Shown here one piece after another: positions 1 to 64,000 of a stretch of 64,000 bases of DNA. Source of the stretch: Alcaligenaceae bacterium CGII-47 (GTDB lineage Bacteria > Pseudomonadota > Gammaproteobacteria > Burkholderiales > Burkholderiaceae_B); NCBI GenBank assembly GCA_019166125.1, contig JAHTBO010000010.1, positions 1 through 64,000 of the forward strand, in the 5' to 3' direction. Every line of letters starts with the position of its first letter. Positions within the stretch are counted from its first letter, which is position 1. A program made the translations under genes and the position numbers. The notes below the pieces were generated by a model. That model saw only the letters and a program-made list of their open reading frames with translations, made no database searches and was not told where the DNA came from.

Positions 1-248
1 TTTAAAAGGTCGGGCCGGGGACGCCATCCATGCGGTGCTGTGCGCGGTGGGCTTTAATATGAAGTGGCTGCTGCGCATGATCGCCCGAAAGGGCGTTCTG
101 CCCTTCTTTTTGTCTCTTTTTTATGTCTTGATAATAGCTGGTGTGTCGCGCGAAGCCGAAGGGGCTGACTACCAAGGGGATTTTAATCGCCTCAGCGCGG
201 CTTAAATTTGACCGGAAGACGTCAAAATGAATTCTTCAGGTTCGACTA
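1..248 (+). mobile_element. Right end of an IS5-like insertion sequence (partial)
   Basis: The first ~250 bases hold the 3' end of a transposase gene followed by about 45 non-coding bases. The coding sequence of the neighbouring binding protein stops resembling its family at about position 248-252, which places the IS boundary there. The left end of the element lies outside the window. I could not identify the terminal inverted repeat or target duplication, because the other end is not visible. Confidence 0.7.
2..205 (+). CDS. IS5-family transposase, C-terminal fragment (runs in from the left)
   Basis: An open frame enters from the left edge and ends in TAA at 203-205. It encodes about 67 residues, beginning LKGRAGDAIHAVLCAVGFNM and continuing KWLLRMIARKG. 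This is the typical C-terminal part of IS5/IS1182-like DDE transposases, where a 'GDxxxAxLxAxGFNxxxLLR' stretch follows the last catalytic residue. The catalytic DDE residues themselves are upstream of the window. The gene is probably intact at this end. Its orientation is convergent with the truncated gene on the minus strand. Confidence 0.8.
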   Translation, partial: LKGRAGDAIHAVLCAVGFNMKWLLRMIARKGVLPFFLSLFYVLIIAGVSREAEGADYQGDFNRLSAA

Positions 249-1312
249 TGTACGCCCACGAGCTCGTGAGTAGAGACCAGGGCATCGCGCAGCGCCTCGC
301 GGAACTGCGGTGTACCCGGTTCGACCTGGGTCATTGCCCGCTGTGCAGCGTTGACGAAGAGCAGCCATGCATCAAAGGAATAAGCCGAGAAGGCATCAGT
401 CGGCACGGTGCCGTTGGCCTTTTCGTAGGCGGTGCGAAAGTCCATAGAGACCTTGCGTATGGGGTTGTCAGCCGGCAACTGCTCAGCCACAACAACCGGT
501 CCTGTAGGGGCGAGCAGGCCCTCTACGGAGGCGCGGCCGACGCGGACAAAGTCCGGGTTGATCAAGGCATGCATTCCGTAGAGTTTGCCTTTATAGCCCC
601 GGTCGGCCAGTGCCAGGTAGGGAAGCGCGCCGGGCGTGCCAGAGGTGCCGGTAATGACTGCGTCCGGGTTGAGCGCCACGATCTTGAGTATCTGGCCCGC
701 TACCGAGGCATCACCCCGGGCATAGCGCTCGTTGGATACAACCTTGATGTCGGCAGTTGGGGCGATCTTGATCAGTGCGTCATACACTTGGTCGCCCCAT
801 GCGTCAGAGTAACCGATGTAACCGACGGTCTTCACGCCGGTGTTTTTCATATGCTCGACTACAGCGCTAAGCATCAAGGGTGCAGGCTGCGGGACGGTGA
901 TCATCCACGACCCTTCTTCCCCGGGAAGGTTGGAGTTGGCAATAGAGATCAGCGGCGTTTTCATCTCGCGGGCCACGGCGGCGATTGCCAGTGAACCAGG
1001 CGTGCCTGCGGTGCCGATGATGACGTCAACCTTGTTCTCGTCGATCAACTTGCGCGCGTTGCGTGCAGAGGTCGTGGGGTCCGAGCCATCATCAAGCTGA
1101 AAGACTTCGATTTTGTGGCCATCGATCTCGCTTTGGTAGGCGACACCGGCCTTCAAGCCTTTTTCATAAGGGATTCCAAGCGATGAAACCGGCCCTGATA
1201 AGGAAGTGACAAAGCCGACTTTGAGGTCGGCGGCATAGACGCTGGATGTCGCCCAGGCGCTAAGGCCCAGAGCGATGCCAGCAATAACTCGGAAGCATTT
1301 CACGATTTTCAT
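236..1312 (-). CDS. Branched-chain-amino-acid-type ABC transporter substrate-binding protein, 3' end truncated by IS
   Basis: Periplasmic binding protein of the LivK/Leu-Ile-Val type (peripla_BP_6), presumably capturing the aromatic substrate of the operon. I start it at ATG 1312 (MKIVKCF, with AAGGA 6-7 nt upstream) rather than at the longer ORF start. This gives a signal peptide of about 27 residues ending in VYA-A. The mature chain opens 'DLKVGFVTSLSGPVSSLG', typical of the family. The protein has 358 residues, and the last recognisable family sequence is THELVGVH. The expected remaining ~40 residues are replaced by 'SRT' and a stop, exactly at the IS junction. It is the last gene of the minus-strand operon. 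The fold probably lacks its final strand and helix, so it may be non-functional. Confidence 0.8.
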   Translation of the reverse strand: MKIVKCFRVIAGIALGLSAWATSSVYAADLKVGFVTSLSGPVSSLGIPYEKGLKAGVAYQSEIDGHKIEVFQLDDGSDPTTSARNARKLIDENKVDVIIGTAGTPGSLAIAAVAREMKTPLISIANSNLPGEEGSWMITVPQPAPLMLSAVVEHMKNTGVKTVGYIGYSDAWGDQVYDALIKIAPTADIKVVSNERYARGDASVAGQILKIVALNPDAVITGTSGTPGALPYLALADRGYKGKLYGMHALINPDFVRVGRASVEGLLAPTGPVVVAEQLPADNPIRKVSMDFRTAYEKANGTVPTDAFSAYSFDAWLLFVNAAQRAMTQVEPGTPQFREALRDALVSTHELVGVHSRT

Positions 1313-1454
1313 GAGAGTCCTTTTAAGAAGCTGAACGAGGTCAAGGGGAATGGATGCGCTTGGCATGCGCGGTCAGCGGCATGAGTTATTAGCATCACTA
1401 ATGAATTACTTAGATATGAACTATCAGGGTAAAAAAACATGGAATCAGGCAGGC

Positions 1455-2267
1455 TTATGACCCGCTCTCCACCAGGGCCAGCACCCGTAACGGGCTGCCA
1501 CTGCCCTGGCTGATCTTTAGCGGCGGGCAGATCAATACCGCCCCAGTAGGTGGCAGTAAATCGAGATTGCACAGGCACTGCAGGCCGTAGCGCCCCGCAC
1601 CGTGCATGAAATAGTGACAAGGGTAGGGTGGGCGCAGGTGATAGCCTTGCCCTGCGTCCGTGCCGATGGCCTCGGATCCGAAACCCAGCACGTCGCGCTG
1701 CTCGACGAGAAAACGCACCGCCTCTGTGCCCGGGCCTGGTGTGTGCTGTCCCGTTTCGTCGAAATTCTGATAGGCCTCGGGATCCTGACGCTTGGACCAA
1801 TCCGTGCGCATCAGCACCCAGGCGCCGCGAGGGATGCGTCCATGGGCAGCTTCAAATTGCTCGATGTCCGCTACCGTCAGCAGATAGTCGGGGTTGGATT
1901 TTGCCTGCTCAGAGCAATCGATGACGCACGCTGCTGCCACAAAGTTTTGCACAGGAATTGTGTCGACGGAGTTGTTGGGCAGATCACGCCCCGTTATCCA
2001 GTGGATAGGTGCGTCGAAGTGCGTCCCGGTATGCTCCCCACAAGAAAAATTGTTCCAGTACCAGCCCGGACCGCGATCGTCGTACTTGGAGATCTCTTCG
2101 ATACGAAAAGACCAGCATTGCCCCATCTCTGGTGGCAAGGCAATCTGCGGGAAATCTGGCGTGAGTGTCTGGGTAAGATCGATCACGCGTACGCGGCCGG
2201 TGCCTAAGGCATTTGCCAAGCCGCTGAGCAGCTCGGCGACGGGTAGGGTGGAAGCGGGTTGGGTCAT
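1455..2267 (-). CDS. Cyclase family protein (kynurenine-formamidase-like metal hydrolase)
   Basis: 270-residue protein of the 'cyclase' family (PF04199), which includes kynurenine formamidase KynB and isatin hydrolase. The signature metal-binding motif HTGTHFDAPIH (HxGTHxDxPxH) is present at about residues 78-88. Members hydrolyse amide or lactam bonds using Mn/Zn. In an operon with indole-type enzymes, opening an oxindole/isatin-like ring or an N-formyl amide is a plausible role, by analogy with isatin hydrolase; that is inference. It lies 18 nt after the DUF35-SDR gene and 142 nt before the binding protein, so it is probably co-transcribed with the former. Confidence 0.85.
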   Translation of the reverse strand: MTQPASTLPVAELLSGLANALGTGRVRVIDLTQTLTPDFPQIALPPEMGQCWSFRIEEISKYDDRGPGWYWNNFSCGEHTGTHFDAPIHWITGRDLPNNSVDTIPVQNFVAAACVIDCSEQAKSNPDYLLTVADIEQFEAAHGRIPRGAWVLMRTDWSKRQDPEAYQNFDETGQHTPGPGTEAVRFLVEQRDVLGFGSEAIGTDAGQGYHLRPPYPCHYFMHGAGRYGLQCLCNLDLLPPTGAVLICPPLKISQGSGSPLRVLALVESGS

Positions 2268-2285
2268 TCTAAATTCCTTGGAAGA

Positions 2286-3539
2286 TCACTGGCCGTCGGC
2301 GGCCAGCTCGCGCTCGAGTACTTTTGGGTCTTCGCGCCAGCGCTCTAGCCATTCCTGAGCCACGTCACCCGGATAAATATCCTCGACGCCATCGCGCAGC
2401 GCCTTGATGATGGCATTGGCCAGCCCCGTCGGTGCCAGCTTTGGGGGTGGGGTGTGTTGGTTCCATTCATCGTCAATGGGCCCGGGAAAGCAATTGATGA
2501 CGCGGATCCCCGCTGGGCGCATCTCTGCGCGTAAGCATTGCGCCAGTGAATACGCCGCCGCCTTTGAGGCACTAAAGGTGCCGTGCGGTGGGAAGTTGGC
2601 GAGCGCATAGATCGATAGCAAGTTCACCCAGGCGGTGGCATGTGTCACGCCGTCGGCTGAGCGGCCTCTGAGCGCTGGGCCGAACTCCTGCGCTAAGCGC
2701 AGCAGGCCGAAGTAGTTGATGTCCATCTCGGCGCGTGCCATATCGGTACCGCGCCGCGCACTGATACCAAAGTTTCGGTGAACCTCGGCGTTATTGATGA
2801 CGATGTCGACCTTACCGCCGATCGCGCCAGCCAGCTCGGTGACTGAACGGCCGTCGCTCAGGTCCAGTGGCACCAACGCCACCTGGGGTAGCGCTGTCAG
2901 CTCGTCCAGTCCACCGAGCTTTTTCCATGGTTCCGCATGACCGACCCAGACGAGTTCGGCACCGGCCTTTACCAGCGCACGTACGATCGCCTGACCGACA
3001 GCGGTTTTACCGTCGGTCACCAGTGCCTTGCGGAACTTGGGGTCGCTGGTCATTTCTCTGAGCATTTTGTCATCAGCCATGTGAGGGCTCCCTTCGTATG
3101 GAAATCCGATCAATACGGCTTGTCCGCCGCGATCCAGACGCGCGCCTACCCGTACTCGTGTTGGGGCGTCGCCCACCTCTCCGTGCAGATGCACCATGAG
3201 GCTGGGTCCGGCATCCAGGCGTACCAGCCCCAGGCGCCAGGGCAGGCGCTCACGGAAAAACAGGTCGTTACTGTGATGCAGCGTCGTGCTGCTGAGCAGG
3301 TCGCCCTCGCCGCTTTGGGTGCGCCACACCAGGTGGGGGGATAGGCAGCGATGACAGGCCTCACGTGCGGGGTACTGTACGGTGCCGCACTCGACGCAGG
3401 TCTGTAATACAAAGCGGCCGTCGGCTGCGCCAGCGGTGATGCCCAGGGCCACGCGGCTACGCGCCCACGGTGGCAGGTTCATCTGACGTGTGCGCAGGAC
3501 GGGATTTTTGCGCTTGGGTTGCATCAGGGGCATGGTCAT
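2286..3539 (-). CDS. Zn-ribbon/OB-fold (DUF35) protein fused to a short-chain dehydrogenase-like domain
   Basis: 417 residues with two parts. Residues ~40-150 are a DUF35 acyl-CoA-binding OB-fold protein with a rubredoxin-like Zn ribbon (Cys48, Cys51, Cys62, Cys65). Residues ~168-417 have the SDR fold, with an NNA motif at 249-251 and Ser309. The SDR catalytic tyrosine is replaced by phenylalanine (GTFSASK, Phe322/Lys326), and the glycine-rich nucleotide motif is degenerate (TDGKTAVGQ). DUF35 proteins typically form a complex with the thiolase encoded next door. The start codon overlaps the thiolase stop by 4 nt (ATGA), fitting co-translation. The SDR half may be structural or have altered activity. 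Confidence 0.8.
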   Translation of the reverse strand: MTMPLMQPKRKNPVLRTRQMNLPPWARSRVALGITAGAADGRFVLQTCVECGTVQYPAREACHRCLSPHLVWRTQSGEGDLLSSTTLHHSNDLFFRERLPWRLGLVRLDAGPSLMVHLHGEVGDAPTRVRVGARLDRGGQAVLIGFPYEGSPHMADDKMLREMTSDPKFRKALVTDGKTAVGQAIVRALVKAGAELVWVGHAEPWKKLGGLDELTALPQVALVPLDLSDGRSVTELAGAIGGKVDIVINNAEVHRNFGISARRGTDMARAEMDINYFGLLRLAQEFGPALRGRSADGVTHATAWVNLLSIYALANFPPHGTFSASKAAAYSLAQCLRAEMRPAGIRVINCFPGPIDDEWNQHTPPPKLAPTGLANAIIKALRDGVEDIYPGDVAQEWLERWREDPKVLERELAADGQ

Positions 3540-4705
3540 GCCGGTCTTCCTAGAATCACCGCACCGCTACATAAGCCACGATCATAAGTGATCATGCCAA
3601 ACCCTGCGACCAAACCGAGTTGGGCGTTGGGTACGGCGCGTGTGTCGGCGGTATCGGTCAGCTGTCGGATGGCCTCGTTTAAACCCAGAAAGCTGCCTGC
3701 TGCACCCGCCTGGCCAGTCGAGAGTTGGCCGCCACTGGTGTTATTTGGAAAGCTGCCATCACTGGTGAGGGTATGAGATTGGACGAAGGCAGGCGCTTCA
3801 CCCTTCTCGCAGAAGCCCAGATCCTCAAACTGCATCATCACAATGACGGGATAGTCGTCGTAGGCCTGGATAAAGTCGATGTCAGCAGGCTTGGCGTCGG
3901 CCTGTGCATACAGATCATCGCGGTCCATGCGCCAGCCTCCGCGCACCATGATCGGATCCTCGGCATAAGCGTTGTGGCGCTCGATCGCACCGCGAATCAC
4001 CACATGGGGCAGACCCAGATCGCGTGCCCGCTCTTCGGTCATCACCAGAAATCCTTCGGCGCCGGCACAGGGCATCACGCAGTCAAATAGATGGATAGGA
4101 TCAGCAATTGGCCGCCCTGCCATGTATTCGTCGAGCGTCAGCGGCTTTTTGAACATGGCATTCGGATTACGTAGGGCATTGGTGCGTTGGGCCACTGCAA
4201 TGCGTCCGAAATCCTCGCGCTTGGCGCCAAAGGTGCGCATATAGTTTGCGGTGACCATCGCAAAGATGGAGTTCGGTCCGCCCGAACCATAGGGGTAAGT
4301 AGCGTCGCGTGCGAAGTGGCTGAAACTGCCCAGAGACTGACGAAATGAGTCGACGTGATTGGTGTCGGCCGCGACACACGCAACGACCTCGGCGTCGCCC
4401 GTCTGCACAGCGCGTGCGGCCCGGCGCAGGCACATCAAGCCCGCTGCCCCGCCCGTGGGCACGTGATCCAGCCAGCGTGGCGTCAGACCCAGGTGTTGTG
4501 TCACGCCGACAGCCGTGTCGGGCGCCAGAGAGAAGCTGCTCAGGCACAGGCCATCGATATCGTCTTTGACGAGCCCACTATCTTGAACCAGCGTGCGCAT
4601 CGCCTGGCCTAGAAACCAGTGTGCACCGCGCGTCGAATAGCGCTGGTAGGGCACAGTGACCGGTGTTGTCAGCGCGACGCCGTCATAGCTCATGCGCCGG
4701 CTCAT
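3536..4705 (-). CDS. Thiolase-like protein (SCP-x/archaeal thiolase family)
   Basis: 389 residues of thiolase superfamily sequence (for example HVPTGGAAGLMCLRRAARAV in the N-half and GGQLSTGQAGAAG in the C-half). The canonical N-terminal acylated cysteine is not at its usual place (GGAAG), and the usual GHP histidine is Gln. The C-terminal CxG cysteine is kept (RGLCSGAVIL). This is the variant found in thiolases that pair with DUF35 proteins. The expected role is C-C bond cleavage or formation on an acyl-CoA in the catabolic pathway. The start has a good SD (AGGAG). The stop overlaps the DUF35-SDR start, so the two are probably a complex. Confidence 0.8.
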   Translation of the reverse strand: MSRRMSYDGVALTTPVTVPYQRYSTRGAHWFLGQAMRTLVQDSGLVKDDIDGLCLSSFSLAPDTAVGVTQHLGLTPRWLDHVPTGGAAGLMCLRRAARAVQTGDAEVVACVAADTNHVDSFRQSLGSFSHFARDATYPYGSGGPNSIFAMVTANYMRTFGAKREDFGRIAVAQRTNALRNPNAMFKKPLTLDEYMAGRPIADPIHLFDCVMPCAGAEGFLVMTEERARDLGLPHVVIRGAIERHNAYAEDPIMVRGGWRMDRDDLYAQADAKPADIDFIQAYDDYPVIVMMQFEDLGFCEKGEAPAFVQSHTLTSDGSFPNNTSGGQLSTGQAGAAGSFLGLNEAIRQLTDTADTRAVPNAQLGLVAGFGMITYDRGLCSGAVILGRPA

Positions 4706-4721
4706 GAACGACTCCTGTTGA

Positions 4722-5243
4722 TCATCGTGCAGCCTCTGCTTGCAAACATTGACCGCCGACGTTCGTGCCTAACCGATGGTAGGCACGCTTGAAGTACGCC
4801 AGCCCGTCGCGAGAGTCGTCGTAGCGTACAGCCTTGATTTCACAATAGAAAATATGATGGGTGCCAACGTTTTGTGTTTGTACGATCGAGCAGTCGAAAC
4901 TGGCCAGTGCGCCGTCCAGGACGGGGGCGCCGGTGGCCAGCGTGCTCCAGGATGCCCGGGCAAAACGCTGCTCGCGGCTTAGCCCCCGAGTCGCAAAGGC
5001 GCGTGAAGCCTCCTCTTGATCAGCGCTCAGTACGTTCACGCACAGCACACCGTTCGCCCGTACCTTGGGTGCCAACTCTGAGGCGCTGTTCATGCAAACC
5101 AACAAGGTGGGTGGGCTGTCTGTCACGCTGCACACGGCCGAGGCGGTGAATCCGACGCGCTCTTCGGGCCCATCGGAGGTGATAACGCACACTGCGCTAC
5201 CCAGTAGCGCCATGCCGCTGCGGAACTCCTTGGTATCTGTCAT
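4722..5243 (-). CDS. Flavin reductase family protein (HpaC/RutF-like; IacG-type)
   Basis: 173-residue NAD(P)H:flavin oxidoreductase of the split-barrel FMN-binding family. Family sequence is seen at the N-terminus (FRSGMALLGSAVCVITSDG, then GFTASAVCSVTDSPP) and at the C-terminus (THHIFYCEIKAV, then LAYFKRAYH). Such proteins supply reduced flavin to a two-component monooxygenase. Here the likely partner is the acyl-CoA-dehydrogenase-fold oxygenase at 6421-7596 in the same operon. The equivalent in the indoleacetate iac cluster is IacG. The gap to the thiolase gene is 16 nt. A perfect GATATTAATATC palindrome (5244-5255) lies between its SD and start. Confidence 0.85.
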   Translation of the reverse strand: MTDTKEFRSGMALLGSAVCVITSDGPEERVGFTASAVCSVTDSPPTLLVCMNSASELAPKVRANGVLCVNVLSADQEEASRAFATRGLSREQRFARASWSTLATGAPVLDGALASFDCSIVQTQNVGTHHIFYCEIKAVRYDDSRDGLAYFKRAYHRLGTNVGGQCLQAEAAR

Positions 5244-5266
5244 GATATTAATATCCTTGGTGAGTG

Positions 5267-6007
5267 TTAGCGCATGTACAAGCCGCCGTTGACATCCCAG
5301 GTGGCGCCTGTGGTGAAATCCGCCTCAGGGCGCGCAAGTTGCACAACGAGCTCACCGATAAATTGCGCATTACCCAGATGGCGCACCGGGATGCCTGCGG
5401 TAAGCGCATCCAGGCGCTCACCCGACACCAGAGCATGAACCATCGGAGAGTCGATTGGCCCCGGCGCGATTGCATTGACCGTCACGCCGCGCGCTGCCAG
5501 CTCTTTGGCAAATACCTTGGTAAGGGTAATGATGGCGCCCTTAGAGGCAGCATAGTGTGCGCCGGTGGATGTACCACCGTTCTGCCCCGCCAGTGAAGTC
5601 ATATTGATGATGCGCCCATAGCCCGCCTCGGCCATGTGGGCGCCGAACACCTGGCAGCTAAAGAACGTGCCGCGCTGATTGACCGCAATGACGTCGTCGA
5701 ACTCCTCTTGGCTTATCTGCATGACCGGGGTGCTCTGGGTGATCGCAGCATTGTTAACGACCACATGCAGTGCACCCCAGCGTGCCTGCACGGCGGCCAG
5801 GGCGTCTTCGAAATCCGCCTTGTTTCGTGTATCCAGGGCGAGTCCCATCGCTGCGTCTTCGGTTGGATCCAGCTCGGCAGCAACCTTCTGGGCACCCTGC
5901 AGATTACGACCAGTCAGCGCCACCCGAAAGCCTGCGGCCAACAAGCGTTCGGCAATTGCGTAGCCCAGGCCCTGAGTGGCTCCGGTGACCAATGCGATGT
6001 GTTTCAT
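5267..6007 (-). CDS. SDR family NAD(P)-dependent oxidoreductase (FabG-like; IacE-type position)
   Basis: 246-residue classical short-chain dehydrogenase/reductase. It has the cofactor motif TGATQGLG near residue 8, the NNA motif, the catalytic Ser in NMTSLAG, and YAASK (Tyr and Lys of the active site). Substrate-side residues 'IAPGPIDSPM' follow. The ATG at 6007 is preferred over the TTG two codons upstream, because AAGGGG lies at SD distance. Its likely role is oxidising an alcohol or reducing a keto intermediate of the aromatic-acid pathway. An SDR (IacE) sits in a similar set in iac clusters. The specific substrate cannot be told from sequence. Confidence 0.85.
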   Translation of the reverse strand: MKHIALVTGATQGLGYAIAERLLAAGFRVALTGRNLQGAQKVAAELDPTEDAAMGLALDTRNKADFEDALAAVQARWGALHVVVNNAAITQSTPVMQISQEEFDDVIAVNQRGTFFSCQVFGAHMAEAGYGRIINMTSLAGQNGGTSTGAHYAASKGAIITLTKVFAKELAARGVTVNAIAPGPIDSPMVHALVSGERLDALTAGIPVRHLGNAQFIGELVVQLARPEADFTTGATWDVNGGLYMR

Positions 6008-6032
6008 GTCCAAGCCCCTTGTAAAATTTCTA

Positions 6033-6392
6033 TTAACTCTGGATCAGCAGTTCCCGGCCGACACGGGCTTCGACCTTGCCATATTTCCAGAGCTTGTAGG
6101 TACCATCCCCCACCGGTACGGTGCGAAATAGGTTGCAGGCGGCATGGACCGTGTCCAGGTCGGGGACATCCGCCATCAGGTAAGCCGTCCAGGGCCAGCT
6201 CGCTGACGGGCCGACCATGCTGCGATCGTCATCAAATGTGCCGATCAACTCGGTGCCCGGTAGCTCGACGATGCCGCGTAGCATCTGACCAAACGCAGCC
6301 CATACCTGCTTGGCTTCATCCGCTGTTGCATCAAAAAAATTCTGATTCACCCCAATACAGAACAGGACGCGTAGTTTGCTTGTGTCAGTCAT
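6033..6392 (-). CDS. Small conserved protein, IacB-like
   Basis: I start at ATG 6392 (AGGA upstream), giving 119 residues; a longer frame extends upstream into the monooxygenase gene without an SD. The protein opens MTDTSKLRVLFCIGVNQNFF and is Trp/Tyr-rich in the middle (SASWPWTAYLMADVPD). It ends with a predicted strand and helix, consistent with a small dimeric alpha/beta-barrel-type fold. By position (directly after the IacA-like gene) and size it fits IacB of indoleacetate clusters, a protein of unclear biochemical role. That assignment is inference from context and a vague sequence memory. No catalytic motif is visible. Confidence 0.6.
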   Translation of the reverse strand: MTDTSKLRVLFCIGVNQNFFDATADEAKQVWAAFGQMLRGIVELPGTELIGTFDDDRSMVGPSASWPWTAYLMADVPDLDTVHAACNLFRTVPVGDGTYKLWKYGKVEARVGRELLIQS

Positions 6393-6420
6393 AATGAAAT
6401 TTCCTTTGAAAATTGTTGGC

Positions 6421-7596
6421 TTACAGATAACCAGGTAACGGCGATTTGCCAAACAGCATGGCGCCTGCGCTTTGATAGGTGATATCGCCCATGAATGCGT
6501 GCTGGGTCACCGCCTGGGTGTCGTTGACGCAACGTGCCAGCGGGTGGTCGATATAGATGCCGTCCATGCCTGCGAGCATCTGGCAGGCGCGGGCAACCTG
6601 AGCCGCTGTACGGGTGGCATGCGTGGAGGACAGGCGCAATAAACTGGTTTGCTCGGGCGTGACCTCTCCTTGGGTCTGCAACTGATCCCAGGCCTGCTCC
6701 ATTGCCTCGTAAAAGAACGCACGGGCTGCGCGTAGTGCGGCGTCGGCCTTGGCGATCTCGAATTGTGTCAACGGTCGATCCGACATCATCGGTGCGCCTG
6801 TCACTGAGGGGCGCCCGCAGGCAATGTCGCGCAGGATGTCGATGGCGGCACGCGCCACACCCAGACCCACCACAGAGAGCACCTGTGTTGCAAAGGACAG
6901 AGAGGGGTAGCGAAAGAGTAAATCATCGATTTGTGGCTTGCCACCACGCACGAACGTCCAGTCCTCTGCGATGAATATTTCCTTATCGATGACCAGGTCG
7001 TGACTGCCCGTGGCAAGCAAACCCACGGTGTTCCAGGTTTCATCGATGTGTATGCGGTTGTCACGCGGCATCACAGCCATGCGCGGCAGGCCAAGCTTAT
7101 CGCCTTCGCGTGGCGCGATACCGACACCCAGGACGGTGGCACCGGTGCAGCCGCTGGAATACTTCCAGCGACCTTTGACCTGAAAGCCGCCGTCTGCCCG
7201 ATCCACCGGCTGCGGCGGAAATATACCACCTGCGAAGATCGGGTCGCACGATTGCGCAAAGATTTTTTCGATGGTTGCCGGTGGGAGGGCTGCCAAATAG
7301 AAAGGCCCCATGCCAAAGCTGGCTACCCAACCCGTCGACCCATCGGCTGCCGACAGCGCTTCGACCATCTCGCAAAATGCCATGGGCGAGCGCTCGTCAC
7401 CGCCGAACCGCTGGGGGACGAGCGCGCGGTAGACGCCAAGCTCGCGCAGGCGCGTTACAACATCTGCAGGTAGGCGGCGCTGGCGGTCGAACTCTCCGGT
7501 ACGCGCGCGCTCACGTACGTCCGCCAGGAGCGTCTGAAATGGCGTTGTTGCCAGCCATTGGCCAGCATGTGTATAGGTTTGGGTCTGAACAGTCAT
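6421..7596 (-). CDS. Acyl-CoA-dehydrogenase-fold flavin monooxygenase (IacA-like)
   Basis: 391 residues of group-D flavin monooxygenase/acyl-CoA dehydrogenase fold. Visible features are an N-terminal helical domain (RLRELGVYRALVPQRFGG), a central beta domain (GRWKYSSGCTGATVLGVG) and a C-terminal four-helix bundle ending in DITYQSAGAMLFGKSPLPGYL. The acyl-CoA dehydrogenase catalytic Glu is not evident. With a flavin reductase in the same operon, it is best read as a two-component hydroxylase like HsaA or IacA. IacA oxygenates indole-3-acetate; the true substrate here is unproven. Start ATG 7596 has GGAG at good spacing. The gap to iorB is 49 nt. Confidence 0.75.
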   Translation of the reverse strand: MTVQTQTYTHAGQWLATTPFQTLLADVRERARTGEFDRQRRLPADVVTRLRELGVYRALVPQRFGGDERSPMAFCEMVEALSAADGSTGWVASFGMGPFYLAALPPATIEKIFAQSCDPIFAGGIFPPQPVDRADGGFQVKGRWKYSSGCTGATVLGVGIAPREGDKLGLPRMAVMPRDNRIHIDETWNTVGLLATGSHDLVIDKEIFIAEDWTFVRGGKPQIDDLLFRYPSLSFATQVLSVVGLGVARAAIDILRDIACGRPSVTGAPMMSDRPLTQFEIAKADAALRAARAFFYEAMEQAWDQLQTQGEVTPEQTSLLRLSSTHATRTAAQVARACQMLAGMDGIYIDHPLARCVNDTQAVTQHAFMGDITYQSAGAMLFGKSPLPGYL

Positions 7597-7645
7597 TAAA
7601 TGCTCCGGGTATTTTTATGATTTGATGGTTGAAACATGCTCATCC

Positions 7646-9208
7646 TCACCTTGGTCCAACCTGTACCAAGGGTGTATTCTTATTAATTACGCCCTCATCC
7701 GACCTTGTCCTGCTAATCGGCGCCTGTTTGGCCAATGCTGCGCGCAACTTGTCCCCACGTTCGTCGGCCAGTGCGGCCTCGCGCCATTCGCGCAGCGTGG
7801 CGGGAGCCAGCGCGGTGCCAATGCGCTGCACCGCCTCCATCACGGCATCAAAGTTACGTTGGCCGTTCTCGTGGGTGTCGCTATAGCCCTTGACCAAACG
7901 CTGGCACTGCACCACCTCCACGGCCAGTTCGGGGTGACTGGTGGCGAGTTGCGCAATGGTCTGCAGCCAGGCTTCGATACGCTTGTTTTCCTGGGCATAG
8001 CGCATTGTTGAGCGGCGCCAGCAGCGCGCCCAGGCAACCGTGCGTAGCATCAGGTAGCCGGGAAGCGAACTGGTATGCATCTCGCGCCCCTTGCGTGTGA
8101 GGCGCTCAACGAGTTTGCGTGGCAGGCCCGAATTCATAAGCCAGCGGCCCAGAAAACCGGGTAAGGTCTCGCAGATCTCCTGGAGGCGTGGATGCATGAA
8201 TTCGTGAATATCGATCACTTGATCCGGATTGGCTCGGGTCTCTGTCCGCACACGCTCAAAGCGTGTGTCGCGGGTCTTGAGTTGCGCCACGCGCGCGGTG
8301 TCCTCGTAGGACATCCATAACGCCAGAAAACGTGCGGTCTCGCGCAACAGACGGCCACCATCATCGGTGGGTAACGCGCAGATGCTGACCATTCGGTTTA
8401 GGTACAGATCAGCGTAGTCGGTATCCTGATAGTCGATCAGACGGCGTACGCCCTCGAGCAGCATCGGGTGCGCGTCAATCGGAAAGTCACGCTGTGCGCG
8501 CTCGACAAGCGCGCGCACCTTGGGGTGGCGCGGCTGGGGCGGCGTAATTTTGACCTGCGGCTTGTCGGGCTCTGAGGCCTCGCCCTGTGCCCGCGTAAAG
8601 GCCGCATCAAACGCCTTCAGGCTAGGCTTGACGCCGACGCCTCCGCGTTCAATCGTGGCCTCGAACTGCGCACGCGAGAAAGGCAGCGCACCGCTGCCTG
8701 CCAGCGCACCAAAGAGCACCGCGCTGATGACACTGCCCGCGTTCTCTGCCGCCTCGGCCATATCGAAACGAATAAAGCGGCGCGCTGCGCGCCGCGCGTG
8801 TGCAAGCAACTGTGTGCTGTCAACGCGACCATCGCCCATCGCGCTTTTCTCGGCGATTGAGTAAACACGATGGGTGGATGCGATAAGCGTGGTGCGCTCG
8901 GCGGTCACCAGCCCGCGTTGGACTGCACGCCCCGCCTCCATGAGTTCAGAGGCCAGCACCACATCCACGTCACCGGGTAGGGGCATAAGCGCCAATACGG
9001 GATGCCCGCCATCGGCCTGCGCCTGCGCCTGTGGATACAGCTCTACATAATATATTGTCGCGCCGGTACGTTGAGCGACGCCTGGGACAGACGTATTTTG
9101 TGCCAGGTAGCCATGATGTTCGCCCAGGTTGACGATCCAGTCGGCCAGCACGCCGCCGCCCTCGCCGCCCATGGCGAGGATTGCGATCTTGATTGGTTGT
9201 GCAGACAT
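7646..9208 (-). CDS. iorB: Indolepyruvate:ferredoxin oxidoreductase beta-subunit family protein with long C-terminal extension
   Basis: 520 residues. The first ~200 match the gamma/beta domain of 2-oxoacid:ferredoxin oxidoreductases (IAILAMGGEGGGVLADWIV, then VPGVAQRTGATIYY, then GDVDVVLASELMEAGRAVQRG). The remaining ~300 residues are a helical extension (DUF6537-type) found in proteobacterial IorB-like proteins but not in the short archaeal IorB. It probably acts with the IorA-type subunit encoded 10 nt upstream, oxidatively decarboxylating an aryl pyruvate, or running a related reaction on an aryl-acetyl intermediate, with ferredoxin as partner. The precise substrate is inferred only from operon context. 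Confidence 0.85.
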   Translation of the reverse strand: MSAQPIKIAILAMGGEGGGVLADWIVNLGEHHGYLAQNTSVPGVAQRTGATIYYVELYPQAQAQADGGHPVLALMPLPGDVDVVLASELMEAGRAVQRGLVTAERTTLIASTHRVYSIAEKSAMGDGRVDSTQLLAHARRAARRFIRFDMAEAAENAGSVISAVLFGALAGSGALPFSRAQFEATIERGGVGVKPSLKAFDAAFTRAQGEASEPDKPQVKITPPQPRHPKVRALVERAQRDFPIDAHPMLLEGVRRLIDYQDTDYADLYLNRMVSICALPTDDGGRLLRETARFLALWMSYEDTARVAQLKTRDTRFERVRTETRANPDQVIDIHEFMHPRLQEICETLPGFLGRWLMNSGLPRKLVERLTRKGREMHTSSLPGYLMLRTVAWARCWRRSTMRYAQENKRIEAWLQTIAQLATSHPELAVEVVQCQRLVKGYSDTHENGQRNFDAVMEAVQRIGTALAPATLREWREAALADERGDKLRAALAKQAPISRTRSDEGVINKNTPLVQVGPR

Positions 9209-9218
9209 TCAGCTGTCC

Positions 9219-11438
9219 TTAGAAGGCGAAGCGCGCGCGCCGCTTGGCCTCGATGCGCTGCAGCCGGCCGATGATCGTATTGCGCACGCGTTGGCGTATG
9301 CGGTCCCAGCGGCTGGGGTTGGTGACGATGCGCGCACGATAAAATGAAGGGCATAACACGGCTGCCAGAGCGACATCACCACAATGACCGCAGCCCACGC
9401 AACTATCGAGCACGGTCGTCACTGGGTCGGTACGCAATGGATCCGGATTGGGCATGATCGATAGAGACGGACAGCCCGAGAGACGAATGCATGAGTGGTC
9501 GCCAGTACAGGTATCAGAGTCAACGCCGAATTTCTCACGCACGACGCGCTTGCCTGCTGCAACAGCCTTGCGTACAAGTGGTTTTTCGCGGCGCTGGCGG
9601 TTGAGCATGCATTCGGACTGTGCAACCAGTACCTTGGGGCCCTTCTCGGTGGTGGTGAGGGCTTCTTTGATGGTATCGCGCATCGCGGCCACATCGTAGG
9701 TGCGAGTAATCTTGCGGATCCATTTCACGCCGACCCCACGCACAGCGGTCTCGATTTCGTGGCCGGTACTGCGCGTCGGATTTTTGGCGTTTGAGGACAA
9801 GATATCCTGTCCACCAGTCGCCGCCGTGTAATCATTGTCGATCACGATCGTGAGGTTGTCGCTACGGTTGAATACGGCATTGGCGACGCCACTGGTCAGG
9901 CCGTTATGCCAGAAGCCGCCGTCACCCATCATCGAGATCGCGCGTTTATCGGCGGGTACATTAAAGGCCGAAGCGCTCGCGGCGCCCAGGCCGTACCCCA
10001 TGGTCGTATTACCCAGGTTAAAGGGCGGCAGGATAGAGAACAAATGACACCCGATATCTGCGCTGATGTGATGCGTGCCAAGCTCTCGCTCGACAAGTTT
10101 CAATGCGCTAAAGATCGGTCGCTCTGGGCAACCCGTACAAAAGCCTGGCGGTCGCGCATGCACGCTCTCGTCAAGCGGCTGGAACGTTATTTCTTCTACA
10201 TCCATGTTCTGCGACGTGACGAGCTCTCGTACTGGCGCTGGGATCGTCTCGTCCACCTCGCGCGCAATCACCCTGCCCTTAGGCGCGGGTGCGTCGGGTT
10301 GCGGCGCCAAACGCTGGTAGCGCTCGGCGAAAGTGCGCACACCTTGGAGCAGCACCTGTGCAGAGTATTCGCCCGCCATCGGAAGCATGTCTTTGCCATG
10401 CAGTGCCGCGGACACACCTGCTTGGCGCAGGATCGTGGCCATGTTCTGCTCGAGGAAGTTGGGCTGACCCTCCTCGACCATCAGCACGGCTCGTTTGTTG
10501 CGACAAAAGCGCAGTACCTCGCTCTCGATAACCGGGTAGGCGACATTCATCACGTACAAGGGGATCTTGGTGTTGCCGTAGATATCCGCCAGCCCCAGGC
10601 GCTCGAGTGCGCGCAGCAGCGTGTTGTAGCTGCCGCCTTGTACGATGATGCCGATGTCATCTGCATCCTCGGCAAAGAACTCGTTGAGCGCACGCTCCTC
10701 GATGAAACGCACTGCAGCGGGCCAGCGCTCGTTTATCTTTTCCTTCTCGTGTATAAAACTGTCAGGCGGCAGCACGATGCGGTGGACATCGCGTTGTGGT
10801 TGCTCCATCGCCTGCTTCAAGGTAAAACGCGGTTGAAGGTTATCAGCGGCAACAAAGCTGCCGTGTACGTGACAAGCACGGATACGTAGCTGCAGCATCA
10901 CTGGGGTGTTGCTGGCTTCAGAGAGCTCAAAGCCGTGCTTGACGGCCGCCACAATGTCCGGCAGATTGGTGCGCGGGTCAAGCAACCACATTTGTGACTT
11001 CATGGCAAAGGCGTGGCTACGTTCCTGCATGATGGATGAGCCTTCGCCATAATCCTCGCCCACAATCACCAATGCACCGCCGATGACCCCGCCTGAAGAC
11101 AAATTCGCCAAGGCGTCTGAGGCAACGTTCGTACCTGCCGTCGCTTTAAACGTGACCGCACCGCGTAAGGGATAGTTCACTGAGGCGGCCAATGTGGCAG
11201 CAGCCGTTGCCTCGCTGGCGCTATTCTCGAAGCGCACGCCGTGCTCAGACAAAATATCCTGGGCGTCTGCCAATACATCCATCAAGTGCGAGATCGGCGC
11301 ACCCTGATAGCCTGCAACGTAGGAAACACCGGACTCCAGCAGGGCTTTTGTGACCGCTAGAATGCCTTCGCCGCGGAATACCTCGCCTGCACCGAGTCGC
11401 AGTTTCTTAACTTCTTCGACGAACGAACGCTCTGCCAT
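9219..11438 (-). CDS. iorA: Indolepyruvate:ferredoxin oxidoreductase alpha-subunit family (TPP- and Fe-S-binding)
   Basis: 739 residues from ATG 11438, which has a GGGGAAGG SD; the ORF continues 14 codons upstream. Order: pyrimidine-binding N-domain (GYQGAPISHLMDVL), transketolase-like middle, TPP-binding domain (PPGFCTGCPER, then GDGGFWHNGL and NDYTAATGGQ). A C-terminal ferredoxin-like segment follows with clustered cysteines, the second group being CVGCGHCGDVALAAVLCPSF. Together with IorB it forms an oxygen-sensitive 2-oxoacid oxidoreductase transferring electrons to ferredoxin. It is the first gene of the ten-gene operon, divergent from the MarR regulator across a 257-bp promoter region. 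Confidence 0.88.
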   Translation of the reverse strand: MAERSFVEEVKKLRLGAGEVFRGEGILAVTKALLESGVSYVAGYQGAPISHLMDVLADAQDILSEHGVRFENSASEATAAATLAASVNYPLRGAVTFKATAGTNVASDALANLSSGGVIGGALVIVGEDYGEGSSIMQERSHAFAMKSQMWLLDPRTNLPDIVAAVKHGFELSEASNTPVMLQLRIRACHVHGSFVAADNLQPRFTLKQAMEQPQRDVHRIVLPPDSFIHEKEKINERWPAAVRFIEERALNEFFAEDADDIGIIVQGGSYNTLLRALERLGLADIYGNTKIPLYVMNVAYPVIESEVLRFCRNKRAVLMVEEGQPNFLEQNMATILRQAGVSAALHGKDMLPMAGEYSAQVLLQGVRTFAERYQRLAPQPDAPAPKGRVIAREVDETIPAPVRELVTSQNMDVEEITFQPLDESVHARPPGFCTGCPERPIFSALKLVERELGTHHISADIGCHLFSILPPFNLGNTTMGYGLGAASASAFNVPADKRAISMMGDGGFWHNGLTSGVANAVFNRSDNLTIVIDNDYTAATGGQDILSSNAKNPTRSTGHEIETAVRGVGVKWIRKITRTYDVAAMRDTIKEALTTTEKGPKVLVAQSECMLNRQRREKPLVRKAVAAGKRVVREKFGVDSDTCTGDHSCIRLSGCPSLSIMPNPDPLRTDPVTTVLDSCVGCGHCGDVALAAVLCPSFYRARIVTNPSRWDRIRQRVRNTIIGRLQRIEAKRRARFAF

Positions 11439-11530
11439 ATTGCCTTCCCCTTGCAGCAACCTGCTAGCCAATGATGCCATTATGTTTATAACTGAACAAA
11501 TGCAAAATCATGAAAAACCCTAATAAGCAT

Positions 11531-11599
11531 ACAAATAATTTATCTGCGAGCCGGATTGGCTTGGGTATGGATCGGGCTGTTACAACGCCAATTATTTGT
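11531..11599. promoter_or_regulatory. Inverted-repeat pair between iorA operon and marR (candidate operator)
   Basis: ACAAATAATT (11531-11540) and its exact reverse complement AATTATTTGT (11590-11599) lie 49 bp apart in the AT-rich divergent promoter region. The arrangement could serve as a paired operator for the adjacent MarR regulator. There is no second copy elsewhere to confirm it, so it is a candidate only. Confidence 0.35.
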
Positions 11600-11695
11600 G
11601 GTAAAAGAGTAGGCCCTTTGGGCATATTCCTAATAGAGTTGGCATAGCTACGCAACGTAATAAGGCCTCTTCGCGTTCATTTATCGGCCCTCTCA

Positions 11696-12181
11696 ATGGC
11701 ACCAATCAGCCCTGAACCGCTACGTTTTATTGACGATTACCTTCCTGCTCTGCTGGCTCATACCAGCAAGTGCATTTCCTCTGAGTTTCACGAAATCGCC
11801 CGTCAAAATGGGCTTTCGGTCTCTGAGTGGCGGGTGATGGCATCGCTCTCGGGCGGGGGGCCATTAAGCGTCGGGCAGCTTGCACAGGTGACGCTCTCCA
11901 AGCAGTCAACGGTGACGCGCCTTCTGGACCGTATGCAAGCCAAGGGTCAGGTCGAGCGTCTGCGTCACGAGATCGACCGCCGCGTCATATTGGTGCGTAT
12001 TACGCCCGAGGGGGCCAAGGTCGTGGATCACTTGATCGTGCTTGCGCGCGAACATGAATTACGCGTGCTCGAGCCCTTGGGCCGCGTTCGCGCCGAGGAT
12101 CTCAAGAGCATGCTGCGACAATTGATTCATCAGTACATGCCCATGCAGCCCGAACGAGGCGAAAGTCAGGATGCTGATTGA
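11696..12181 (+). CDS. MarR family transcriptional regulator (IacR/IadR-like position)
   Basis: 161 residues with a MarR winged helix. The helix-turn-helix and wing run LSVSEWRVMASLSGGGPLSV, then QLAQVTLSKQSTVTRLLDRM, then LRHEIDRRVILVRITPEG with the conserved D-R-R of the wing. Helices at both ends serve dimerisation. MarR proteins guard aromatic-acid catabolic operons, and auxin-degradation clusters are typically controlled by MarR proteins, so it most likely represses the divergent iorA operon until the substrate or its CoA form binds. The ATG at 11696 lacks a clear SD, so the start is uncertain. It is followed by rplC in the same direction with no clear terminator. Confidence 0.85.
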   Translation: MAPISPEPLRFIDDYLPALLAHTSKCISSEFHEIARQNGLSVSEWRVMASLSGGGPLSVGQLAQVTLSKQSTVTRLLDRMQAKGQVERLRHEIDRRVILVRITPEGAKVVDHLIVLAREHELRVLEPLGRVRAEDLKSMLRQLIHQYMPMQPERGESQDAD

Positions 12182-12242
12182 TGCCCACCATATCGGCGGA
12201 TTTGTGACGACGCAACACCTGGGTATCAGGGGGATCTGGTAG

Positions 12243-12272
12243 TTGCGTGCGCAGTCCCTCACATGCTACTAT
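12243..12272 (+). promoter_or_regulatory. Candidate sigma-70 promoter of the rplC operon
   Basis: TTGCGT (12243-12248) and TACTAT (12267-12272) are separated by 18 nt, about 115 nt upstream of rplC. With rpsJ not in front, rplC needs its own promoter or read-through from marR. The match is moderate. Confidence 0.4.
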
Positions 12273-12386
12273 TGCGAGCTTAGCCGTTTTATTTGCGACT
12301 AAATACACAGTAAAGTGGTACAAAAAGAGCCCCGACCAATCGTAGTTGGGAATGAATAACTCAGGGTACACACCCCGGAGAAAACA

Positions 12387-13073
12387 ATGTCGAATCCGAC
12401 ACCTACGCCTGCGGCCTGGCGCCTTGGGCTTGTGGGACGCAAGGTTGGCATGACCCGTATTTTCACAGAGGATGGCGAATCCATCCCGGTGACTGTGCTG
12501 GACGTGTCCAATAACCGCGTCACTCAGGTCAAGACACCAGATGTTGATGGTTACGCAGCAGTACAAGTTGCCTACGGCACCCGGCGCGCCTCTCGCGTGA
12601 CCAAGCCTCAGGCAGGGCATTATGCCAAGGCCGGCACCGAAGCCGGTAGCATCCTTAAAGAATTCCGTCTCGATCCTGCACGCGCCGCCGAATTTACGGC
12701 CGGCTCAGTCGTCGCTGTCGAGTCCCTATTCGAAGCAGGCCAAAAAGTTGATGTGACAGGTACCTCGATCGGTAAAGGCTTTGCCGGCACGATCAAGCGC
12801 CACAATTTCAGCGGGCAGAATGCGTCGCACGGTAACTCGCGCTCGCACCGCGTGCCAGGTTCCACGGGTCAGTCCCAGGATCCAGGCCGTGTATTCCCCG
12901 GCAAGAAAATGGCGGGTCATATGGGCGCTGCAACATGTACCGTCCAGAACCTTGATGTGATTCGTGTCGATGCCGAACGCGGCTTGTTGATGGTCCGAGG
13001 CGCTGTGCCCGGCCACAAGAACGCTGATATCGTCGTGCATCCCGCGATCAAGATGTCTGCCAAAGGAGCCTAA
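12387..13073 (+). CDS. rplC: 50S ribosomal protein L3
   Basis: 228 residues, very close to Bordetella/Achromobacter L3. It opens with [18 protein letters not shown] and contains the L3 signature region around [13 protein letters not shown], plus the tentacle ending in [14 protein letters not shown]3 binds 23S rRNA near the peptidyl-transferase centre and nucleates 50S assembly. The start has GGAG 7 nt upstream. It is the first gene of the S10-type cluster here; rpsJ, which usually precedes rplC, is absent from the window. The stop is followed 2 nt later by rplD. Confidence 0.97.
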
Positions 13074-13075
13074 TC

Positions 13076-13699
13076 ATGGAACTCAAGCTCCTGAATGATC
13101 AGGGTCAATCCACCGCGACGTTTGCCGCCCCCGAAACTGTGTTCGGCCGCGACTTCAACGAGGCGCTCGTGCACCAGATCGTCGTTGCCTATCAGGCTAA
13201 CGCCCGGATGGGTAATCGCGCTCAAAAAGATCGCGGCACGGTCAAACACTCCACCAAAAAGCCCTGGCGTCAAAAGGGCACCGGTCGTGCCCGTTCGGGG
13301 ATGACTTCCTCGCCGATCTGGCGTGGGGGTGGTCGTGCATTCCCGAATTCTCCCGACGAGAACTTCAGCCACAAAGTCAACAAGAAAATGTACCGTGCCG
13401 GTTTGCGCGCCATTTTCTCGCAACTGGCACGCGAAGACCGCATTGCCGTGCTCGAGACCTTTGCGCTGGACTCTCCTAAAACCAAAGCTGCAGCCGCTAA
13501 GCTCAAGGATTTGGGGGTTGTCGGTTCGGTGTTGATCATTACTGACGCACTGGACGAAAACGTCTATCTCGCAACGCGCAATCTGCCCAATGTGGCCGTA
13601 ATCGAAACGCGTTATGCCGATCCCCTGTCCCTGGTTCACTACAAAAAAGTATTGATCACCAGGTCAGCGGTCGCCCAACTCGAGGAGATGCTGGGATGA
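13076..13699 (+). CDS. rplD: 50S ribosomal protein L4
   Basis: 207 residues with the L4 central loop ([20 protein letters not shown]), which lines the peptide exit tunnel next to L22. In gammaproteobacteria L4 also represses its own S10 operon through the leader. Whether that applies here is unknown, since the canonical operon start (rpsJ) is missing. The reading frame overlaps rplW by 4 nt (ATGA), fitting translational coupling. Confidence 0.97.
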
Positions 13700-13992
13700 A
13701 TGCCGAACGTTTGATGCAAATCATTCTTGCACCCGTGGTGACCGAAAAGGCTACTATGGTTGCCGAAAAAAATAACCAGGTCGCTTTCCGCGTCGTGGCC
13801 AATGCGACCAAACCCGAGATCAAGGCGGCCGTTGAGCTGCTGTTCAAAGTTGAAGTCGAATCTGTGCAGGTCCTCAACCGCAAGGGTAAGGAAAAGCGCT
13901 TTGGTCGTTTCATGGGTCGCCGCAATCATGAGCGCAAGGCCTATGTCAGCCTCAAGGCTGGTCAGGAAATCGACTTTACGGAGGTGAACTAA
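13696..13992 (+). CDS. rplW: 50S ribosomal protein L23
   Basis: 98 residues, L23 family ([20 protein letters not shown] near the N-terminus, then the loop [16 protein letters not shown]). L23 sits at the tunnel exit and is the docking site for trigger factor and SRP. It overlaps rplD by 4 nt, and its stop codon directly abuts the rplB start. Confidence 0.97.
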
Positions 13993-14820
13993 ATGGCACT
14001 CGTAAAAGTCAAGCCAACATCCCCTGGCCGTCGTGGCATGATCAAGGTCGTCCACCCCGAATTGCACAAGGGCGAGGGTTACGCACCTTTGCTCGAGCCG
14101 CAGTCTCGTGGCTCAGGGCGTAACAACAACGGCCACATCACGGTACGCCACCGTGGGGGCGGCCACAAGCAACACTATCGCGTGGTCGATTTTCGTCGCA
14201 ATAAGGACGGTATCGTTGCCAAGGTTGAGCGTCTCGAGTATGACCCCAACCGCAGCGCGCACATTGCTTTGCTTTGCTATGCCGATGGCGAGCGTCGCTA
14301 TATCATTGCGCCGCGTGGTCTAGAGGTCGGCGCCAAGCTGGTCTCGGGCACGGATGCGCCGATTCGGGCAGGCAATACGCTGCCGATTCGCGTGATTCCT
14401 GTCGGGGCGACGATTCACTGCATCGAGATGCAACCCGGCAAGGGTGCACAGATGGCCCGTTCGGCGGGTGCTTCGGCAGTCTTGCTGGCTCGCGAAGGCG
14501 TCTATGCTCAGGTTCGTCTGCGCTCGGGCGAGGTCCGTCGCGTGCATATTGACTGCCGTGCAACGATCGGTGAGGTCGGTAATGGCGATCACAGTCTGCG
14601 TCAAATCGGCAAAGCTGGCGCGATGCGCTGGCGTGGTGTCCGTCCGACCGTTCGTGGTGTTGCCATGAACCCGGTGGATCACCCGCATGGTGGTGGCGAA
14701 GGCCGCACCGGCGAAGGCCGCGAACCTGTCAGCCCGTGGGGTACACCCGCCAAGGGCTACAGGACCCGTCGTAACAAGCGCACAGACAATATGATTGTCT
14801 CGCGCCGCAAGCGCAAGTAA
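13993..14820 (+). CDS. rplB: 50S ribosomal protein L2
   Basis: 275 residues, full length. Conserved regions are [17 protein letters not shown] near residue 40 and the C-terminal [18 protein letters not shown] with the essential histidine (HGGG), then [20 protein letters not shown]2 is needed for subunit joining and peptidyl transfer. The start codon follows the rplW stop with no spacer, and the GGAGGTG SD lies inside rplW. Confidence 0.98.
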
Positions 14821-14832
14821 GGGGCGAACAAC

Positions 14833-15108
14833 ATGTCACGTTCGATCAAAAAAGGCCCATTCGTCGACGCGCATCTGATCAAGAAGGTCGATGCGGCAGT
14901 CGGGGGCAAAGAGAAAAAGCCGATCAAAACCTGGTCGCGCCGTTCCACTATCCTGCCCGAGTTTATTGGGCTGACGATTGCTGTGCATAATGGCCGCCAG
15001 CATGTTCCCGTTTATATCAACGAGAACATGGTCGGTCACAAGCTCGGCGAGTTCGCGCTGACCCGGACGTTCAAGGGCCATGCAGCGGACAGAAAGTCCA
15101 AGAGGTAA
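14833..15108 (+). CDS. rpsS: 30S ribosomal protein S19
   Basis: 91 residues. [19 protein letters not shown] and the C-terminal [20 protein letters not shown] are typical of S19, which binds the 16S rRNA head together with S13. It lies 12 nt after rplB and 3 nt before rplV, in one operon. Confidence 0.98.
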
Positions 15109-15111
15109 GAG

Positions 15112-15441
15112 ATGGAAACCACAGCAATTATCCGTGGCGTCCACATTTCCGCCCAAAAGACCCGCCTCGTTGCGGATCTTATTCGCGGAAAGTCGGTCGC
15201 GCACGCGCTAAACGTTCTAACGTTCAGCCCCAAGAAGGCGGCGGGTATTCTCAAGAAAGCTCTTGAGTCTGCCATTGCCAATGCCGAACACAACGATGGC
15301 GCCGATATCGACGAGCTCAAAGTAACCACGGTTTACGTGGACAAGGGCCAGTCAATGAAGCGCTTTTCCGCCCGAGCAAAGGGCCGCGGTAACCGCATCG
15401 AAAAGCAGACCTGCCACATTGTGGTTAAGGTCGGGGCGTAA
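15112..15441 (+). CDS. rplV: 50S ribosomal protein L22
   Basis: 109 residues. The L22 signature is the C-terminal beta-hairpin region ending [20 protein letters not shown], which reaches into the exit tunnel. The N-terminal '[19 protein letters not shown]' is the globular rRNA-binding part. It sits between rpsS and rpsC with normal operon spacing. Confidence 0.97.
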
Positions 15442-15450
15442 GGAGTCGCA

Positions 15451-16248
15451 ATGGGACAGAAAATTCACCCAATTGGGTTCCGCCTCGCGGTCAACCATAA
15501 CTGGACCTCACGCTGGTACGCCAACGACAAGCTCTACGGCAGCATGCTCGCCGAGGACATCCGCGTTCGCGAATACTTGAAAAAGAAACTCAAGAGCGCA
15601 TCGGTGGGTCGTGTCATCATCGAACGTCCTGCCAAGAACGCTCGGATCACGATTTACTCGGCGCGTCCGGGTGTGGTGATCGGTAAGCGTGGTGAGGATA
15701 TCGAGAGCCTCAAGGCTGATTTACAGCGCTTGATGGGCGTGCCTGTACACGTCAATATCGAGGAAATCCGCAAACCCGAGACCGACGCACAACTGATTGC
15801 CGATTCAATTGCCCAGCAACTTGAAAAGCGCATCATGTTCCGTCGTGCCATGAAGCGTGCGATGCAAAACGCCATGCGTCTGGGCGCCCAGGGTGTCAAG
15901 ATCATGAGCGCGGGTCGCCTAAACGGGATCGAAATCGCACGTACCGAGTGGTATCGCGAAGGTCGTGTACCACTACATACTTTGCGCGCGAATATCGACT
16001 ACGGCACTGCCGAAGCCCAGACGACCTACGGGATCATCGGGATCAAGGTTTGGGTCTATAAGGGCGATACGCTGCCTAACGGCGAAATGCCCCCCGAGAC
16101 CGCTGCGCCGCGTGACGAGGAACGTCGTCCGCGTCGTTCGCCTCGTGGCGAGCGTCCGGATGGCCGTCGTCCTGGTGGTGCAGCCCCTCGTGGCCGTGGC
16201 ACGCGCAAGGATGCCGCCTCGGCTGCTCCGGCGCCAGAAGGAGAATAA
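15451..16248 (+). CDS. rpsC: 30S ribosomal protein S3 with Arg-rich C-terminal tail
   Basis: 265 residues. The KH type-2 domain has its GxxG loop at '[14 protein letters not shown]', followed by the S3 C-terminal domain ([20 protein letters not shown]). S3 lines the mRNA entry channel. A low-complexity tail of about 50 residues (Arg/Pro/Gly/Ala-rich) extends beyond the E. coli length (233 residues), as is common in betaproteobacteria. The SD is GGAG. Confidence 0.97.
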
Positions 16249-16251
16249 ATT

Positions 16252-16668
16252 ATGATGTCACCCGCTCGCAGGAAATACCGCAAAGAGCAAAAAGGCCGCA
16301 ATACTGGCCTGGCGACGCGCGGCACCCTGGTTTCCTTTGGCGATTTCGGCTTGAAGGCCACTGGCCGCGGCCGTTTGACTGCGCGCCAGATCGAGGCCGC
16401 ACGTCGTGCCATTAACCGCCACATCAAGCGTGGCGGCCGGATCTGGATCCGTATCTTCCCCGATAAGCCGATTTCGCAGAAGCCTGCCGAAGTCCGGATG
16501 GGTAAAGGTAAGGGCAATCCAGAATTCTGGGTCGCTGAAATTCAACCCGGCAAGGTCTTGTACGAAATGGAAGGCGTCAGCGAAGAACTCGCACGCGAAG
16601 CATTCCGCCTGGCCGCCGCTAAGCTCCCGATCTCCACGACTTTCGTGTCGCGTCGGATCGGCGCCTAA
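16252..16668 (+). CDS. rplP: 50S ribosomal protein L16
   Basis: 138 residues. The family pattern is [20 protein letters not shown] at the N-terminus, [20 protein letters not shown] in the middle and [18 protein letters not shown] near the end. L16 helps position A-site tRNA. It begins with two consecutive ATG codons (16252, 16255); the first fits the family length. Confidence 0.97.
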
Positions 16669-16678
16669 GGAGACCACG

Positions 16679-16870
16679 ATGAAAACCAGTGAACTTCGTA
16701 CACAGGACGCTGCCGGGCTCCAGACTGAGCTCGAGAGCCTGCTGAAGGCACATTTTAATCTGCGTATGCAGCGTGCCACCCAGCAGCTCTCCAATACCAG
16801 TCAGTTGGGCAAGGTACGCCGTGATATCGCGCGCGTTCGCACCATCATGACTGAGAACGCAGGAAAGTAA
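16679..16870 (+). CDS. rpmC: 50S ribosomal protein L29
   Basis: 63 residues starting at ATG 16679 behind AAGGAGA. The two-helix L29 pattern is visible ([20 protein letters not shown], then [20 protein letters not shown]). L29 sits at the tunnel exit beside L23. A longer in-frame ORF runs upstream into rplP but has no support. The next gene starts 1 nt after the stop. Confidence 0.96.
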
Positions 16871-16871
16871 A

Positions 16872-17150
16872 ATGACCGAAATCCAAAAAGACACAATCAA
16901 GCGCCAGCGTACGCTGGTCGGCAAGGTCGTTAGTAACAAAATGGAAAAAACGGTTGTCGTGAGCGTTGAGCGTCGCGTCAAGCACCCCGTTTTTGGCAAG
17001 ATCATCGTGCGCTCGGGCAGATATAAGGCACACGACGAGACCAATCAGTACAACGAAGGTGATACGGTCGAGATCGCTGAAGGTCGTCCCATCAGTAAGG
17101 ACAAGTCCTGGACTGTGGTGCGCCTGCTGGAAGCCTCGCGCATCATCTAA
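16872..17150 (+). CDS. rpsQ: 30S ribosomal protein S17
   Basis: 92 residues, OB-fold S17 with [20 protein letters not shown] and [20 protein letters not shown]. It is the last gene of this ribosomal block. In most bacteria rplN follows directly; here a strong terminator (17208-17249) and a 7-kb block of unrelated genes intervene. Confidence 0.97.
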
Positions 17151-17207
17151 TCTGGGCCGCATCCGGGTCGAGGTTCGCCCATCGGGACGATCCTCATTCC
17201 CAGAATA

Positions 17208-17249
17208 GCGCCCCAGGGGCGGAAGGATAATCTTCCACCCCTGGGGCGC
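17208..17249. terminator. Strong stem-loop terminator between rpsQ and fadD
   Basis: Two 18-nt arms (17208-17225 and 17232-17249) pair with a single mismatch around a 6-nt loop. The GC-rich base is GCGCCCCAGGGG. It lies between convergent genes and ends just before the fadD stop, so it probably works in both directions. The T-tract on the plus strand is short. Confidence 0.85.
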
Positions 17250-17251
17250 TT

Positions 17252-18925
17252 TCATTTGTTCTCGTCTTTGAGCTTACGGCGCAAGATTTTCCCGACGTTG
17301 CTGCGCGGTAGATCTTCACGGAACACTACGGTTTTGGGTACCTTGTAGCCAGTGAGCAGCGTGCGGCAGTGGGCAATGACCTGCGCCTCGGTCAGCGTGT
17401 CGTCCCGAGCAATCACGTAGAGCTTCACCGCCTCGCCGGTCACGCCGCTTGGTATACCAATGGCTGCCGCCTCTTGAATGCCAGGATGCGCCATGGCGGC
17501 TGCCTCGACCTCGTTGGGGTAGACATTAAAGCCTGACACCAGAATCATGTCTTTTTTACGATCCAGGATAAAGACATAGCCAGATTCATTCATGTAGCCA
17601 ATATCGCCGGTCAACAGGAAGCCGTCTGGGTCAAAAATCTTGACGGTCTCGTCGGGCCGATTCCAGTAGCCGGCGGTAACTTGAGGGCCTTTGATACAGA
17701 TCTCTCCGCTCTCGCCAATGGCAAGATCCTGATTATTTTCACGAATACGTACATCTGTCGACGGCACAGGCAGCCCGATCGAGCCAGTGAAATCAGGCTT
17801 GTCCAGTGGGTTGATCGTAACGGCGGGAGAGGTCTCGGTCAGACCATAAGCCTGGGCAATTGGACAGCCTGTCACCTGCAGCCAGCGCTGGGCGATCGCC
17901 TCTTGTACGGCCATTCCACCGCCTAATGTGGTGTGCAGGCTGGAAAAATCCAGCTTGGCGAATTCGGGATTATTCAGCAGGGCATTGAACAGGGTATTGA
18001 CCCCGGTCAGCGCCGTGAACGCAACGGTGGAAAGCGACTTGATGAAGTCTGGGATATCGCGCGCATTAACGATCAGCAGATTGCGTGCGCCCAGCTTCAG
18101 GTAGGTCAGACAATTAGCAGTTAGTGCAAAGATATGATAGAGGGGCAGCGCCGTGACGACGCACTCGCGCTCACCTGTGCCCTCGGTATAGGGAAGCAGC
18201 CATGCGCACGCCTGGCAAACATTAGAGACAAGATTGCCGTGGCTGAGCATCGCCCCTTTGGCCACGCCGGTGGTGCCGCCCGTGTATTGCAAAGCGGCCA
18301 GGTCGTGGTGCGTAAGCTTGGGGCGGGTGTAGCGCGCTTTCGTCCCAAGCTTCAGCGCCATGGACAAACGCACGACATTAGGCAGGCGCCAGGCGGGGAC
18401 GAGCTTTTTGATGTGTCGCACCACCAGGTCGGTCATCAGCCCCCTGACGCCACCCAGCATCTCGCCCAACGAGGTGATAACAATGTGCTTGACTGCAGTG
18501 CCCGGTAGGGCCTCCTGGAGCGTATGGGCAAAGTTCTCTGCCACGATCACGGTCTGTGCGCCCGAGTCGATCAACTGGTGCTTGAGCTCGTGCGCAGTAT
18601 AGAGTGGGTTCGTATTCACCACGACAGCACCCGCCATCAGCGTGCCGAACAGGCAAACCGGATACTGCAGCAGATTGGGCATCATAATGGCCACCCGATC
18701 CCCCTGTGCCACGCCCTGGGACTGCAGCCACGCAGCAAAATGCCGGGCGTGGGCCAGCGTCTGTGCATACGTCATGGATACGCCCATGCTCAGATACGCC
18801 ACGTTGTCCGCATAACGCGTACAGCTTTGCTCAAATAGGTCAGCGAGCGAGCTGTAGGCTGCTGCCTCCTGGGTGATGTCTGCGGGGATGCCTTCGGGGT
18901 AGTGTGCCAGCCAGATGCGTTCCAT
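17252..18925 (-). CDS. fadD: Long-chain fatty acid-CoA ligase
   Basis: 557 residues of the ANL (AMP-forming) superfamily. The P-loop-like motif YTGGTTGVAKGAMLSHGN, the 'YGLTETSP' motif and the FadD-type hinge and C-terminal segment (DRKKDMILVSGFNVYPNEVE) are intact. The C-terminal catalytic lysine region PRSNVGKILRRKL is present. It activates fatty acids to acyl-CoA at the inner membrane. It is the last gene of a psrA-fadE-fadD operon (11 nt after fadE), so probably controlled by the TetR protein through the operator at 21992-22017. Confidence 0.92.
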   Translation of the reverse strand: MERIWLAHYPEGIPADITQEAAAYSSLADLFEQSCTRYADNVAYLSMGVSMTYAQTLAHARHFAAWLQSQGVAQGDRVAIMMPNLLQYPVCLFGTLMAGAVVVNTNPLYTAHELKHQLIDSGAQTVIVAENFAHTLQEALPGTAVKHIVITSLGEMLGGVRGLMTDLVVRHIKKLVPAWRLPNVVRLSMALKLGTKARYTRPKLTHHDLAALQYTGGTTGVAKGAMLSHGNLVSNVCQACAWLLPYTEGTGERECVVTALPLYHIFALTANCLTYLKLGARNLLIVNARDIPDFIKSLSTVAFTALTGVNTLFNALLNNPEFAKLDFSSLHTTLGGGMAVQEAIAQRWLQVTGCPIAQAYGLTETSPAVTINPLDKPDFTGSIGLPVPSTDVRIRENNQDLAIGESGEICIKGPQVTAGYWNRPDETVKIFDPDGFLLTGDIGYMNESGYVFILDRKKDMILVSGFNVYPNEVEAAAMAHPGIQEAAAIGIPSGVTGEAVKLYVIARDDTLTEAQVIAHCRTLLTGYKVPKTVVFREDLPRSNVGKILRRKLKDENK

Positions 18926-18936
18926 GTCTGTTCACC

Positions 18937-21279
18937 TCAATGATCGCGATGGGGATGGGGAGCGGCTGGACCGCCAAAGTCATGAGGGAAATCGTCGACA
19001 GCGATCACCCGATCACGCAAGGCATTGCGCTCGGTGATGCGCTGCAAGTCAGCGTCACTGATCCCCCCTGCGGCGTGTACTGCCTGGGCGATATCGCGTA
19101 CATTGGCCAAGGGGTCGGCGCCGCTGAGTTTGCCGGATTTCTCGAATCGACGAATGCGCGCTTCAATTTCGCGCGTAGCCAGGGTTGCGCTAAACGCAGC
19201 TTCGATGGTACCGATCGCTTCCTCGGTGTTCTTCGGTATGTAGACGCCGCGTGTCAGGCGCTCGCGCGCGCCACCCGCTTCGGTGATCGCTTGGGCAACA
19301 GCCAGACCGAGTGCGTCGGAGGGCGCAGAGAATGGTCGACCCCAGGTAAATATCATTAGGTGTAATGCAAAGCCGATGATGCGATTAGGAAAGTTCTGCA
19401 GTACGCCAGCCAAGGCGTCCTGCAGGCGACAGAAGGCATCCTGAATCGCCCAGTGTGCGAGCGGCGCGTCCGCAGCCTGTCGGCCCTCGTCCTCGAAACG
19501 TTTCAACGTGGCGCAGATCAGGTACATTTGCGAGAGCGCATCGCCCAGGCGGCCCGAGAGGCTCTCGCGGCGTTTTAGCGAGCCGCCCAACACCAACATC
19601 GCCACATCAGCCAGCGTGGCAAATGCCGCCGAAAAACGGCTGAGCTGCCGATAGTAGCGCGCCATATCTGGCGAGACGCTTGTATCCAGGCGCACAAAGC
19701 GACTGCCCGTGAGGCCATGGCCCAATGCACGTCCTGCATTGCCCAGCGTATAGCGGACATGCTCCCAAAATACCCGGTCAAAATCAAGCAGCCCCTGTGC
19801 CGTATCCGGATTCTGAGCCGCCTGCATTTCCGCCAATACATAGGGGTGGCAGCGAATTGCGCCCTGACCAAAAATGATAAGACTGCGTGTGAGGATATTC
19901 GCGCCCTCGACGGTAATGCCTACCGGAATCTGCTGATAAGCACGCCCCAGGAAATTCGAGGGCCCCAGGCAGATCCCCTTGCCACCAATAATGTCCATGC
20001 CATCATTCACGACCGTGCGACCGCGCTCTGTGACGTGATATTTCACGATGGCAGAGATCACGGCGGGTTTTTCACCTAGATCGACCGCGCCTGCGGTCAT
20101 GGTGCGTGCCGCATCCATCAGGTAGGTATGTCCACCAATGCGCGCCAAGACTTCGGCAACCCCCTCGAATTTATGAATGCTCGTGCGAAACTGCTCACGC
20201 ACCACGCTGTAGGCCCCCACGGTGAGCGCGGTCATCTTGGCCATGCCCGTGTAGGACGAGGGAAGCGAAATGGAACGGCCTGCCACCAGGCACTCCATCA
20301 GCATGCGCCAACCATGGCCTGCCATATCGGGCCCACCAATGATGAACGACAGCGGCATAAATACATCATTGCCTCGGGTCGGCCCGTTCATAAACATGGC
20401 GTCAAGGGGGAAGTGGCGACGCCCGGTCTGAACGCCTGGATGGTCTGCAGGCACCAGCGCGCAAGTGATCCCGATGTCCGGCGTATCGCCCAGCAGCCCA
20501 TCCGGATCATAGAGACGAAATGCCAAGCCTAGAATCGTGCACACGGGTCCCAGCGTGATGTAGCGCTTATCCCAGGTCACGCGCATACCAATGACTTGCT
20601 CACCTTGCCATTCCCCCTCGCAGACAATGCCATGATCGGGGATCGCCGCCGCATCTGAGCCCGCCCAAGGGCTGGTCAGGGCAAACGCGGGAATGTCCTC
20701 GCCGCTGGCCAGGCGCGGCAGGTAATGGCTCTTTTGCGCCTCGGTGCCATAGTTCAGCAGTAACTCGGCGGGGCCCAGTGAGTTCGGCACCATAACACTT
20801 ACTGACAGCGCGGAGCAGCGCGTCGAGAGTTTGGCGATGACCGCAGAGTGTGCGAGAGCCGAAAAGCCCAGCCCACCGTATTCTTTCGGGATAATCATCG
20901 CCAGGAATCGGTGGGTTTTGATGTATTCCCAAGCCTCAGCGGGCAGATCGTTATCGATACGGCTGACCTGCCAGTCGTCCACCATGGCACAGACGGTCTC
21001 GACTTCATTGTCCAGAAAGTGCTGTTCCTCTTGGGTGAGGCGCGGGACGGGGATGGCGTGCAGGGCGCGGGCGCTTGGGCGGCCACGGAATAGCGCTCCC
21101 TCCCACCCGACCGTACCCGCTTCCAGGGCAACGCGTTCAGTGTCCGACATATGCGGCAGAATCTTGCGGAATAACCCGTAGATTGGTCGGCTGAGCCAGC
21201 GCATGCGCAGGTCAGCTCGGCTCAGGATGATTGCCGCAGCGATTAGAATCAGAACGATCAGAGTCAGTAGGATGATCAT
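18937..21279 (-). CDS. fadE: Acyl-CoA dehydrogenase FadE
   Basis: 780 residues. It has an N-terminal membrane segment (residues ~2-19, hydrophobic Ile/Leu), then the FadE-specific region and the acyl-CoA dehydrogenase core (IPKEYGGLGFSALAHSAVIA near residue 140). A long C-terminal domain (DUF1974) contains GGKGICLGPSNFLGRAYQQI. It catalyses the first, FAD-dependent step of fatty acid beta-oxidation. It is slightly shorter than the E. coli protein (~815). The start overlaps the regulator stop by 4 nt. Confidence 0.93.
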   Translation of the reverse strand: MIILLTLIVLILIAAAIILSRADLRMRWLSRPIYGLFRKILPHMSDTERVALEAGTVGWEGALFRGRPSARALHAIPVPRLTQEEQHFLDNEVETVCAMVDDWQVSRIDNDLPAEAWEYIKTHRFLAMIIPKEYGGLGFSALAHSAVIAKLSTRCSALSVSVMVPNSLGPAELLLNYGTEAQKSHYLPRLASGEDIPAFALTSPWAGSDAAAIPDHGIVCEGEWQGEQVIGMRVTWDKRYITLGPVCTILGLAFRLYDPDGLLGDTPDIGITCALVPADHPGVQTGRRHFPLDAMFMNGPTRGNDVFMPLSFIIGGPDMAGHGWRMLMECLVAGRSISLPSSYTGMAKMTALTVGAYSVVREQFRTSIHKFEGVAEVLARIGGHTYLMDAARTMTAGAVDLGEKPAVISAIVKYHVTERGRTVVNDGMDIIGGKGICLGPSNFLGRAYQQIPVGITVEGANILTRSLIIFGQGAIRCHPYVLAEMQAAQNPDTAQGLLDFDRVFWEHVRYTLGNAGRALGHGLTGSRFVRLDTSVSPDMARYYRQLSRFSAAFATLADVAMLVLGGSLKRRESLSGRLGDALSQMYLICATLKRFEDEGRQAADAPLAHWAIQDAFCRLQDALAGVLQNFPNRIIGFALHLMIFTWGRPFSAPSDALGLAVAQAITEAGGARERLTRGVYIPKNTEEAIGTIEAAFSATLATREIEARIRRFEKSGKLSGADPLANVRDIAQAVHAAGGISDADLQRITERNALRDRVIAVDDFPHDFGGPAAPHPHRDH

Positions 21280-21989
21280 GGCGGGGTTCCTGAAGTCGAT
21301 GTGGCAATAGTGGGTTCAAAGGCGTTGCCGGTCACGCCCCGAGGCGATGGTGCACATAGGCCGCCCAGCAGGAATGGGATAAGCCGATCAAGCAGGTCTT
21401 GAGGCCGCGGGCTCGCCTCATCGTCCGCCTGATCGATCGCCCTGCCGGAGCGCTCGGCCCGCATGATGGCGTAGGCGGTCGCGCCGAGCATAAAGTGGAA
21501 TCGCCAAACGATGTCCGCTTCGGGGATCGTTGGCAGCGACCTGAGCAATGAGCGGGTAAAGCGCTGGGCGACGACATTGCGTTCGGCAGCGAACAGCGCG
21601 CGCAGGGCACCATTGGGATCTGACATCGTCAGACTTTGTAATGGCATGAAGGCACGCCGCTGCGCATCCGCCTTACACGCATGACGTACGAGGGGGCCAA
21701 AATAAGCTTCAATAATGGCCGAAGGATCGACCCGCTGGTCGGTTGCCGCGGTTTCGAGACGATCCAGTATTTCGATGCGCTCGGTATTCAATGCGTCCAA
21801 TCGACGCTGAAACACCGCTTGTACCAACGTATCCTTGGACCCGAAATGATAGTTCACCGCCGACAAATTCACCTGCGCTGTGCTCGTGATCTGGCGCATA
21901 GAGGTATTGTCGGGGCCATACTCGGCAAAAAGCCGCTCGGCCGCATCGAGGATTGCGTCGCGTGTGGAGGCGGAGCGAGGAGTTGCCAT
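21276..21989 (-). CDS. psrA: TetR family regulator, PsrA-like
   Basis: 237 residues. The N-terminal TetR helix-turn-helix includes the run ITSTAQVNLSAVNYHFGSKD, followed by TLVQAVFQRRL, very like Pseudomonas PsrA, a fatty-acyl-responsive repressor. The helical ligand domain follows, and the last ~30 residues are low complexity. It heads an operon with fadE and fadD. Directly upstream lies a long palindrome centred on CAAACGTTTG, the known PsrA-type core, pointing to autoregulation. No SD precedes the ATG, and the palindrome begins 3 nt upstream, so the mRNA may be leaderless. Confidence 0.85.
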   Translation of the reverse strand: MATPRSASTRDAILDAAERLFAEYGPDNTSMRQITSTAQVNLSAVNYHFGSKDTLVQAVFQRRLDALNTERIEILDRLETAATDQRVDPSAIIEAYFGPLVRHACKADAQRRAFMPLQSLTMSDPNGALRALFAAERNVVAQRFTRSLLRSLPTIPEADIVWRFHFMLGATAYAIMRAERSGRAIDQADDEASPRPQDLLDRLIPFLLGGLCAPSPRGVTGNAFEPTIATSTSGTPP

Positions 21990-21991
21990 AG

Positions 21992-22017
21992 GTTTAAATC
22001 AAACGTTTGTTTTAAAC
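21992..22017. promoter_or_regulatory. PsrA-type operator upstream of psrA-fadE-fadD
   Basis: A 26-bp near-perfect palindrome with one mismatch pair. The outer arms are GTTTAAA/TTTAAAC and the core is CAAACGTTTG (22000-22009). The core matches the published PsrA pattern (G/C)AAAC-N2-4-GTTT(G/C). Occupation would block access to the psrA start region. Confidence 0.85.
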
Positions 22018-22135
22018 TTTACACACATTATGGGCGAATGCCAAGAATCCTTGGGATTTTTCTCGGTAGCGGATACACTTCTGCCATAGATTTATCCATC
22101 AACGTTACTTCTTTTGGCAGTGCACGGCCCAACCC

Positions 22136-24043
22136 ATGGCATCTTTGCGGCAGCTTCTTGTAATTTCTTCGATTGTCATCGCTTGTATCCTGATTGGGAT
22201 GCTGGTCATGGGGCTAAGCTTGATGGGCCGCAGCCTGGACGCACAATTACAAACGGATAGCGAGAACGCTGTCTCGACGCTCGCGCTGCTGGTGTCGGCG
22301 GCCCGCGGCGACAGTACGTCGACGACGCAGGCGCTTGATGCGGTGTTTCAGCAGGGCCGCTACCAATCTCTAAGTTTAGAGGGCCCGTCTGGGCAGATCC
22401 TGTACGAAGGTCGGCGCCTACGCCCTCAGGGCGTGGGGGATACGTCTTCCTGGTTTGATAGCATGATTGCGATCGAGCCCCATGTCGCCCAGCGTGTCGT
22501 GCCGCAGTTGGGGACCGTGCGATTGGTCATGGATGCGCAAGCCGCGCGCGATGCGCTGGGCAGCCATGCCCAGCAGTGGATGCTCTTGGCATTGGGAATT
22601 GCCTTGTTTTGGGCCTTATTTATTGCATCGCTGCTGTCGCGTTTTCGCCGCGAATGGGCAACAGGCATGGGGGCCTTGCCCGATGCGCCCGAGGTCAAGG
22701 TCAAGGACACCACGCATGCTGAGTCGGCAGAGCTGCTCGATGAGGTGGTCGAGCGTGTGCCCCCGACCGTGGACGAGCAAATGGCGCGCATCGAGCGACT
22801 CGAGATCGAACTTAATCGTGATCCGGTCACGGGCATGGCGAATCGTGCCTATTTTCTCAACGAGATCAAGCGTCTGCTGCGTGATGATGGGGGCATGGGC
22901 GCGGTAAGCGGTTATGTGCTGCTGATACGCCAACGCGATATGGCGGAAATGCTGAATCAAACGGCACGCGCAGATCTGGATAGCTGGCTGCGCTTATTGG
23001 GCGAGCGGATAGCAGATGTGCTTAGTGAGTACACCAGCTTGGGGCCCTTAACCGCCCGACTAAGTGGGAATGACTTCGTCGTGCTGTTTCCAGTCGGTGG
23101 GGGTCCGCAGGTCACACGGCCCGTGCAGCGCTTGCGTCAGATGTTGGAAACCCTCAAGGTGCCGCTCGACAGTCATCGCATGTCGCGGTGGGCCCTGGCC
23201 ATGACCGATTACACAGCCAGTGACACCCCTAAAGAGCTCCTCACCCGTCTGGATGTGGCCTTGATGTATGCGGAAAGCGCCGGTCACGCCGATGTGGAAT
23301 TTCTCTCGCATGCCGATCATGACGAGCCCATACCCAAGGTCGGCGAGGCGTCTTGGCGCACATTATTGAATCAGGCACTGCATCGCGATCAGCTCTCACT
23401 GACCGTGACGGTGGTCGCCTACGAGGGTGATGATTTACCCGAGCGCAATGAGGGTGAACTGGTTTTACATGAGGCCCCGGGCCAGCAGCCACTCTCGGGC
23501 TTTTTGTTTATGCCTGCTGCCACGCGTCTGGGCCTCTCGGCCGCTTGCGATGTGCGCGCCGTCGCCTTGGGCCTGACCTGGCTGGGCAATCATCCAGGCA
23601 TGTTGATCCTGCGCATGTCCTTATCATCGCTGCTCGATGAGCACTTCGTCGATGATGTGATGCAAGTTTGTGATGGTGTCGACCCCAAGATACTCGAGCG
23701 TCTGACGCTTGAGTTCGATGCCCATGGCCTGAGTGCCTGTGCCGAGCAACTCAAAACCTTTACGCGTCGCCTAACGAGTCTGGGCGTGCGTATTGGCTTG
23801 CGTCGCCTTGACGAGCAAACGGATGCCCTGCAGCATATCCACGAGGCTGATTTCAGCTACGTCAAGCTTGGCGGCAATTTTGTACGTAATATGCTGTCGA
23901 GCCCAGGGGGGGTTCAAATCATGGTTGCCGTCACGGAAACCGCGATTGGCATGGGCATGAAGGTCTATGTCGATGACGTGGCCGATGAACGCACCCGACA
24001 GATGGTGCAAGAGTATGGGGCCTTGCCTCGTCGATCAAGCTGA
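22136..24043 (+). CDS. LapD-like membrane c-di-GMP receptor with degenerate GGDEF and EAL domains
   Basis: 635 residues. Order: TM1 (~8-30), periplasmic LapD/MoxY-type domain (~31-147), TM2 (148-168), a HAMP-like linker, GGDEF (~225-395) and EAL (~400-630). The GGDEF active site reads SGNDF (310-314), and the EAL catalytic motif is missing. The C-half keeps the LapD-like run LGVRIGLRRLDEQTDALQHI, followed by YVKLGGNFVRN. Length and plan match LapD (648 in Pseudomonas), which binds c-di-GMP and sequesters the periplasmic protease LapG. No lapG or adhesin gene is in the window. The stop overlaps the arfB start (TGATG). Confidence 0.8.
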   Translation: MASLRQLLVISSIVIACILIGMLVMGLSLMGRSLDAQLQTDSENAVSTLALLVSAARGDSTSTTQALDAVFQQGRYQSLSLEGPSGQILYEGRRLRPQGVGDTSSWFDSMIAIEPHVAQRVVPQLGTVRLVMDAQAARDALGSHAQQWMLLALGIALFWALFIASLLSRFRREWATGMGALPDAPEVKVKDTTHAESAELLDEVVERVPPTVDEQMARIERLEIELNRDPVTGMANRAYFLNEIKRLLRDDGGMGAVSGYVLLIRQRDMAEMLNQTARADLDSWLRLLGERIADVLSEYTSLGPLTARLSGNDFVVLFPVGGGPQVTRPVQRLRQMLETLKVPLDSHRMSRWALAMTDYTASDTPKELLTRLDVALMYAESAGHADVEFLSHADHDEPIPKVGEASWRTLLNQALHRDQLSLTVTVVAYEGDDLPERNEGELVLHEAPGQQPLSGFLFMPAATRLGLSAACDVRAVALGLTWLGNHPGMLILRMSLSSLLDEHFVDDVMQVCDGVDPKILERLTLEFDAHGLSACAEQLKTFTRRLTSLGVRIGLRRLDEQTDALQHIHEADFSYVKLGGNFVRNMLSSPGGVQIMVAVTETAIGMGMKVYVDDVADERTRQMVQEYGALPRRSS

Positions 24044-24453
24044 TGAGCAATTCTCGCCACCTCGTCGCGGAAAACGAAATAGAATGGACCGCGATCCGTG
24101 CCCAGGGCGCGGGGGGTCAGAATGTAAATAAGGTCTCTAGCGCGATCCATCTGCGTTTTGATATCCATGCCTCGAGCTTACCCGAGGACGTCCGTGAGCG
24201 CCTGTTGGCGATGCGCGATCACCGCGTGAGCGCGACAGGCGTCATCGTGATCAAGGCGCAATCGAGCCGTAGCCAAGCGCAAAATAAACTCGAGGCACGC
24301 GCACGTTTACAAGAAATGGTGGATCGGGCAACCAAGACGCCGACTGTGCGCCGCCCGACACGACCCACGCAGGGCTCACGTCTGCGCCGCTTGCAGGCCA
24401 AGACTGAACGCAGTGAAACCAAGCAACGGCGCGCCAAAGTTCTTTCTAATTAG
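24043..24453 (+). CDS. arfB: Alternative ribosome-rescue factor / peptidyl-tRNA hydrolase ArfB
   Basis: 136 residues. The GGQ release-factor motif lies in RAQGAGGQNVNKVSSAIHLR (residues ~19-38), and the basic C-terminal tail (RRPTRPTQGSRLRRLQAKTE and on) inserts into the empty mRNA channel. ArfB frees ribosomes stalled on non-stop mRNA. Its start overlaps the LapD-like gene's stop by 1 nt, so it is translated by coupling. Confidence 0.93.
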   Translation: MSNSRHLVAENEIEWTAIRAQGAGGQNVNKVSSAIHLRFDIHASSLPEDVRERLLAMRDHRVSATGVIVIKAQSSRSQAQNKLEARARLQEMVDRATKTPTVRRPTRPTQGSRLRRLQAKTERSETKQRRAKVLSN

Positions 24454-24459
24454 CAGCCC

Positions 24460-24488
24460 TTGCATTGATTTATATTTCAGCATATAAT
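24460..24488 (+). promoter_or_regulatory. Sigma-70 promoter of the rplN (spc/alpha) operon
   Basis: TTGCAT (24460-24465) and a perfect TATAAT (24483-24488) lie exactly 17 nt apart. Initiation near 24495 would leave a leader of about 210 nt before rplN, with several short hairpins (for example CGTCC...GGACG just after the promoter). Confidence 0.8.
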
Positions 24489-24707
24489 TTCGTTCTCGTC
24501 CAAATCTGCGGACGGGTAGATTTTCAGCAATACACCGCAGTACGATATAACAGATTTACGGAAGTTCGGGCGCGGCGCGCTAGTGCCTGCGTACAAACGC
24601 AAGATTTCAACCCAGAGCAGACGTGTGCATCACGTTAGCTTGACGGGACCAAAACTGGCTGCGTGGCCTCACAGGGGCTACGCCGTTAAGTTGGAACAGG
24701 AATAATC

Positions 24708-25076
24708 ATGATCCAAATGCAGACCACGCTAGGCGTGGCCGACAACACCGGCGCACGTTCTGTCATGTGCATCAAGGTGCTGGGCGGCTCCAAGCGCCGC
24801 TATGCCGCAATCGGTGACGTCATTAAGGTGACCGTCAAAGAAGCGGCCCCACGCGGGCGCGTCAAAAAAGGCGAGGTATATAACGCCGTAGTGGTGCGTA
24901 CCGCCAAGGGCGTCCGCCGTAAGGACGGCTCCCTGATTCGTTTCGGTGGCAATGCCGCCGTATTGCTCAACGCCAAGCTCGAGCCCATCGGCACACGTAT
25001 CTTTGGACCGGTTACGCGCGAACTGCGTACCGATAAGTTCATGAAGATCGTGTCCCTGGCGCCTGAAGTCCTGTAA
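24708..25076 (+). CDS. rplN: 50S ribosomal protein L14
   Basis: 122 residues, full L14 ([20 protein letters not shown], then [20 protein letters not shown], ending IVSLAPEVL). It forms an inter-subunit bridge. It is the first gene of the spc-type operon and is preceded by its own promoter and long leader, because the usual neighbour rpsQ is 7.5 kb away. SD is GGAA. Confidence 0.98.
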
Positions 25077-25086
25077 GGAGCAGATC

Positions 25087-25407
25087 ATGCAAAATATTCG
25101 CAAAGGCGATGAGGTCGTTATCCTGTCAGGGCGTGACAAGACCCGTCGTGGCACGGTATTGCACCGTGTCGGTCCCGACCATGTGCTGGTCGAGGGCATT
25201 AATGTCGTCAAAAAACACATGCGCGGTAACCCGATGGCGGGCACTCAGGGCGGTATTGTTGATAAGACCATGCCTATCCATATCTCGAATGTGGCGCTCT
25301 ATAACCCCGAGACCGGCCGTGCTGATCGTGTAGGCGTCCAAGAGGTCGACGGCGTCCGCGTCCGCATTTTCCGCTCCAACGGCGCGACCGTTGGCGCGAA
25401 GGCATAA
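25087..25407 (+). CDS. rplX: 50S ribosomal protein L24
   Basis: 106 residues. The KOW motif is near the N-terminus ([20 protein letters not shown]), then [15 protein letters not shown]24 is an assembly initiator at the tunnel exit. It has standard operon spacing and an AAGGAG SD. Confidence 0.97.
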
Positions 25408-25416
25408 GGAGCAAAC

Positions 25417-25956
25417 ATGGCTCGTCTACAAGACTTTTACCGCTCCAGTGTGATGGCTGATTTGCAGGCCAAGTTCGGCTACAAATCCATCATGGAAGTT
25501 CCACGTATTACCAAGATCACTCTGAACATGGGTGTGTCCGAGGCAGTGGCCGACAAAAAGGTCATCGAGAACGCCGTCGCTGATATGGCAAAGATCTCTG
25601 GCCAGAAGCCCGTGGTTACCAAGACCCGTAAGGCAATTGCCGGGTTCAAAATCCGCGAAGACTACCCGATCGGTTGCATGGTAACCCTGCGTGGTCAGCG
25701 TATGTACGAATTCCTGGACCGTCTGGTCGCCGTGGCGCTGCCGCGCGTGCGTGACTTCCGTGGTATTTCCGGTCGTGCGTTTGATGGTCGCGGCAACTAT
25801 AACATCGGTGTCAAGGAACAGATCATTTTCCCTGAAATCGAATACGACAAAATCGACGCAGTGCGCGGCATGAATATCAGTATCGTGACCACTGCCAAGA
25901 CCGACGACGAAGCCAAAGCGCTATTGACCGCGTTTAGCTTCCCGTTCCGTAACTAA
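25417..25956 (+). CDS. rplE: 50S ribosomal protein L5
   Basis: 179 residues, with family stretches [30 protein letters not shown] and the C-terminal [12 protein letters not shown]5 binds 5S rRNA and contacts S13 in the inter-subunit bridge. It has an AAGGAG SD and ends 9 nt before rpsN. Confidence 0.98.
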
Positions 25957-25965
25957 GGGGCTGAC

Positions 25966-26271
25966 GTGGCAAAACTATCCCTCATTAATCGCGATATCAA
26001 GCGCGCTAAGCTGGTCGAAAAATTCTCCGCCAAGCGTGCTGCGCTTAAAGCGACGATCAACGACCAGTCCATATCCGACGAAGACCGCTATCAGGCACGT
26101 CTGCAGTTGCAGGCTTTGCCGCGTAACGCCAACCCGACTCGCATGCGTAACCGCTGCGTGGTCACGGGACGCGCTCGTGGTGTCTATAGCAAATTCGGTC
26201 TGGCCCGTCATAAATTGCGTGAAATGGCTATGCGCGGCGAAGTGCCGGGCATGACCAAGGCAAGCTGGTAG
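25966..26271 (+). CDS. rpsN: 30S ribosomal protein S14 (zinc-independent type)
   Basis: 101 residues starting with GTG 25966 (GTG-GCA-AAA-CTA). This is the long, C-minus S14 form; the Zn-binding CxxC pairs of the short form are absent. The C-terminus is typical ([20 protein letters not shown], ending GMTKASW). It assembles into the 30S head. Confidence 0.97.
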
Positions 26272-26284
26272 GAGAAAGATAACC

Positions 26285-26680
26285 ATGAGCATGAGCGATC
26301 CCATCGCCGATATGCTGACCCGCGTGCGTAATGCGCAACAGGTTCACAAAGTATCGGTCACCATGCCCTCCTCCAAGCTAAAGGTAGCGATTGCTGCCGT
26401 GCTCAAGGACGAAGGCTACATTGATGATTTCAAGGTCGGTGGCGAACAAGCCAAGCCGGTACTGGAAATCACGCTTAAATATTATGCCGGCCGCCCGGTG
26501 ATCGAGCGCATTGATCGTGCCTCGCGTCCCGGTTTGCGTGTCTACAAGGGTAGCACTGCGATACCGCATGTGATGAATGGCTTGGGCGTGGCGATTGTCT
26601 CGACACCCCGTGGCGTCATGACCGATCGCAAGGCTCGCGCCACAGGCGTGGGCGGCGAAGTGCTCTGCTACGTGGCATAA
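26285..26680 (+). CDS. rpsH: 30S ribosomal protein S8
   Basis: 131 residues beginning [18 protein letters not shown]. The C-terminus [11 protein letters not shown] is the standard S8 ending. S8 binds helix 21 of 16S rRNA and in E. coli represses the spc operon; that mechanism is not shown here. ATG 26285 is preferred over ATG 26291 by family length. Confidence 0.97.
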
Positions 26681-26692
26681 GGAGTTAATAAC

Positions 26693-27226
26693 ATGTCACG
26701 TATCGCTAAATATCCCGTCGTCTTGCCCAAGGGCATCGAGGCGACGATCAGCGCCGGTCAGATCAGTATCAAGGGTCCTCTGGGCTCTCTGACTCAGGCT
26801 TTAACCGACAAGGTCCGCGTCCAGCAGGACGAAGGCCAATTAACCTTTACCGTGACCGATGAGTCTCGTGAGGCTAAGGCCATGTCAGGCACCCTGCGCG
26901 CGCTAGTTGCCAATATGGTAGCTGGCGTGAATACGGGGTTCGAGCGCAAACTTAATTTGGTCGGCGTTGGTTTCCGCGCCCAGGTTCAGGGTAACGCTCT
27001 CAAGCTTCAGTTGGGATTTTCTCACGATATCCTGCATACGATCCCCGAAGGGGTCAAGATCGAGTGTCCGACACAGACGGAAGTCATCGTCAAGGGCTCG
27101 AACAAGCAGGTTGTCGGGCAGGTGGCTGCCGAGATTCGTGCCTACCGCGAACCCGAACCCTACAAGGGTAAGGGCGTGCGCTACGCCGATGAACGGGTCA
27201 TCATCAAAGAAACCAAGAAGAAATAA
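26693..27226 (+). CDS. rplF: 50S ribosomal protein L6
   Basis: 177 residues with two L6 domains and the family end [21 protein letters not shown]6 is near the GTPase-associated centre. It has an AAGGAG SD, 12 nt after rpsH. Confidence 0.98.
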
Positions 27227-27247
27227 GCGCGCAGGCAAGGACGAATC

Positions 27248-27613
27248 ATGGACAAGAAACTCTCACGTTTGCGTCGTGCTACGGCGACCCGCCGCAAGAT
27301 TCACGAGTTGCGTGTACACCGCCTGTCGGTATATCGCACGAATCTGCACATTTACGCCAACATCATTTCGCCGGAAGGCGACCGCGTGCTCGTCAGCGCT
27401 TCGACGCTGGAACCCGAGCTGCGTAAGGAACTCGCCAGCCAGAAGGCCAACGGTGGCAACACCGCCGCCGCAGGCCTGGTGGGCAAGCGCGTCGCAGAAA
27501 AAGCCAAGGCTGCCGGTATCGAGCTTGTTGCTTTCGACCGCTCCGGCTTCCGTTATCATGGCCGCGTCAAGGCGCTGGCCGAAGCCGCGCGTGAAGCCGG
27601 CCTGAAGTTCTAA
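27248..27613 (+). CDS. rplR: 50S ribosomal protein L18
   Basis: 121 residues. The N-terminal basic segment ([20 protein letters not shown]) is typical of L18, and the C-terminus reads [21 protein letters not shown]18 binds 5S rRNA. It is in the standard order rplF-rplR-rpsE. Confidence 0.97.
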
Positions 27614-27627
27614 GCAAGGAATTCCAA

Positions 27628-28149
27628 ATGGCTAAAGCACAAGGCAAGCACGCATCCGATCAGGAACGCGATGATGGCTTGAAGGAAAAGATGATCGCGG
27701 TCAACCGCGTCAGCAAGGTTGTCAAGGGTGGCCGGACAATGAGCTTCGCGGCACTCTCCGTCGTGGGCGATGGCGATGGTCGCATTGGCATGGGCAAGGG
27801 CAAGGCGCGCGAAGTGCCGGTCGCTGTCCAAAAGGCTATGGAGCAGGCCCGTCGCGGTCTGGTCAAGATCGCCCTGAAAAACGGCACACTGCATCACACG
27901 GTCGTTGGCAAGCATGGTGCCTCCAAGGTACTGATCTCGCCTGCCGCAGAAGGTACGGGCGTCATTGCTGGCGGACCGATGCGCGCGATCTTTGAGGTGA
28001 TGGGTGTGCGTAATGTCGTTGCCAAGAGCCTGGGCTCCAGCAACCCCTACAACATGGTTCGTGCGACGCTCAATGGTTTGCGTGCCTGCTCGACACCCGC
28101 TGAGATCGCCGCCAAACGCGGCAAGTCAGTCGAAGACATTCTGGGGTAA
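27628..28149 (+). CDS. rpsE: 30S ribosomal protein S5
   Basis: 173 residues. The S5 double-stranded RNA-binding domain contains [20 protein letters not shown], and the C-half has [20 protein letters not shown], ending EDILG. S5 supports decoding fidelity and the mRNA helicase function of the 30S. It has an AAGGAA SD. Confidence 0.98.
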
Positions 28150-28152
28150 ATC

Positions 28153-28338
28153 ATGGCACAGAAACAAATCAAGGTTACGCTCGTGCGCTCTGTCATCGGC
28201 ACCCACAAGACTCACCGCGCCACTGTGCGTGGTCTGGGCCTGGGCCGTTTGAACAGCAGCCGCGTACTGGTTGATACGCCCGAGGTGCGTGGGATGATCC
28301 GCAAGGTGGATTATCTGGTCACGGTCTCGGACGTCTAA
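28153..28338 (+). CDS. rpmD: 50S ribosomal protein L30
   Basis: 61 residues, complete: [20 protein letters not shown] and [17 protein letters not shown]. This short bacterial L30 lies 3 nt after rpsE and 11 nt before rplO. Confidence 0.97.
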
Positions 28339-28349
28339 GAGGAATCGAG

Positions 28350-28790
28350 ATGTCTCAAATTCAATTGAATACGCTCAAGCCCGCTGAGGGCGCCAAGCGC
28401 GCGCGACGCCGTGTCGGCCGTGGTATCGGCTCGGGCTTTGGCAAGACGGCTGGTCGTGGCCACAAGGGACAAAAGTCCCGTGCGGGCGGCTTCCATAAGG
28501 TAGGCTTCGAGGGCGGTCAGATGCCACTCCAACGCCGCTTGCCCAAACGTGGCTTTACGCCGATGGGCCGTCATCTGCATGCCGAGGTTCGCCTGTCTGA
28601 TCTAGAGGCCTTGCCCGTTGATGAGATCGATGTTCAGGTTCTCAAGGCAGCAGGTATCGTGGGCGAAATGGTGCGTTATGCCAAGGTCATCAAGACCGGC
28701 GAGCTAACACGCAAGGTTTCCCTCAGGGGTCTTACGGCATCGGCGGGTGCACGCGCCGCGATCGAAGCCGCCGGCGGTTCGCTGGCATAA
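28350..28790 (+). CDS. rplO: 50S ribosomal protein L15
   Basis: 146 residues. The Gly/Arg-rich N-terminus ([20 protein letters not shown], then [10 protein letters not shown]) is the L15 hallmark, followed by the globular C-domain. It is involved in late 50S assembly. SecY follows after 9 nt. Confidence 0.98.
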
Positions 28791-28799
28791 GGGGCAACG

Positions 28800-30125
28800 G
28801 TGGCTAAAGCTCAGACACGGGGTAAATCAAGCGGGGGCTACGGCGATCTCAAGCGCCGGGTTCTTTTCTTGATTCTTGCGCTGTTTGTCTATCGTCTCGG
28901 GACACATATCCCGGTGCCCGGCATCAACCCAGAGGCGCTCGCGGATCTGTTCAAGCAGAACCAGAGCGGCATTCTCGGGTTGTTCAATATGTTCTCCGGC
29001 GGCGCACTGGAACGCTTCTCGGTGCTGGCGCTGGGAATTATGCCGTATATATCGGCTGCCATTATCATGCAGCTGCTGGCAGTGGTCGTGCCCACGCTCG
29101 AGGCCATCAAAAAGGAAGGCCAGTCCGGACAACGCAAGATCACCCAGTACACGCGGTATGGCACGGTGTTCCTCGCACTATTCCAGGCGGTGGGGATTTC
29201 GGTCGCGCTGGAGTCTCAACCAGGTCTGGTGATTGAGGTGGGCATGATGTTCCGCTTCACCACCATCGTGACGCTGGTCACCGGCGCCATGTTCATCATG
29301 TGGCTGGGTGAGCAGATTACCGAACGTGGCCTGGGTAATGGGATTTCGCTGCTGATTTTTGCAGGAATCGTGGCAGGTTTGCCTGGCGCCATGGGCGGCA
29401 TGCTGGACTTGGTGCGCACGGATGCGATGTCGGTGGTCTCGGCGCTGTTTATCTTCGTTCTGGTGATTGCAGTGACGTACTTTGTTGTGTACGTCGAGCG
29501 CGGTCAGCGTCGAATCACAGTGAACTACGCCAAGCGACAGGTCGGCAATAAGCTCTATGGTGGACAGAGTTCGCACTTGCCCCTCAAGCTCAATATGTCT
29601 GGTGTGATTCCTCCGATTTTCGCCTCGTCAATCATTCTGTTGCCTGCGACCGTAACCAGCTGGTTCTCGGCCAACCCAAGCATGCGCTGGCTCGGTGACC
29701 TGGCTGCGGCATTATCGCCACAGCAACCGCTGTACGTGACTTTATATTCAGGGTTGATCATTTTCTTCTGTTTCTTTTATACGGCGCTCGTGTTTAATAG
29801 CCGTGAAACAGCAGATAATCTAAAAAAGAGCGGTGCCTTTGTACCGGGTATTCGTCCAGGTGAGCAGACCTCACGCTATATAGATAAGATCCTCATGCGG
29901 TTGACACTGTCAGGCGCAATCTATGTGACGCTGGTGTGTCTATTACCTGAACTGATGCAGATGCGCTGGAATGTTCCATTCTATTTCGGCGGTACGTCGC
30001 TACTTATTATTGTGGTGGTTGCTATGGATTTCATGGCGCAGGCACAGGCTTACATGATGTCTCAACAGTATGATTCGCTGCTCCAGAAAGCTAATTTCAA
30101 GGGTGCGGGCTTACCTATGCGATAG
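28800..30125 (+). CDS. secY: Preprotein translocase subunit SecY
   Basis: 441 residues with ten hydrophobic segments. It starts at GTG 28800 behind AAGGGG. SecY signature stretches include [20 protein letters not shown] and [20 protein letters not shown], plus the C-terminal loop [18 protein letters not shown] that contacts SecA and the ribosome. It forms the SecYEG channel. It has the usual position between rplO and infA. Confidence 0.98.
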
Positions 30126-30130
30126 AGATC

Positions 30131-30349
30131 ATGTCCAAGGACGATGTTATACAGATGCAAGGGGAGGTCCTCGAGAATCTTCCCAACACAACGTTCCGTG
30201 TCAAACTCGAAAACGGCCATACCGTGCTTGGCCATATATCGGGCAAGATGCGTATGCATTACATCCGGATTCTGCCGGGTGATACGGTCACAGTGGAGCT
30301 CACTCCCTATGATCTGTCTCGCGCCAGAATTGTTTTCCGCTCGAAATAG
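30131..30349 (+). CDS. infA: Translation initiation factor IF-1
   Basis: 72 residues, OB fold ([20 protein letters not shown], then [20 protein letters not shown]). IF-1 binds the A site during initiation. It follows secY by 5 nt, the usual betaproteobacterial order secY-infA-rpmJ. Confidence 0.97.
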
Positions 30350-30380
30350 GCGGCCGGTCACAGGAAATTAGGAGTCAACC

Positions 30381-30494
30381 ATGAAGGTAATGGCATCAGT
30401 AAAGCGGATCTGCCGCAACTGCAAGATCATCAAACGTCACGGCGTGGTGCGTGTCATTTGCACAGACCCACGTCACAAGCAGCGTCAAGGCTAA
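30381..30494 (+). CDS. rpmJ: 50S ribosomal protein L36 (zinc-binding type)
   Basis: 37 residues: [20 protein letters not shown], then [17 protein letters not shown]. The Zn ligands of the C-plus form are present (Cys11, Cys14, Cys27, His33-type spacing). Residue 4 is Met instead of the common Arg. The SD is AGGAG, 7 nt upstream. It lies between infA and rpsM. Confidence 0.96.
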
Positions 30495-30529
30495 TGGCCA
30501 TGACGCAACAGATTTAACAAGGAACAGTC

Positions 30530-30895
30530 ATGGCCCGTATTGCTGGCATCAACATTCCGCCGCATCAACACGCTGAAATCGGTCTGACCGCCATTTTTGG
30601 TGTTGGTCGTACCCGCGCTCGTAAGATCTGCGAGGCGTCGGGCATCGAGTACTCCAAGAAGGTCAAGGACCTTACTGATGCAGAGCTCGAGCGGATCCGT
30701 GAACAGATCGGCACGATTACCGTCGAAGGTGACCTACGCCGCGAAGTTCAGCTCTCTATCAAGCGTCTGATCGATTTAGGCACGTATCGCGGCATGCGTC
30801 ACAAACGCGGCCTGCCCGTGCGCGGCCAGCGCACGCGCACGAATGCACGCACCCGCAAGGGACCGCGTCGTGCAGCGGCCTCACTCAAGAAATAA
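30530..30895 (+). CDS. rpsM: 30S ribosomal protein S13
   Basis: 121 residues. [20 protein letters not shown] starts the helix-two-turn-helix domain, and the tail [20 protein letters not shown] contacts P-site tRNA. It has an AAGGAA SD and opens the alpha-type cluster rpsM-rpsK-rpsD-rpoA-rplQ. Confidence 0.98.
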
Positions 30896-30910
30896 TCAAG
30901 GACTGATAAT

Positions 30911-31309
30911 ATGGCGAAAGCACAAAGCGGCGCTTCGCGCGTACGCAAAAAGGTCAAAAAGAACGTTGCTGACGGCATTGCGCACGTCCACGCGTCCTTT
31001 AATAACACCATCATCACGATCACGGACCGTCAGGGCAATGCCTTGTCTTGGGCGACATCGGGTGGTGCTGGCTTCAAGGGATCGCGCAAATCCACGCCCT
31101 TTGCTGCTCAGGTGGCCGCAGAGACTGCCGGTCGTCTGGCACAAGAGTGCGGGATCAAGACACTCGAGGTTCGTATCAAGGGCCCAGGCCCGGGTCGCGA
31201 ATCCTCGGTTCGTGCCTTGAACGCGTTGGGGATCAAGATCTCCAGTATCTCGGACATTACGCCAGTGCCGCACAATGGCTGCCGTCCACCTAAGCGCCGT
31301 CGCATCTAA
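30911..31309 (+). CDS. rpsK: 30S ribosomal protein S11
   Basis: 132 residues. The family run includes [20 protein letters not shown], and the C-terminal [18 protein letters not shown] is invariant. It forms part of the 30S platform. SD AAGGA lies ~9 nt upstream. Confidence 0.98.
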
Positions 31310-31320
31310 GGGGAAGCATC

Positions 31321-31944
31321 TTGGCACGTTATATTGGACCTAAATGCAAGCTTTCGCGTCGCGAAGGCACCGATCTATTTCTCAAGAGCTCACGCCGTTC
31401 GCTGGACTCCAAGTGCAAGCTTGAATCCAAGCCAGGTCAGCATGGCCGCACCTCAGGTGCGCGTACGTCAGACTACGGTGTGCAGTTGCGCGAGAAGCAA
31501 AAACTCAAGCGTATGTACGGTGTGTTGGAAAAGCAATTCCGCCGCTACTTCGCCGAGGCCGACCGCCGCCGTGGTAATACCGGCGAGACACTCATCCAGC
31601 TGCTCGAGTGTCGCTTGGACAACGTCGTATACCGCATGGGCTTTGGCTCGACGCGCGCAGAGGCTCGCCAGTTGGTGAACCACCGCTCGGTCGAGTTGAA
31701 TGGCCGCACTGCCGATATTGCATCGATGCTGGTCAAGGCTGGCGATGTGATTTCCATTCGCGAGAAGTCCAAGGCTCAATTGCGCATCAAGGAATCGCTG
31801 GATCTAGCGACGGGCCAAGGCCTGCCGCAGTGGGTGGATGTCGATACGAGCAAGCTCACCGGCGTATTCAAACAAGCCCCGGATCGTCAGGATGTCGCCC
31901 GCGATATCAATGAATCCATGGTTGTGGAATTGTATTCGCGCTAA
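31321..31944 (+). CDS. rpsD: 30S ribosomal protein S4 (TTG start)
   Basis: 207 residues. The start must be TTG 31321 (TTG-GCA-CGT-TAT, read as [16 protein letters not shown]), because no ATG lies near the conserved N-terminus. GGGGAAG lies at SD distance. The S4 RNA-binding domain includes [20 protein letters not shown] and [14 protein letters not shown]4 nucleates 30S assembly and, in E. coli, represses the alpha operon. TTG could lower or tune expression. Confidence 0.97.
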
Positions 31945-31968
31945 TCAAGAGCGAATACGTTTTGATTG

Positions 31969-32000
31969 CAGCCCACTGTCTCATCAGAGTTAGTGGGCTG
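31969..32000 (+). other. Stem-loop in the rpsD-rpoA gap
   Basis: CAGCCCACT (31969-31977) and AGTGGGCTG (31992-32000) form a perfect 9-bp stem with a 14-nt loop. A smaller stem, TATTCGC/GCGAATA (31933-31939 and 31951-31957), precedes it across the rpsD stop. With no T-tract it is unlikely to end transcription fully; it may attenuate or process the mRNA between rpsD and rpoA. Confidence 0.45.
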
Positions 32001-32083
32001 TGCAGTGTTTATTGCCGGCTTGGCCGGTTTTCCCGTCAGCCTTATCGGTGTAACGAGCCGAGGGTATTGAACAAGGAACAGAA

Positions 32084-33073
32084 ATGTCTACACACGGTTT
32101 TCTCAAGCCACGCAGCATCGTCGTCGAACCCCTTAGCAAAAATCACGCGAAGGTTGTGATGGAGCCATTCGAGCGTGGCTATGGCCATACGCTGGGCAAT
32201 GCGCTGCGTCGTATCCTGCTGTCCTCGATGACGGGCTATGCGCCCACCGAAGTTCAGATCACAGGCGTCGTCCATGAGTACTCCACGCTGACTGGCGTGC
32301 GCGAGGACGTGGTCGATATCCTCATGAATCTAAAGGGGGTTGTGTTCAAGCTGCATAACCGTGACGAAGTCACCCTGCAGCTGAACAAGCAAGGTCCAGG
32401 CGAAGTCCGTGCCTCGGATATCGAGCTGCCGCACGACGTTGAAATCATCAATCCCAATCATCTGATTGCGACCCTGACTGATGCAGGCAAGGTCGAAATG
32501 CAGATCAAGGTCGAGCAAGGCCGTGGCTATGTGCCGGGCAATGTGCGCGCCTTGACCGATGACCGGTCGGCGACGATTGGCCAGATCGTGCTGGACGCCT
32601 CCTTTAGCCCTGTCAGTCGTGTCAGCTACGCCGTGGAAAATGCCCGCGTCGAGCAGCGTACCGACCTGGACAAGCTGGTGCTGGACGTGCAGACCAATGG
32701 CGTAATCACACCCGAAGAAGCCGTGCGCCAGTCCGCGCGTATCCTGATGGATCAGATCTCGGTCTTTGCCGCCCTCGAGAGCGCCAATAGCCCATCGCGT
32801 GGTGAATTGCCAGGCGATGCGCCGCAGATCGATCCTGTCCTGCTGCGTCCGGTTGACGATCTGGAACTCACGGTGCGTTCGGCCAACTGCCTCAAGGCCG
32901 AAAACATCTACTATATCGGTGATCTGATTCAGCGCACTGAAAACGAGCTCCTCAAGACCCCGAACCTGGGTCGCAAGTCGCTGAATGAAATTAAAGAAGT
33001 GCTGGCCGCACGCGGCCTGACGCTGGGCATGAAGCTCGAGAACTGGCCGCCAGTTGGCCTCGAGCGCCCATAA
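32084..33073 (+). CDS. rpoA: DNA-directed RNA polymerase alpha subunit
   Basis: 329 residues, standard length. The N-terminal domain has [20 protein letters not shown] (dimerisation and beta contact). The C-terminal domain has [20 protein letters not shown] and [20 protein letters not shown], which bind UP elements and activators. The SD is AAGGAA. It follows rpsD after a 139-nt gap containing stem-loops. Confidence 0.98.
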
Positions 33074-33214
33074 ACACGATTTTCAGTACCCCTTGGCGCA
33101 TCCGTTCCCCACGGCGCGGATGTGCTACCGTTTCACCCCCCGGACCGCGGCATTGCCGATAGAAGATCCGGTTAACGCGGAAACCTCCGCAATAGACTCA
33201 ATTAGGAAATTATC

Positions 33215-33601
33215 ATGCGCCATCGTAGCGGCCTTCGTAAACTGAATCGTACCAGTAGCCATCGCCTGGCTATGTTTCGCAATATGGCCGTGTCTCTGCT
33301 AGAGCACGAAGCCATCAAGACCACCTTGCCCAAGGCCAAGGAACTGCGTCGCGTGGTCGAGCCCCTGATCAATCTAGCCAAAGAACCGACTCTGGCTAAT
33401 CGCCGACTGGCGTTTTCTCGCTTGCGTGACCGCGATATCGTGACCAAGTTGTTTAACGATATTGGGCCGCGGATCAAGGAACGTAACGGCGGCTACACAC
33501 GCATTCTGAAAATGGGATTTCGTCAGGGCGACAATGCACCGATGGCCTATATGGAGCTGGTTGATCGTGTCCCCGAAGTCGAGGCCGCTGAAGCCGACTG
33601 A
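33215..33601 (+). CDS. rplQ: 50S ribosomal protein L17
   Basis: 128 residues: [20 protein letters not shown], then [20 protein letters not shown] and the ending [21 protein letters not shown]17 lies near the tunnel exit. It is the last gene of the ribosomal block, followed after 23 nt by a classic terminator. The 141-nt gap after rpoA holds only a small hairpin (GCATCCG/CGGATG). Confidence 0.98.
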
Positions 33602-33624
33602 ACGTCTTGCATGCCGGACACACC

Positions 33625-33651
33625 AAAGCGGGCCCTTAGGGCCCGCTTTTT
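33625..33651 (+). terminator. Rho-independent terminator after rplQ
   Basis: AAAGCGGGCCC (33625-33635), loop TTA, GGGCCCGCTTT (33639-33649) followed by further T. This is an 11-bp perfect stem that closes the alpha operon. Confidence 0.92.
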
Positions 33652-33696
33652 ATGGCGGCTTCGCTACAATGCTTGGCAACACGGAGATTTCAGCAC

Positions 33697-34140
33697 ATGA
33701 GTAGTGAACGCGACACCGATCCCAGGATGCCCGGGAATGTATCAGATATTCCATCAGATAGGCCCTTAGCCGATCAGCCCTCAGGCCTGCGCGATCAACC
33801 GGGCGTCGACGCGAACGATACGGTCATCGTCCTCACAACGGTACCCGATCTCTTGCTGGCCAAGCGCATTGCTCACCTGCTTGTGGAAGAGTATCTGGTT
33901 GCCTGTGTGAACCTTAGTGCACCGGGCCTGTCCATGTATATGTGGCAGGACAAGCTCGAAGGCACCGAAGAGCTCACCCTAACCCTCAAGACGACCGTCG
34001 CCTGTCTGCCAGCCTTGCATGCCCGTTTGTGCGGGCTACACCCTTATGAGGTACCGGAATTCCTGGTGCTGTCTGTCCAGGGGGGAGCCGTAGCCTATCT
34101 GGATTGGGTGGCTGCCCAAACAGCACTCAGGTCGGACTAA
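33697..34140 (+). CDS. cutA: Divalent-cation tolerance protein CutA
   Basis: 147 residues from ATG 33697 (GGAG upstream); the frame is open further upstream. The first ~45 residues are a Pro/Asp-rich extension not seen in short CutA proteins. The core has VLTTVPDLLLAKRIAHLLVE, the family 'ACVN' strand, MYMWQDKLEGTEELTLTLKT and HPYEVPEFLVLSV. CutA is a trimeric PII-like protein of uncertain function, named for copper tolerance in E. coli. It is followed by dsbD, as in E. coli and many other proteobacteria. Confidence 0.93.
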   Translation: MSSERDTDPRMPGNVSDIPSDRPLADQPSGLRDQPGVDANDTVIVLTTVPDLLLAKRIAHLLVEEYLVACVNLSAPGLSMYMWQDKLEGTEELTLTLKTTVACLPALHARLCGLHPYEVPEFLVLSVQGGAVAYLDWVAAQTALRSD

Positions 34141-34166
34141 CTAAGAAATTGAGAAATAGATTTTTG

Positions 34167-36233
34167 ATGCCCTGGAATAATAACTTGCGTGACATGACCC
34201 TGCGCGACATCGCTCGCATCACACGGCGTGCGATCGGATTCGCCAGGCGGGCGTTGACCGTCATCGTACTGACGATGGTGTTCGGACTAAGCGCTTCGGC
34301 GGCCGAGGACTATCTTGATCCTGCCCTCGCCTTCGTCCCCACCGCTGCGATGAGCAGTCCGCTGGAACTGGATCTGCATTACCGTATTGCGCCAGCCTAC
34401 TATATGTACCGCGAACGCTTCGAGGTGCAGATACACACCGAGTCTGGTGCCCGACTGCTCTACCTCCCGTCTGCATTGAGTCTGGAACCGGGCACGGATG
34501 CCCCATCCTATGCATCGGGACCGCTTCCAACTTGGCAGCGCGCTCCCATCCTGCCTAAGGGCATCGTCAAATACGATCCCACCTTCGAGCGCAATATGGA
34601 GGTCTATCATCGGCAGGTGACCCTACGGGTGCCTCTGGAGGCAGTGAATCAAACTTTGAATGTCACCGTAGTCGGCCAGGGGTGCGCCGATGCCGGGCTG
34701 TGCTATCCGCCTATGACGCAGACCCTGCGTCTGGTGCCGGTGGATGGCGGCTACCAGGCTGTCGGCGATCAGGTTGTGGCCAGCGTGCCACCGCCTACGG
34801 ATGAAGTGCAGCAAGCCACAGAGCCTACGGTTTCGGACACGCTACTGAACCTGGGTGACACCGGCATGGCCGAGTGGTTGTCGCAGGCGAGCATTTGGCA
34901 AATTGTTTTACTGAGCCTGGCCTTCGGTGCGCTGCTCTCGTTTACGCCGTGCGTGTTGCCCATGGTGCCTATTTTGCTTGCGATCATCGCGGGCGAGCAC
35001 CGAGTGCGCGGCGGGGGTGCAAGCCGCCTGCGTGGCTTTGGGCTGGCGGTGATTTTTGTCCTGGGCATGTCGCTGGTCTATACCGTGTTGGGCGTGGCCG
35101 CCGGCTTATTAGGCGCGGGCTTGGCAGCGTGGCTGCAGTCGCCCTGGGTGCTCGGCAGCTTTGCCATTTTGCTCGCCCTGTTCGCACTGGCGATGTTTGA
35201 TGTCTTTACCTTCCAGGTGCCCAGCGGCATGCAAAGCGCCTTGCAAAACCGTCTCGCCAAGGTGCCCGGGGGCCATGCCAGTGGCGTATTCGTCATGGGG
35301 ATGCTCTCGGCCTTGATTGTTGGGCCGTGTGTGGCAGCACCGCTGGCGGGCGTGCTACTGTTTATTTCACAAACTGGCGACACCGTGATTGGTGGCCTGT
35401 CCTTGTTTGCAATGGCCTGGGGCGAAGGCTTGCTCTTGCTGGCCGTGGGCGCAACATCGGGCGTGCTCCTGCCCAAGGCCGGTCCGTGGATGTCACGCAT
35501 CAAGGCGGCGTTTGGTCTGATGCTGCTGGCGACCGCCTGGTGGATGGCGCGCCCATTGCTCGTTGACGGTCTTTATGTCCTGGGGTGGGTGTTTTTTGCG
35601 CTCTGGACGGCAATCTGGTTGGGCGGCGGTGGACGTCACCCGGCGGCGTCTGTGAATGAGGCAGCAGAGGGCGTCCAGGATCGCCCCTTGTTCTTAGTCT
35701 GGCGCACCCTGGCAGCCATATTGGTGCTGTGGGCGGTTGCACAGTTCGCCGGACTGCTGGCAGGTGGCAGCGATATGCTGCGGCCACTGGCGCCGTTTAC
35801 CGTATCCGCCTCCAATGTGACCGGCGTGAGCGGCAGCGGGTCGGGCGTCGCCGTGGATACCGCTGCGATCCGGGCACGTTTCACGCGGGTCAATTCAATC
35901 GCCGAACTCGATGCCACCTTGGCGCAGACCAACCGAGCGGTCATGCTGGATTTTTATGCCGATTGGTGTGTGTCATGCCTGGAGATGGAGAAATTCACCT
36001 TTAGCAATGCGCAGGTCGCGCAGCAGATGTCAGGGATGTTGTTATTGCAGGCTGATGTCACCCGCATGAGCGACGAGGATCGCGCACTGCTCAAGCGCTT
36101 TGATCTATTCGGCCCCCCCGGAATCATTTTCTTTGGCCGCAATGGCCAAGTACGGCCCGACGCGCGGGTGGTCGGATTCATGAAGGCCGCAGATTTTTCC
36201 AAGGTGCTGGATCGCGTGTTAGGAGCAGGCTAG
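34167..36233 (+). CDS. dsbD: Protein-disulfide reductase DsbD (DipZ)
   Basis: 688 residues from ATG 34167; ATG 34194 is an alternative and neither has a strong SD. Order: signal peptide (ends SASAA near residue 46), periplasmic alpha domain with the Cys pair in GCADAGLCYPP, and eight hydrophobic segments with the two membrane cysteines (FTPCVLPM and GPCVAAPL). The C-terminal thioredoxin domain has CVSC (YADWCVSCLEMEKF). It passes electrons from cytoplasmic thioredoxin to periplasmic DsbC/CcmG-type partners, which fits the cytochrome maturation genes nearby. Confidence 0.95.
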   Translation: MPWNNNLRDMTLRDIARITRRAIGFARRALTVIVLTMVFGLSASAAEDYLDPALAFVPTAAMSSPLELDLHYRIAPAYYMYRERFEVQIHTESGARLLYLPSALSLEPGTDAPSYASGPLPTWQRAPILPKGIVKYDPTFERNMEVYHRQVTLRVPLEAVNQTLNVTVVGQGCADAGLCYPPMTQTLRLVPVDGGYQAVGDQVVASVPPPTDEVQQATEPTVSDTLLNLGDTGMAEWLSQASIWQIVLLSLAFGALLSFTPCVLPMVPILLAIIAGEHRVRGGGASRLRGFGLAVIFVLGMSLVYTVLGVAAGLLGAGLAAWLQSPWVLGSFAILLALFALAMFDVFTFQVPSGMQSALQNRLAKVPGGHASGVFVMGMLSALIVGPCVAAPLAGVLLFISQTGDTVIGGLSLFAMAWGEGLLLLAVGATSGVLLPKAGPWMSRIKAAFGLMLLATAWWMARPLLVDGLYVLGWVFFALWTAIWLGGGGRHPAASVNEAAEGVQDRPLFLVWRTLAAILVLWAVAQFAGLLAGGSDMLRPLAPFTVSASNVTGVSGSGSGVAVDTAAIRARFTRVNSIAELDATLAQTNRAVMLDFYADWCVSCLEMEKFTFSNAQVAQQMSGMLLLQADVTRMSDEDRALLKRFDLFGPPGIIFFGRNGQVRPDARVVGFMKAADFSKVLDRVLGAG

Positions 36234-36293
36234 TTTCGAAATCTGAGCGTCTGCTATCGGAGCCGCGATAGAACAGCGATCTATTGCAGCGGT

Positions 36294-36358
36294 CTGGCGG
36301 GGACTCTACGGGTTCTGGCACGCCTAAAGTCGCCGCTACCCGCAGAAGTCCCCGCCAG
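36294..36358. terminator. Long stem-loop between convergent dsbD and hemB
   Basis: CTGGCGGGGACT (36294-36305) and AGTCCCCGCCAG (36347-36358) form a perfect 12-bp stem. Pairing continues imperfectly inward (CTACGGGT against ACCCGCAG). It lies between converging genes without a long T-tract, so it could be a two-way terminator or a dispersed repeat copy. Confidence 0.55.
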
Positions 36359-36416
36359 GCCTACGCCACGGTGACGCGGTGACACGAAGAGCGGACGATC
36401 GTCGCAGGTCAGATTC

Positions 36417-38053
<1,637 letters not shown>

Positions 38054-38205
38054 GGTGAGATCCGAATAAGTGATGGTCAACGGCTATTGTATAATTTCGC
38101 ATTGAACTTGTTGCGCCGGTGTCCTGTAGCGGGGTGGTCAGGACCTGTGGCGCGGACGTGGTGGTGCCTGCCGCGCCATGTCGAATAGCGATCGTCGAGG
38201 ACTTC

Positions 38206-38907
38206 ATGAAGCGTGTGCTTTCTACTATCGTAGTGACTACCAGCCTGGTTTTTGCGGGCGTTGCCCTGACGGGTGCGGCCTTGGCCGCTGATGTCGCCGT
38301 GGCCAAACCGGATGCCGCCAAGGGCGAGCAGCTGTATGCCAACGGTGATATGGCACGAGGCGTGCTGGCCTGTGCAAGCTGTCATGGTGCTGCAGGCAAT
38401 AGCGCCATTCCAGTCAATCCAAATTTGTCTGGGCTTGCTCACGAATACATCGCCAAGCAACTGCTGGATTTCCAGCCCAAGGGCGATAAGGCACCGCTAC
38501 GTCGCGGCCAAGGCGGCGTGGACACGATTATGACTAGCATGGCGGCACCGCTGACCCCCGAGGATATCCAAAATATTGCCTATTACCTGTCGCAACAACC
38601 GCTTGATCTCAAGACTGCAGCGACCGCGACCAATGAGGCGACGATGGATCGCGGCCAACTTATCTGGCGTGCAGGTCTGACCGATCGTGCTGTGCCAGCC
38701 TGTGCGGCCTGCCACTCTGCGAACGGTGCGGGTATACCGGGCGAGTTCCCGCGTTTGGCGGGGCAGCATCCTGAATATTTGGTTGAGCAACTCCAGATCT
38801 TTCGCAGTGGCGATCGTGCCAATGCTGAAATGATGAGCGACATCGCAGGCCGCTTGTCCGATAAGGACATCGCCGCTGTGGCGGACTACGCAGCCGGGTT
38901 GCGTTAG
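38206..38907 (+). CDS. Di-haem cytochrome c4
   Basis: 233 residues from ATG 38206 (SD GAGG). Signal peptide ends ALAADV. Two CxxCH haem sites, CASCHG (~residue 60) and CAACHS (~165), are each followed by a methionine ligand region (TSMAAPL and AEMMSD). It is a periplasmic electron donor to terminal oxidases. It sits directly upstream of resBC, which make c-type cytochromes. In-frame sequence upstream of the ATG is not supported. Confidence 0.93.
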   Translation: MKRVLSTIVVTTSLVFAGVALTGAALAADVAVAKPDAAKGEQLYANGDMARGVLACASCHGAAGNSAIPVNPNLSGLAHEYIAKQLLDFQPKGDKAPLRRGQGGVDTIMTSMAAPLTPEDIQNIAYYLSQQPLDLKTAATATNEATMDRGQLIWRAGLTDRAVPACAACHSANGAGIPGEFPRLAGQHPEYLVEQLQIFRSGDRANAEMMSDIAGRLSDKDIAAVADYAAGLR

Positions 38908-39004
38908 GGCGCGGTAACGATGCTCGGGTGCCTGCACTAAATAAGGGGTTATACAAGCCTCAGTGCATAAAGCAGTGTATCGTTTGATTATTGAATCTTG
39001 AACT

Positions 39005-39036
39005 AGGGGGCACGCGTCAGCGATCCCCCTTTTTTT
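39005..39036 (+). terminator. Terminator between cytochrome c4 and resB
   Basis: AGGGGG (39005-39010) pairs with CCCCCT (39025-39030) over a 14-nt loop, and the right arm runs directly into seven T residues. It fits a rho-independent terminator for the cytochrome gene. Confidence 0.6.
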
Positions 39037-39048
39037 GAAGTTGAGGCT

Positions 39049-41088
39049 GTGAAGTTATCCCTCCCTAACCGCATACGCGGCGCCGATGTGATTGAGCTAA
39101 TGGGCTCGATGCGTTTTGCTATCAGCCTGCTTGTGTTCATCTGTGTGGCAAGCCTGATCGGTACAATATTGCCGCAGAATCAGGCTGCGAATGTTTATAT
39201 TGATCAGTTCGGCCCATTCTGGTTTGCCGTGTTTGATCGTTTTTCACTCTGGCATATCTACAATAGCTGGTGGTTTTTGCTGATCATGACGTTCCTGGTC
39301 TTTTCGACTTCGGTATGCGTCGTGCGCAATTCACCCAAGATGATCCGTGATGCGCGAACTTTCCGCGAATATATCCGCGGCAGCAGCCTGCGCGCCTTTC
39401 CTCATCGGGTAGAGCTTACGGCATCGGATGGTCCGGTGCCCACCCGTGATAAGGTTGGACAACTGCTACGCCAACAAGGTTATCGCTATCGTGTGCGCGA
39501 GGATGGCGACAGTTTTATGGTGGCGGCCAAAAAGGGCAGTGCCAATCGCCTGGGCTATATCTTTACGCATGTGGCGATCGTCGTGATCTGCGTGGGCGGC
39601 TTGCTCGATAGCGAGATGCCGGTGCGCATTCAGACCTGGTTGTTCGACAAGGTGCCAGTAACAGACAATATGTTGATCGCTGACGTGCCGGCATCCGGCA
39701 GGCTGTCGGCGCGCAATCCAAGCTTTCGCGCCAATATGTTGGTGCCCGATGGCAAACAGAGCAGCATGGGCATCGTCTCGGTGGGTGAAGGTGTGCTGTT
39801 ACAGCCACTGCCTTTTGCTATAAAGCTCAAGAAATTCTCGGTTGATTATTACGATACCGGCATGCCGAGCAATTTCCAAAGTGACGTCCAGGTGACGGAC
39901 TTGGTAAGTGGTGATGTCTTTGACCAGACGATCAAGGTCAATGAGCCCCTGCATTATCGGGGGGTAACAATCTACCAGTCGAGCTTCGATGATGGGGGCA
40001 GTCATCTAAGCTTTCGTGCCTGGCCGCTGTCGGGCGCTGATGCGACACCCGCTTCCTTAGAGGGTGTCGTCGGGCAGGCGGGCAGTTTGCCTGACGCAGG
40101 TACGTCGCTAAAGGTCGACTTTACCGGGCTGCGCGTGATTAACGTCGAAAACCTGGCAAGTGCCGAGTCTTTGCAGCCTAAGGATATGATCACTCAGGTG
40201 GCGGCGGTTACAGGTAGCGCTGCGCGAGCGCGTAACGAAGACCTGCGTAACGTAGGGCCCAGCGTTCAGTATCGTCTGACCGGTGCGGATGGCCAGTCGC
40301 ACGAATATACGAATTACATGTTGCCGCTGATGCTCGACGATTTCCCGGTATTTCTCGCGGGGATGCGTGATAACCCCGCTCAGGCCTATCGCTACGTGCG
40401 GATGCCTGCTGATAAGCAGGGGACCCTAGAGGAATTCATGCAGTTGCGTGCCGCGCTAAACAGCCCGGCTTTGCGCGAAGAGGCCGCGCGTCGTTTCGCG
40501 CAGTCTAGTGCCCCCGAGGGTGAGCAGCGCGAGTTGCTCTTTAAAGCAGCACAGGGCGCGCTACAGACTTTTTCACACCGCGGCTTTAACGGCATACTAG
40601 AACAGGCCCCCGAGTCCGAGCGCGAAAAGATCATGAATTTTGCCGTGCCAATGATTCAGTTAAGCCTGGGGCAATTACGAGATGTAATGCATGAACAGGC
40701 GGGCCGCCCACCAGTGGACGTGGATGGCCCGGGTGCCGAGCGCGCAAATCACTGGATGCGTTTGGCGATCCTGGCGCTGGCAAACCTACCGGATTATCCA
40801 GCGCCTGTGTTTCTACAACTGAGCGGCTTCGAGCAGATCCAGGCGAGTGTCTTTCAGGTTGCTCGTAGCCCCGGTAAAACGACGGTATACCTAGGTTGCC
40901 TCTTGTTGGTTATAGGTGTATTTTCGATGTTCTATATCCGCGAGCGCCGCGTTTGGGTCTGGATCCGACCCAAGGACGACGGCGCGGGTAGTGATGTGCT
41001 CGCGGCGATGACTTCACAGCGTCGCACACTCGATTTCACGCATGAGTTCGAGCGACTTCGCGCCGCTCTGCATCGTCTGTTTGCCTGA
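39049..41088 (+). CDS. resB: Cytochrome c biogenesis protein ResB
   Basis: 679 residues starting GTG 39049 (TTGAGG SD). Membrane segments near the N-terminus (MRFAISLLVFICVASLIGTI and WWFLLIMTFLVFSTSV), one near residue 175 and one near the C-terminus flank a large periplasmic part. The motif ANVYIDQFGPFWFAVFD is typical. Together with ResC/CcsA it forms the system II haem transporter and ligase of betaproteobacteria. resC follows 12 nt later. Confidence 0.93.
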   Translation: MKLSLPNRIRGADVIELMGSMRFAISLLVFICVASLIGTILPQNQAANVYIDQFGPFWFAVFDRFSLWHIYNSWWFLLIMTFLVFSTSVCVVRNSPKMIRDARTFREYIRGSSLRAFPHRVELTASDGPVPTRDKVGQLLRQQGYRYRVREDGDSFMVAAKKGSANRLGYIFTHVAIVVICVGGLLDSEMPVRIQTWLFDKVPVTDNMLIADVPASGRLSARNPSFRANMLVPDGKQSSMGIVSVGEGVLLQPLPFAIKLKKFSVDYYDTGMPSNFQSDVQVTDLVSGDVFDQTIKVNEPLHYRGVTIYQSSFDDGGSHLSFRAWPLSGADATPASLEGVVGQAGSLPDAGTSLKVDFTGLRVINVENLASAESLQPKDMITQVAAVTGSAARARNEDLRNVGPSVQYRLTGADGQSHEYTNYMLPLMLDDFPVFLAGMRDNPAQAYRYVRMPADKQGTLEEFMQLRAALNSPALREEAARRFAQSSAPEGEQRELLFKAAQGALQTFSHRGFNGILEQAPESEREKIMNFAVPMIQLSLGQLRDVMHEQAGRPPVDVDGPGAERANHWMRLAILALANLPDYPAPVFLQLSGFEQIQASVFQVARSPGKTTVYLGCLLLVIGVFSMFYIRERRVWVWIRPKDDGAGSDVLAAMTSQRRTLDFTHEFERLRAALHRLFA

Positions 41089-41100
41089 TAGAGGTATTTT

Positions 41101-42459
41101 ATGACTGAATCCGTTGTTCGTTCAGGCCTGCCCTTGTGGGACGAGGCCATGTCCGCGACTGGTGATCGCCGTCTGTTACGCGGTCGCCCAGACTGGACTG
41201 ATATAGGCTTTTTTATCGCATTGGTAGCCGGAGCAGCTTATGTGCTGGGCACATATGGCCAGTATATGGACTACTACGAAAAGCTCATTTTAGTCTGTGC
41301 AGTCGGCCTGTTCAGCTGGATGGCCTGGCTCTGGCGACCGCTGCGCACGGTGATGATTGCCAGTGGCCTGACAGCGTTGTTGGCAATCTGGCTATATAGT
41401 CCGACCGGGGCCTTATTGCAGGGGGATTTATCGCGTTCCGAGACGACATTCCTGCTTAAGTATCTGATCTCTTCCCAATCCGCAATTTTGTGGATGTGCG
41501 CGCTATTCGTCCTCGCGACGGTCAGCTATTGGATTGGTTTCGTAAGCGACACAGCCGCCTGGGTCGGAAGCTTCCTCACCTGGGGCGCGGTCTACGCGGG
41601 GGTGACAGGCTTGCTGGTTCGCTGGCGCGAAGGGCATTTGCTGGGCCCGGATATCGGCCACATTCCCGTTAGCAATCTCTACGAAGTCTTTGTTCTGTTT
41701 TGTCTGATTACGGCCCTGTTCTACCTCTATTACGAGCGCCGCTATGCAACGCGCGCGCTAGGCGGCTTTGTGCTGTTGGTGGTCAGCTCGGCAGTGGTGT
41801 TCTTGCTGTGGTATTCGTTTACGCGCGACGCCTATCAGATCCAGCCATTGGTCCCCGCGCTCAAGAGCTGGTGGATGAAGCTGCACGTCCCAGCCAATTT
41901 CATTGGTTACGGCACGTTTAGTCTGGCGGCCATGGTCGGCTTTGCTTACCTGGTCAAAGAGCACGGTCAAACTCGCAGTTGGCGCCAGTTGACCCCAGTC
42001 TTTGTGTTGGGGGCGGTGCTATGCGCCGAGCCGCTAATATTTGGCTCCAAGGAAGTCTCTGCGACCTGGATGCTGTATTTCGGTCTTGGCGCTTTGATTG
42101 TCGGCAGTATTCTGGCGATGCGTGGACCGATTGCCCAGCGGCTGCCCTCCCTCGAGATCCTTGACGATATTATGTATCGCGCGATTGCAGTGGGCTTTGC
42201 CTTCTTTACGGTGGCGACAATTCTTGGTGCGCTCTGGGCGGCAGATGCCTGGGGAACTTACTGGCAGTGGGATCCCAAGGAAACCTGGGCATTGATCGTC
42301 TGGCTTAACTATGCGGCCTGGTTGCATATGCGCCTGATGAAGGGCCTGCGCGGCACGATGGCGGCTTACTGGGCACTGGGCGGCTTGCTCGTGACGAGCT
42401 TTGCCTTTCTTGGCGTGAATATGTTTCTCTCGGGCCTGCACTCGTACGGTGAGCTGTAG
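41101..42459 (+). CDS. ccsB: Cytochrome c biogenesis protein ResC (CcsA/CcsB family)
   Basis: 452 residues, polytopic. The WWD haem-binding signature is WGTYWQWDPKETWALIVW, with conserved histidines flanking it (for example LHVPANFIGYGTF and LHSYGEL). It exports haem and, with ResB, attaches it to CxxCH of apocytochromes; the c4 upstream is a natural substrate. Names vary in the literature (ccsA, ccsB, resC). Confidence 0.93.
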   Translation: MTESVVRSGLPLWDEAMSATGDRRLLRGRPDWTDIGFFIALVAGAAYVLGTYGQYMDYYEKLILVCAVGLFSWMAWLWRPLRTVMIASGLTALLAIWLYSPTGALLQGDLSRSETTFLLKYLISSQSAILWMCALFVLATVSYWIGFVSDTAAWVGSFLTWGAVYAGVTGLLVRWREGHLLGPDIGHIPVSNLYEVFVLFCLITALFYLYYERRYATRALGGFVLLVVSSAVVFLLWYSFTRDAYQIQPLVPALKSWWMKLHVPANFIGYGTFSLAAMVGFAYLVKEHGQTRSWRQLTPVFVLGAVLCAEPLIFGSKEVSATWMLYFGLGALIVGSILAMRGPIAQRLPSLEILDDIMYRAIAVGFAFFTVATILGALWAADAWGTYWQWDPKETWALIVWLNYAAWLHMRLMKGLRGTMAAYWALGGLLVTSFAFLGVNMFLSGLHSYGEL

Positions 42460-42482
42460 TAGGCATAGGCACGTAAGTGATA

Positions 42483-42506
42483 CGCCTGGGCGGCTCAGCC
42501 CAGGCG
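42483..42506. terminator. Stem-loop between convergent resC and the GGDEF-EAL gene
   Basis: CGCCTGGGC (42483-42491) and GCCCAGGCG (42498-42506) form a 9-bp perfect stem with a 6-nt loop. It overlaps the stop of the minus-strand gene. It probably ends transcription from both sides; no T-tract is visible. Confidence 0.55.
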
Positions 42507-45419
42507 CTTGGCACCCAGTACTTCAATAAAGCGTCGTGCTTCGGCGCTATCAACCAAATCCAGCACTGAGCTACAGGCCAGAATATCAGTGGGCGGGCGT
42601 GAAGCCGACACGATAAATCCCTGCACGTAGTCCACACCCATATCGGACAGCGCCTCGAGTGTGGCGATATCCTCGACCCATTCGGCGATGCACTCCATGC
42701 CCAGGTTGTGTGCAAGCTCTACGATTGTGCCGACGATCGCGATATTTGACTTGCTCGAGAGCATGTCGCGAATGAGCGAGCCGTCGATCTTGATTGTGTC
42801 CGCAGGTAGCGCTTTCAGGTAAGAGAAGGATGTGTAACCTGCACCGAAATCATCAAGAGCGACGCGGGCGCCCATACGCTGTAAGCGGCGCATGAACTGG
42901 CGCGTGCGCTCAAGATCCTGCAGGGCAACTCCCTCAGTGATTTCGACGCACAGCCTGCGTGTGAACTGGGGGTGGTGATTGAGGATGGCAAACAAAGCGT
43001 CTATAAATAAATCATCGTTTAATGATACGCCGCTTAAGTTGACGTTGATCACGCGTGAATGCTCGAGCTGCTCGTGATGGCGTGCTATCCAGTCCAGCGT
43101 GGTTGAAAATACCCATTTGTCGATAATGCTGATCATGCCGCTGTCCTCGGCGGCCTGGATGATCTTGGCGGTACTAATGCGCGTCTCGTTCGTCTGTCGC
43201 ACCCGTAGCAGCACCTCAAAGTTCAGGGTCTGCAAAGGATGCTTCAAAGACAGAATGGGTTGCATCTCTAGGTAGAGGTCGCGTGGTGGCGATCCACCCT
43301 CTAGCTGATCAAATATGCGCAACTCTTCGGTATGCTCGAATAGCTCGCTGGCGTTGTCCTCGTACAGCATGACATCGCGGTGATTTTTACGCGCCTCACG
43401 GCATGCGCGACTCGCAGCCGAGATGGCGTCCTTGGCGTTCATCTTGGCGTGAACATCGATAATTCCCATGGCGCTCTTGAGCTGGAAGGCGCGGCTGCCT
43501 ACGTACAATGCAGCTGAATTAAGGCTCTCGAGGATATCTCGGCAGATTTTCTGGGCATCGCTGGCCTTGGTATTGGGAAACAGGATCACGAACTCGTCAC
43601 TGCCGATGTGGCCCATTTTCTGAGTCTCATTGAGTGAATGGTAGATTCGTTCGCTGACTATTTGCAGCAGCTCATCGCCTGCAGTATGGCCGAACATATC
43701 GTTGATCCGTTTGAGGTGATCCAGATTCAGGTAGGCCAGTGCGCAGGGGGCCCCGGTGGCGGCGAGCTCAGTAATCGCTTGATCGGTGGCGGCTTCGATG
43801 CCACGCCGGCTCAGGGAGTTGGTAAGCGGATCGCTATCCTCCATCAGGCGTAGCTTGCGAAGGGTTTCTGTCCGTGCGCTGATATCCTGGACGGAGCCCT
43901 CGATATGACTGCCCACCCGGGTGGCGCGTAAGGAAAAGCTGCGCGCAGGCGTATCCGCGTGGTTAATGAGGTCGATTTGGGTTTCTTTGCCAGCCTGCGT
44001 CGTGGCGATAATCTGATGCCAGTCCTGCGCCTCGAAATAGTCTGTCCAGCAAGACGCGTGTAGTGCGTCCTGTGGGTCTATTTCCAGCGCTTGACGCATG
44101 GTGCCGTTCATGTGTTCGAAGACCCCGGCCGAATTGAGCGAAAATAAGCCAAAAGGCGTTAGGGTATCGGCGGCAATCAGTTCGTTGCGCTCACGGATGT
44201 GGTTGCGTCGCTCCTCGCGCGTGTGTTCGGCCCCCGATAGCGTCACCATAATATTGGTGATGAGCAAAACAATCGTGCCACAAAAGATATCGATCGCGTC
44301 CTGATGACCGAATCCAACCAGCACAATACCCAAAAGCATGATCAGTACAGCCACCAACAGCCCGATGATGTGCCACAACCATATTCTGGAGTGGATGCGA
44401 CCGAGCGCGTAGACCAGGGTGACGGCAATCAAACCAGAGCTCATCCAGACGGCCAGGAATATGACAGGTTGGAACCATTGGTAAGGCAGGACAAGGGCTG
44501 CCACGAGCAGCGCGCCTGCGCTCCAGTGGCCAATAGTCTGTAGCCGGGTATAGGTGGTGAGGCTTAGGCTTGATTTGAAGAGTTGGGTGAATAAACTGTA
44601 GGTAAGCAGATAGTAAATCACCACAGTGAATTTACGGATACCGGGTAAGCTTTGTGCAGGAATGGCATAGCCCAGCCATTGGGTGTCCCAGCCCATCAGC
44701 CAGGCACCCACTCGCAGATTACCCACTAGCCAGGCTGCCAGCAGAATATAGGTCCATTCGCGCGTGGTAATGGCAATAATGCCTAGAAATAGTGCAAGCG
44801 TCAGTAAGCCGCCCTCGAGTATGCCAATACTCCGAGAAAATCGCGTGACCGCAGCAGTCAGTTCGGTGCGTGGCCACAGTTGGGCGACCATCACGTCGGG
44901 CAAGGCTAAATCGCTGGCGCACAGGATCTGGTTTGGGCGCGCAATTCCATTTAGGCTAATCCCAAAGCCCAGCTTGACCTGGCGAACTTCGCCGACCGAG
45001 CTGATTCGGTCTGACTCGCCAAGCAGCTCGAGCGACGGGGCTAACCAGCAACTTAGCTGTGCAATGTAGGCTGAAGGTACGATGAGTACTTCGTTGGCAT
45101 CGGCATGGCCTGGTGGGATATTGATCAGCAACCAGGATAAGCCGGTCGGGACGGGTTGGGAAAACCGGGCAGGGCTAGCTTCTAGCCGTTCGAGCGCCCT
45201 GAGTGGGTCGCGCTCGGCGGAGGCCACATCCGCCAAGGCGTGGATCGATAGCACTTGGCCATGGGTTTGCGGATACAGTGCCTTCAGTGTCAGGGCGGCC
45301 GCCATTATGCTTAAGATAATGGCGAGTGGGATCAGAAAGTACGACGAAAAATACGCGATACGCCCGCCCTGGACGGGCGATTTATTGCCAAAAGAGGTGA
45401 ATAAATTTTTATTGGCCAC
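42495..45419 (-). CDS. Membrane GGDEF-EAL protein with 7TM-type sensor and PAS domain
   Basis: 974 residues, GTG start 45419 (AGGT upstream). Order: TM1 (~25-45), an extracytoplasmic domain (~50-190), seven membrane segments (~195-395, 7TM-DISM-like), a PAS region (~415-515), GGDEF with the active-site variant GSDEF (606-610), and EAL with FEVLLR, NVNLSG and DDFGAGYTS. Both catalytic sites look intact (EVL in place of EAL is a common variant), so it may make or break c-di-GMP in response to an unknown signal. It is co-oriented with lysA but separated by 124 nt. Confidence 0.9.
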   Translation of the reverse strand: MANKNLFTSFGNKSPVQGGRIAYFSSYFLIPLAIILSIMAAALTLKALYPQTHGQVLSIHALADVASAERDPLRALERLEASPARFSQPVPTGLSWLLINIPPGHADANEVLIVPSAYIAQLSCWLAPSLELLGESDRISSVGEVRQVKLGFGISLNGIARPNQILCASDLALPDVMVAQLWPRTELTAAVTRFSRSIGILEGGLLTLALFLGIIAITTREWTYILLAAWLVGNLRVGAWLMGWDTQWLGYAIPAQSLPGIRKFTVVIYYLLTYSLFTQLFKSSLSLTTYTRLQTIGHWSAGALLVAALVLPYQWFQPVIFLAVWMSSGLIAVTLVYALGRIHSRIWLWHIIGLLVAVLIMLLGIVLVGFGHQDAIDIFCGTIVLLITNIMVTLSGAEHTREERRNHIRERNELIAADTLTPFGLFSLNSAGVFEHMNGTMRQALEIDPQDALHASCWTDYFEAQDWHQIIATTQAGKETQIDLINHADTPARSFSLRATRVGSHIEGSVQDISARTETLRKLRLMEDSDPLTNSLSRRGIEAATDQAITELAATGAPCALAYLNLDHLKRINDMFGHTAGDELLQIVSERIYHSLNETQKMGHIGSDEFVILFPNTKASDAQKICRDILESLNSAALYVGSRAFQLKSAMGIIDVHAKMNAKDAISAASRACREARKNHRDVMLYEDNASELFEHTEELRIFDQLEGGSPPRDLYLEMQPILSLKHPLQTLNFEVLLRVRQTNETRISTAKIIQAAEDSGMISIIDKWVFSTTLDWIARHHEQLEHSRVINVNLSGVSLNDDLFIDALFAILNHHPQFTRRLCVEITEGVALQDLERTRQFMRRLQRMGARVALDDFGAGYTSFSYLKALPADTIKIDGSLIRDMLSSKSNIAIVGTIVELAHNLGMECIAEWVEDIATLEALSDMGVDYVQGFIVSASRPPTDILACSSVLDLVDSAEARRFIEVLGAKRLG

Positions 45420-45543
45420 TTCGACCTAAACAACATGTAGAAAATTGACACCCATTGTAAGCAGCAAAAAGATACAGAGTGTTTAACGGCAACCTAATCG
45501 TGATGTTTATAGCTGGGGCAAATTAAAGTTGCGCCTGCTTTGA

Positions 45544-46815
45544 TCAGACCGTGTCGAGCAGGTGCTCGGATGCATACAGATCCTGCAGCCTTTCACGTGA
45601 GCGGATAAGGTGTGCGCGGGCGCCATCGACAAGCACCTCGGCGGCGCGCGGGCGCGTATTGTATTGGCTGGCCATGGAAAAGGCATAGGCGCCAGCGGAC
45701 ATGATGGCGAGCAAGTCCCCTTGCTCGAGTGCCAGTGTGCGTCCACGCGCCAACCAGTCACCGCTTTCACAGATCGGCCCGACGATGTCGTAGGTGCGTG
45801 TCGGGGCATTGTGATGTGGCTCGACAGGCTCAACATCGTGCCATGCCTCGTACAGTGCGGGACGCATCAGGTCATTCATTGCGGCATCGACAATCGCAAA
45901 GTCGCGTACCTCGGTGTGCTTGAGGTATTCGATACGAGTCAGGAGAATACCAGCGTTGCCAACCAGAGAGCGCCCCGGCTCGAGGATGATCTGCAGATGC
46001 CCGAACCCACGCGCGTTCAGCACCTCAAAGACCGGGTCAAGAAGTTCTGATGGGGTGAGGGGCGTCTCGTCGGTGTAGCGGATGCCTAGTCCGCCGCCCA
46101 GATCCAGATGTTTGAGCACGATGCCTTGCTCGGCCAGATGGGTGATCAGCGTCAGGAGCTTGTCCAGTGCATCCAGGTAGGGCGCGATCTCGAGGATCTG
46201 GGAGCCGATGTGACAATCCACACCGATGACCTCCAGGCTTGGGTATTGCATCGCCTGATGGTAGAGCGCAGGGGCGGCCTCGATGGCGATGCCGAACTTG
46301 TTCTCCTTCAGGCCTGTCGAAATATAGGGGTGGGTATGGGCATCGACATCGGGGTTCACGCGTAGGGATACGGGTGCGCGCACGCCCATCTCGTGGGCAA
46401 TATCTGCAAGACGTTCCAGCTCGGCGCTTGATTCGACGTTAAAGCATTTGATGCCGGCGGTGAGTGCCGCACGGATTTCCCAAGCTTGTTTGCCTACGCC
46501 TGAAAAGACAATCAGTTCAGGCTGCGCGCCCGCCTTGAGGGCACGGGCCAACTCGCCACCCGAGACGATGTCGAACCCTGCTCCCAGGCGCTGGAACTCT
46601 TGCAGAACAGCCAGATTGGAATTGGCCTTCATGCCGTAGCAGACCAGTACATTGCGCCCCATGATGGCCTGCGCGTAGCGCTCCCAGGCTTGGCGTAATG
46701 CCTGCCTGGAATAAACATATAGCGGCGTTGCATAGCGCTCTGCCAGCTCGTAGAGTGGAATGTCCTCTGCGTGGAGAATGCCGTTTTTGTACTCAAACTG
46801 CGGGGAGACAGTCAT
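45544..46815 (-). CDS. lysA: Diaminopimelate decarboxylase
   Basis: 423 residues from ATG 46815 (MTVSPQFEYKNGILHAEDI). The PLP lysine lies in VCYGMKANSN. The C-terminal domain has EPGRSLVGNAG and CESGDWLARGR, with the catalytic cysteine in GPICESGD. It forms L-lysine from meso-DAP. The longer frame to 47076 overlaps lptM and mrcA and is not used. The start overlaps the lptM stop by 4 nt. Confidence 0.95.
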   Translation of the reverse strand: MTVSPQFEYKNGILHAEDIPLYELAERYATPLYVYSRQALRQAWERYAQAIMGRNVLVCYGMKANSNLAVLQEFQRLGAGFDIVSGGELARALKAGAQPELIVFSGVGKQAWEIRAALTAGIKCFNVESSAELERLADIAHEMGVRAPVSLRVNPDVDAHTHPYISTGLKENKFGIAIEAAPALYHQAMQYPSLEVIGVDCHIGSQILEIAPYLDALDKLLTLITHLAEQGIVLKHLDLGGGLGIRYTDETPLTPSELLDPVFEVLNARGFGHLQIILEPGRSLVGNAGILLTRIEYLKHTEVRDFAIVDAAMNDLMRPALYEAWHDVEPVEPHHNAPTRTYDIVGPICESGDWLARGRTLALEQGDLLAIMSAGAYAFSMASQYNTRPRAAEVLVDGARAHLIRSRERLQDLYASEHLLDTV

Positions 46816-47003
46816 GGTGTTTTGGGTGTCGGGATGGTGGGCGCCGGTGAAACGGTGGGTGGGGTGGTGAGGGTGGCATCGGGCGCCGCAGGTGGCGGGG
46901 TTGACGGCATGGTCAGCGGCCCTTTTTGGCCGCAGGCGGCGAGCATCAGAATACTGCTGGTGCCAAGCACGCATAAACCGGTGCGCAAAGGGAAGTGGAT
47001 CAT
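46812..47003 (-). CDS. lptM: Small lipoprotein LptM (YifL-type)
   Basis: 63 residues. The lipobox is LAAC, with the LptM signature CGQKGPL directly after, followed by a Pro/Thr-rich tail. LptM helps the LPS translocon LptD/LptE mature. Its gene is almost always next to lysA, as here. Its ATG overlaps the mrcA stop by 1 nt (TGATG) and its stop overlaps lysA, so mrcA-lptM-lysA is one translationally coupled unit. Confidence 0.9.
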   Translation of the reverse strand: MIHFPLRTGLCVLGTSSILMLAACGQKGPLTMPSTPPPAAPDATLTTPPTVSPAPTIPTPKTP

Positions 47004-49453
47004 CAGAATGGTACCTTGACAGGGTGAGTGGTGGCGGGCTGGGCCGCATCGGCATTGTCTGTCGCTGTGCCCCCACTAAGCTGGTTCAACAAATCGCCAA
47101 TGCCATCGGGCGTTGTGGGGCTGAACGCATCACCAGGCGCTGGCAGGCCGACGCGCGCGACGGCAGTACCCGGTGGAAATTCGCTAAAGTAAAAGTCCCC
47201 ATCGATCCGATTCAGCCCACTGGGCATGGGTCCAGGGGGGATTTGCGGCTGATCGGCCAGCGCTTCCTTCATATAACCTAGCCAAATAGGCAAAGCGGCG
47301 CCGCCCCCTGTCTCGCTCTGGCCTAAGGAGCGGGGCTGGTCATAGCCCATCCAGGCGACGGCAACCAGCTTTGGATTAAAGCCCGCAAACCAGGCGTCCT
47401 GTGAATCGTTGGTGGTGCCGGTCTTACCGCCAATATCGTCGCGCTTGAGCTCGCGGTGCACCCGTGCGCCTGTACCATAGGTGGCGACGCCTCGCATCAG
47501 ATCATTCATGACATAAACGGTGCGTGGGTCGATCGCGCGTGCTGCGACGTCACCTGCAATCGTCGGTCGTGCGCGCATGATGACCTTTCCACTGCTGTCC
47601 GTGACGTGGTCGATCAGATAGGGGGGCACGCGATAGCCGCCATTGGCGAACACGGTAAAGCCTCCGGCTAGTTGTAAAGGTGTGACGCTACCCGCGCCCA
47701 GCGCTAGCGGCAAGACAGCAGGCTGGCGCGAGCGGTCAAAACCGAAACGTGTGACGTAGTCCTGCACGTACTTGGGGCCGACGGCTTGCATGATACGTAT
47801 CGATACCATGTTCTTTGATTTATACAAACCTTGGCGCATCGTCAGCATCGGCTCGTAGCTGCGGCCGTAATTTTTTGGGTTCCAGGGCTTGGAGCCAGTC
47901 TGCTCGGCAGTCAGAGAGAAGGGTTCGTCAGAGATTTGTGTCGCCGGTGTGAGGCCGCGTTCAAGCGCCGATGCATAAATAAAGGGCTTGAATGCCGAGC
48001 CGGGCTGGCGCCAGGCTTGCGTCACCCGGTTGAACTTGCCCTCTTCGAAGTCGAACCCCCCAACCATTGTCTGGATCGCGCCGTCCTGGGCGCGCAGAGA
48101 GACGAGCGCGGCTTGGACAGTGGGCTTGTTGAGCAACTCCCAGTACTCTGGATGCTGGTGGACATAGACAACTGAGCCGCGTTGGATACGTACCTTGGCG
48201 CTGGCCTTGGGCGTGAGGCCGCGCGCGACAATACGCAATGCGCGTTTGTCCGTCACCGCAATGATTTCGGTGGCGGAACGGGCGATTTTGACCTCGGTTG
48301 GGCTGGCAGACAAGACGATGCCTGTGAGCAAGTCGCCATTATCTGGATATTTTTCCTGCAATTCATCGAGTAGCGTGTTGAGCGCCTCAGGTTGGTTTTC
48401 GATATTTGCCGGCAGGGGGATGGTTTCTTCGGGGCCTGGATAGGGTGAGCGCCGCGTATAGTCCAGAACGCCCTCGCGCAGCGACTGGTAGGCTGCCTCT
48501 TGGCCCTTGGAGTCAATCGTGGTGTAGATGTTAAATCCACGTGAATAGATATCATCCTGGTACACACCGTAGAGCAGTTGACGTGCGAGCTCGGCAGGGT
48601 ACTCACCATGTACGGTGTAGCGCCCTGTCGGTGTGCCCGGAGACGATTTGATGACGATTTCCTGTGCGGTGGCCCGCTGGAATTCGTCTTCGGTCAGATA
48701 GCCCAGGCTACGCATGCGCCCTAATACGTACGCCTGTCGGGACTTGGCGCGCGAGAAATTTGAAATTGGATTGAAACGCGATGGGGCCTTGGGAATACCC
48801 GCCAGCATGGCGGCTTCTGCCGCAGTGATTTCCCCGAGTTGTTTACCGAAGTAGGCACGGCTCGCGGCGGCAAAGCCGTATGCGCGATGACCCAGGAAAA
48901 TCTGGTTCATGTACAAATCCAGGATTTCATCCTTGGAGAGCGTTGCCTCGATTTTGAACGTGAGGAGCAGTTCGTAGAACTTACGGGTGTAGGTTTTCTC
49001 TGAGGACAGGTAGAAATTACGTGCGACCTGCATCGTGATCGTGCTGGCGCCCTGGGTCTTGGACATTTTGATGGTGTTGGCGAGCGCAGCGCGCAGCACG
49101 CCCGCCCAGTCAATGCCACCATGTTGATAGAAGCGATCATCCTCGGCGGCGAGGATGGCGGACTTCATGATGTCCGGGATCTCGTCAAAGCGCAGGATAT
49201 TACGTCGTTCTTCACCGAATTCGCCGATCAATACCTGATCCGCACTATAAATTCGCAACGGCACACGTGGCCGATAGTCGATCATTGCGCTTAGGTCGGG
49301 AAGATTAGGCCATGCCAGGGCGAGGGCTAATGTGCCGAGCAGCACGCCGCATAAACCCAGGCCCGCAACAAGCGCTACGAATTTAATTAAAAATCGCGAG
49401 AGCCAAGAGCGGGAAGGCGCTGACTTTTGGGAAGTTTGTTTGGAGGAACTCAT
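47003..49453 (-). CDS. mrcA: Penicillin-binding protein 1A (bifunctional transglycosylase/transpeptidase)
   Basis: 816 residues from ATG 49453; a TTG start 13 codons upstream is possible, and no SD is clear at either. Order: N-terminal TM (~25-48), GT51 domain (AAEDDRFYQHGGIDWAGVLR, then QGASTITMQVARNFYL), an OB-type insert, and the transpeptidase domain with SxxK in PGSAFKPFIY, SxN in YKSKNMVS, and KTG in GGKTGTTND. It polymerises and cross-links peptidoglycan. It is divergent from aroK. Confidence 0.94.
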   Translation of the reverse strand: MSSSKQTSQKSAPSRSWLSRFLIKFVALVAGLGLCGVLLGTLALALAWPNLPDLSAMIDYRPRVPLRIYSADQVLIGEFGEERRNILRFDEIPDIMKSAILAAEDDRFYQHGGIDWAGVLRAALANTIKMSKTQGASTITMQVARNFYLSSEKTYTRKFYELLLTFKIEATLSKDEILDLYMNQIFLGHRAYGFAAASRAYFGKQLGEITAAEAAMLAGIPKAPSRFNPISNFSRAKSRQAYVLGRMRSLGYLTEDEFQRATAQEIVIKSSPGTPTGRYTVHGEYPAELARQLLYGVYQDDIYSRGFNIYTTIDSKGQEAAYQSLREGVLDYTRRSPYPGPEETIPLPANIENQPEALNTLLDELQEKYPDNGDLLTGIVLSASPTEVKIARSATEIIAVTDKRALRIVARGLTPKASAKVRIQRGSVVYVHQHPEYWELLNKPTVQAALVSLRAQDGAIQTMVGGFDFEEGKFNRVTQAWRQPGSAFKPFIYASALERGLTPATQISDEPFSLTAEQTGSKPWNPKNYGRSYEPMLTMRQGLYKSKNMVSIRIMQAVGPKYVQDYVTRFGFDRSRQPAVLPLALGAGSVTPLQLAGGFTVFANGGYRVPPYLIDHVTDSSGKVIMRARPTIAGDVAARAIDPRTVYVMNDLMRGVATYGTGARVHRELKRDDIGGKTGTTNDSQDAWFAGFNPKLVAVAWMGYDQPRSLGQSETGGGAALPIWLGYMKEALADQPQIPPGPMPSGLNRIDGDFYFSEFPPGTAVARVGLPAPGDAFSPTTPDGIGDLLNQLSGGTATDNADAAQPATTHPVKVPF

Positions 49454-49570
49454 CAGGAAAGATTTTAAGCCCAAGCGCGACCAAGCCGCCAAATACGTGC
49501 CGGGTCAATGTAAGCAGATGATGCGAGCATCATCGTGAGCGACTGTGCTGCTGATGCGATAATACAGTAA

Positions 49571-50179
49571 ATGAACGCTTCTATTCCTGCCATGCCCATA
49601 CATAGCACTGCGAGTTTCACTAATTTGCGATCCGATACAACGGGCGATGATGCGCCGTGCTCGATTATCCTGGTGGGAATGATGGGTGCGGGCAAGACCA
49701 CCATCGGGAGGCAGTTGGCGCATCTGTTGGATCGTCAGTTCCTTGACCTGGATCACGAGATAGAAGCGCGTTGTGGGGTGCGTGTGGCCGTTATTTTCGA
49801 CATTGAGGGCGAGGCTGGGTTTCGCCGACGCGAAAGTGCGCTGCTCGATGAATGCTCGCGCTATAGAGGGATGGTGATTGCCACAGGCGGGGGCGCGGTG
49901 CTGGCACCCGAGAATCGCCGCATCCTCAAAGAGCGCGGCATAGTGGTGTATTTACGCGCCAGTGTTGATGAGTTGTTTCGTCGCATCGCTCGTGATCGCA
50001 CACGTCCTTTGCTCCAATCCAGCGATCCGCGTCAGCGCATTATTGATTTGCTCGCCCAGCGCGAACCGCTCTACGAGGAAGTCGCTGACGTGATACTGGA
50101 TACCGGAGCGGTGCCGATAACACAGGTCGTGCGCAGCTTACTGTCTTATTTAAAAGAATTCGATACACATAGAACCTGA
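49571..50179 (+). CDS. aroK: Shikimate kinase
   Basis: 202 residues. The Walker A motif is GMMGAGKTT, then the DxD shikimate site (FLDLDHEIE) and GGGAV (ATGGGAVLAPENR). The lid contains RPLLQ. About 30 N-terminal residues precede the core, so an internal start (ATG 49592) is possible. It phosphorylates shikimate in aromatic synthesis. aroB and dgt follow in the order usual for proteobacteria. Confidence 0.95.
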   Translation: MNASIPAMPIHSTASFTNLRSDTTGDDAPCSIILVGMMGAGKTTIGRQLAHLLDRQFLDLDHEIEARCGVRVAVIFDIEGEAGFRRRESALLDECSRYRGMVIATGGGAVLAPENRRILKERGIVVYLRASVDELFRRIARDRTRPLLQSSDPRQRIIDLLAQREPLYEEVADVILDTGAVPITQVVRSLLSYLKEFDTHRT

Positions 50180-50194
50180 GACGCATTGATACAT

Positions 50195-51283
50195 ATGAAT
50201 ATTGTTACGGTCAACACGCCAGGCGGATCCTACCCCATCCATATTGCGGCAGGAAGGCTGGATGCGCTTGCTCACAGCATCCCAGGCAATGCCACAGCCA
50301 TTGTCGTCGTGAGTAACACCACAATTAGCTCGCTGTATGGGGAACGCGTCCGGCAGGCGCTCGCCTCCACAGCCAAGCCACTCGTGTTCATCGATCTGCC
50401 CGATGGCGAAGCCTACAAAACCTGGGATACCTTAAATCTGATTTTTGATCGCCTGCTGGGACACCAACTGGATCGCAAGGCGGTATTGGTGGCGCTGGGT
50501 GGTGGCGTGGTGGGGGATATATGTGGCTTTGCGGCAGCTTGCTATATGCGTGGTGTGCGTTTTGTCCAAGTACCCACGACGCTGTTGGCACAGGTGGATT
50601 CCTCGGTGGGCGGCAAGACCGCGATCAACCATCCTCTGGGCAAGAACATGATCGGCGCCTTCTATCAGCCGTTAGCCGTCGAGATCGATACGGATGTGCT
50701 GGCCAGTTTGCCGGCACGAGAGATCTCTGCGGGACTGGCCGAGGTGATTAAGTACGGGATGATTGCTGACGCAACATTTTTCGCCTGGTGCGAAGAGAAC
50801 GTCGATGCCTTGCGCGCGCTGGCGCCGCAGGCGATACATCATGCGATCAAGCGATCCTGCGAGATCAAGGCTCAGGTGGTGTCCCAGGACGAGCGCGAGT
50901 CAGGGGTACGAGCGATCTTGAATTTCGGCCATACCTTCGGCCATGCCATCGAGTCAGGCCTCGGGTATGGACAGTGGTTGCACGGCGAAGCGGTTGGCTG
51001 TGGCATGGTGCTGGCGGCAGAGCTATCGGCACAGGTGCATGGTTTGGATCGCACGATCGTGGCACGGGTGCGTGCATTGGTGAAGGCAATAGGCTGCCCG
51101 ACCCAGGCACCAGATCTGGGGGCGCAGCGCTGGCTGGATCTTATGCGGGTAGACAAGAAAACAGAAGGGCGGGTGTTTCGTTTTGTACTCCTTCCCGAAC
51201 TGGGTCGTGCCCAGGTGGATGTGGTGCCCGATGCGCAGCTTGAAACCATTCTCGCGCGTATCTCGGTCGGACAGGGTGTTTGA
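50195..51283 (+). CDS. aroB: 3-Dehydroquinate synthase
   Basis: 362 residues. I use ATG 50195 ([17 protein letters not shown]) over TTG 50186, because it matches the family N-terminus. The NAD site is [13 protein letters not shown], and the metal ligands are in LAEVIKYGM and in [11 protein letters not shown] and LHGEAVG. It converts DAHP to 3-dehydroquinate. Its stop lies 2 nt before the dgt start. Confidence 0.96.
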
Positions 51284-51285
51284 CG

Positions 51286-52416
51286 ATGCGCGAACTGGCT
51301 GCCTATGCGTGCCATCCCGAGTCCTCACGTGGCCGCCGATATACCGAGCAGGCGCCTGCCGGACGCAATGCATTTCAGCGTGATCGGGACCGGATCGTGC
51401 ATTGTTCAGCGTTCCGGCGCTTGGAATACAAGACCCAGGTATTCCTGAATCACGAAGGCGATCTATTTCGAACCCGCCTAACGCACAGTATCGAGGTGGC
51501 GCAAATTGCACGCTCGTTGGCGCGTAATCTGGCGGTACACGAGGATTTGGTCGAGGCGATTGCGCTGGCCCATGATCTTGGGCACACGCCGTTTGGGCAT
51601 GCTGGCCAGGATGAGTTGAATGCCTGTCTGCGCGAGCGGGTGCCACTGGCTGGCGGATTCGAACATAATTTGCAGAGTCTGCGGGTCGTCGATGAATTGG
51701 AAGAGCGTTATGCCGCCTTCAACGGGCTGAACCTGTGTTTCGAGACGCGTGAGGGGATCCTCAAGCATTGCTCGATGAGCCATGCGCGTGTGCTGGGCGA
51801 TGTGGGCGAGCGCTTTGTGAATCGCACGCAGGCATCGCTGGAGGCACAGTTAACGAATCTGGCCGATGAGATTGCGTATAACAATCACGATATTGATGAT
51901 GGCTTACGCTCGGGGCTGATCACGGTGGATCAGTTGCTGCACCTAGAGATTTTCTCGGCGCATTATGCGCAGGTACACAGCCGCTATCCGAACGTTGAAC
52001 AAAAACGTCTGGTGGCCGAGGTGATTCGGGCCATGATCAACACGCTGGTCCGGGATCTGACCGACACGACGATGGCGCGCATTCGGCAATATGGCCCGGG
52101 CAGCGTTGATGAGGTACGCACATGTCCGCCGCTGGCTGCGTTCTCCGATGCGTTGCGGGTGCAGGCCGATGCCCTGAAAAAATTCCTGCTTGTTAATCTG
52201 TATCGTCACTATCAAGTGTTGCGCATGATGAATAAGGCGCGTCGGATTGTGCGGGAACTGTTTGTGGCATTTCTGGAGGATCCGCGTTTGCTGGCGGATG
52301 AGTATCGGCGTGAGGACCCCGTAGCCCAGGCGCGTGTGATTGCTGACTATATCGCAGGGATGACGGATCGATATGCTATTCGGGAACATGCGGGGCTGTA
52401 TCGGATGGAGAGTTAA
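51286..52416 (+). CDS. dgt: Deoxyguanosinetriphosphate triphosphohydrolase-like protein (HD domain)
   Basis: 376 residues from ATG 51286 (an in-frame TTG sits at 51280). The HD metal motif is built from [26 protein letters not shown] and [16 protein letters not shown]. It hydrolyses dNTPs to nucleoside and tripolyphosphate; the short type-2 form may prefer other dNTPs. It forms an aroK-aroB-dgt operon. A 7-bp stem (CCAAGGT/ACCTTGG, 52426-52444) lies after its stop. Confidence 0.93.
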
Positions 52417-52453
52417 GTATTGCGCCCAAGGTCGACTACCTTGGCTTCGTGGC

Positions 52454-53758
52454 TCAGTTTCCGTACATCATTCTGGGCAGGATCATTACAATGTCTGGAA
52501 AGATAGTAAAGATTATGACCGCGAGAATCAGCATAAGAAAAAATGGGAAGGCGGCTTTGGATATGAATACGATGTCGCGTCCAGACATACCCTGCAAAAC
52601 AAATAGATTCAGCCCAACGGGTGGGGTCAATTGTCCTATTTCCACTACCAACACCAAATACACGCCAAACCAGATGGTATCAATACCGGAGGCCTGGACT
52701 GCTGGTAATAGAACTGCAGTTGTCAGGACGACGATCGAGATTCCGTCTAAAAAGCAACCCATGATAATAAAGAAGACAGTGAGCGCCGCCAATAGCATGT
52801 AGTGGCTCATCCCCATGCCAGTGATCCACTGTGCGATGGTAGCGGGTAGGCCCGAATACCCCATCGCGAGCGTCAGAAAAGCAGACCCTGCAAGAATGAA
52901 TGCAATCATTGACGAAGACAGTGTGGCAGCGAGCAGACCCTCCTTGAAGGTTCTCCAGTTCAGATCACCAAACCACCAGCTCATCAACAATGCCAGTACA
53001 ACACCGACTGCTGCCGAATCAGTGGGACTCGCGAGCCCCAGATAAATGGAACCCATGACGCCAACAATCAGTAGCACGACGGGTAATAGCGTTTTGGACG
53101 CCTGCAGCTTTTGTATAAATGTCGTCGGCGGATCCTTGGGCGGTGTTTTTGCCCGCCCTGTCATTGACTGCAGCGCGACATAGCTCATGAATAGGGCAAT
53201 GACGACTAATCCGGGTAGCACGCCAGCGATAAACAGACGTGCAATGGATTGATCGGCTGCGACGCCGTACACAATCATGATGATGGATGGTGGAATCAAT
53301 AATCCCAATGTCGCTGAACCGGCGACTGTTCCCAATATTAGACTCTCATCGTAGCCACGGGACTTGAGCTCGGGCACGGCCACTTTGGCGACTGTTGCGC
53401 AGGTCGCCGCAGAAGACCCACTGACTGCGGCAAATATGCCCGAAGCGAGAATGCCGACATGGCCTAGCCCTCCTGGTACCGAGCGCATCCAGGGTGCCAA
53501 GCCGGTGAACAAGTCCTTGGACATGCGGGAACGAAAGAGAATTTCTCCCATCCAGATAAACAAGGGAAGGGCAGCCAAGGACCATTCAGTCGATGAGCTC
53601 CAGATGTTGGTGGCGAGAACGTCAGCGATGGGGGCGCTGGAGAACAACAGGATTCCGATGAGGCCGGTCACAAATAAAGCCACCGAAACCCACAGGCCGA
53701 TTGCCAGGCTACCGAATAGTGTGCCAACGAGGATGACTGCTGTGAATGCGATTGACAT
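52454..53758 (-). CDS. dctM: TRAP transporter large permease subunit (DctM)
   Basis: 434 residues, about 12-13 hydrophobic segments, DctM family (SGSSAATCATVAKVAVPELK and LLIPPSIIMIVYGVAADQSI; ending ILPRMMYGN). It carries the Na+-driven transport channel of a tripartite periplasmic transporter. Its ATG overlaps the DctQ stop by 1 nt (TGATG). Confidence 0.93.
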   Translation of the reverse strand: MSIAFTAVILVGTLFGSLAIGLWVSVALFVTGLIGILLFSSAPIADVLATNIWSSSTEWSLAALPLFIWMGEILFRSRMSKDLFTGLAPWMRSVPGGLGHVGILASGIFAAVSGSSAATCATVAKVAVPELKSRGYDESLILGTVAGSATLGLLIPPSIIMIVYGVAADQSIARLFIAGVLPGLVVIALFMSYVALQSMTGRAKTPPKDPPTTFIQKLQASKTLLPVVLLIVGVMGSIYLGLASPTDSAAVGVVLALLMSWWFGDLNWRTFKEGLLAATLSSSMIAFILAGSAFLTLAMGYSGLPATIAQWITGMGMSHYMLLAALTVFFIIMGCFLDGISIVVLTTAVLLPAVQASGIDTIWFGVYLVLVVEIGQLTPPVGLNLFVLQGMSGRDIVFISKAAFPFFLMLILAVIIFTIFPDIVMILPRMMYGN

Positions 53759-54312
53759 CAGATGCCTTCCTCTGCATTGCTTTGGGCATCTAGTGCATTG
53801 CTATGACCGTGACGTAAGACCTCAATCAGCGTGTCCAGGGCAGCGATCAGAAATACCGTCATACCGATACATAGTATAGATTGCGGAATCCAGAGCGGCA
53901 CCTTTAGCAATCCGGTACCACGATCACCCCATGAATAGGATTGAAATGCCAGCAAAGCCAAGCTATAGGTAAATAGTATCCCGACCATCACCGCGATCAG
54001 TGAGATCATGATCAGTGTGAACCGGCGAGCTGATCTGGGCAGACGTGATTCCACGAGCGTGACCCGAATGTGCACGGCCTTGCGTAGGCCAAGTCCCAGG
54101 GACAGAAAGGTCGCAAATGCCAGGCCGTACCCAGATAAGGATGTATAGGATGGAATCAGCAAGCCGATGCTTTTTCCAAGCATCATCTTGGCTAAATAAT
54201 CAATGATGTTCAGCATGACCTGCCCGAAGACGATTAGAACTATTGCAACAATTGAAGCGGCGGCCAAGCCGCCGCTTATCTTGTAGATAGCGTCGAGAGC
54301 GTTGCGTATCAT
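53758..54312 (-). CDS. dctQ: TRAP transporter small permease subunit (DctQ)
   Basis: 184 residues with four membrane segments. The DctQ-like middle region includes FATFLSLGLGLRKAVHIRVT. It helps DctM in substrate transport. It lies 13 nt after dctP, in the order dctP-dctQ-dctM. Confidence 0.9.
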   Translation of the reverse strand: MIRNALDAIYKISGGLAAASIVAIVLIVFGQVMLNIIDYLAKMMLGKSIGLLIPSYTSLSGYGLAFATFLSLGLGLRKAVHIRVTLVESRLPRSARRFTLIMISLIAVMVGILFTYSLALLAFQSYSWGDRGTGLLKVPLWIPQSILCIGMTVFLIAALDTLIEVLRHGHSNALDAQSNAEEGI

Positions 54313-54325
54313 TTAGGCAGCCTAG

Positions 54326-55297
54326 CTATTTTGGCTTGTAAGCATCAAGCACCTGTTTACCGACTTCGCCAGCATTTTTGCTCCATTCATCAGCCATCTG
54401 GCCACCGATCTTGTGCAGTTCGGTATTCAGTGCATTGCTGCCATCACTGACGCGCATCCCTTGGTCAATCAATACCTGTTTTTTTGCCAAGTGATCGGCT
54501 TCAGCCATTTCCCATCCGCGTGTCTCTGCTGCGGCTGCGGCATTCAGAACCGCCTGCTGCACCGAAGGATCGAGCGCGTCGAACAGACTTTGGTTGACGA
54601 CGACGATGTTCTTGGGCAAATAAGCCTTTACGTCATAGAAGTATTTGAGGTAATCCCAAGCTTTGCTGTCCACCCCCGTCGATGTGGCGGTGAGCATCGC
54701 GTTCACACGTCCGGTTGTAAATGCTTGGGCGAGATCCGGAACCTCAACCTGCGCAGGCACGGCACCGACGAGTTGTGCCAGTCGGGCGAGCTGCGAGTTG
54801 TATACCCGGAATTTTAAGCCTTCTAAGTCTGCCACCTTCTCGATCGGGCGGTCAGCGTAAAGTCCTTGTGGTGGCCACGCAACTGAATATAGAACTTTGA
54901 TGCCTTGTTTGCCTAGTTGTTTTTCGAGTTCAGGCCTGGAGGCCTGATACAGTTGGCGCGCTTCTGCGAACGAAGATGCGACGAATGGAACTGAATCCAG
55001 AGCGTAGATCGGGCCTTCGTTGGCCAGTATGGAGATGAAGAACTCCCCTATCTGGATCTGGCGTGAGCGAACGGCGTTCTTGATCTCTGGATGCTTGATC
55101 AGTGAGCCCGCCGAATGGACCTTGATTTGCAGCTTGCCCTCAGTCGCTATGTCGATATCTTTGACGAACTGCAAGACATTTTTAGTGTGAAAATTAGACT
55201 CTGGATAAGGCGTAGCCATTTGCCACGTTTCGGCCTGAGCAACCGATGTTGAAAGCGCGACTGCTAGCCCCGCCACCATTAATTTGAACAAACGCAT
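54326..55297 (-). CDS. dctP: TRAP transporter substrate-binding protein (DctP)
   Basis: 323 residues with a very strong SD (AGGAGGG). A signal peptide ends VAQAETW. DctP-type features: GPIYALDSVPFVASSFAEAR, the carboxylate-binding Arg in LKFRVYNSQLA, and QVEVPDLAQAFTTGRVNA. It binds an organic acid in the periplasm. The substrate is unknown. From the FAD 2-hydroxyacid-type oxidase and the metallo-hydrolase across the promoter, a hydroxy acid or lactone is possible; that is inference. Confidence 0.92.
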   Translation of the reverse strand: MRLFKLMVAGLAVALSTSVAQAETWQMATPYPESNFHTKNVLQFVKDIDIATEGKLQIKVHSAGSLIKHPEIKNAVRSRQIQIGEFFISILANEGPIYALDSVPFVASSFAEARQLYQASRPELEKQLGKQGIKVLYSVAWPPQGLYADRPIEKVADLEGLKFRVYNSQLARLAQLVGAVPAQVEVPDLAQAFTTGRVNAMLTATSTGVDSKAWDYLKYFYDVKAYLPKNIVVVNQSLFDALDPSVQQAVLNAAAAAETRGWEMAEADHLAKKQVLIDQGMRVSDGSNALNTELHKIGGQMADEWSKNAGEVGKQVLDAYKPK

Positions 55298-55360
55298 GTT
55301 CCCTCCTGTCGGGCGTGTGACTGCTGCTCATTACACAGCATAAGTGGGTAGATTTACAAA

Positions 55361-55513
55361 ATCAATAGTATTATCAATAATATCTGATCCGCAAGCATAG
55401 ATGCAAAATATCAGTGTAAACCCTGATGTCTATTGAGGGTTCGTAGAGAATCACAATAGTCGATTTGAATAGAATAGCTAAAGAAGCTATATTATTGATA
55501 TGTTTATTGATAA
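55361..55513. promoter_or_regulatory. Mirrored operator-like repeats in the dctP / hydrolase divergent promoter
   Basis: Near dctP, ATCAATA occurs twice, 12 bp apart (55361-55367 and 55373-55379). Near the hydrolase gene its complement TATTGAT occurs twice with the same 12-bp spacing (55493-55499 and 55505-55511). TATCAATAATAT (55372-55383) and ATATTATTGATA (55489-55500) form a perfect inverted repeat. This is the expected layout for a regulator controlling both directions, most simply the GntR protein encoded at 56256. Confidence 0.7.
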
Positions 55514-55566
55514 TTGTTTCAAGGGTCTTTTGTTCCAGCTCCCTCGGACGTTAGCAGGAGTAATTT

Positions 55567-56259
55567 ATGCCTATCAGGCACCACACACTGGTTGAGGGAA
55601 ACAGCCTAAGCTTCAAGGATGGATTCTTTGGCTTTTCTTCCATCGTCCTGATCTTGGTCGATGGATATGGCCCGCTATTGTTCGACACTGGGCATCACTC
55701 AACGCGCCTGTTGTTGCTGCAGGCCTTGAAGGAACAAGGCTTAAATCCACAGGACATCGAAGCCGTCTTCCTCTCTCATCTGCATTTTGATCACGCCAAC
55801 AACATAGATCTGTTTCCCAACGCGACCATTCACTTGGGGGCGACTGAATGGGACTACGCTCGCCAGCCTGCTACAGAAGACATATTCTGCAGTGTAGGGA
55901 TGAATCACTATCTGAATGATTGTTCCTTGAATCTGATCCGCGAGACGGAAGGGGAACTTGTCCCCAGTCTGCACTTTAGACACGCTCCAGGCCACACGCC
56001 GGGCAGCTATTTGCTGCATTACACTCAGGAATCAGGAAAGCGTGTTGTGCTGGCTGGTGATGCGTGCAAAACATATCGTGAACTCGCTCTGATGCACGCT
56101 GCCAGTGAATTTGACCCTGAATCCAGGGCAGCCCAAACGCTGCATTGGATTGCAGACAATGCCGATATTGTCATCCCCGGGCACTTTCCTGAGTTACGCA
56201 AGACCGCATCGGGTTGGGTGTGGGATGAACCCTCAAAAATCGAGATTATTATCCGATGA
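55567..56259 (+). CDS. Metallo-beta-lactamase-fold hydrolase (AHL-lactonase-like)
   Basis: 230 residues with an AGGAG SD. The dinuclear metal motif HLHFDHANN (HxHxDH) is at ~residue 73, the later His in HAPGHTPGSY, Asp in LAGDACKT and His in VIPGHFPEL. The closest pattern is the lactonase/hydrolase branch related to AHL lactonases. In this operon it more likely acts on a substrate of the TRAP system (lactone or ester) than on quorum signals. The gntR start overlaps its stop by 4 nt. Confidence 0.85.
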   Translation: MPIRHHTLVEGNSLSFKDGFFGFSSIVLILVDGYGPLLFDTGHHSTRLLLLQALKEQGLNPQDIEAVFLSHLHFDHANNIDLFPNATIHLGATEWDYARQPATEDIFCSVGMNHYLNDCSLNLIRETEGELVPSLHFRHAPGHTPGSYLLHYTQESGKRVVLAGDACKTYRELALMHAASEFDPESRAAQTLHWIADNADIVIPGHFPELRKTASGWVWDEPSKIEIIIR

Positions 56260-56921
56260 CATACACGGTCCGATTATCCCAATCTGTACGTGACATTGTG
56301 GAACACGTAGAGTCAGACATCATCTTTGGGCGCCTGAGGCCAAACCAAGAGCTCATCGAGGATGCGCTCATGGCGCGCTTCGATGCTAAGCGTCACGTTG
56401 TGCGCTCGGCGATACAAGAGCTCGTCGCTCGTCAGATTGCAGACAAATCCAGATCAAAGTCGGCGCGCGTCAAGGACTTTACGCTTCTGGAAGTTCAAGA
56501 AATCTATCATATGCGTGCACTTTTGCAGCGTAATGCCGTGCACATCATGCCTTTTCCGGCTGCCATAGAAGATATGAATGCGATCAAGGAAACCCACGTT
56601 AAACACGCCGCTGCGGCTAGCGTGGGGGCCGACAAAATCTTGATCCATAAACTGAATGACGAGTTCCATGAACGACTATTTGCCCTATGTCGTAACACGC
56701 AACTGTGCAAGGCGATTGCTTTTTATACCGAGTTATCCAACCCCATTCGGTCATACGGTATTGTGGATCAGGGCTGGTTGCAGCAGTCCATCAAAGAACA
56801 TGCCGACATGATCAAAGCCATCGAAAAGCAGGACAGAGCGACGCTGGAACAACTGGTTGTCGATCACATGCAGCCTACACGACAGCGCTGGGAGGCCTTG
56901 CACGCTGGTATACCCCTATGA
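56256..56921 (+). CDS. GntR family regulator (FCD type)
   Basis: 221 residues. The N-terminal winged helix ([20 protein letters not shown], then [12 protein letters not shown]) is followed by an all-helical FCD ligand domain. Possible metal ligands lie in [15 protein letters not shown] and VDHMQ. It probably regulates its own operon and the TRAP genes through the repeats at 55361-55513. It overlaps both neighbours by ATGA (hydrolase before, oxidase after). Confidence 0.88.
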
Positions 56922-58036
56922 CTGAACACACTGAGTGCGTGGTCATCGGTGCAGGGGTGGTCGGCCTCGCGGTGGGTCGCGCCTGCGCACGGGCCGGGCT
57001 AGAAACGATCGTGGTAGAGGCCGCCGAGGCCATCGGGACGGCGACGAGCTCGCGCAATAGCGAAGTCATACATGCTGGCATTTACTATCAGCCCGGCTCC
57101 CTTAAAGCGCGACTTTGTGTGCAAGGGCGCGAGCTACTGTATGCGTACTGTGATCAGCACGAGATCGCGTACCAGCGCTGCGGCAAACTGATTGTGGCGA
57201 CTGATAAGGCCCAGGTCGGTGCATTGCGCCAACTCGCTGTGAATGCAGCGGCCAACGGCGTGTCCAATCTGCGCTTGATGACTGAAGCACAGGCTCGTCG
57301 CGCAGAGCCTGCATTGCGCTGCGCGGCCGCGTTGGAATCGCCTTCGACGGGGATCGTGGATAGCCACGGTTTCATGATCGCACTACAAGGCGATATCGAG
57401 GCGGCTGGCGGTTTGCTGGCGTTCTGTTCACCGGTGACCGGCGGCGCGGTCGCTTCAGGTGAGGGAATCATATTGTGCGTCGGTGGCACTGAACCGATGC
57501 AGATTTGCGCTCGATATGTCGTGAACTGTGCGGGCTTACATGCTTGGGCTGTGGCCGCTGCGATTGATGGGGTGCCGCACCATACCATCCCCGAATATCG
57601 ATATGCCAAAGGCAATTATTATTCCCTATCTACTACGGCACCCTTTTCGCGACTTATCTATCCCGTACCAGAGCCCGGCGGCCTGGGTGTGCACCTGACG
57701 CTGGATCTGGGCGGGCGGGCACGCTTCGGGCCAGACGTTGAATGGGTGGATACCATCGACTACAGCGTCGATCCGGCACGCGCCGATGCTTTCTACGAAT
57801 CGATCCGACGTTACTGGCCGGAATTGCCGGATGCAGCGCTGCATCCGGACTATGCCGGTATCCGCCCCAAACTGATCGGATTATCGGACCATGATGCAGA
57901 TTTCGTGATCCAAGGCGAGGATGAACATGGCGTGGCTGGACTCGTAAATCTATATGGCATCGAGTCTCCTGGTTTGACGGCAGCTCTGGCGATTGCAGAA
58001 GACGTCATGCGGCAGATGCCTTGCTCGCAAAAGTAA
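56918..58036 (+). CDS. FAD-dependent oxidoreductase, L-2-hydroxyglutarate oxidase (LhgO) type
   Basis: 372 residues from ATG 56918. The dinucleotide fold reads [20 protein letters not shown], then the DAO-family segment ([19 protein letters not shown]) typical of LhgO-like enzymes; the C-terminus has [20 protein letters not shown]. It oxidises a 2-hydroxy acid (L-2-hydroxyglutarate or similar) with electron transfer to the quinone pool or oxygen. It is coupled to gntR by ATGA overlap, so it is part of the same inducible set. A longer ORF upstream overlaps gntR and is not used. It converges with uvrA with 2 nt between. Confidence 0.87.
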
Positions 58037-58038
58037 AC

Positions 58039-60894
58039 TCAGACCGCCTCACGCGCCAACAAGGCTTGCAAATACCGTCCCGTATGACTTCCCGGCGTCG
58101 CCGCAACGGTCTCGGGCGTACCCTGGGCAATAATATAGCCCCCGCCCGCGCCGCCCTCTGGCCCCATATCAATGACCCAATCCGCCGTTTTGATTACGTC
58201 CAGATTGTGCTCGATGATAAGCACCGTATTACCCGCCTCAACCAGACGGCGAAGCACATCAAGCAAGACGGCAATATCCTGGAAATGTAGGCCAGTAGTC
58301 GGCTCATCGAGTACATAAAGCGTGCGACCCGTGCCGCGTTTGGAGAGCTCAAGCGAGAGCTTTACTCGCTGTGCCTCACCGCCTGATAGCGTTGTGGCGC
58401 TTTGCCCGAGCCGGATGTACGACAGGCCGACCTCCATGAGCGTATGCAGCTTACGGGCAATTGCAGGCACCGCATCGAAATAATCGAGCGCCTGCGCGAC
58501 CGTCAGATCCAAAACCTCACTGATATTGCGTCCGCGATAGCGGATATCCAGCGTTTCCTGGTTATAGCGCAAGCTATGGCAGATATCGCAAGGCACATAC
58601 ATATCCGGCAAAAAATGCATCTCGACCTTCACCACGCCATCGCCCTGGCAGGCCTCACAACGCCCCCCCTTCACGTTAAAGGAGAATCGCCCCGGACCGT
58701 AGCCGCGCAAACGGGATTCCGGTGTGCCTGCAAAGAGCTCTCGGATCGGTGTAAACAAGCCGGTATAGGTGGCGGGATTACTGCGCGGCGTACGACCGAT
58801 GGGGCTTTGATCGACGCTGATGATTTTGTCGAACTCAGCGAGGCCATCGATGCGATCAAATGGCGCAGGCTCAGTTTGGGCGCGGTGCAGTCTGTGCGCA
58901 GCAGCAGCGACCAGGGTGTCATTGATCAGGGTGGATTTGCCTGAACCCGAGACACCCGTCACGCAGACGAGCCGACCATTGGGGATGGCGAGATTTACGT
59001 TTTTCAGATTATGTCCGCGACATCCAGTCAGACGCAGCCAGGGATGGTCCTCGGTGATCGGGCGACGCTGGGGGATGGCAATCTGCCGTGCCCCGGACAA
59101 GTATTGGCCGGTTAGGGAGCTCTTGTTCTGCGCGACTTCGGTGGGTGTGCCTTGGGCGATCACCTGGCCGCCGTGTTCGCCCGCACCTGGGCCCATGTCC
59201 AGGACGTAGTCCGCTGCGCGGATCATATCCTCGTCGTGTTCAACCACGATCACGCTATTGCCCAGATCGCGCAGTTGCCTCAGGGTCTCGATGAGGCGAT
59301 TGTTATCGCGCTGGTGCAGGCCGATAGAGGGTTCGTCCAACACATACATGACACCGGTCAGGCCTGAACCGATTTGGCTGGCCAAGCGGATGCGCTGGGC
59401 CTCGCCGCCAGAGAGGGTGTCGGCGCTGCGATCCAAGGCCAGGTAGCCCAATCCCACATTATTGAGAAAGGCCAGGCGTGCACGGATTTCACGCACAATA
59501 CGATCGGCGATGTCCTTTTTGGCGCCCTGCAAGCTAAGCGCCTCGAACCATTGCAGGCAATCCGCCAGCGACAGGGCTTCGACCTCGTAGATGGCGCGAC
59601 CGCGCCGTTCGGCTGGGCCCGACTCGTTACCGATCAGAACGTTGCGGGCTTCTGTACGCAGGCGCGCGCCCAGGCAGGCAGGGCAGGGTGTGGTGTGCCT
59701 GAACTTACTAAGTTCTTCACGTACGGCGTTCGAGTGAGTGTCGCGCCAGCGTCGCTCTAGATTGGGAAGCACGCCTTCGAAGGGATGCATGCGAACGGTG
59801 GTGCCGCCGTTTTCATTCAGGTACAGAAAAGGAATCTCTTCTGTGCCCGAGCCGTACAGAATTTTTTGTTGGATCGCTGCATCCAATTGATTGTAGGGTG
59901 CCTCCAGATCGAAGGTGTAATGCGCTGCCAGACTGCTCATCATGGTATGGGTGAAGGCGTTGCGCCGATCCCATCCATGGATTGCACCGCTCGCCAGGCT
60001 CAGGTCCGGGAAGGCGACGATGCGACGCGGGTCAAAGGACTCGGTCGTACCCAAGCCGTCGCATTCAGGACAGGCGCCGACTGGGTTATTAAAACTGAAC
60101 AGGCGTGGTTCCAGCTCGGTGAGGCTGTGTTGACAGATGGGGCAAGCGTAATGGCTGGAGAACGCCAATTCGCTGTCGTCATCCAGGTTTAGGGCAATAG
60201 CACGACCTTTGGATAAATTGACGGCGGTCTCGAAGCTCTCGGCCAGACGCTGACGACTGTCGGTGCGCACGCGCAGGCGGTCAACGATGACATCCAGGTC
60301 GTAGTGCTCGGTGTCGGGCAGCACGGGCTTGGGGTCCAGCGCCAACGTGACACCATTGATGCGTACGCGTACAAAGCCCTGGGCTTGGAGCCGTGCGCAT
60401 TCGTCGGCGGCGTGGCCACGCCGATCACGCGCCACGGGTGCGAGGACGGCGAGCCGTGTGTCAGCAGGTAGGCTGAGGACTTTTTCCACCATCTGGCTGA
60501 TACTTTGGGCCTGTAGGGGCAGGCCATGCTCGGGACAGTAGGGGGTGCCAACCCGCGCGTAGAGCAGACGCAGGTAATCGTGGATTTCGGTGATAGTGCC
60601 AACGGTCGAGCGTGGGTTGTGGCCTGCCGCCTTTTGTTCGATAGCGATCGCCGGTGACAAGCCTTCGATCATATCGACATCGGGCTTGTCCATCAGTTGC
60701 AGGAATTGACGTGCATAGGCCGACAGGCTCTCGACGTAGCGGCGCTGTCCCTCGGCGTACAGGGTGTCAAAGGCAAGTGAAGACTTGCCCGATCCGGATA
60801 GCCCGGTGACGACGACGAGCTTGTGGCGCGGCAGGTCGACCGAGACGTTTTTCAGGTTGTGCGTGCGTGCACCGCGGATGCGTATCGCTTCCAT
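58039..60894 (-). CDS. uvrA: Excinuclease ABC subunit A
   Basis: 951 residues. Two ABC ATPase modules: Walker [10 protein letters not shown] and GVSGSGKST; signatures [16 protein letters not shown] and [16 protein letters not shown]. Zn fingers are CPICQHSL...CPECDG and CEACQGDG...CDICHS. It finds DNA lesions for nucleotide excision repair. It is divergent from an MFS gene and upstream of ssb, a frequent Burkholderiales arrangement. No LexA-type box is obvious in the 82-bp gap. Confidence 0.98.
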
Positions 60895-60976
60895 GAGTCA
60901 GATTCAGGCTTTTCAAAGGGTAACTTGCTACTATAACGCGCTAGCCCTTTTCTTTTGTCGATCAGGTATCCCCCTC

Positions 60977-62173
60977 ATGTCTAAGTCTTTCTCGAAACGT
61001 CCGCCCAGCTTGCGCTTGACTACAGCCGAGCGCCGAGCCAGTATTTCGCTGGCCTTGTTGTTTGCCGTGCGTATGCTGGGCCTGTTTTTATTGACGCCCA
61101 TTTTTGCCGTGGCAGCTCAGGCGCTGCCTGGCGGCAATGATCCAATACGTGTCGGCTTGGCCCTGGGCGCGTACGGGTTGACGCAGGCGTTTTTGCAGAT
61201 TCCATTGGGGATGGCCTCTGATCGGTATGGGCGTCGCCCTGTAATCGTGTTTGGGATGGTGCTGTTTGTTATCGGCGGGGTGATCTGCGCGCTGGCCAGC
61301 GATGTGGACTGGATTACCGTGGGCCGTGTGATCCAGGGTCTGGGTGCGGTTTCGGCGGCCATTACCGCCTGGGTGGCGGATGCAACGCGTCCCGAGGTGC
61401 GCACGCGGGCGATGGCAATGGTTGGCGGATCGATCGGTATTTCCTTTGCGCTATCGCTTGTGCTCTCACCCATGCTGGTGGGGGCGTTCGGCTTGTCAGG
61501 TCTATTTTGGGCAATTAGCCTGCTGGGCTTTATATGTCTGTTGATCGCGATGTTTTTTGTGCCGACTGTGGCTCGCGACGAGGTGCCTATTGTGCAGGTG
61601 ACCGCACGCGACGTTTTGCGCCATAGGGATTTGCTGCGTTTGAATTTCGGTGTTTTTTGCCTGCATTTCATTCTCATGTCGCTATTCATGGTTGCACCCG
61701 GTTTGCTCGGGCGGCTAGGGGGCTATGACTCCACCAGCCTCTGGCAGATCTATCTACCGGTAATCCTGGCCTCTTTTGTATTGATGGTGCCCGCTGTGTT
61801 CTATACCGAAACCCATCGGTCGCATAAGGGCGCCTTAGAGTGGGCGGTGCTGGGCTTGATTCTGACGCTTGGCGTGCTGCCCTGGGTAGAGGACGACTTT
61901 ACGCTGGTGGTGATTGCCTTGATCGGATTTTTTGTAGCGTTTAACATTCTGGAGGCCTTGCAGCCTTCTCTTGTGTCGCGCGTTGCGCCGCCTGCCTATA
62001 AGGGCCTGGCACTGGGCTTCTACAATACGGCACAGTCCCTGGGGGTCTTTGCTGGCGGCTTGCTCGGCGGTGTGCTGGTGAGCTATGGTGGCGCGCATAT
62101 GGTATTTTGGGCGGGTGCAATGCTGGCGGTTGTCTGGCTCTATACCGCCCGAGGATTTAGTAAAACTTATTGA
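60977..62173 (+). CDS. MFS transporter
   Basis: 398 residues from ATG 60977; the frame is open upstream into uvrA but lacks support. It has twelve hydrophobic segments. The MFS motif A is in [16 protein letters not shown], between TM2 and TM3. Proteins of this kind (YajR/drug-efflux-like) sit between uvrA and ssb in many Burkholderiales. The substrate is unknown. Confidence 0.9.
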
Positions 62174-62285
62174 ACCCGAAGGGTGTGCGTAGTTTCCGAG
62201 GTGGGCGATAATAGGCGTTTGCACGTGATCGTATGCCTGGATCGTCGATAGTAGGCAATCATGTACTTATTACAGGATTTTTATC

Positions 62286-62762
62286 ATGGCTTCCGTTAAC
62301 AAAGTCATCCTCGTTGGCAACTTGGGGCGTGACCCCGAGGTACGCTACAGCCCAGAAGGCTCGGCAATCTGCAATGTGTCGATTGCGACCACCAGCGCAT
62401 GGAAGGACAAGGCCTCTGGCGAAAAACGCGAAGAGACCGAATGGCACCGCGTGGTGTTTTATAACCGTCTCGCCGAGATCGCAGGCGAGTACCTGAAAAA
62501 AGGCCGCTCGATCTATGTCGAGGGGCGCCTTAAGACCCGCAAATGGCAGGATAAGGAGACGGGCGCCGATCGTTACAGCACGGATATCGTCGCCGACCAG
62601 ATGCAGATGCTCGGTGGCCGCGAGGGCGGCGAGTCCGGTGGCGGTGAATACAACCAGGCCCCCGCGGCTGCGCCCCGTCGTGCAGCCCAGCCGCGTCCTG
62701 CAGCGCCTGCTGCGGCGCCAGCCAGTAATTTAGCGGATATGGATGACGATATTCCGTTTTAG
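62286..62762 (+). CDS. ssb: Single-stranded DNA-binding protein
   Basis: 158 residues. The OB fold ([20 protein letters not shown], then [20 protein letters not shown]) is followed by a Gly/Ala/Pro-rich linker and the acidic tip MDDDIPF, which docks repair and replication proteins. It forms tetramers on ssDNA. It is convergent with the small membrane protein gene. Confidence 0.97.
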
Positions 62763-62769
62763 ACAACAC

Positions 62770-62785
62770 CCCCAGTGGACTGGGG
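62770..62785 (+). other. Small hairpin just after ssb
   Basis: CCCCAGT (62770-62776) and ACTGGGG (62779-62785) pair with a 2-nt gap. It probably assists termination or mRNA 3'-end stability. The loop is too tight for a full stem, so the innermost pairs will open. Confidence 0.4.
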
Positions 62786-62816
62786 CATGCAGAAAGAGGC
62801 GTCTTTTCTTTTAAGC

Positions 62817-62854
62817 GCAACAGGCCAAGTGATTGTGTTCACTTGGCCTGTTGC
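62817..62854. terminator. 16-bp perfect stem-loop between ssb and the small membrane protein
   Basis: GCAACAGGCCAAGTGA (62817-62832), loop TTGTGT, TCACTTGGCCTGTTGC (62839-62854). It lies between convergent genes, so it can end both. No long T-tract is adjacent, but the stem is very stable. Confidence 0.75.
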
Positions 62855-62864
62855 TGTGCGCTGA

Positions 62865-63092
62865 TTACTTTTTAAAGAGAACCTTAAAAAGTACCGCAAT
62901 GGTGAGTATAAGCACGACAACAATAAGCAGCCAAAAAATTCCCATCAACCACATCATTCCGCCACCCATCCAGCTGCCCATCATCCCACCGCCCATCATG
63001 GCGGTGCCGGTCATTTGGGCATAAACCTCATTAGGTATAAATGCCACAGCGAGGGATAGAAAAAGTGTTAGTGTACTGATCAGGCTGTTCAT
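62865..63092 (-). CDS. Small Met/Gly-rich membrane protein, possibly copper-responsive
   Basis: 75 residues with a clear AGGAAG SD. There is a signal peptide or first TM (cut near VYAQ), then a Met/Gly-rich loop (about residues 27-47: MTGTAMMGGGMMGSWMGGGM), then a strong TM (~48-70) and a basic end VLFKVLFKK. I do not recognise a named family. Met-rich extracytoplasmic segments often bind Cu(I). The promoter at 63121-63151 has the architecture of a CueR-type site, so a role in copper handling is the best guess from context, not from family knowledge. Confidence 0.8.
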   Translation of the reverse strand: MNSLISTLTLFLSLAVAFIPNEVYAQMTGTAMMGGGMMGSWMGGGMMWLMGIFWLLIVVVLILTIAVLFKVLFKK

Positions 63093-63120
63093 GATAGCTT
63101 CCTGGCGCTTGTCTATATGT

Positions 63121-63151
63121 AGAATAATCCTTACCCCTGTGGGAATGTCAA
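63121..63151 (-). promoter_or_regulatory. CueR/MerR-type promoter (19-bp spacer)
   Basis: On the minus strand, -35 TTGACA (63146-63151) and -10 TATTCT (63121-63126) are separated by exactly 19 nt. This overlong spacer is used by MerR-family activators. The spacer carries a dyad (CATTCCC...GGGTAAGG) resembling the CueR box of copA promoters, and the expected start of transcription is ~22 nt before the ATG. Confidence 0.7.
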
Positions 63152-63160
63152 CGACCTTGT

Positions 63161-64000
63161 ATGGCGGATCTTATGCGTGATGGCTTAGTTCGGGCGGCAT
63201 TCGAGATCGTCGGCATACGCCTGAGCGAGCAGGCGGGACAGGATCTGGAGACTGAGCTGCGGCAAGTGCAGGTGCTGCTTGCGGATTACGATTTGGCCCA
63301 GGTGATCCACACTGTCTACGGGGCCGATGCAGCAGGCCGATATGTCGACTTGCGTTTGGATCAGGCATTTGGCGATGTATGGATGCCGGATCACGACACA
63401 AGCGGCTTGGCCCATAGGCTTGATCTCGATACGCATGCACGTGCGAAGGACTTAGAGCGCGAAATCCTGATTACGATGCTCGGTGGTCCGCTGCCCTTTG
63501 TTTTTCCCTGCGCCGCAGAGCTCGCGTCTGCCATGCATATCCGCCGCAATATTGTCCAGGCGGGGCGCCAGACGGTGCTCGCTTTTGATACGGAGGGGGC
63601 CGAGCGTCCAGAGGATTATTGGACATATACGCAGGCCAGCGGTTTTACCGTGCGCCCGGGTCAGTCGATAATTGCCGCCTTGAAAAAGGCAACGCAGCCC
63701 GGCTCGGGCCGACGTTATTCGTTCTCATGCTATCGGGCGACAGAGTATGTAATTTTGCTCGGGCTCGCGCAGGAGCTGGCGCGCTGCCATCCCGCATTAT
63801 TGGCTGCTTTGCAGCGCCAGTGGGAGTCGCGCGCCATTATGTCGGGCGAGTTCCATGATGTGTTTTTGCATGAATATGGGTCGCATGATGCGCCCCTGCC
63901 CTTTCAATACTATGTTCCGGGCGACAGGCTGTGGTTTCGCAATCCTGATGAGCCGTCTGCGTCGGTTGAAGGCTATGAAGGATCTTGGGTCATGTATTTG
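63161..64000 (+). CDS. Bacterial transglutaminase (Tgl)-like protein, 3' end beyond window
   Basis: An open frame of 280 codons from ATG 63161 continues past the right edge; a second ATG lies at 63173. No SD is evident. Residues ~117-280 resemble Bacillus spore transglutaminase Tgl: AAELASAMHIRRNIVQAGRQ, then YSFSCYRATEYVILLGLAQE with the candidate catalytic Cys190, then YVPGDRLWFRNPDEP. The residue before the Cys is Ser, where Bacillus has Glu, and the later GEN motif reads GSW, so activity may differ. About 75 extra residues precede the shared part. Tgl enzymes cross-link Gln and Lys. It is divergent from the copper-type promoter across 68 bp. Confidence 0.5.
   Translation, partial: MADLMRDGLVRAAFEIVGIRLSEQAGQDLETELRQVQVLLADYDLAQVIHTVYGADAAGRYVDLRLDQAFGDVWMPDHDTSGLAHRLDLDTHARAKDLEREILITMLGGPLPFVFPCAAELASAMHIRRNIVQAGRQTVLAFDTEGAERPEDYWTYTQASGFTVRPGQSIIAALKKATQPGSGRRYSFSCYRATEYVILLGLAQELARCHPALLAALQRQWESRAIMSGEFHDVFLHEYGSHDAPLPFQYYVPGDRLWFRNPDEPSASVEGYEGSWVMYL

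Follow-up and report, generated by a model that had tools for sequence, protein, structure and literature searches.

Organization of the locus

The window, by which we mean the whole stretch of 64,000 nucleotides analysed, carries ten same-strand genes and a divergent MarR gene between positions 236 and 12181. A sequence-only reading had described this arrangement, and an ORF check confirmed it to the coordinate; apart from the corrections made below, the protein families agree with the names first proposed, except that the open reading frame at 6033-6452 has no family match. The host genome belongs to the Castellaniella group. Beginning next to the MarR gene, the minus strand encodes an IadA/IorA-like TPP and Fe-S subunit (9219-11438), an IadB/IorB-like subunit (7646-9208; PRK08312, DUF6537), homologues of IacA, a flavin-dependent IAA monooxygenase with acyl-CoA dehydrogenase fold (6421-7596), of IacB (6033-6392), of the SDR dehydrogenase IacE (5267-6013; TGxxxGxG and YxxxK intact) and of the flavin reductase IacG (4722-5243; PF01613). 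These are followed by the thiolase-like IadG (3536-4705), by IadH (2286-3539), in which a DUF35 part with ChsH2-type zinc ribbon and OB fold is fused to an SDR domain, by IadI (1455-2267; cyclase family, PF04199), and by an IadK2-like IAA-binding protein (236-1312; open reading frame to 1366). The start of iacB is probably at 6392 instead of 6452, and that of iorA (open reading frame to 11480) probably at 11438, where the MAERSF start is common to locus L044. With these starts, the intergenic gaps from iorA to iadI range from -4 to 49 bp, so that a single operon is plausible for this part. On the plus strand, the MarR gene iadR (11696-12181) is separated from iorA by a divergent promoter region of 257 bp (11439-11695), the expected place of an IadR operator, and rplC (12387-13073, plus strand) marks the right-hand edge of the island.

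The binding-protein gene is truncated by an insertion sequence, which we take to be IS5-type. Most of positions 1-235, at the start of the contig, is occupied by its 3' end, read on the plus strand as a transposase C-terminus. Contig C9, which has rpsJ near its start, ends with the other part of the element, the transposase N-terminus, together with the remainder of the binding-protein gene. Past the insertion sequence, C9 continues with the remaining operon genes, for a transporter and an AMP-dependent CoA ligase (PRK06155), and then with a 2-aminobenzoyl-CoA cluster. The latter comprises an ABM-type gene, which scores 1357 bits with NF006101 (cut-off 1078), genes for acyl-CoA dehydrogenases and for a FadB/J-like protein, and a ligase gene close to the benzoate-CoA-ligase family, whose 364 bits with TIGR02262 fall just short of the cut-off (375). 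The insertion sequence sits within the binding-protein gene, and the transporter and ligase genes lie downstream of it, so that it may be polar on them and the strain's own operon may be impaired. That the operon is a decaying, non-functional remnant is nevertheless distinctly unlikely, since the remaining operon genes are open over their whole length, Variovorax does not need the binding protein (Jiang 2025), and three relatives carry the set with no such break seen.

Substrate and upper block

The regulator matches PDB 7kki/7kfo with E-values of 5e-62 to 8e-62, and all seven IAA contacts of Variovorax IadR (Y15, A18, S28, H32, W45, R46 and V65) are identical. The binding protein is closest to the IadK2-type PDB 7ylt (E 1.3e-176), with W172, R199, F308, Y311 and N126 of the pocket kept and the substitutions F168Y and S104T. 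Together, regulator contacts and binding protein point to IAA as the substrate. The 257-bp region of the window contains no exact palindrome with an arm of at least 6, and of the 30 most frequent 11-mers in the corresponding regions of ten relatives (another four gave no usable match) not one occurs in it, so that this comparison found no conserved operator. It might be argued that the operon degrades another indole or aryl acid, for instance indolepyruvate, with IorAB making indoleacetyl-CoA. IorAB do bear the names of indolepyruvate oxidoreductases, and several loci of the family pair iorAB with ABM-type genes but have no IadG/IadH, so that IorAB-type enzymes may use more than one substrate. 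We consider this very unlikely for the present operon, given the regulator and binding protein, an isatin hydrolase that suits a route from indole to isatin, and the activity on free IAA that Conway 2022 reports for IacA.

The upper block is of iac type. Among the examined loci, IacA has its best match (66% identity) in L205, a canonical iac cluster that also encodes IacH, B, C, D, E and G, and IacE and IacG are 69% and 63% identical to their counterparts there; RutF and HpaC models match IacG below their cut-offs. IacB is 49-72% identical to IacB of other loci. Sequence searches of Pfam, NCBIfam and PDB with IacB were without match, and its single-sequence model (pLDDT 74.5) gave weak matches to ferredoxin-like folds (best E 2.8e-3).

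None of the ten operon genes is a Rieske gene. Queries for IacC, IacD, IacH, IadC, IadD and IadE (one reference each for IacC, IacD, IacH and IadC) had no match at E 1e-5 anywhere in the window, in C9 or in two further 20-kb stretches of C41. A single IadD query against the whole genome had no match either, although an empty result says little when the same search includes no positive genome. Judged by homology, IacA-B-E-G take the place that the Rieske block IadCDE and IadF have in canonical loci, and they should reach the same intermediate, dioxindole-3-acetate (DOAA). We thus regard the operon as probably a Rieske-free iac/iad hybrid for aerobic breakdown of IAA, joined at DOAA. The sequence-only reading was right to see a hybrid that combines an iac-type oxygenase set with IorAB and CoA-type enzymes and has no Rieske genes, and the similarity search that it proposed did find homologues of IacA, B, E and G and of IadA, B, G, H and I, so that a lack of IacA-type similarity at 6421-7596, which it had named as a refutation, did not come about. 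Its idea of a different route has to be given up for the lower part, which appears to be the known iad route through dioxindole-3-acetate, isatin and isatinate.

Side-chain loss, ring opening and the role of IadAB

The lower block poses the question of how the side chain is lost. The thiolase-like IadG has, by alignment, no nucleophilic Cys. Around the nucleophile position, P83, G85, G86 and A87 do not vary; residue 84 itself is Thr in all but one of 26 sequences, the exception having Asn. Cys209, Cys213 and Cys379 are kept in all 26. The motif YDDY occurs in 119 of 121 matches (YDHA in the other two; overlapping loci counted separately). A second catalytic acid, Tyr344 in TcLtp2 or Cys304 in CtSal, is present in neither form: the alignment places Gly334 at the site of the Ltp2 tyrosine and, within the motif, Asp284 at that of the Sal cysteine, each in 26 of 26. 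The nearest folds to the predicted IadG model are the aldolases 9myr and 6ok1. The zinc motif of the partner IadH is kept in all 118 matches (overlapping loci counted separately). Because IadG is without the nucleophile and its model is closest to the Sal/Ltp2 retro-aldolases, side-chain loss is likely to be a retro-aldol cleavage and not the thiolytic removal that had been suggested from the sequence; that both known second acids are missing speaks against this reading.

The other option is that IadG and IadH are a true thiolase and an alcohol dehydrogenase, as annotated by Jiang 2025, and remove the acetyl unit reductively to leave dioxindole. In its favour, a Variovorax iadI mutant accumulates C8H7NO2, the formula of dioxindole and not of isatin (Jiang 2025). 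The dehydrogenase part speaks against it, as does IadG itself: the Tyr of the SDR motif YxxxK in IadH is Phe in the window copy and in 89 of 118 matches, and is found in 15 of 118. Moreover, DOAA-CoA is a tertiary alcohol, which precludes its conversion to a beta-ketoacyl-CoA. All this makes the thiolase option unlikely and retro-aldol cleavage the better reading. A plain retro-aldol step leaves the accumulation of C8H7NO2 unexplained.

IadI matches isatin hydrolase A (PDB 5nna) over nearly its whole length (E 4e-110), in keeping with the suggestion that the cyclase-family protein opens the ring; what had been called a lactam hydrolase is an isatin hydrolase homologue. The role of IadAB is the least certain step of the proposed route. 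The IorB-like subunit scores 729.6 bits with NF006179 (cut-off 348). The IorA-like subunit scores 287 bits with TIGR03336, the equivalog model of indolepyruvate:ferredoxin oxidoreductase, under the curated cut-off of 651; it is 79-81% identical to IadA of the Variovorax loci L076, L093 and L104, and PF02775 is its sole Pfam match. PF01855 has no match in the operon's own genome. Of 29 iorB loci, 16 have next to them a gene of the 2-aminobenzoyl-CoA route, for a thioesterase, an ABM or a second MarR. On the other side of the balance, iadAB of Variovorax lie outside the nine-gene region that is sufficient for anthranilate (Jiang 2025). We put the chances at about even that IadAB turn isatinate into 2-aminobenzoyl-CoA.

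Together, these observations suggest the following model. Binding of IAA to IadR would release the operon. IacA, supplied with reduced flavin by IacG, would oxidize IAA, and IacE and IacB would convert the product to DOAA, both steps by homology to what has been published for iac. The CoA ligase encoded past the insertion sequence may then form DOAA-CoA, a tertiary beta-hydroxyacyl-CoA, which IadG and the DUF35 part of IadH would cleave to isatin and acetyl-CoA. IadI would open the ring of isatin to give isatinate, an aryl 2-oxoacid, and IadAB might decarboxylate it oxidatively to 2-aminobenzoyl-CoA, which would enter the adjacent monooxygenase/beta-oxidation cluster.

Origin of the proposed hybrid and relation to known systems

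IacA occurs in four of ten Castellaniella genomes, and IadH in the same four. The three relatives G323, G400 and G464 carry the operon's gene set as a cluster that includes a CoA ligase gene, spread over two contigs in G464; an ABM gene comes after iacG in G323 and G464. Among the best 80 named IadH loci, the surrounding DNA examined contains IadD in 77 cases and IacA in none. A Neorhizobium plasmid carries a hybrid of different gene order, which supports the hybrid reading, although its lack of iorAB within 31 kb speaks against the proposed route. In three IadH loci from a draw across the phylum (L213-L215), IacA and Rieske genes are both missing within 20 kb, and no oxygenase was found for them. 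In L039, L210 and L211 an IacA-like gene at 42-44% is present, with IacB and a Rieske gene not found. An apparent fusion of Ltp and DUF35 genes in L045 was a frame artefact.

The trees favour repeated assembly of the hybrid. Neorhizobium stands apart from all Castellaniella in both the IacA and the IadG+H+I tree. A one-clade test gave p-AU values of 0.004 for IacA and 0.005 for IadG+H+I, which are weakened by the fact that the group was picked after the identities had been seen. A single origin in Castellaniella, with differences in order and outside matches due to later gene replacement, would fit the common genus and the same type of ligase and transporter (70% identity for the ligase and 72% for LivH between C9 and G400), and is not rejected by the trees of IacB (p-AU 0.14), IacE (0.18) and IacG (0.38). 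Given the two rejections and the differing gene order, we find it rather unlikely. It leaves the Neorhizobium hybrid untouched. Repeated assembly is part of a broader and still tentative proposal, somewhat less than evenly probable: a third aerobic auxin pathway, put together on more than one occasion from the two already known, in which IadAB lead directly to 2-aminobenzoyl-CoA and bypass both free anthranilate and catechol.

In the literature, searched mainly as open-access text, we found neither an iac/iad hybrid without Rieske genes nor a retro-aldolase for DOAA nor an IadAB that oxidizes isatinate. A near case are the fragmentary iad-like clusters (iad-2) of Sphingopyxis and Sphingomonas (PMC11630574), which might be of this kind; a Pseudomonas sp. 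is a second near case. The large survey of auxin-degrading loci was anchored on adjacent Rieske genes (Conway 2022) and would therefore have missed such loci, so the number of auxin degraders may be underestimated. The hybrids suggest DOAA as a point of exchange, where the upper steps of one pathway can be connected to the lower steps of another, probably repeatedly, and they sharpen two published iad assignments, the role of IadG/IadH as retro-aldolase or thiolase and the purpose of IadA/IadB.

Compared with the iad locus of Variovorax paradoxus CL14 (iadA-K2), the operon has IadR, A, B, G, H, I and the binding protein in common, as well as the order around the swapped block, and its IadG, H and I are 74-90% identical to their counterparts, where present, in the 80 named loci. 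It differs in that IadC, D and E (the Rieske system), IadF and IadJ are not found in it, IacA-B-E-G standing instead, and in the family of the ligase. With iac of the Pseudomonas putida 1290 type it shares homologues of IacA, IacB, IacE and IacG, whereas IacC, IacD, IacH and an IadC/IacF-like reductase are not found, the order is A-B-E-G and the repressor is of iad type. Of the markers of Conway 2022, both iad-like ones (iorA/iadA and iorB/iadB) and two of the three named iac-like ones (iacA and iacB) are present, but the adjacent IacC/IacD-type Rieske pair that anchors the iad-like definition is not found in the window, C9 and 40 kb more of C41. IadG and IadH resemble Ltp2-ChsH2 and Sal-Shy in the thiolase fold without nucleophilic Cys, the YDxF/Y tyrosine and the DUF35 zinc partner. 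The zinc motif Cys-x2-Cys-x10-Cys-x2-Cys is that of ChsH2, whereas the Sal partner has Cys3His; YDDY replaces the YDHF or YDCY of Ltp2/Sal, the DUF35 partner carries a fused SDR in place of the MaoC hydratase, and the proposed substrate is a small indole. IadI agrees with isatin hydrolase (PDB 5nna, 4j0n) nearly throughout its sequence. The cluster on C9, with its ABM-type two-domain oxygenase, a ligase close to the benzoate-CoA type, acyl-CoA dehydrogenases and FadB/J-like protein, corresponds to the aerobic 2-aminobenzoyl-CoA pathway of Azoarcus evansii, with the proposed difference that here it would be fed not only by free anthranilate, but also by isatinate through IadAB.

Composition and likely substrate of the operon

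The ten open reading frames and the divergent MarR gene claimed by the sequence-only reading were found at their positions (236-12181), and its gene names agree with the Pfam and NCBIfam assignments. Spacing between the genes from iorA to iadI is -4 to 49 bp. The window lies at the start of contig C41 in a genome of 3.45 Mb, and the gene for the binding protein is interrupted by an insertion sequence (IS), the transposase C-terminus lying in window 1-235 and its N-terminus at the end of contig C9 (26,916 bases); the 7 bases TACATAG flank the element on both sides. Inward of the IS, C9 holds the missing end of the binding protein, LivH (72% to G400, another Castellaniella genome), LivMG, LivF and a CoA ligase (70% to G400; NF004808, 815 bits, cut-off 722).

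The window MarR matches the solved structures of Variovorax MarR_73 (IadR) with an E-value of 5e-62. For the latter, Conway et al. (2022, PMC9613470) name Y15, A18, S28, H32, W45, R46 and V65 as contacts of indole-3-acetate (IAA). All seven are identical in the window MarR, and the cyclase shows homology to isatin hydrolase (E 4e-110). For the binding protein the match is PDB 7ylt (E 1e-176), which we take to be the IadK2 protein of Ma et al. (2023, PMC10374108). When the offset is fixed at F168, the numbering in that paper fits seven of the eight residues checked, all but T125, and on this numbering the window protein retains the pocket residues W172, R199, F308, Y311 and N126, with Tyr for F168 and Thr for S104. 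Together, the MarR contacts, the binding protein match and the isatin hydrolase homology point to IAA as the most likely substrate, and to the iad route as the most likely lower route.

Beyond the ligase, on the opposite strand, C9 carries an ABM-type gene, an SDR gene, a second MarR gene, and genes for acyl-CoA dehydrogenases, a ligase scoring just below the benzoate-CoA-ligase cut-off and a FadB/J-like protein. The ABM-type product scores 1357 bits (cut-off 1078) with NF006101, named salicylyl-CoA 5-hydroxylase, of which ABM is presumably a two-domain relative. The cluster resembles the aerobic 2-aminobenzoyl-CoA route as described in PMC4539516 and PMC6221969.

If C9 and C41 join through the IS, as we infer, the island appears to interrupt the S10 ribosomal operon (window 12181-12387; C9, 603-911): on C9, unrelated genes come after rpsJ, and on C41, iadR comes before rplC. 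Six of seven other loci examined in the genus have rpsJ 0.2 to 0.73 kb ahead of rplC. The seventh (G419, L182, 1-1500) has no rpsJ within 1.5 kb before rplC, and instead has genes that sequence reading names as Rieske-type and class II aldolase-like. Catabolic islands may therefore use the rpsJ/rplC junction as a landing site.

Exchange of the Rieske block for iac genes

Canonical iad loci have the order A-B-C-D-E-F-G-H-I-J followed by the binding protein. In the window, IacA-IacB-IacE-IacG stand in place of C-D-E-F, and J is missing. Queries with IacC, IacD, IadC, IadD and IadE, and also with IacH, gave no match in the window, in contig C9 or in a further 40 kb of C41, so that the claimed absence of Rieske genes holds over this range. 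Among the best 80 of 359 IadH relatives from named genomes, examined over at most 10 kb on each side, the Rieske gene IadD occurs in 77 loci, an IadJ-type SDR in 79 and IacA in none; the three loci that lack IadD comprise two short contigs (L123, L140) and a Castellaniella record (L151). In a sample of the order, 10 of 13 loci have IadD, the exceptions being the window, its relative G323 and L066.

According to Jiang et al. (2025, PMC12633357), IadCDE and IadJ carry out the two oxidations that lead from IAA to dioxindole-3-acetate (DOAA), the same two for which Conway et al. (2022, PMC9613470) describe IacA and IacE; the swap therefore exchanges like for like. The latter also report work on P. 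phytofirmans that paired IacG with IacA and IacB with IacE.

Distribution and origin of the combination

Within the genus, four of ten genomes have IacA (E 1e-40), and these four also have IadH (E 1e-60). The three besides CGII-47 (G323, G400 and G464, in the last of which the set spans two contigs) have a second arrangement, iadA-B-G-H-I-binding protein-transporter-ligase and then iacA-B-E-G, with an ABM gene after iacG in G323 and G464. Of 398 genomes drawn evenly from the phylum, 12 have IacA (E 1e-75) and 8 have IadH (E 1e-60), the two occurring together only in the CGII-47 genome; three IadG-IadH-IadI loci of this draw (L213, L214, L215) showed neither a Rieske gene nor IacA in 20 kb. Two draws from the order, different sets that both include the CGII-47 genome, gave IadH in 12 of 399 and IacA in 4 of 300.

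Among 72,556 plasmid records, IacA occurs in 41, IadH (E 1e-60) in 34, and both in one, that of Neorhizobium sp. SOG26 (NZ_CP025513.1), where IacB, IacA, IacE and IacG stand beside a convergent ligase-IadI-IadH-IadG-transporter array; the Rieske and iorAB references had no match there in 31 kb. A conjugative IncP plasmid of Delftia acidovorans (NZ_CP065667.1, 11974-15093) carries an iacA-like gene, a partial SDR gene, a PDR/VanB reductase gene and a flavin reductase gene; the 25 kb searched there gave no match to IacB, Rieske, IadG or IadH references.

In the IacA tree (23 rows), the row nearest to the window is the iac locus of G769 (66%). A single clade of the window and the three other Castellaniella rows, a group picked after the identities were seen, was rejected both there (p-AU 0.004) and in the IadG+H+I tree (p-AU 0.005; 33 rows, one lacking IadH and the G464 row joined from two contigs). 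The small IacE, IacG and IacB trees did not reject one clade (0.18, 0.38 and 0.14). In the IacA tree the Neorhizobium row falls among iac loci from Thioclava, Martelella, Sagittula and G887; in the IadG+H+I tree it groups with two genomes of the phylum draw that lie outside the order. The clade tests on IacA and IadG+H+I and the Neorhizobium placements thus make repeated assembly probable, for the window versus the other Castellaniella and, more clearly, for Neorhizobium.

The lower route and comparison with known systems

Thiolytic chain removal had been proposed, but IadG is probably not a thiolase, as its alignment shows no Cys at the nucleophile position: all 26 rows share P83, G85, G86 and A87, and 25 of them have Thr at position 84. 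A pattern search over 121 IadG hits, mostly close Variovorax relatives with overlapping loci counted apart, read VPxGG in 77 and missed it in 44, and found YDDY in 119 and YDHA in 2. The 118 IadH hits, of the same makeup, all have the zinc motif Cys-x2-Cys-x10-Cys-x2-Cys. Only 15 keep the SDR Tyr (Phe in 89, Trp in 8, His in 2, unread in 4), and with this residue lost in most, the SDR domain of IadH (window 2286-3539) may be a scaffold, not a dehydrogenase.

An AlphaFold model of IadG (26 rows, pLDDT 75, pTM 0.83; weak at 121-143, 200-212, 249-256 and 325-335) has the Sal-Shy and Ltp2-ChsH2 aldolases as its best fold matches, thiolases following with nearly equal scores. Like the substrates of Ltp2, DOAA-CoA is a tertiary beta-hydroxyacyl-CoA. 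Rolfe et al. (2025, PMC12329534) showed the Tyr of YDHF/YDCY to be the base, and described Sal as incapable of thiolysis. Judged by alignment and model, IadG is probably a retro-aldolase, although neither known second acid is present and C8H7NO2, the formula of dioxindole, builds up in Variovorax without IadI.

Isatinate (2-aminophenylglyoxylate) is a 2-oxoacid, a class of compound that IorAB-type enzymes convert, together with CoA, to acyl-CoA and CO2; IadAB would then turn isatinate into 2-aminobenzoyl-CoA. We surveyed 29 other iorB genes with 1.5-kb flanks (L007-L035), out of 76 genomes that gave a match. A thioesterase, ABM or second-MarR gene of the 2-aminobenzoyl-CoA route is present at 16 of these loci, Rieske IadD at 7, IadG/IadH at 3 (Castellaniella) and none of the references at 3. 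A single array (L047) joins isatin hydrolase (56%), ABM-type, thioesterase and second-MarR genes with iorBA. These neighborhoods support the proposed step without proving it; against it, the nine genes sufficient to reach anthranilate in Variovorax do not include iadAB, and the Neorhizobium hybrid lacks iorAB. Another 2-substituted phenylglyoxylate may be the substrate of a cluster that is found repeatedly in the family (L047, L042, L010-L024, L026), in which iorA-iorB stand with a MarR, thioesterase or ABM/salicylyl-CoA 5-hydroxylase-type gene, in most cases without IadG/IadH.

The canonical iac loci examined (L205-L209, L212, L036-L038), unlike the window, also have IacC and IacD. Because the Rieske genes that anchor both published types were sought here and not found, the hybrid should be classed neither as iad-like nor as iac-like; it is a locus for what is most likely a known substrate, built from known parts that are newly combined.
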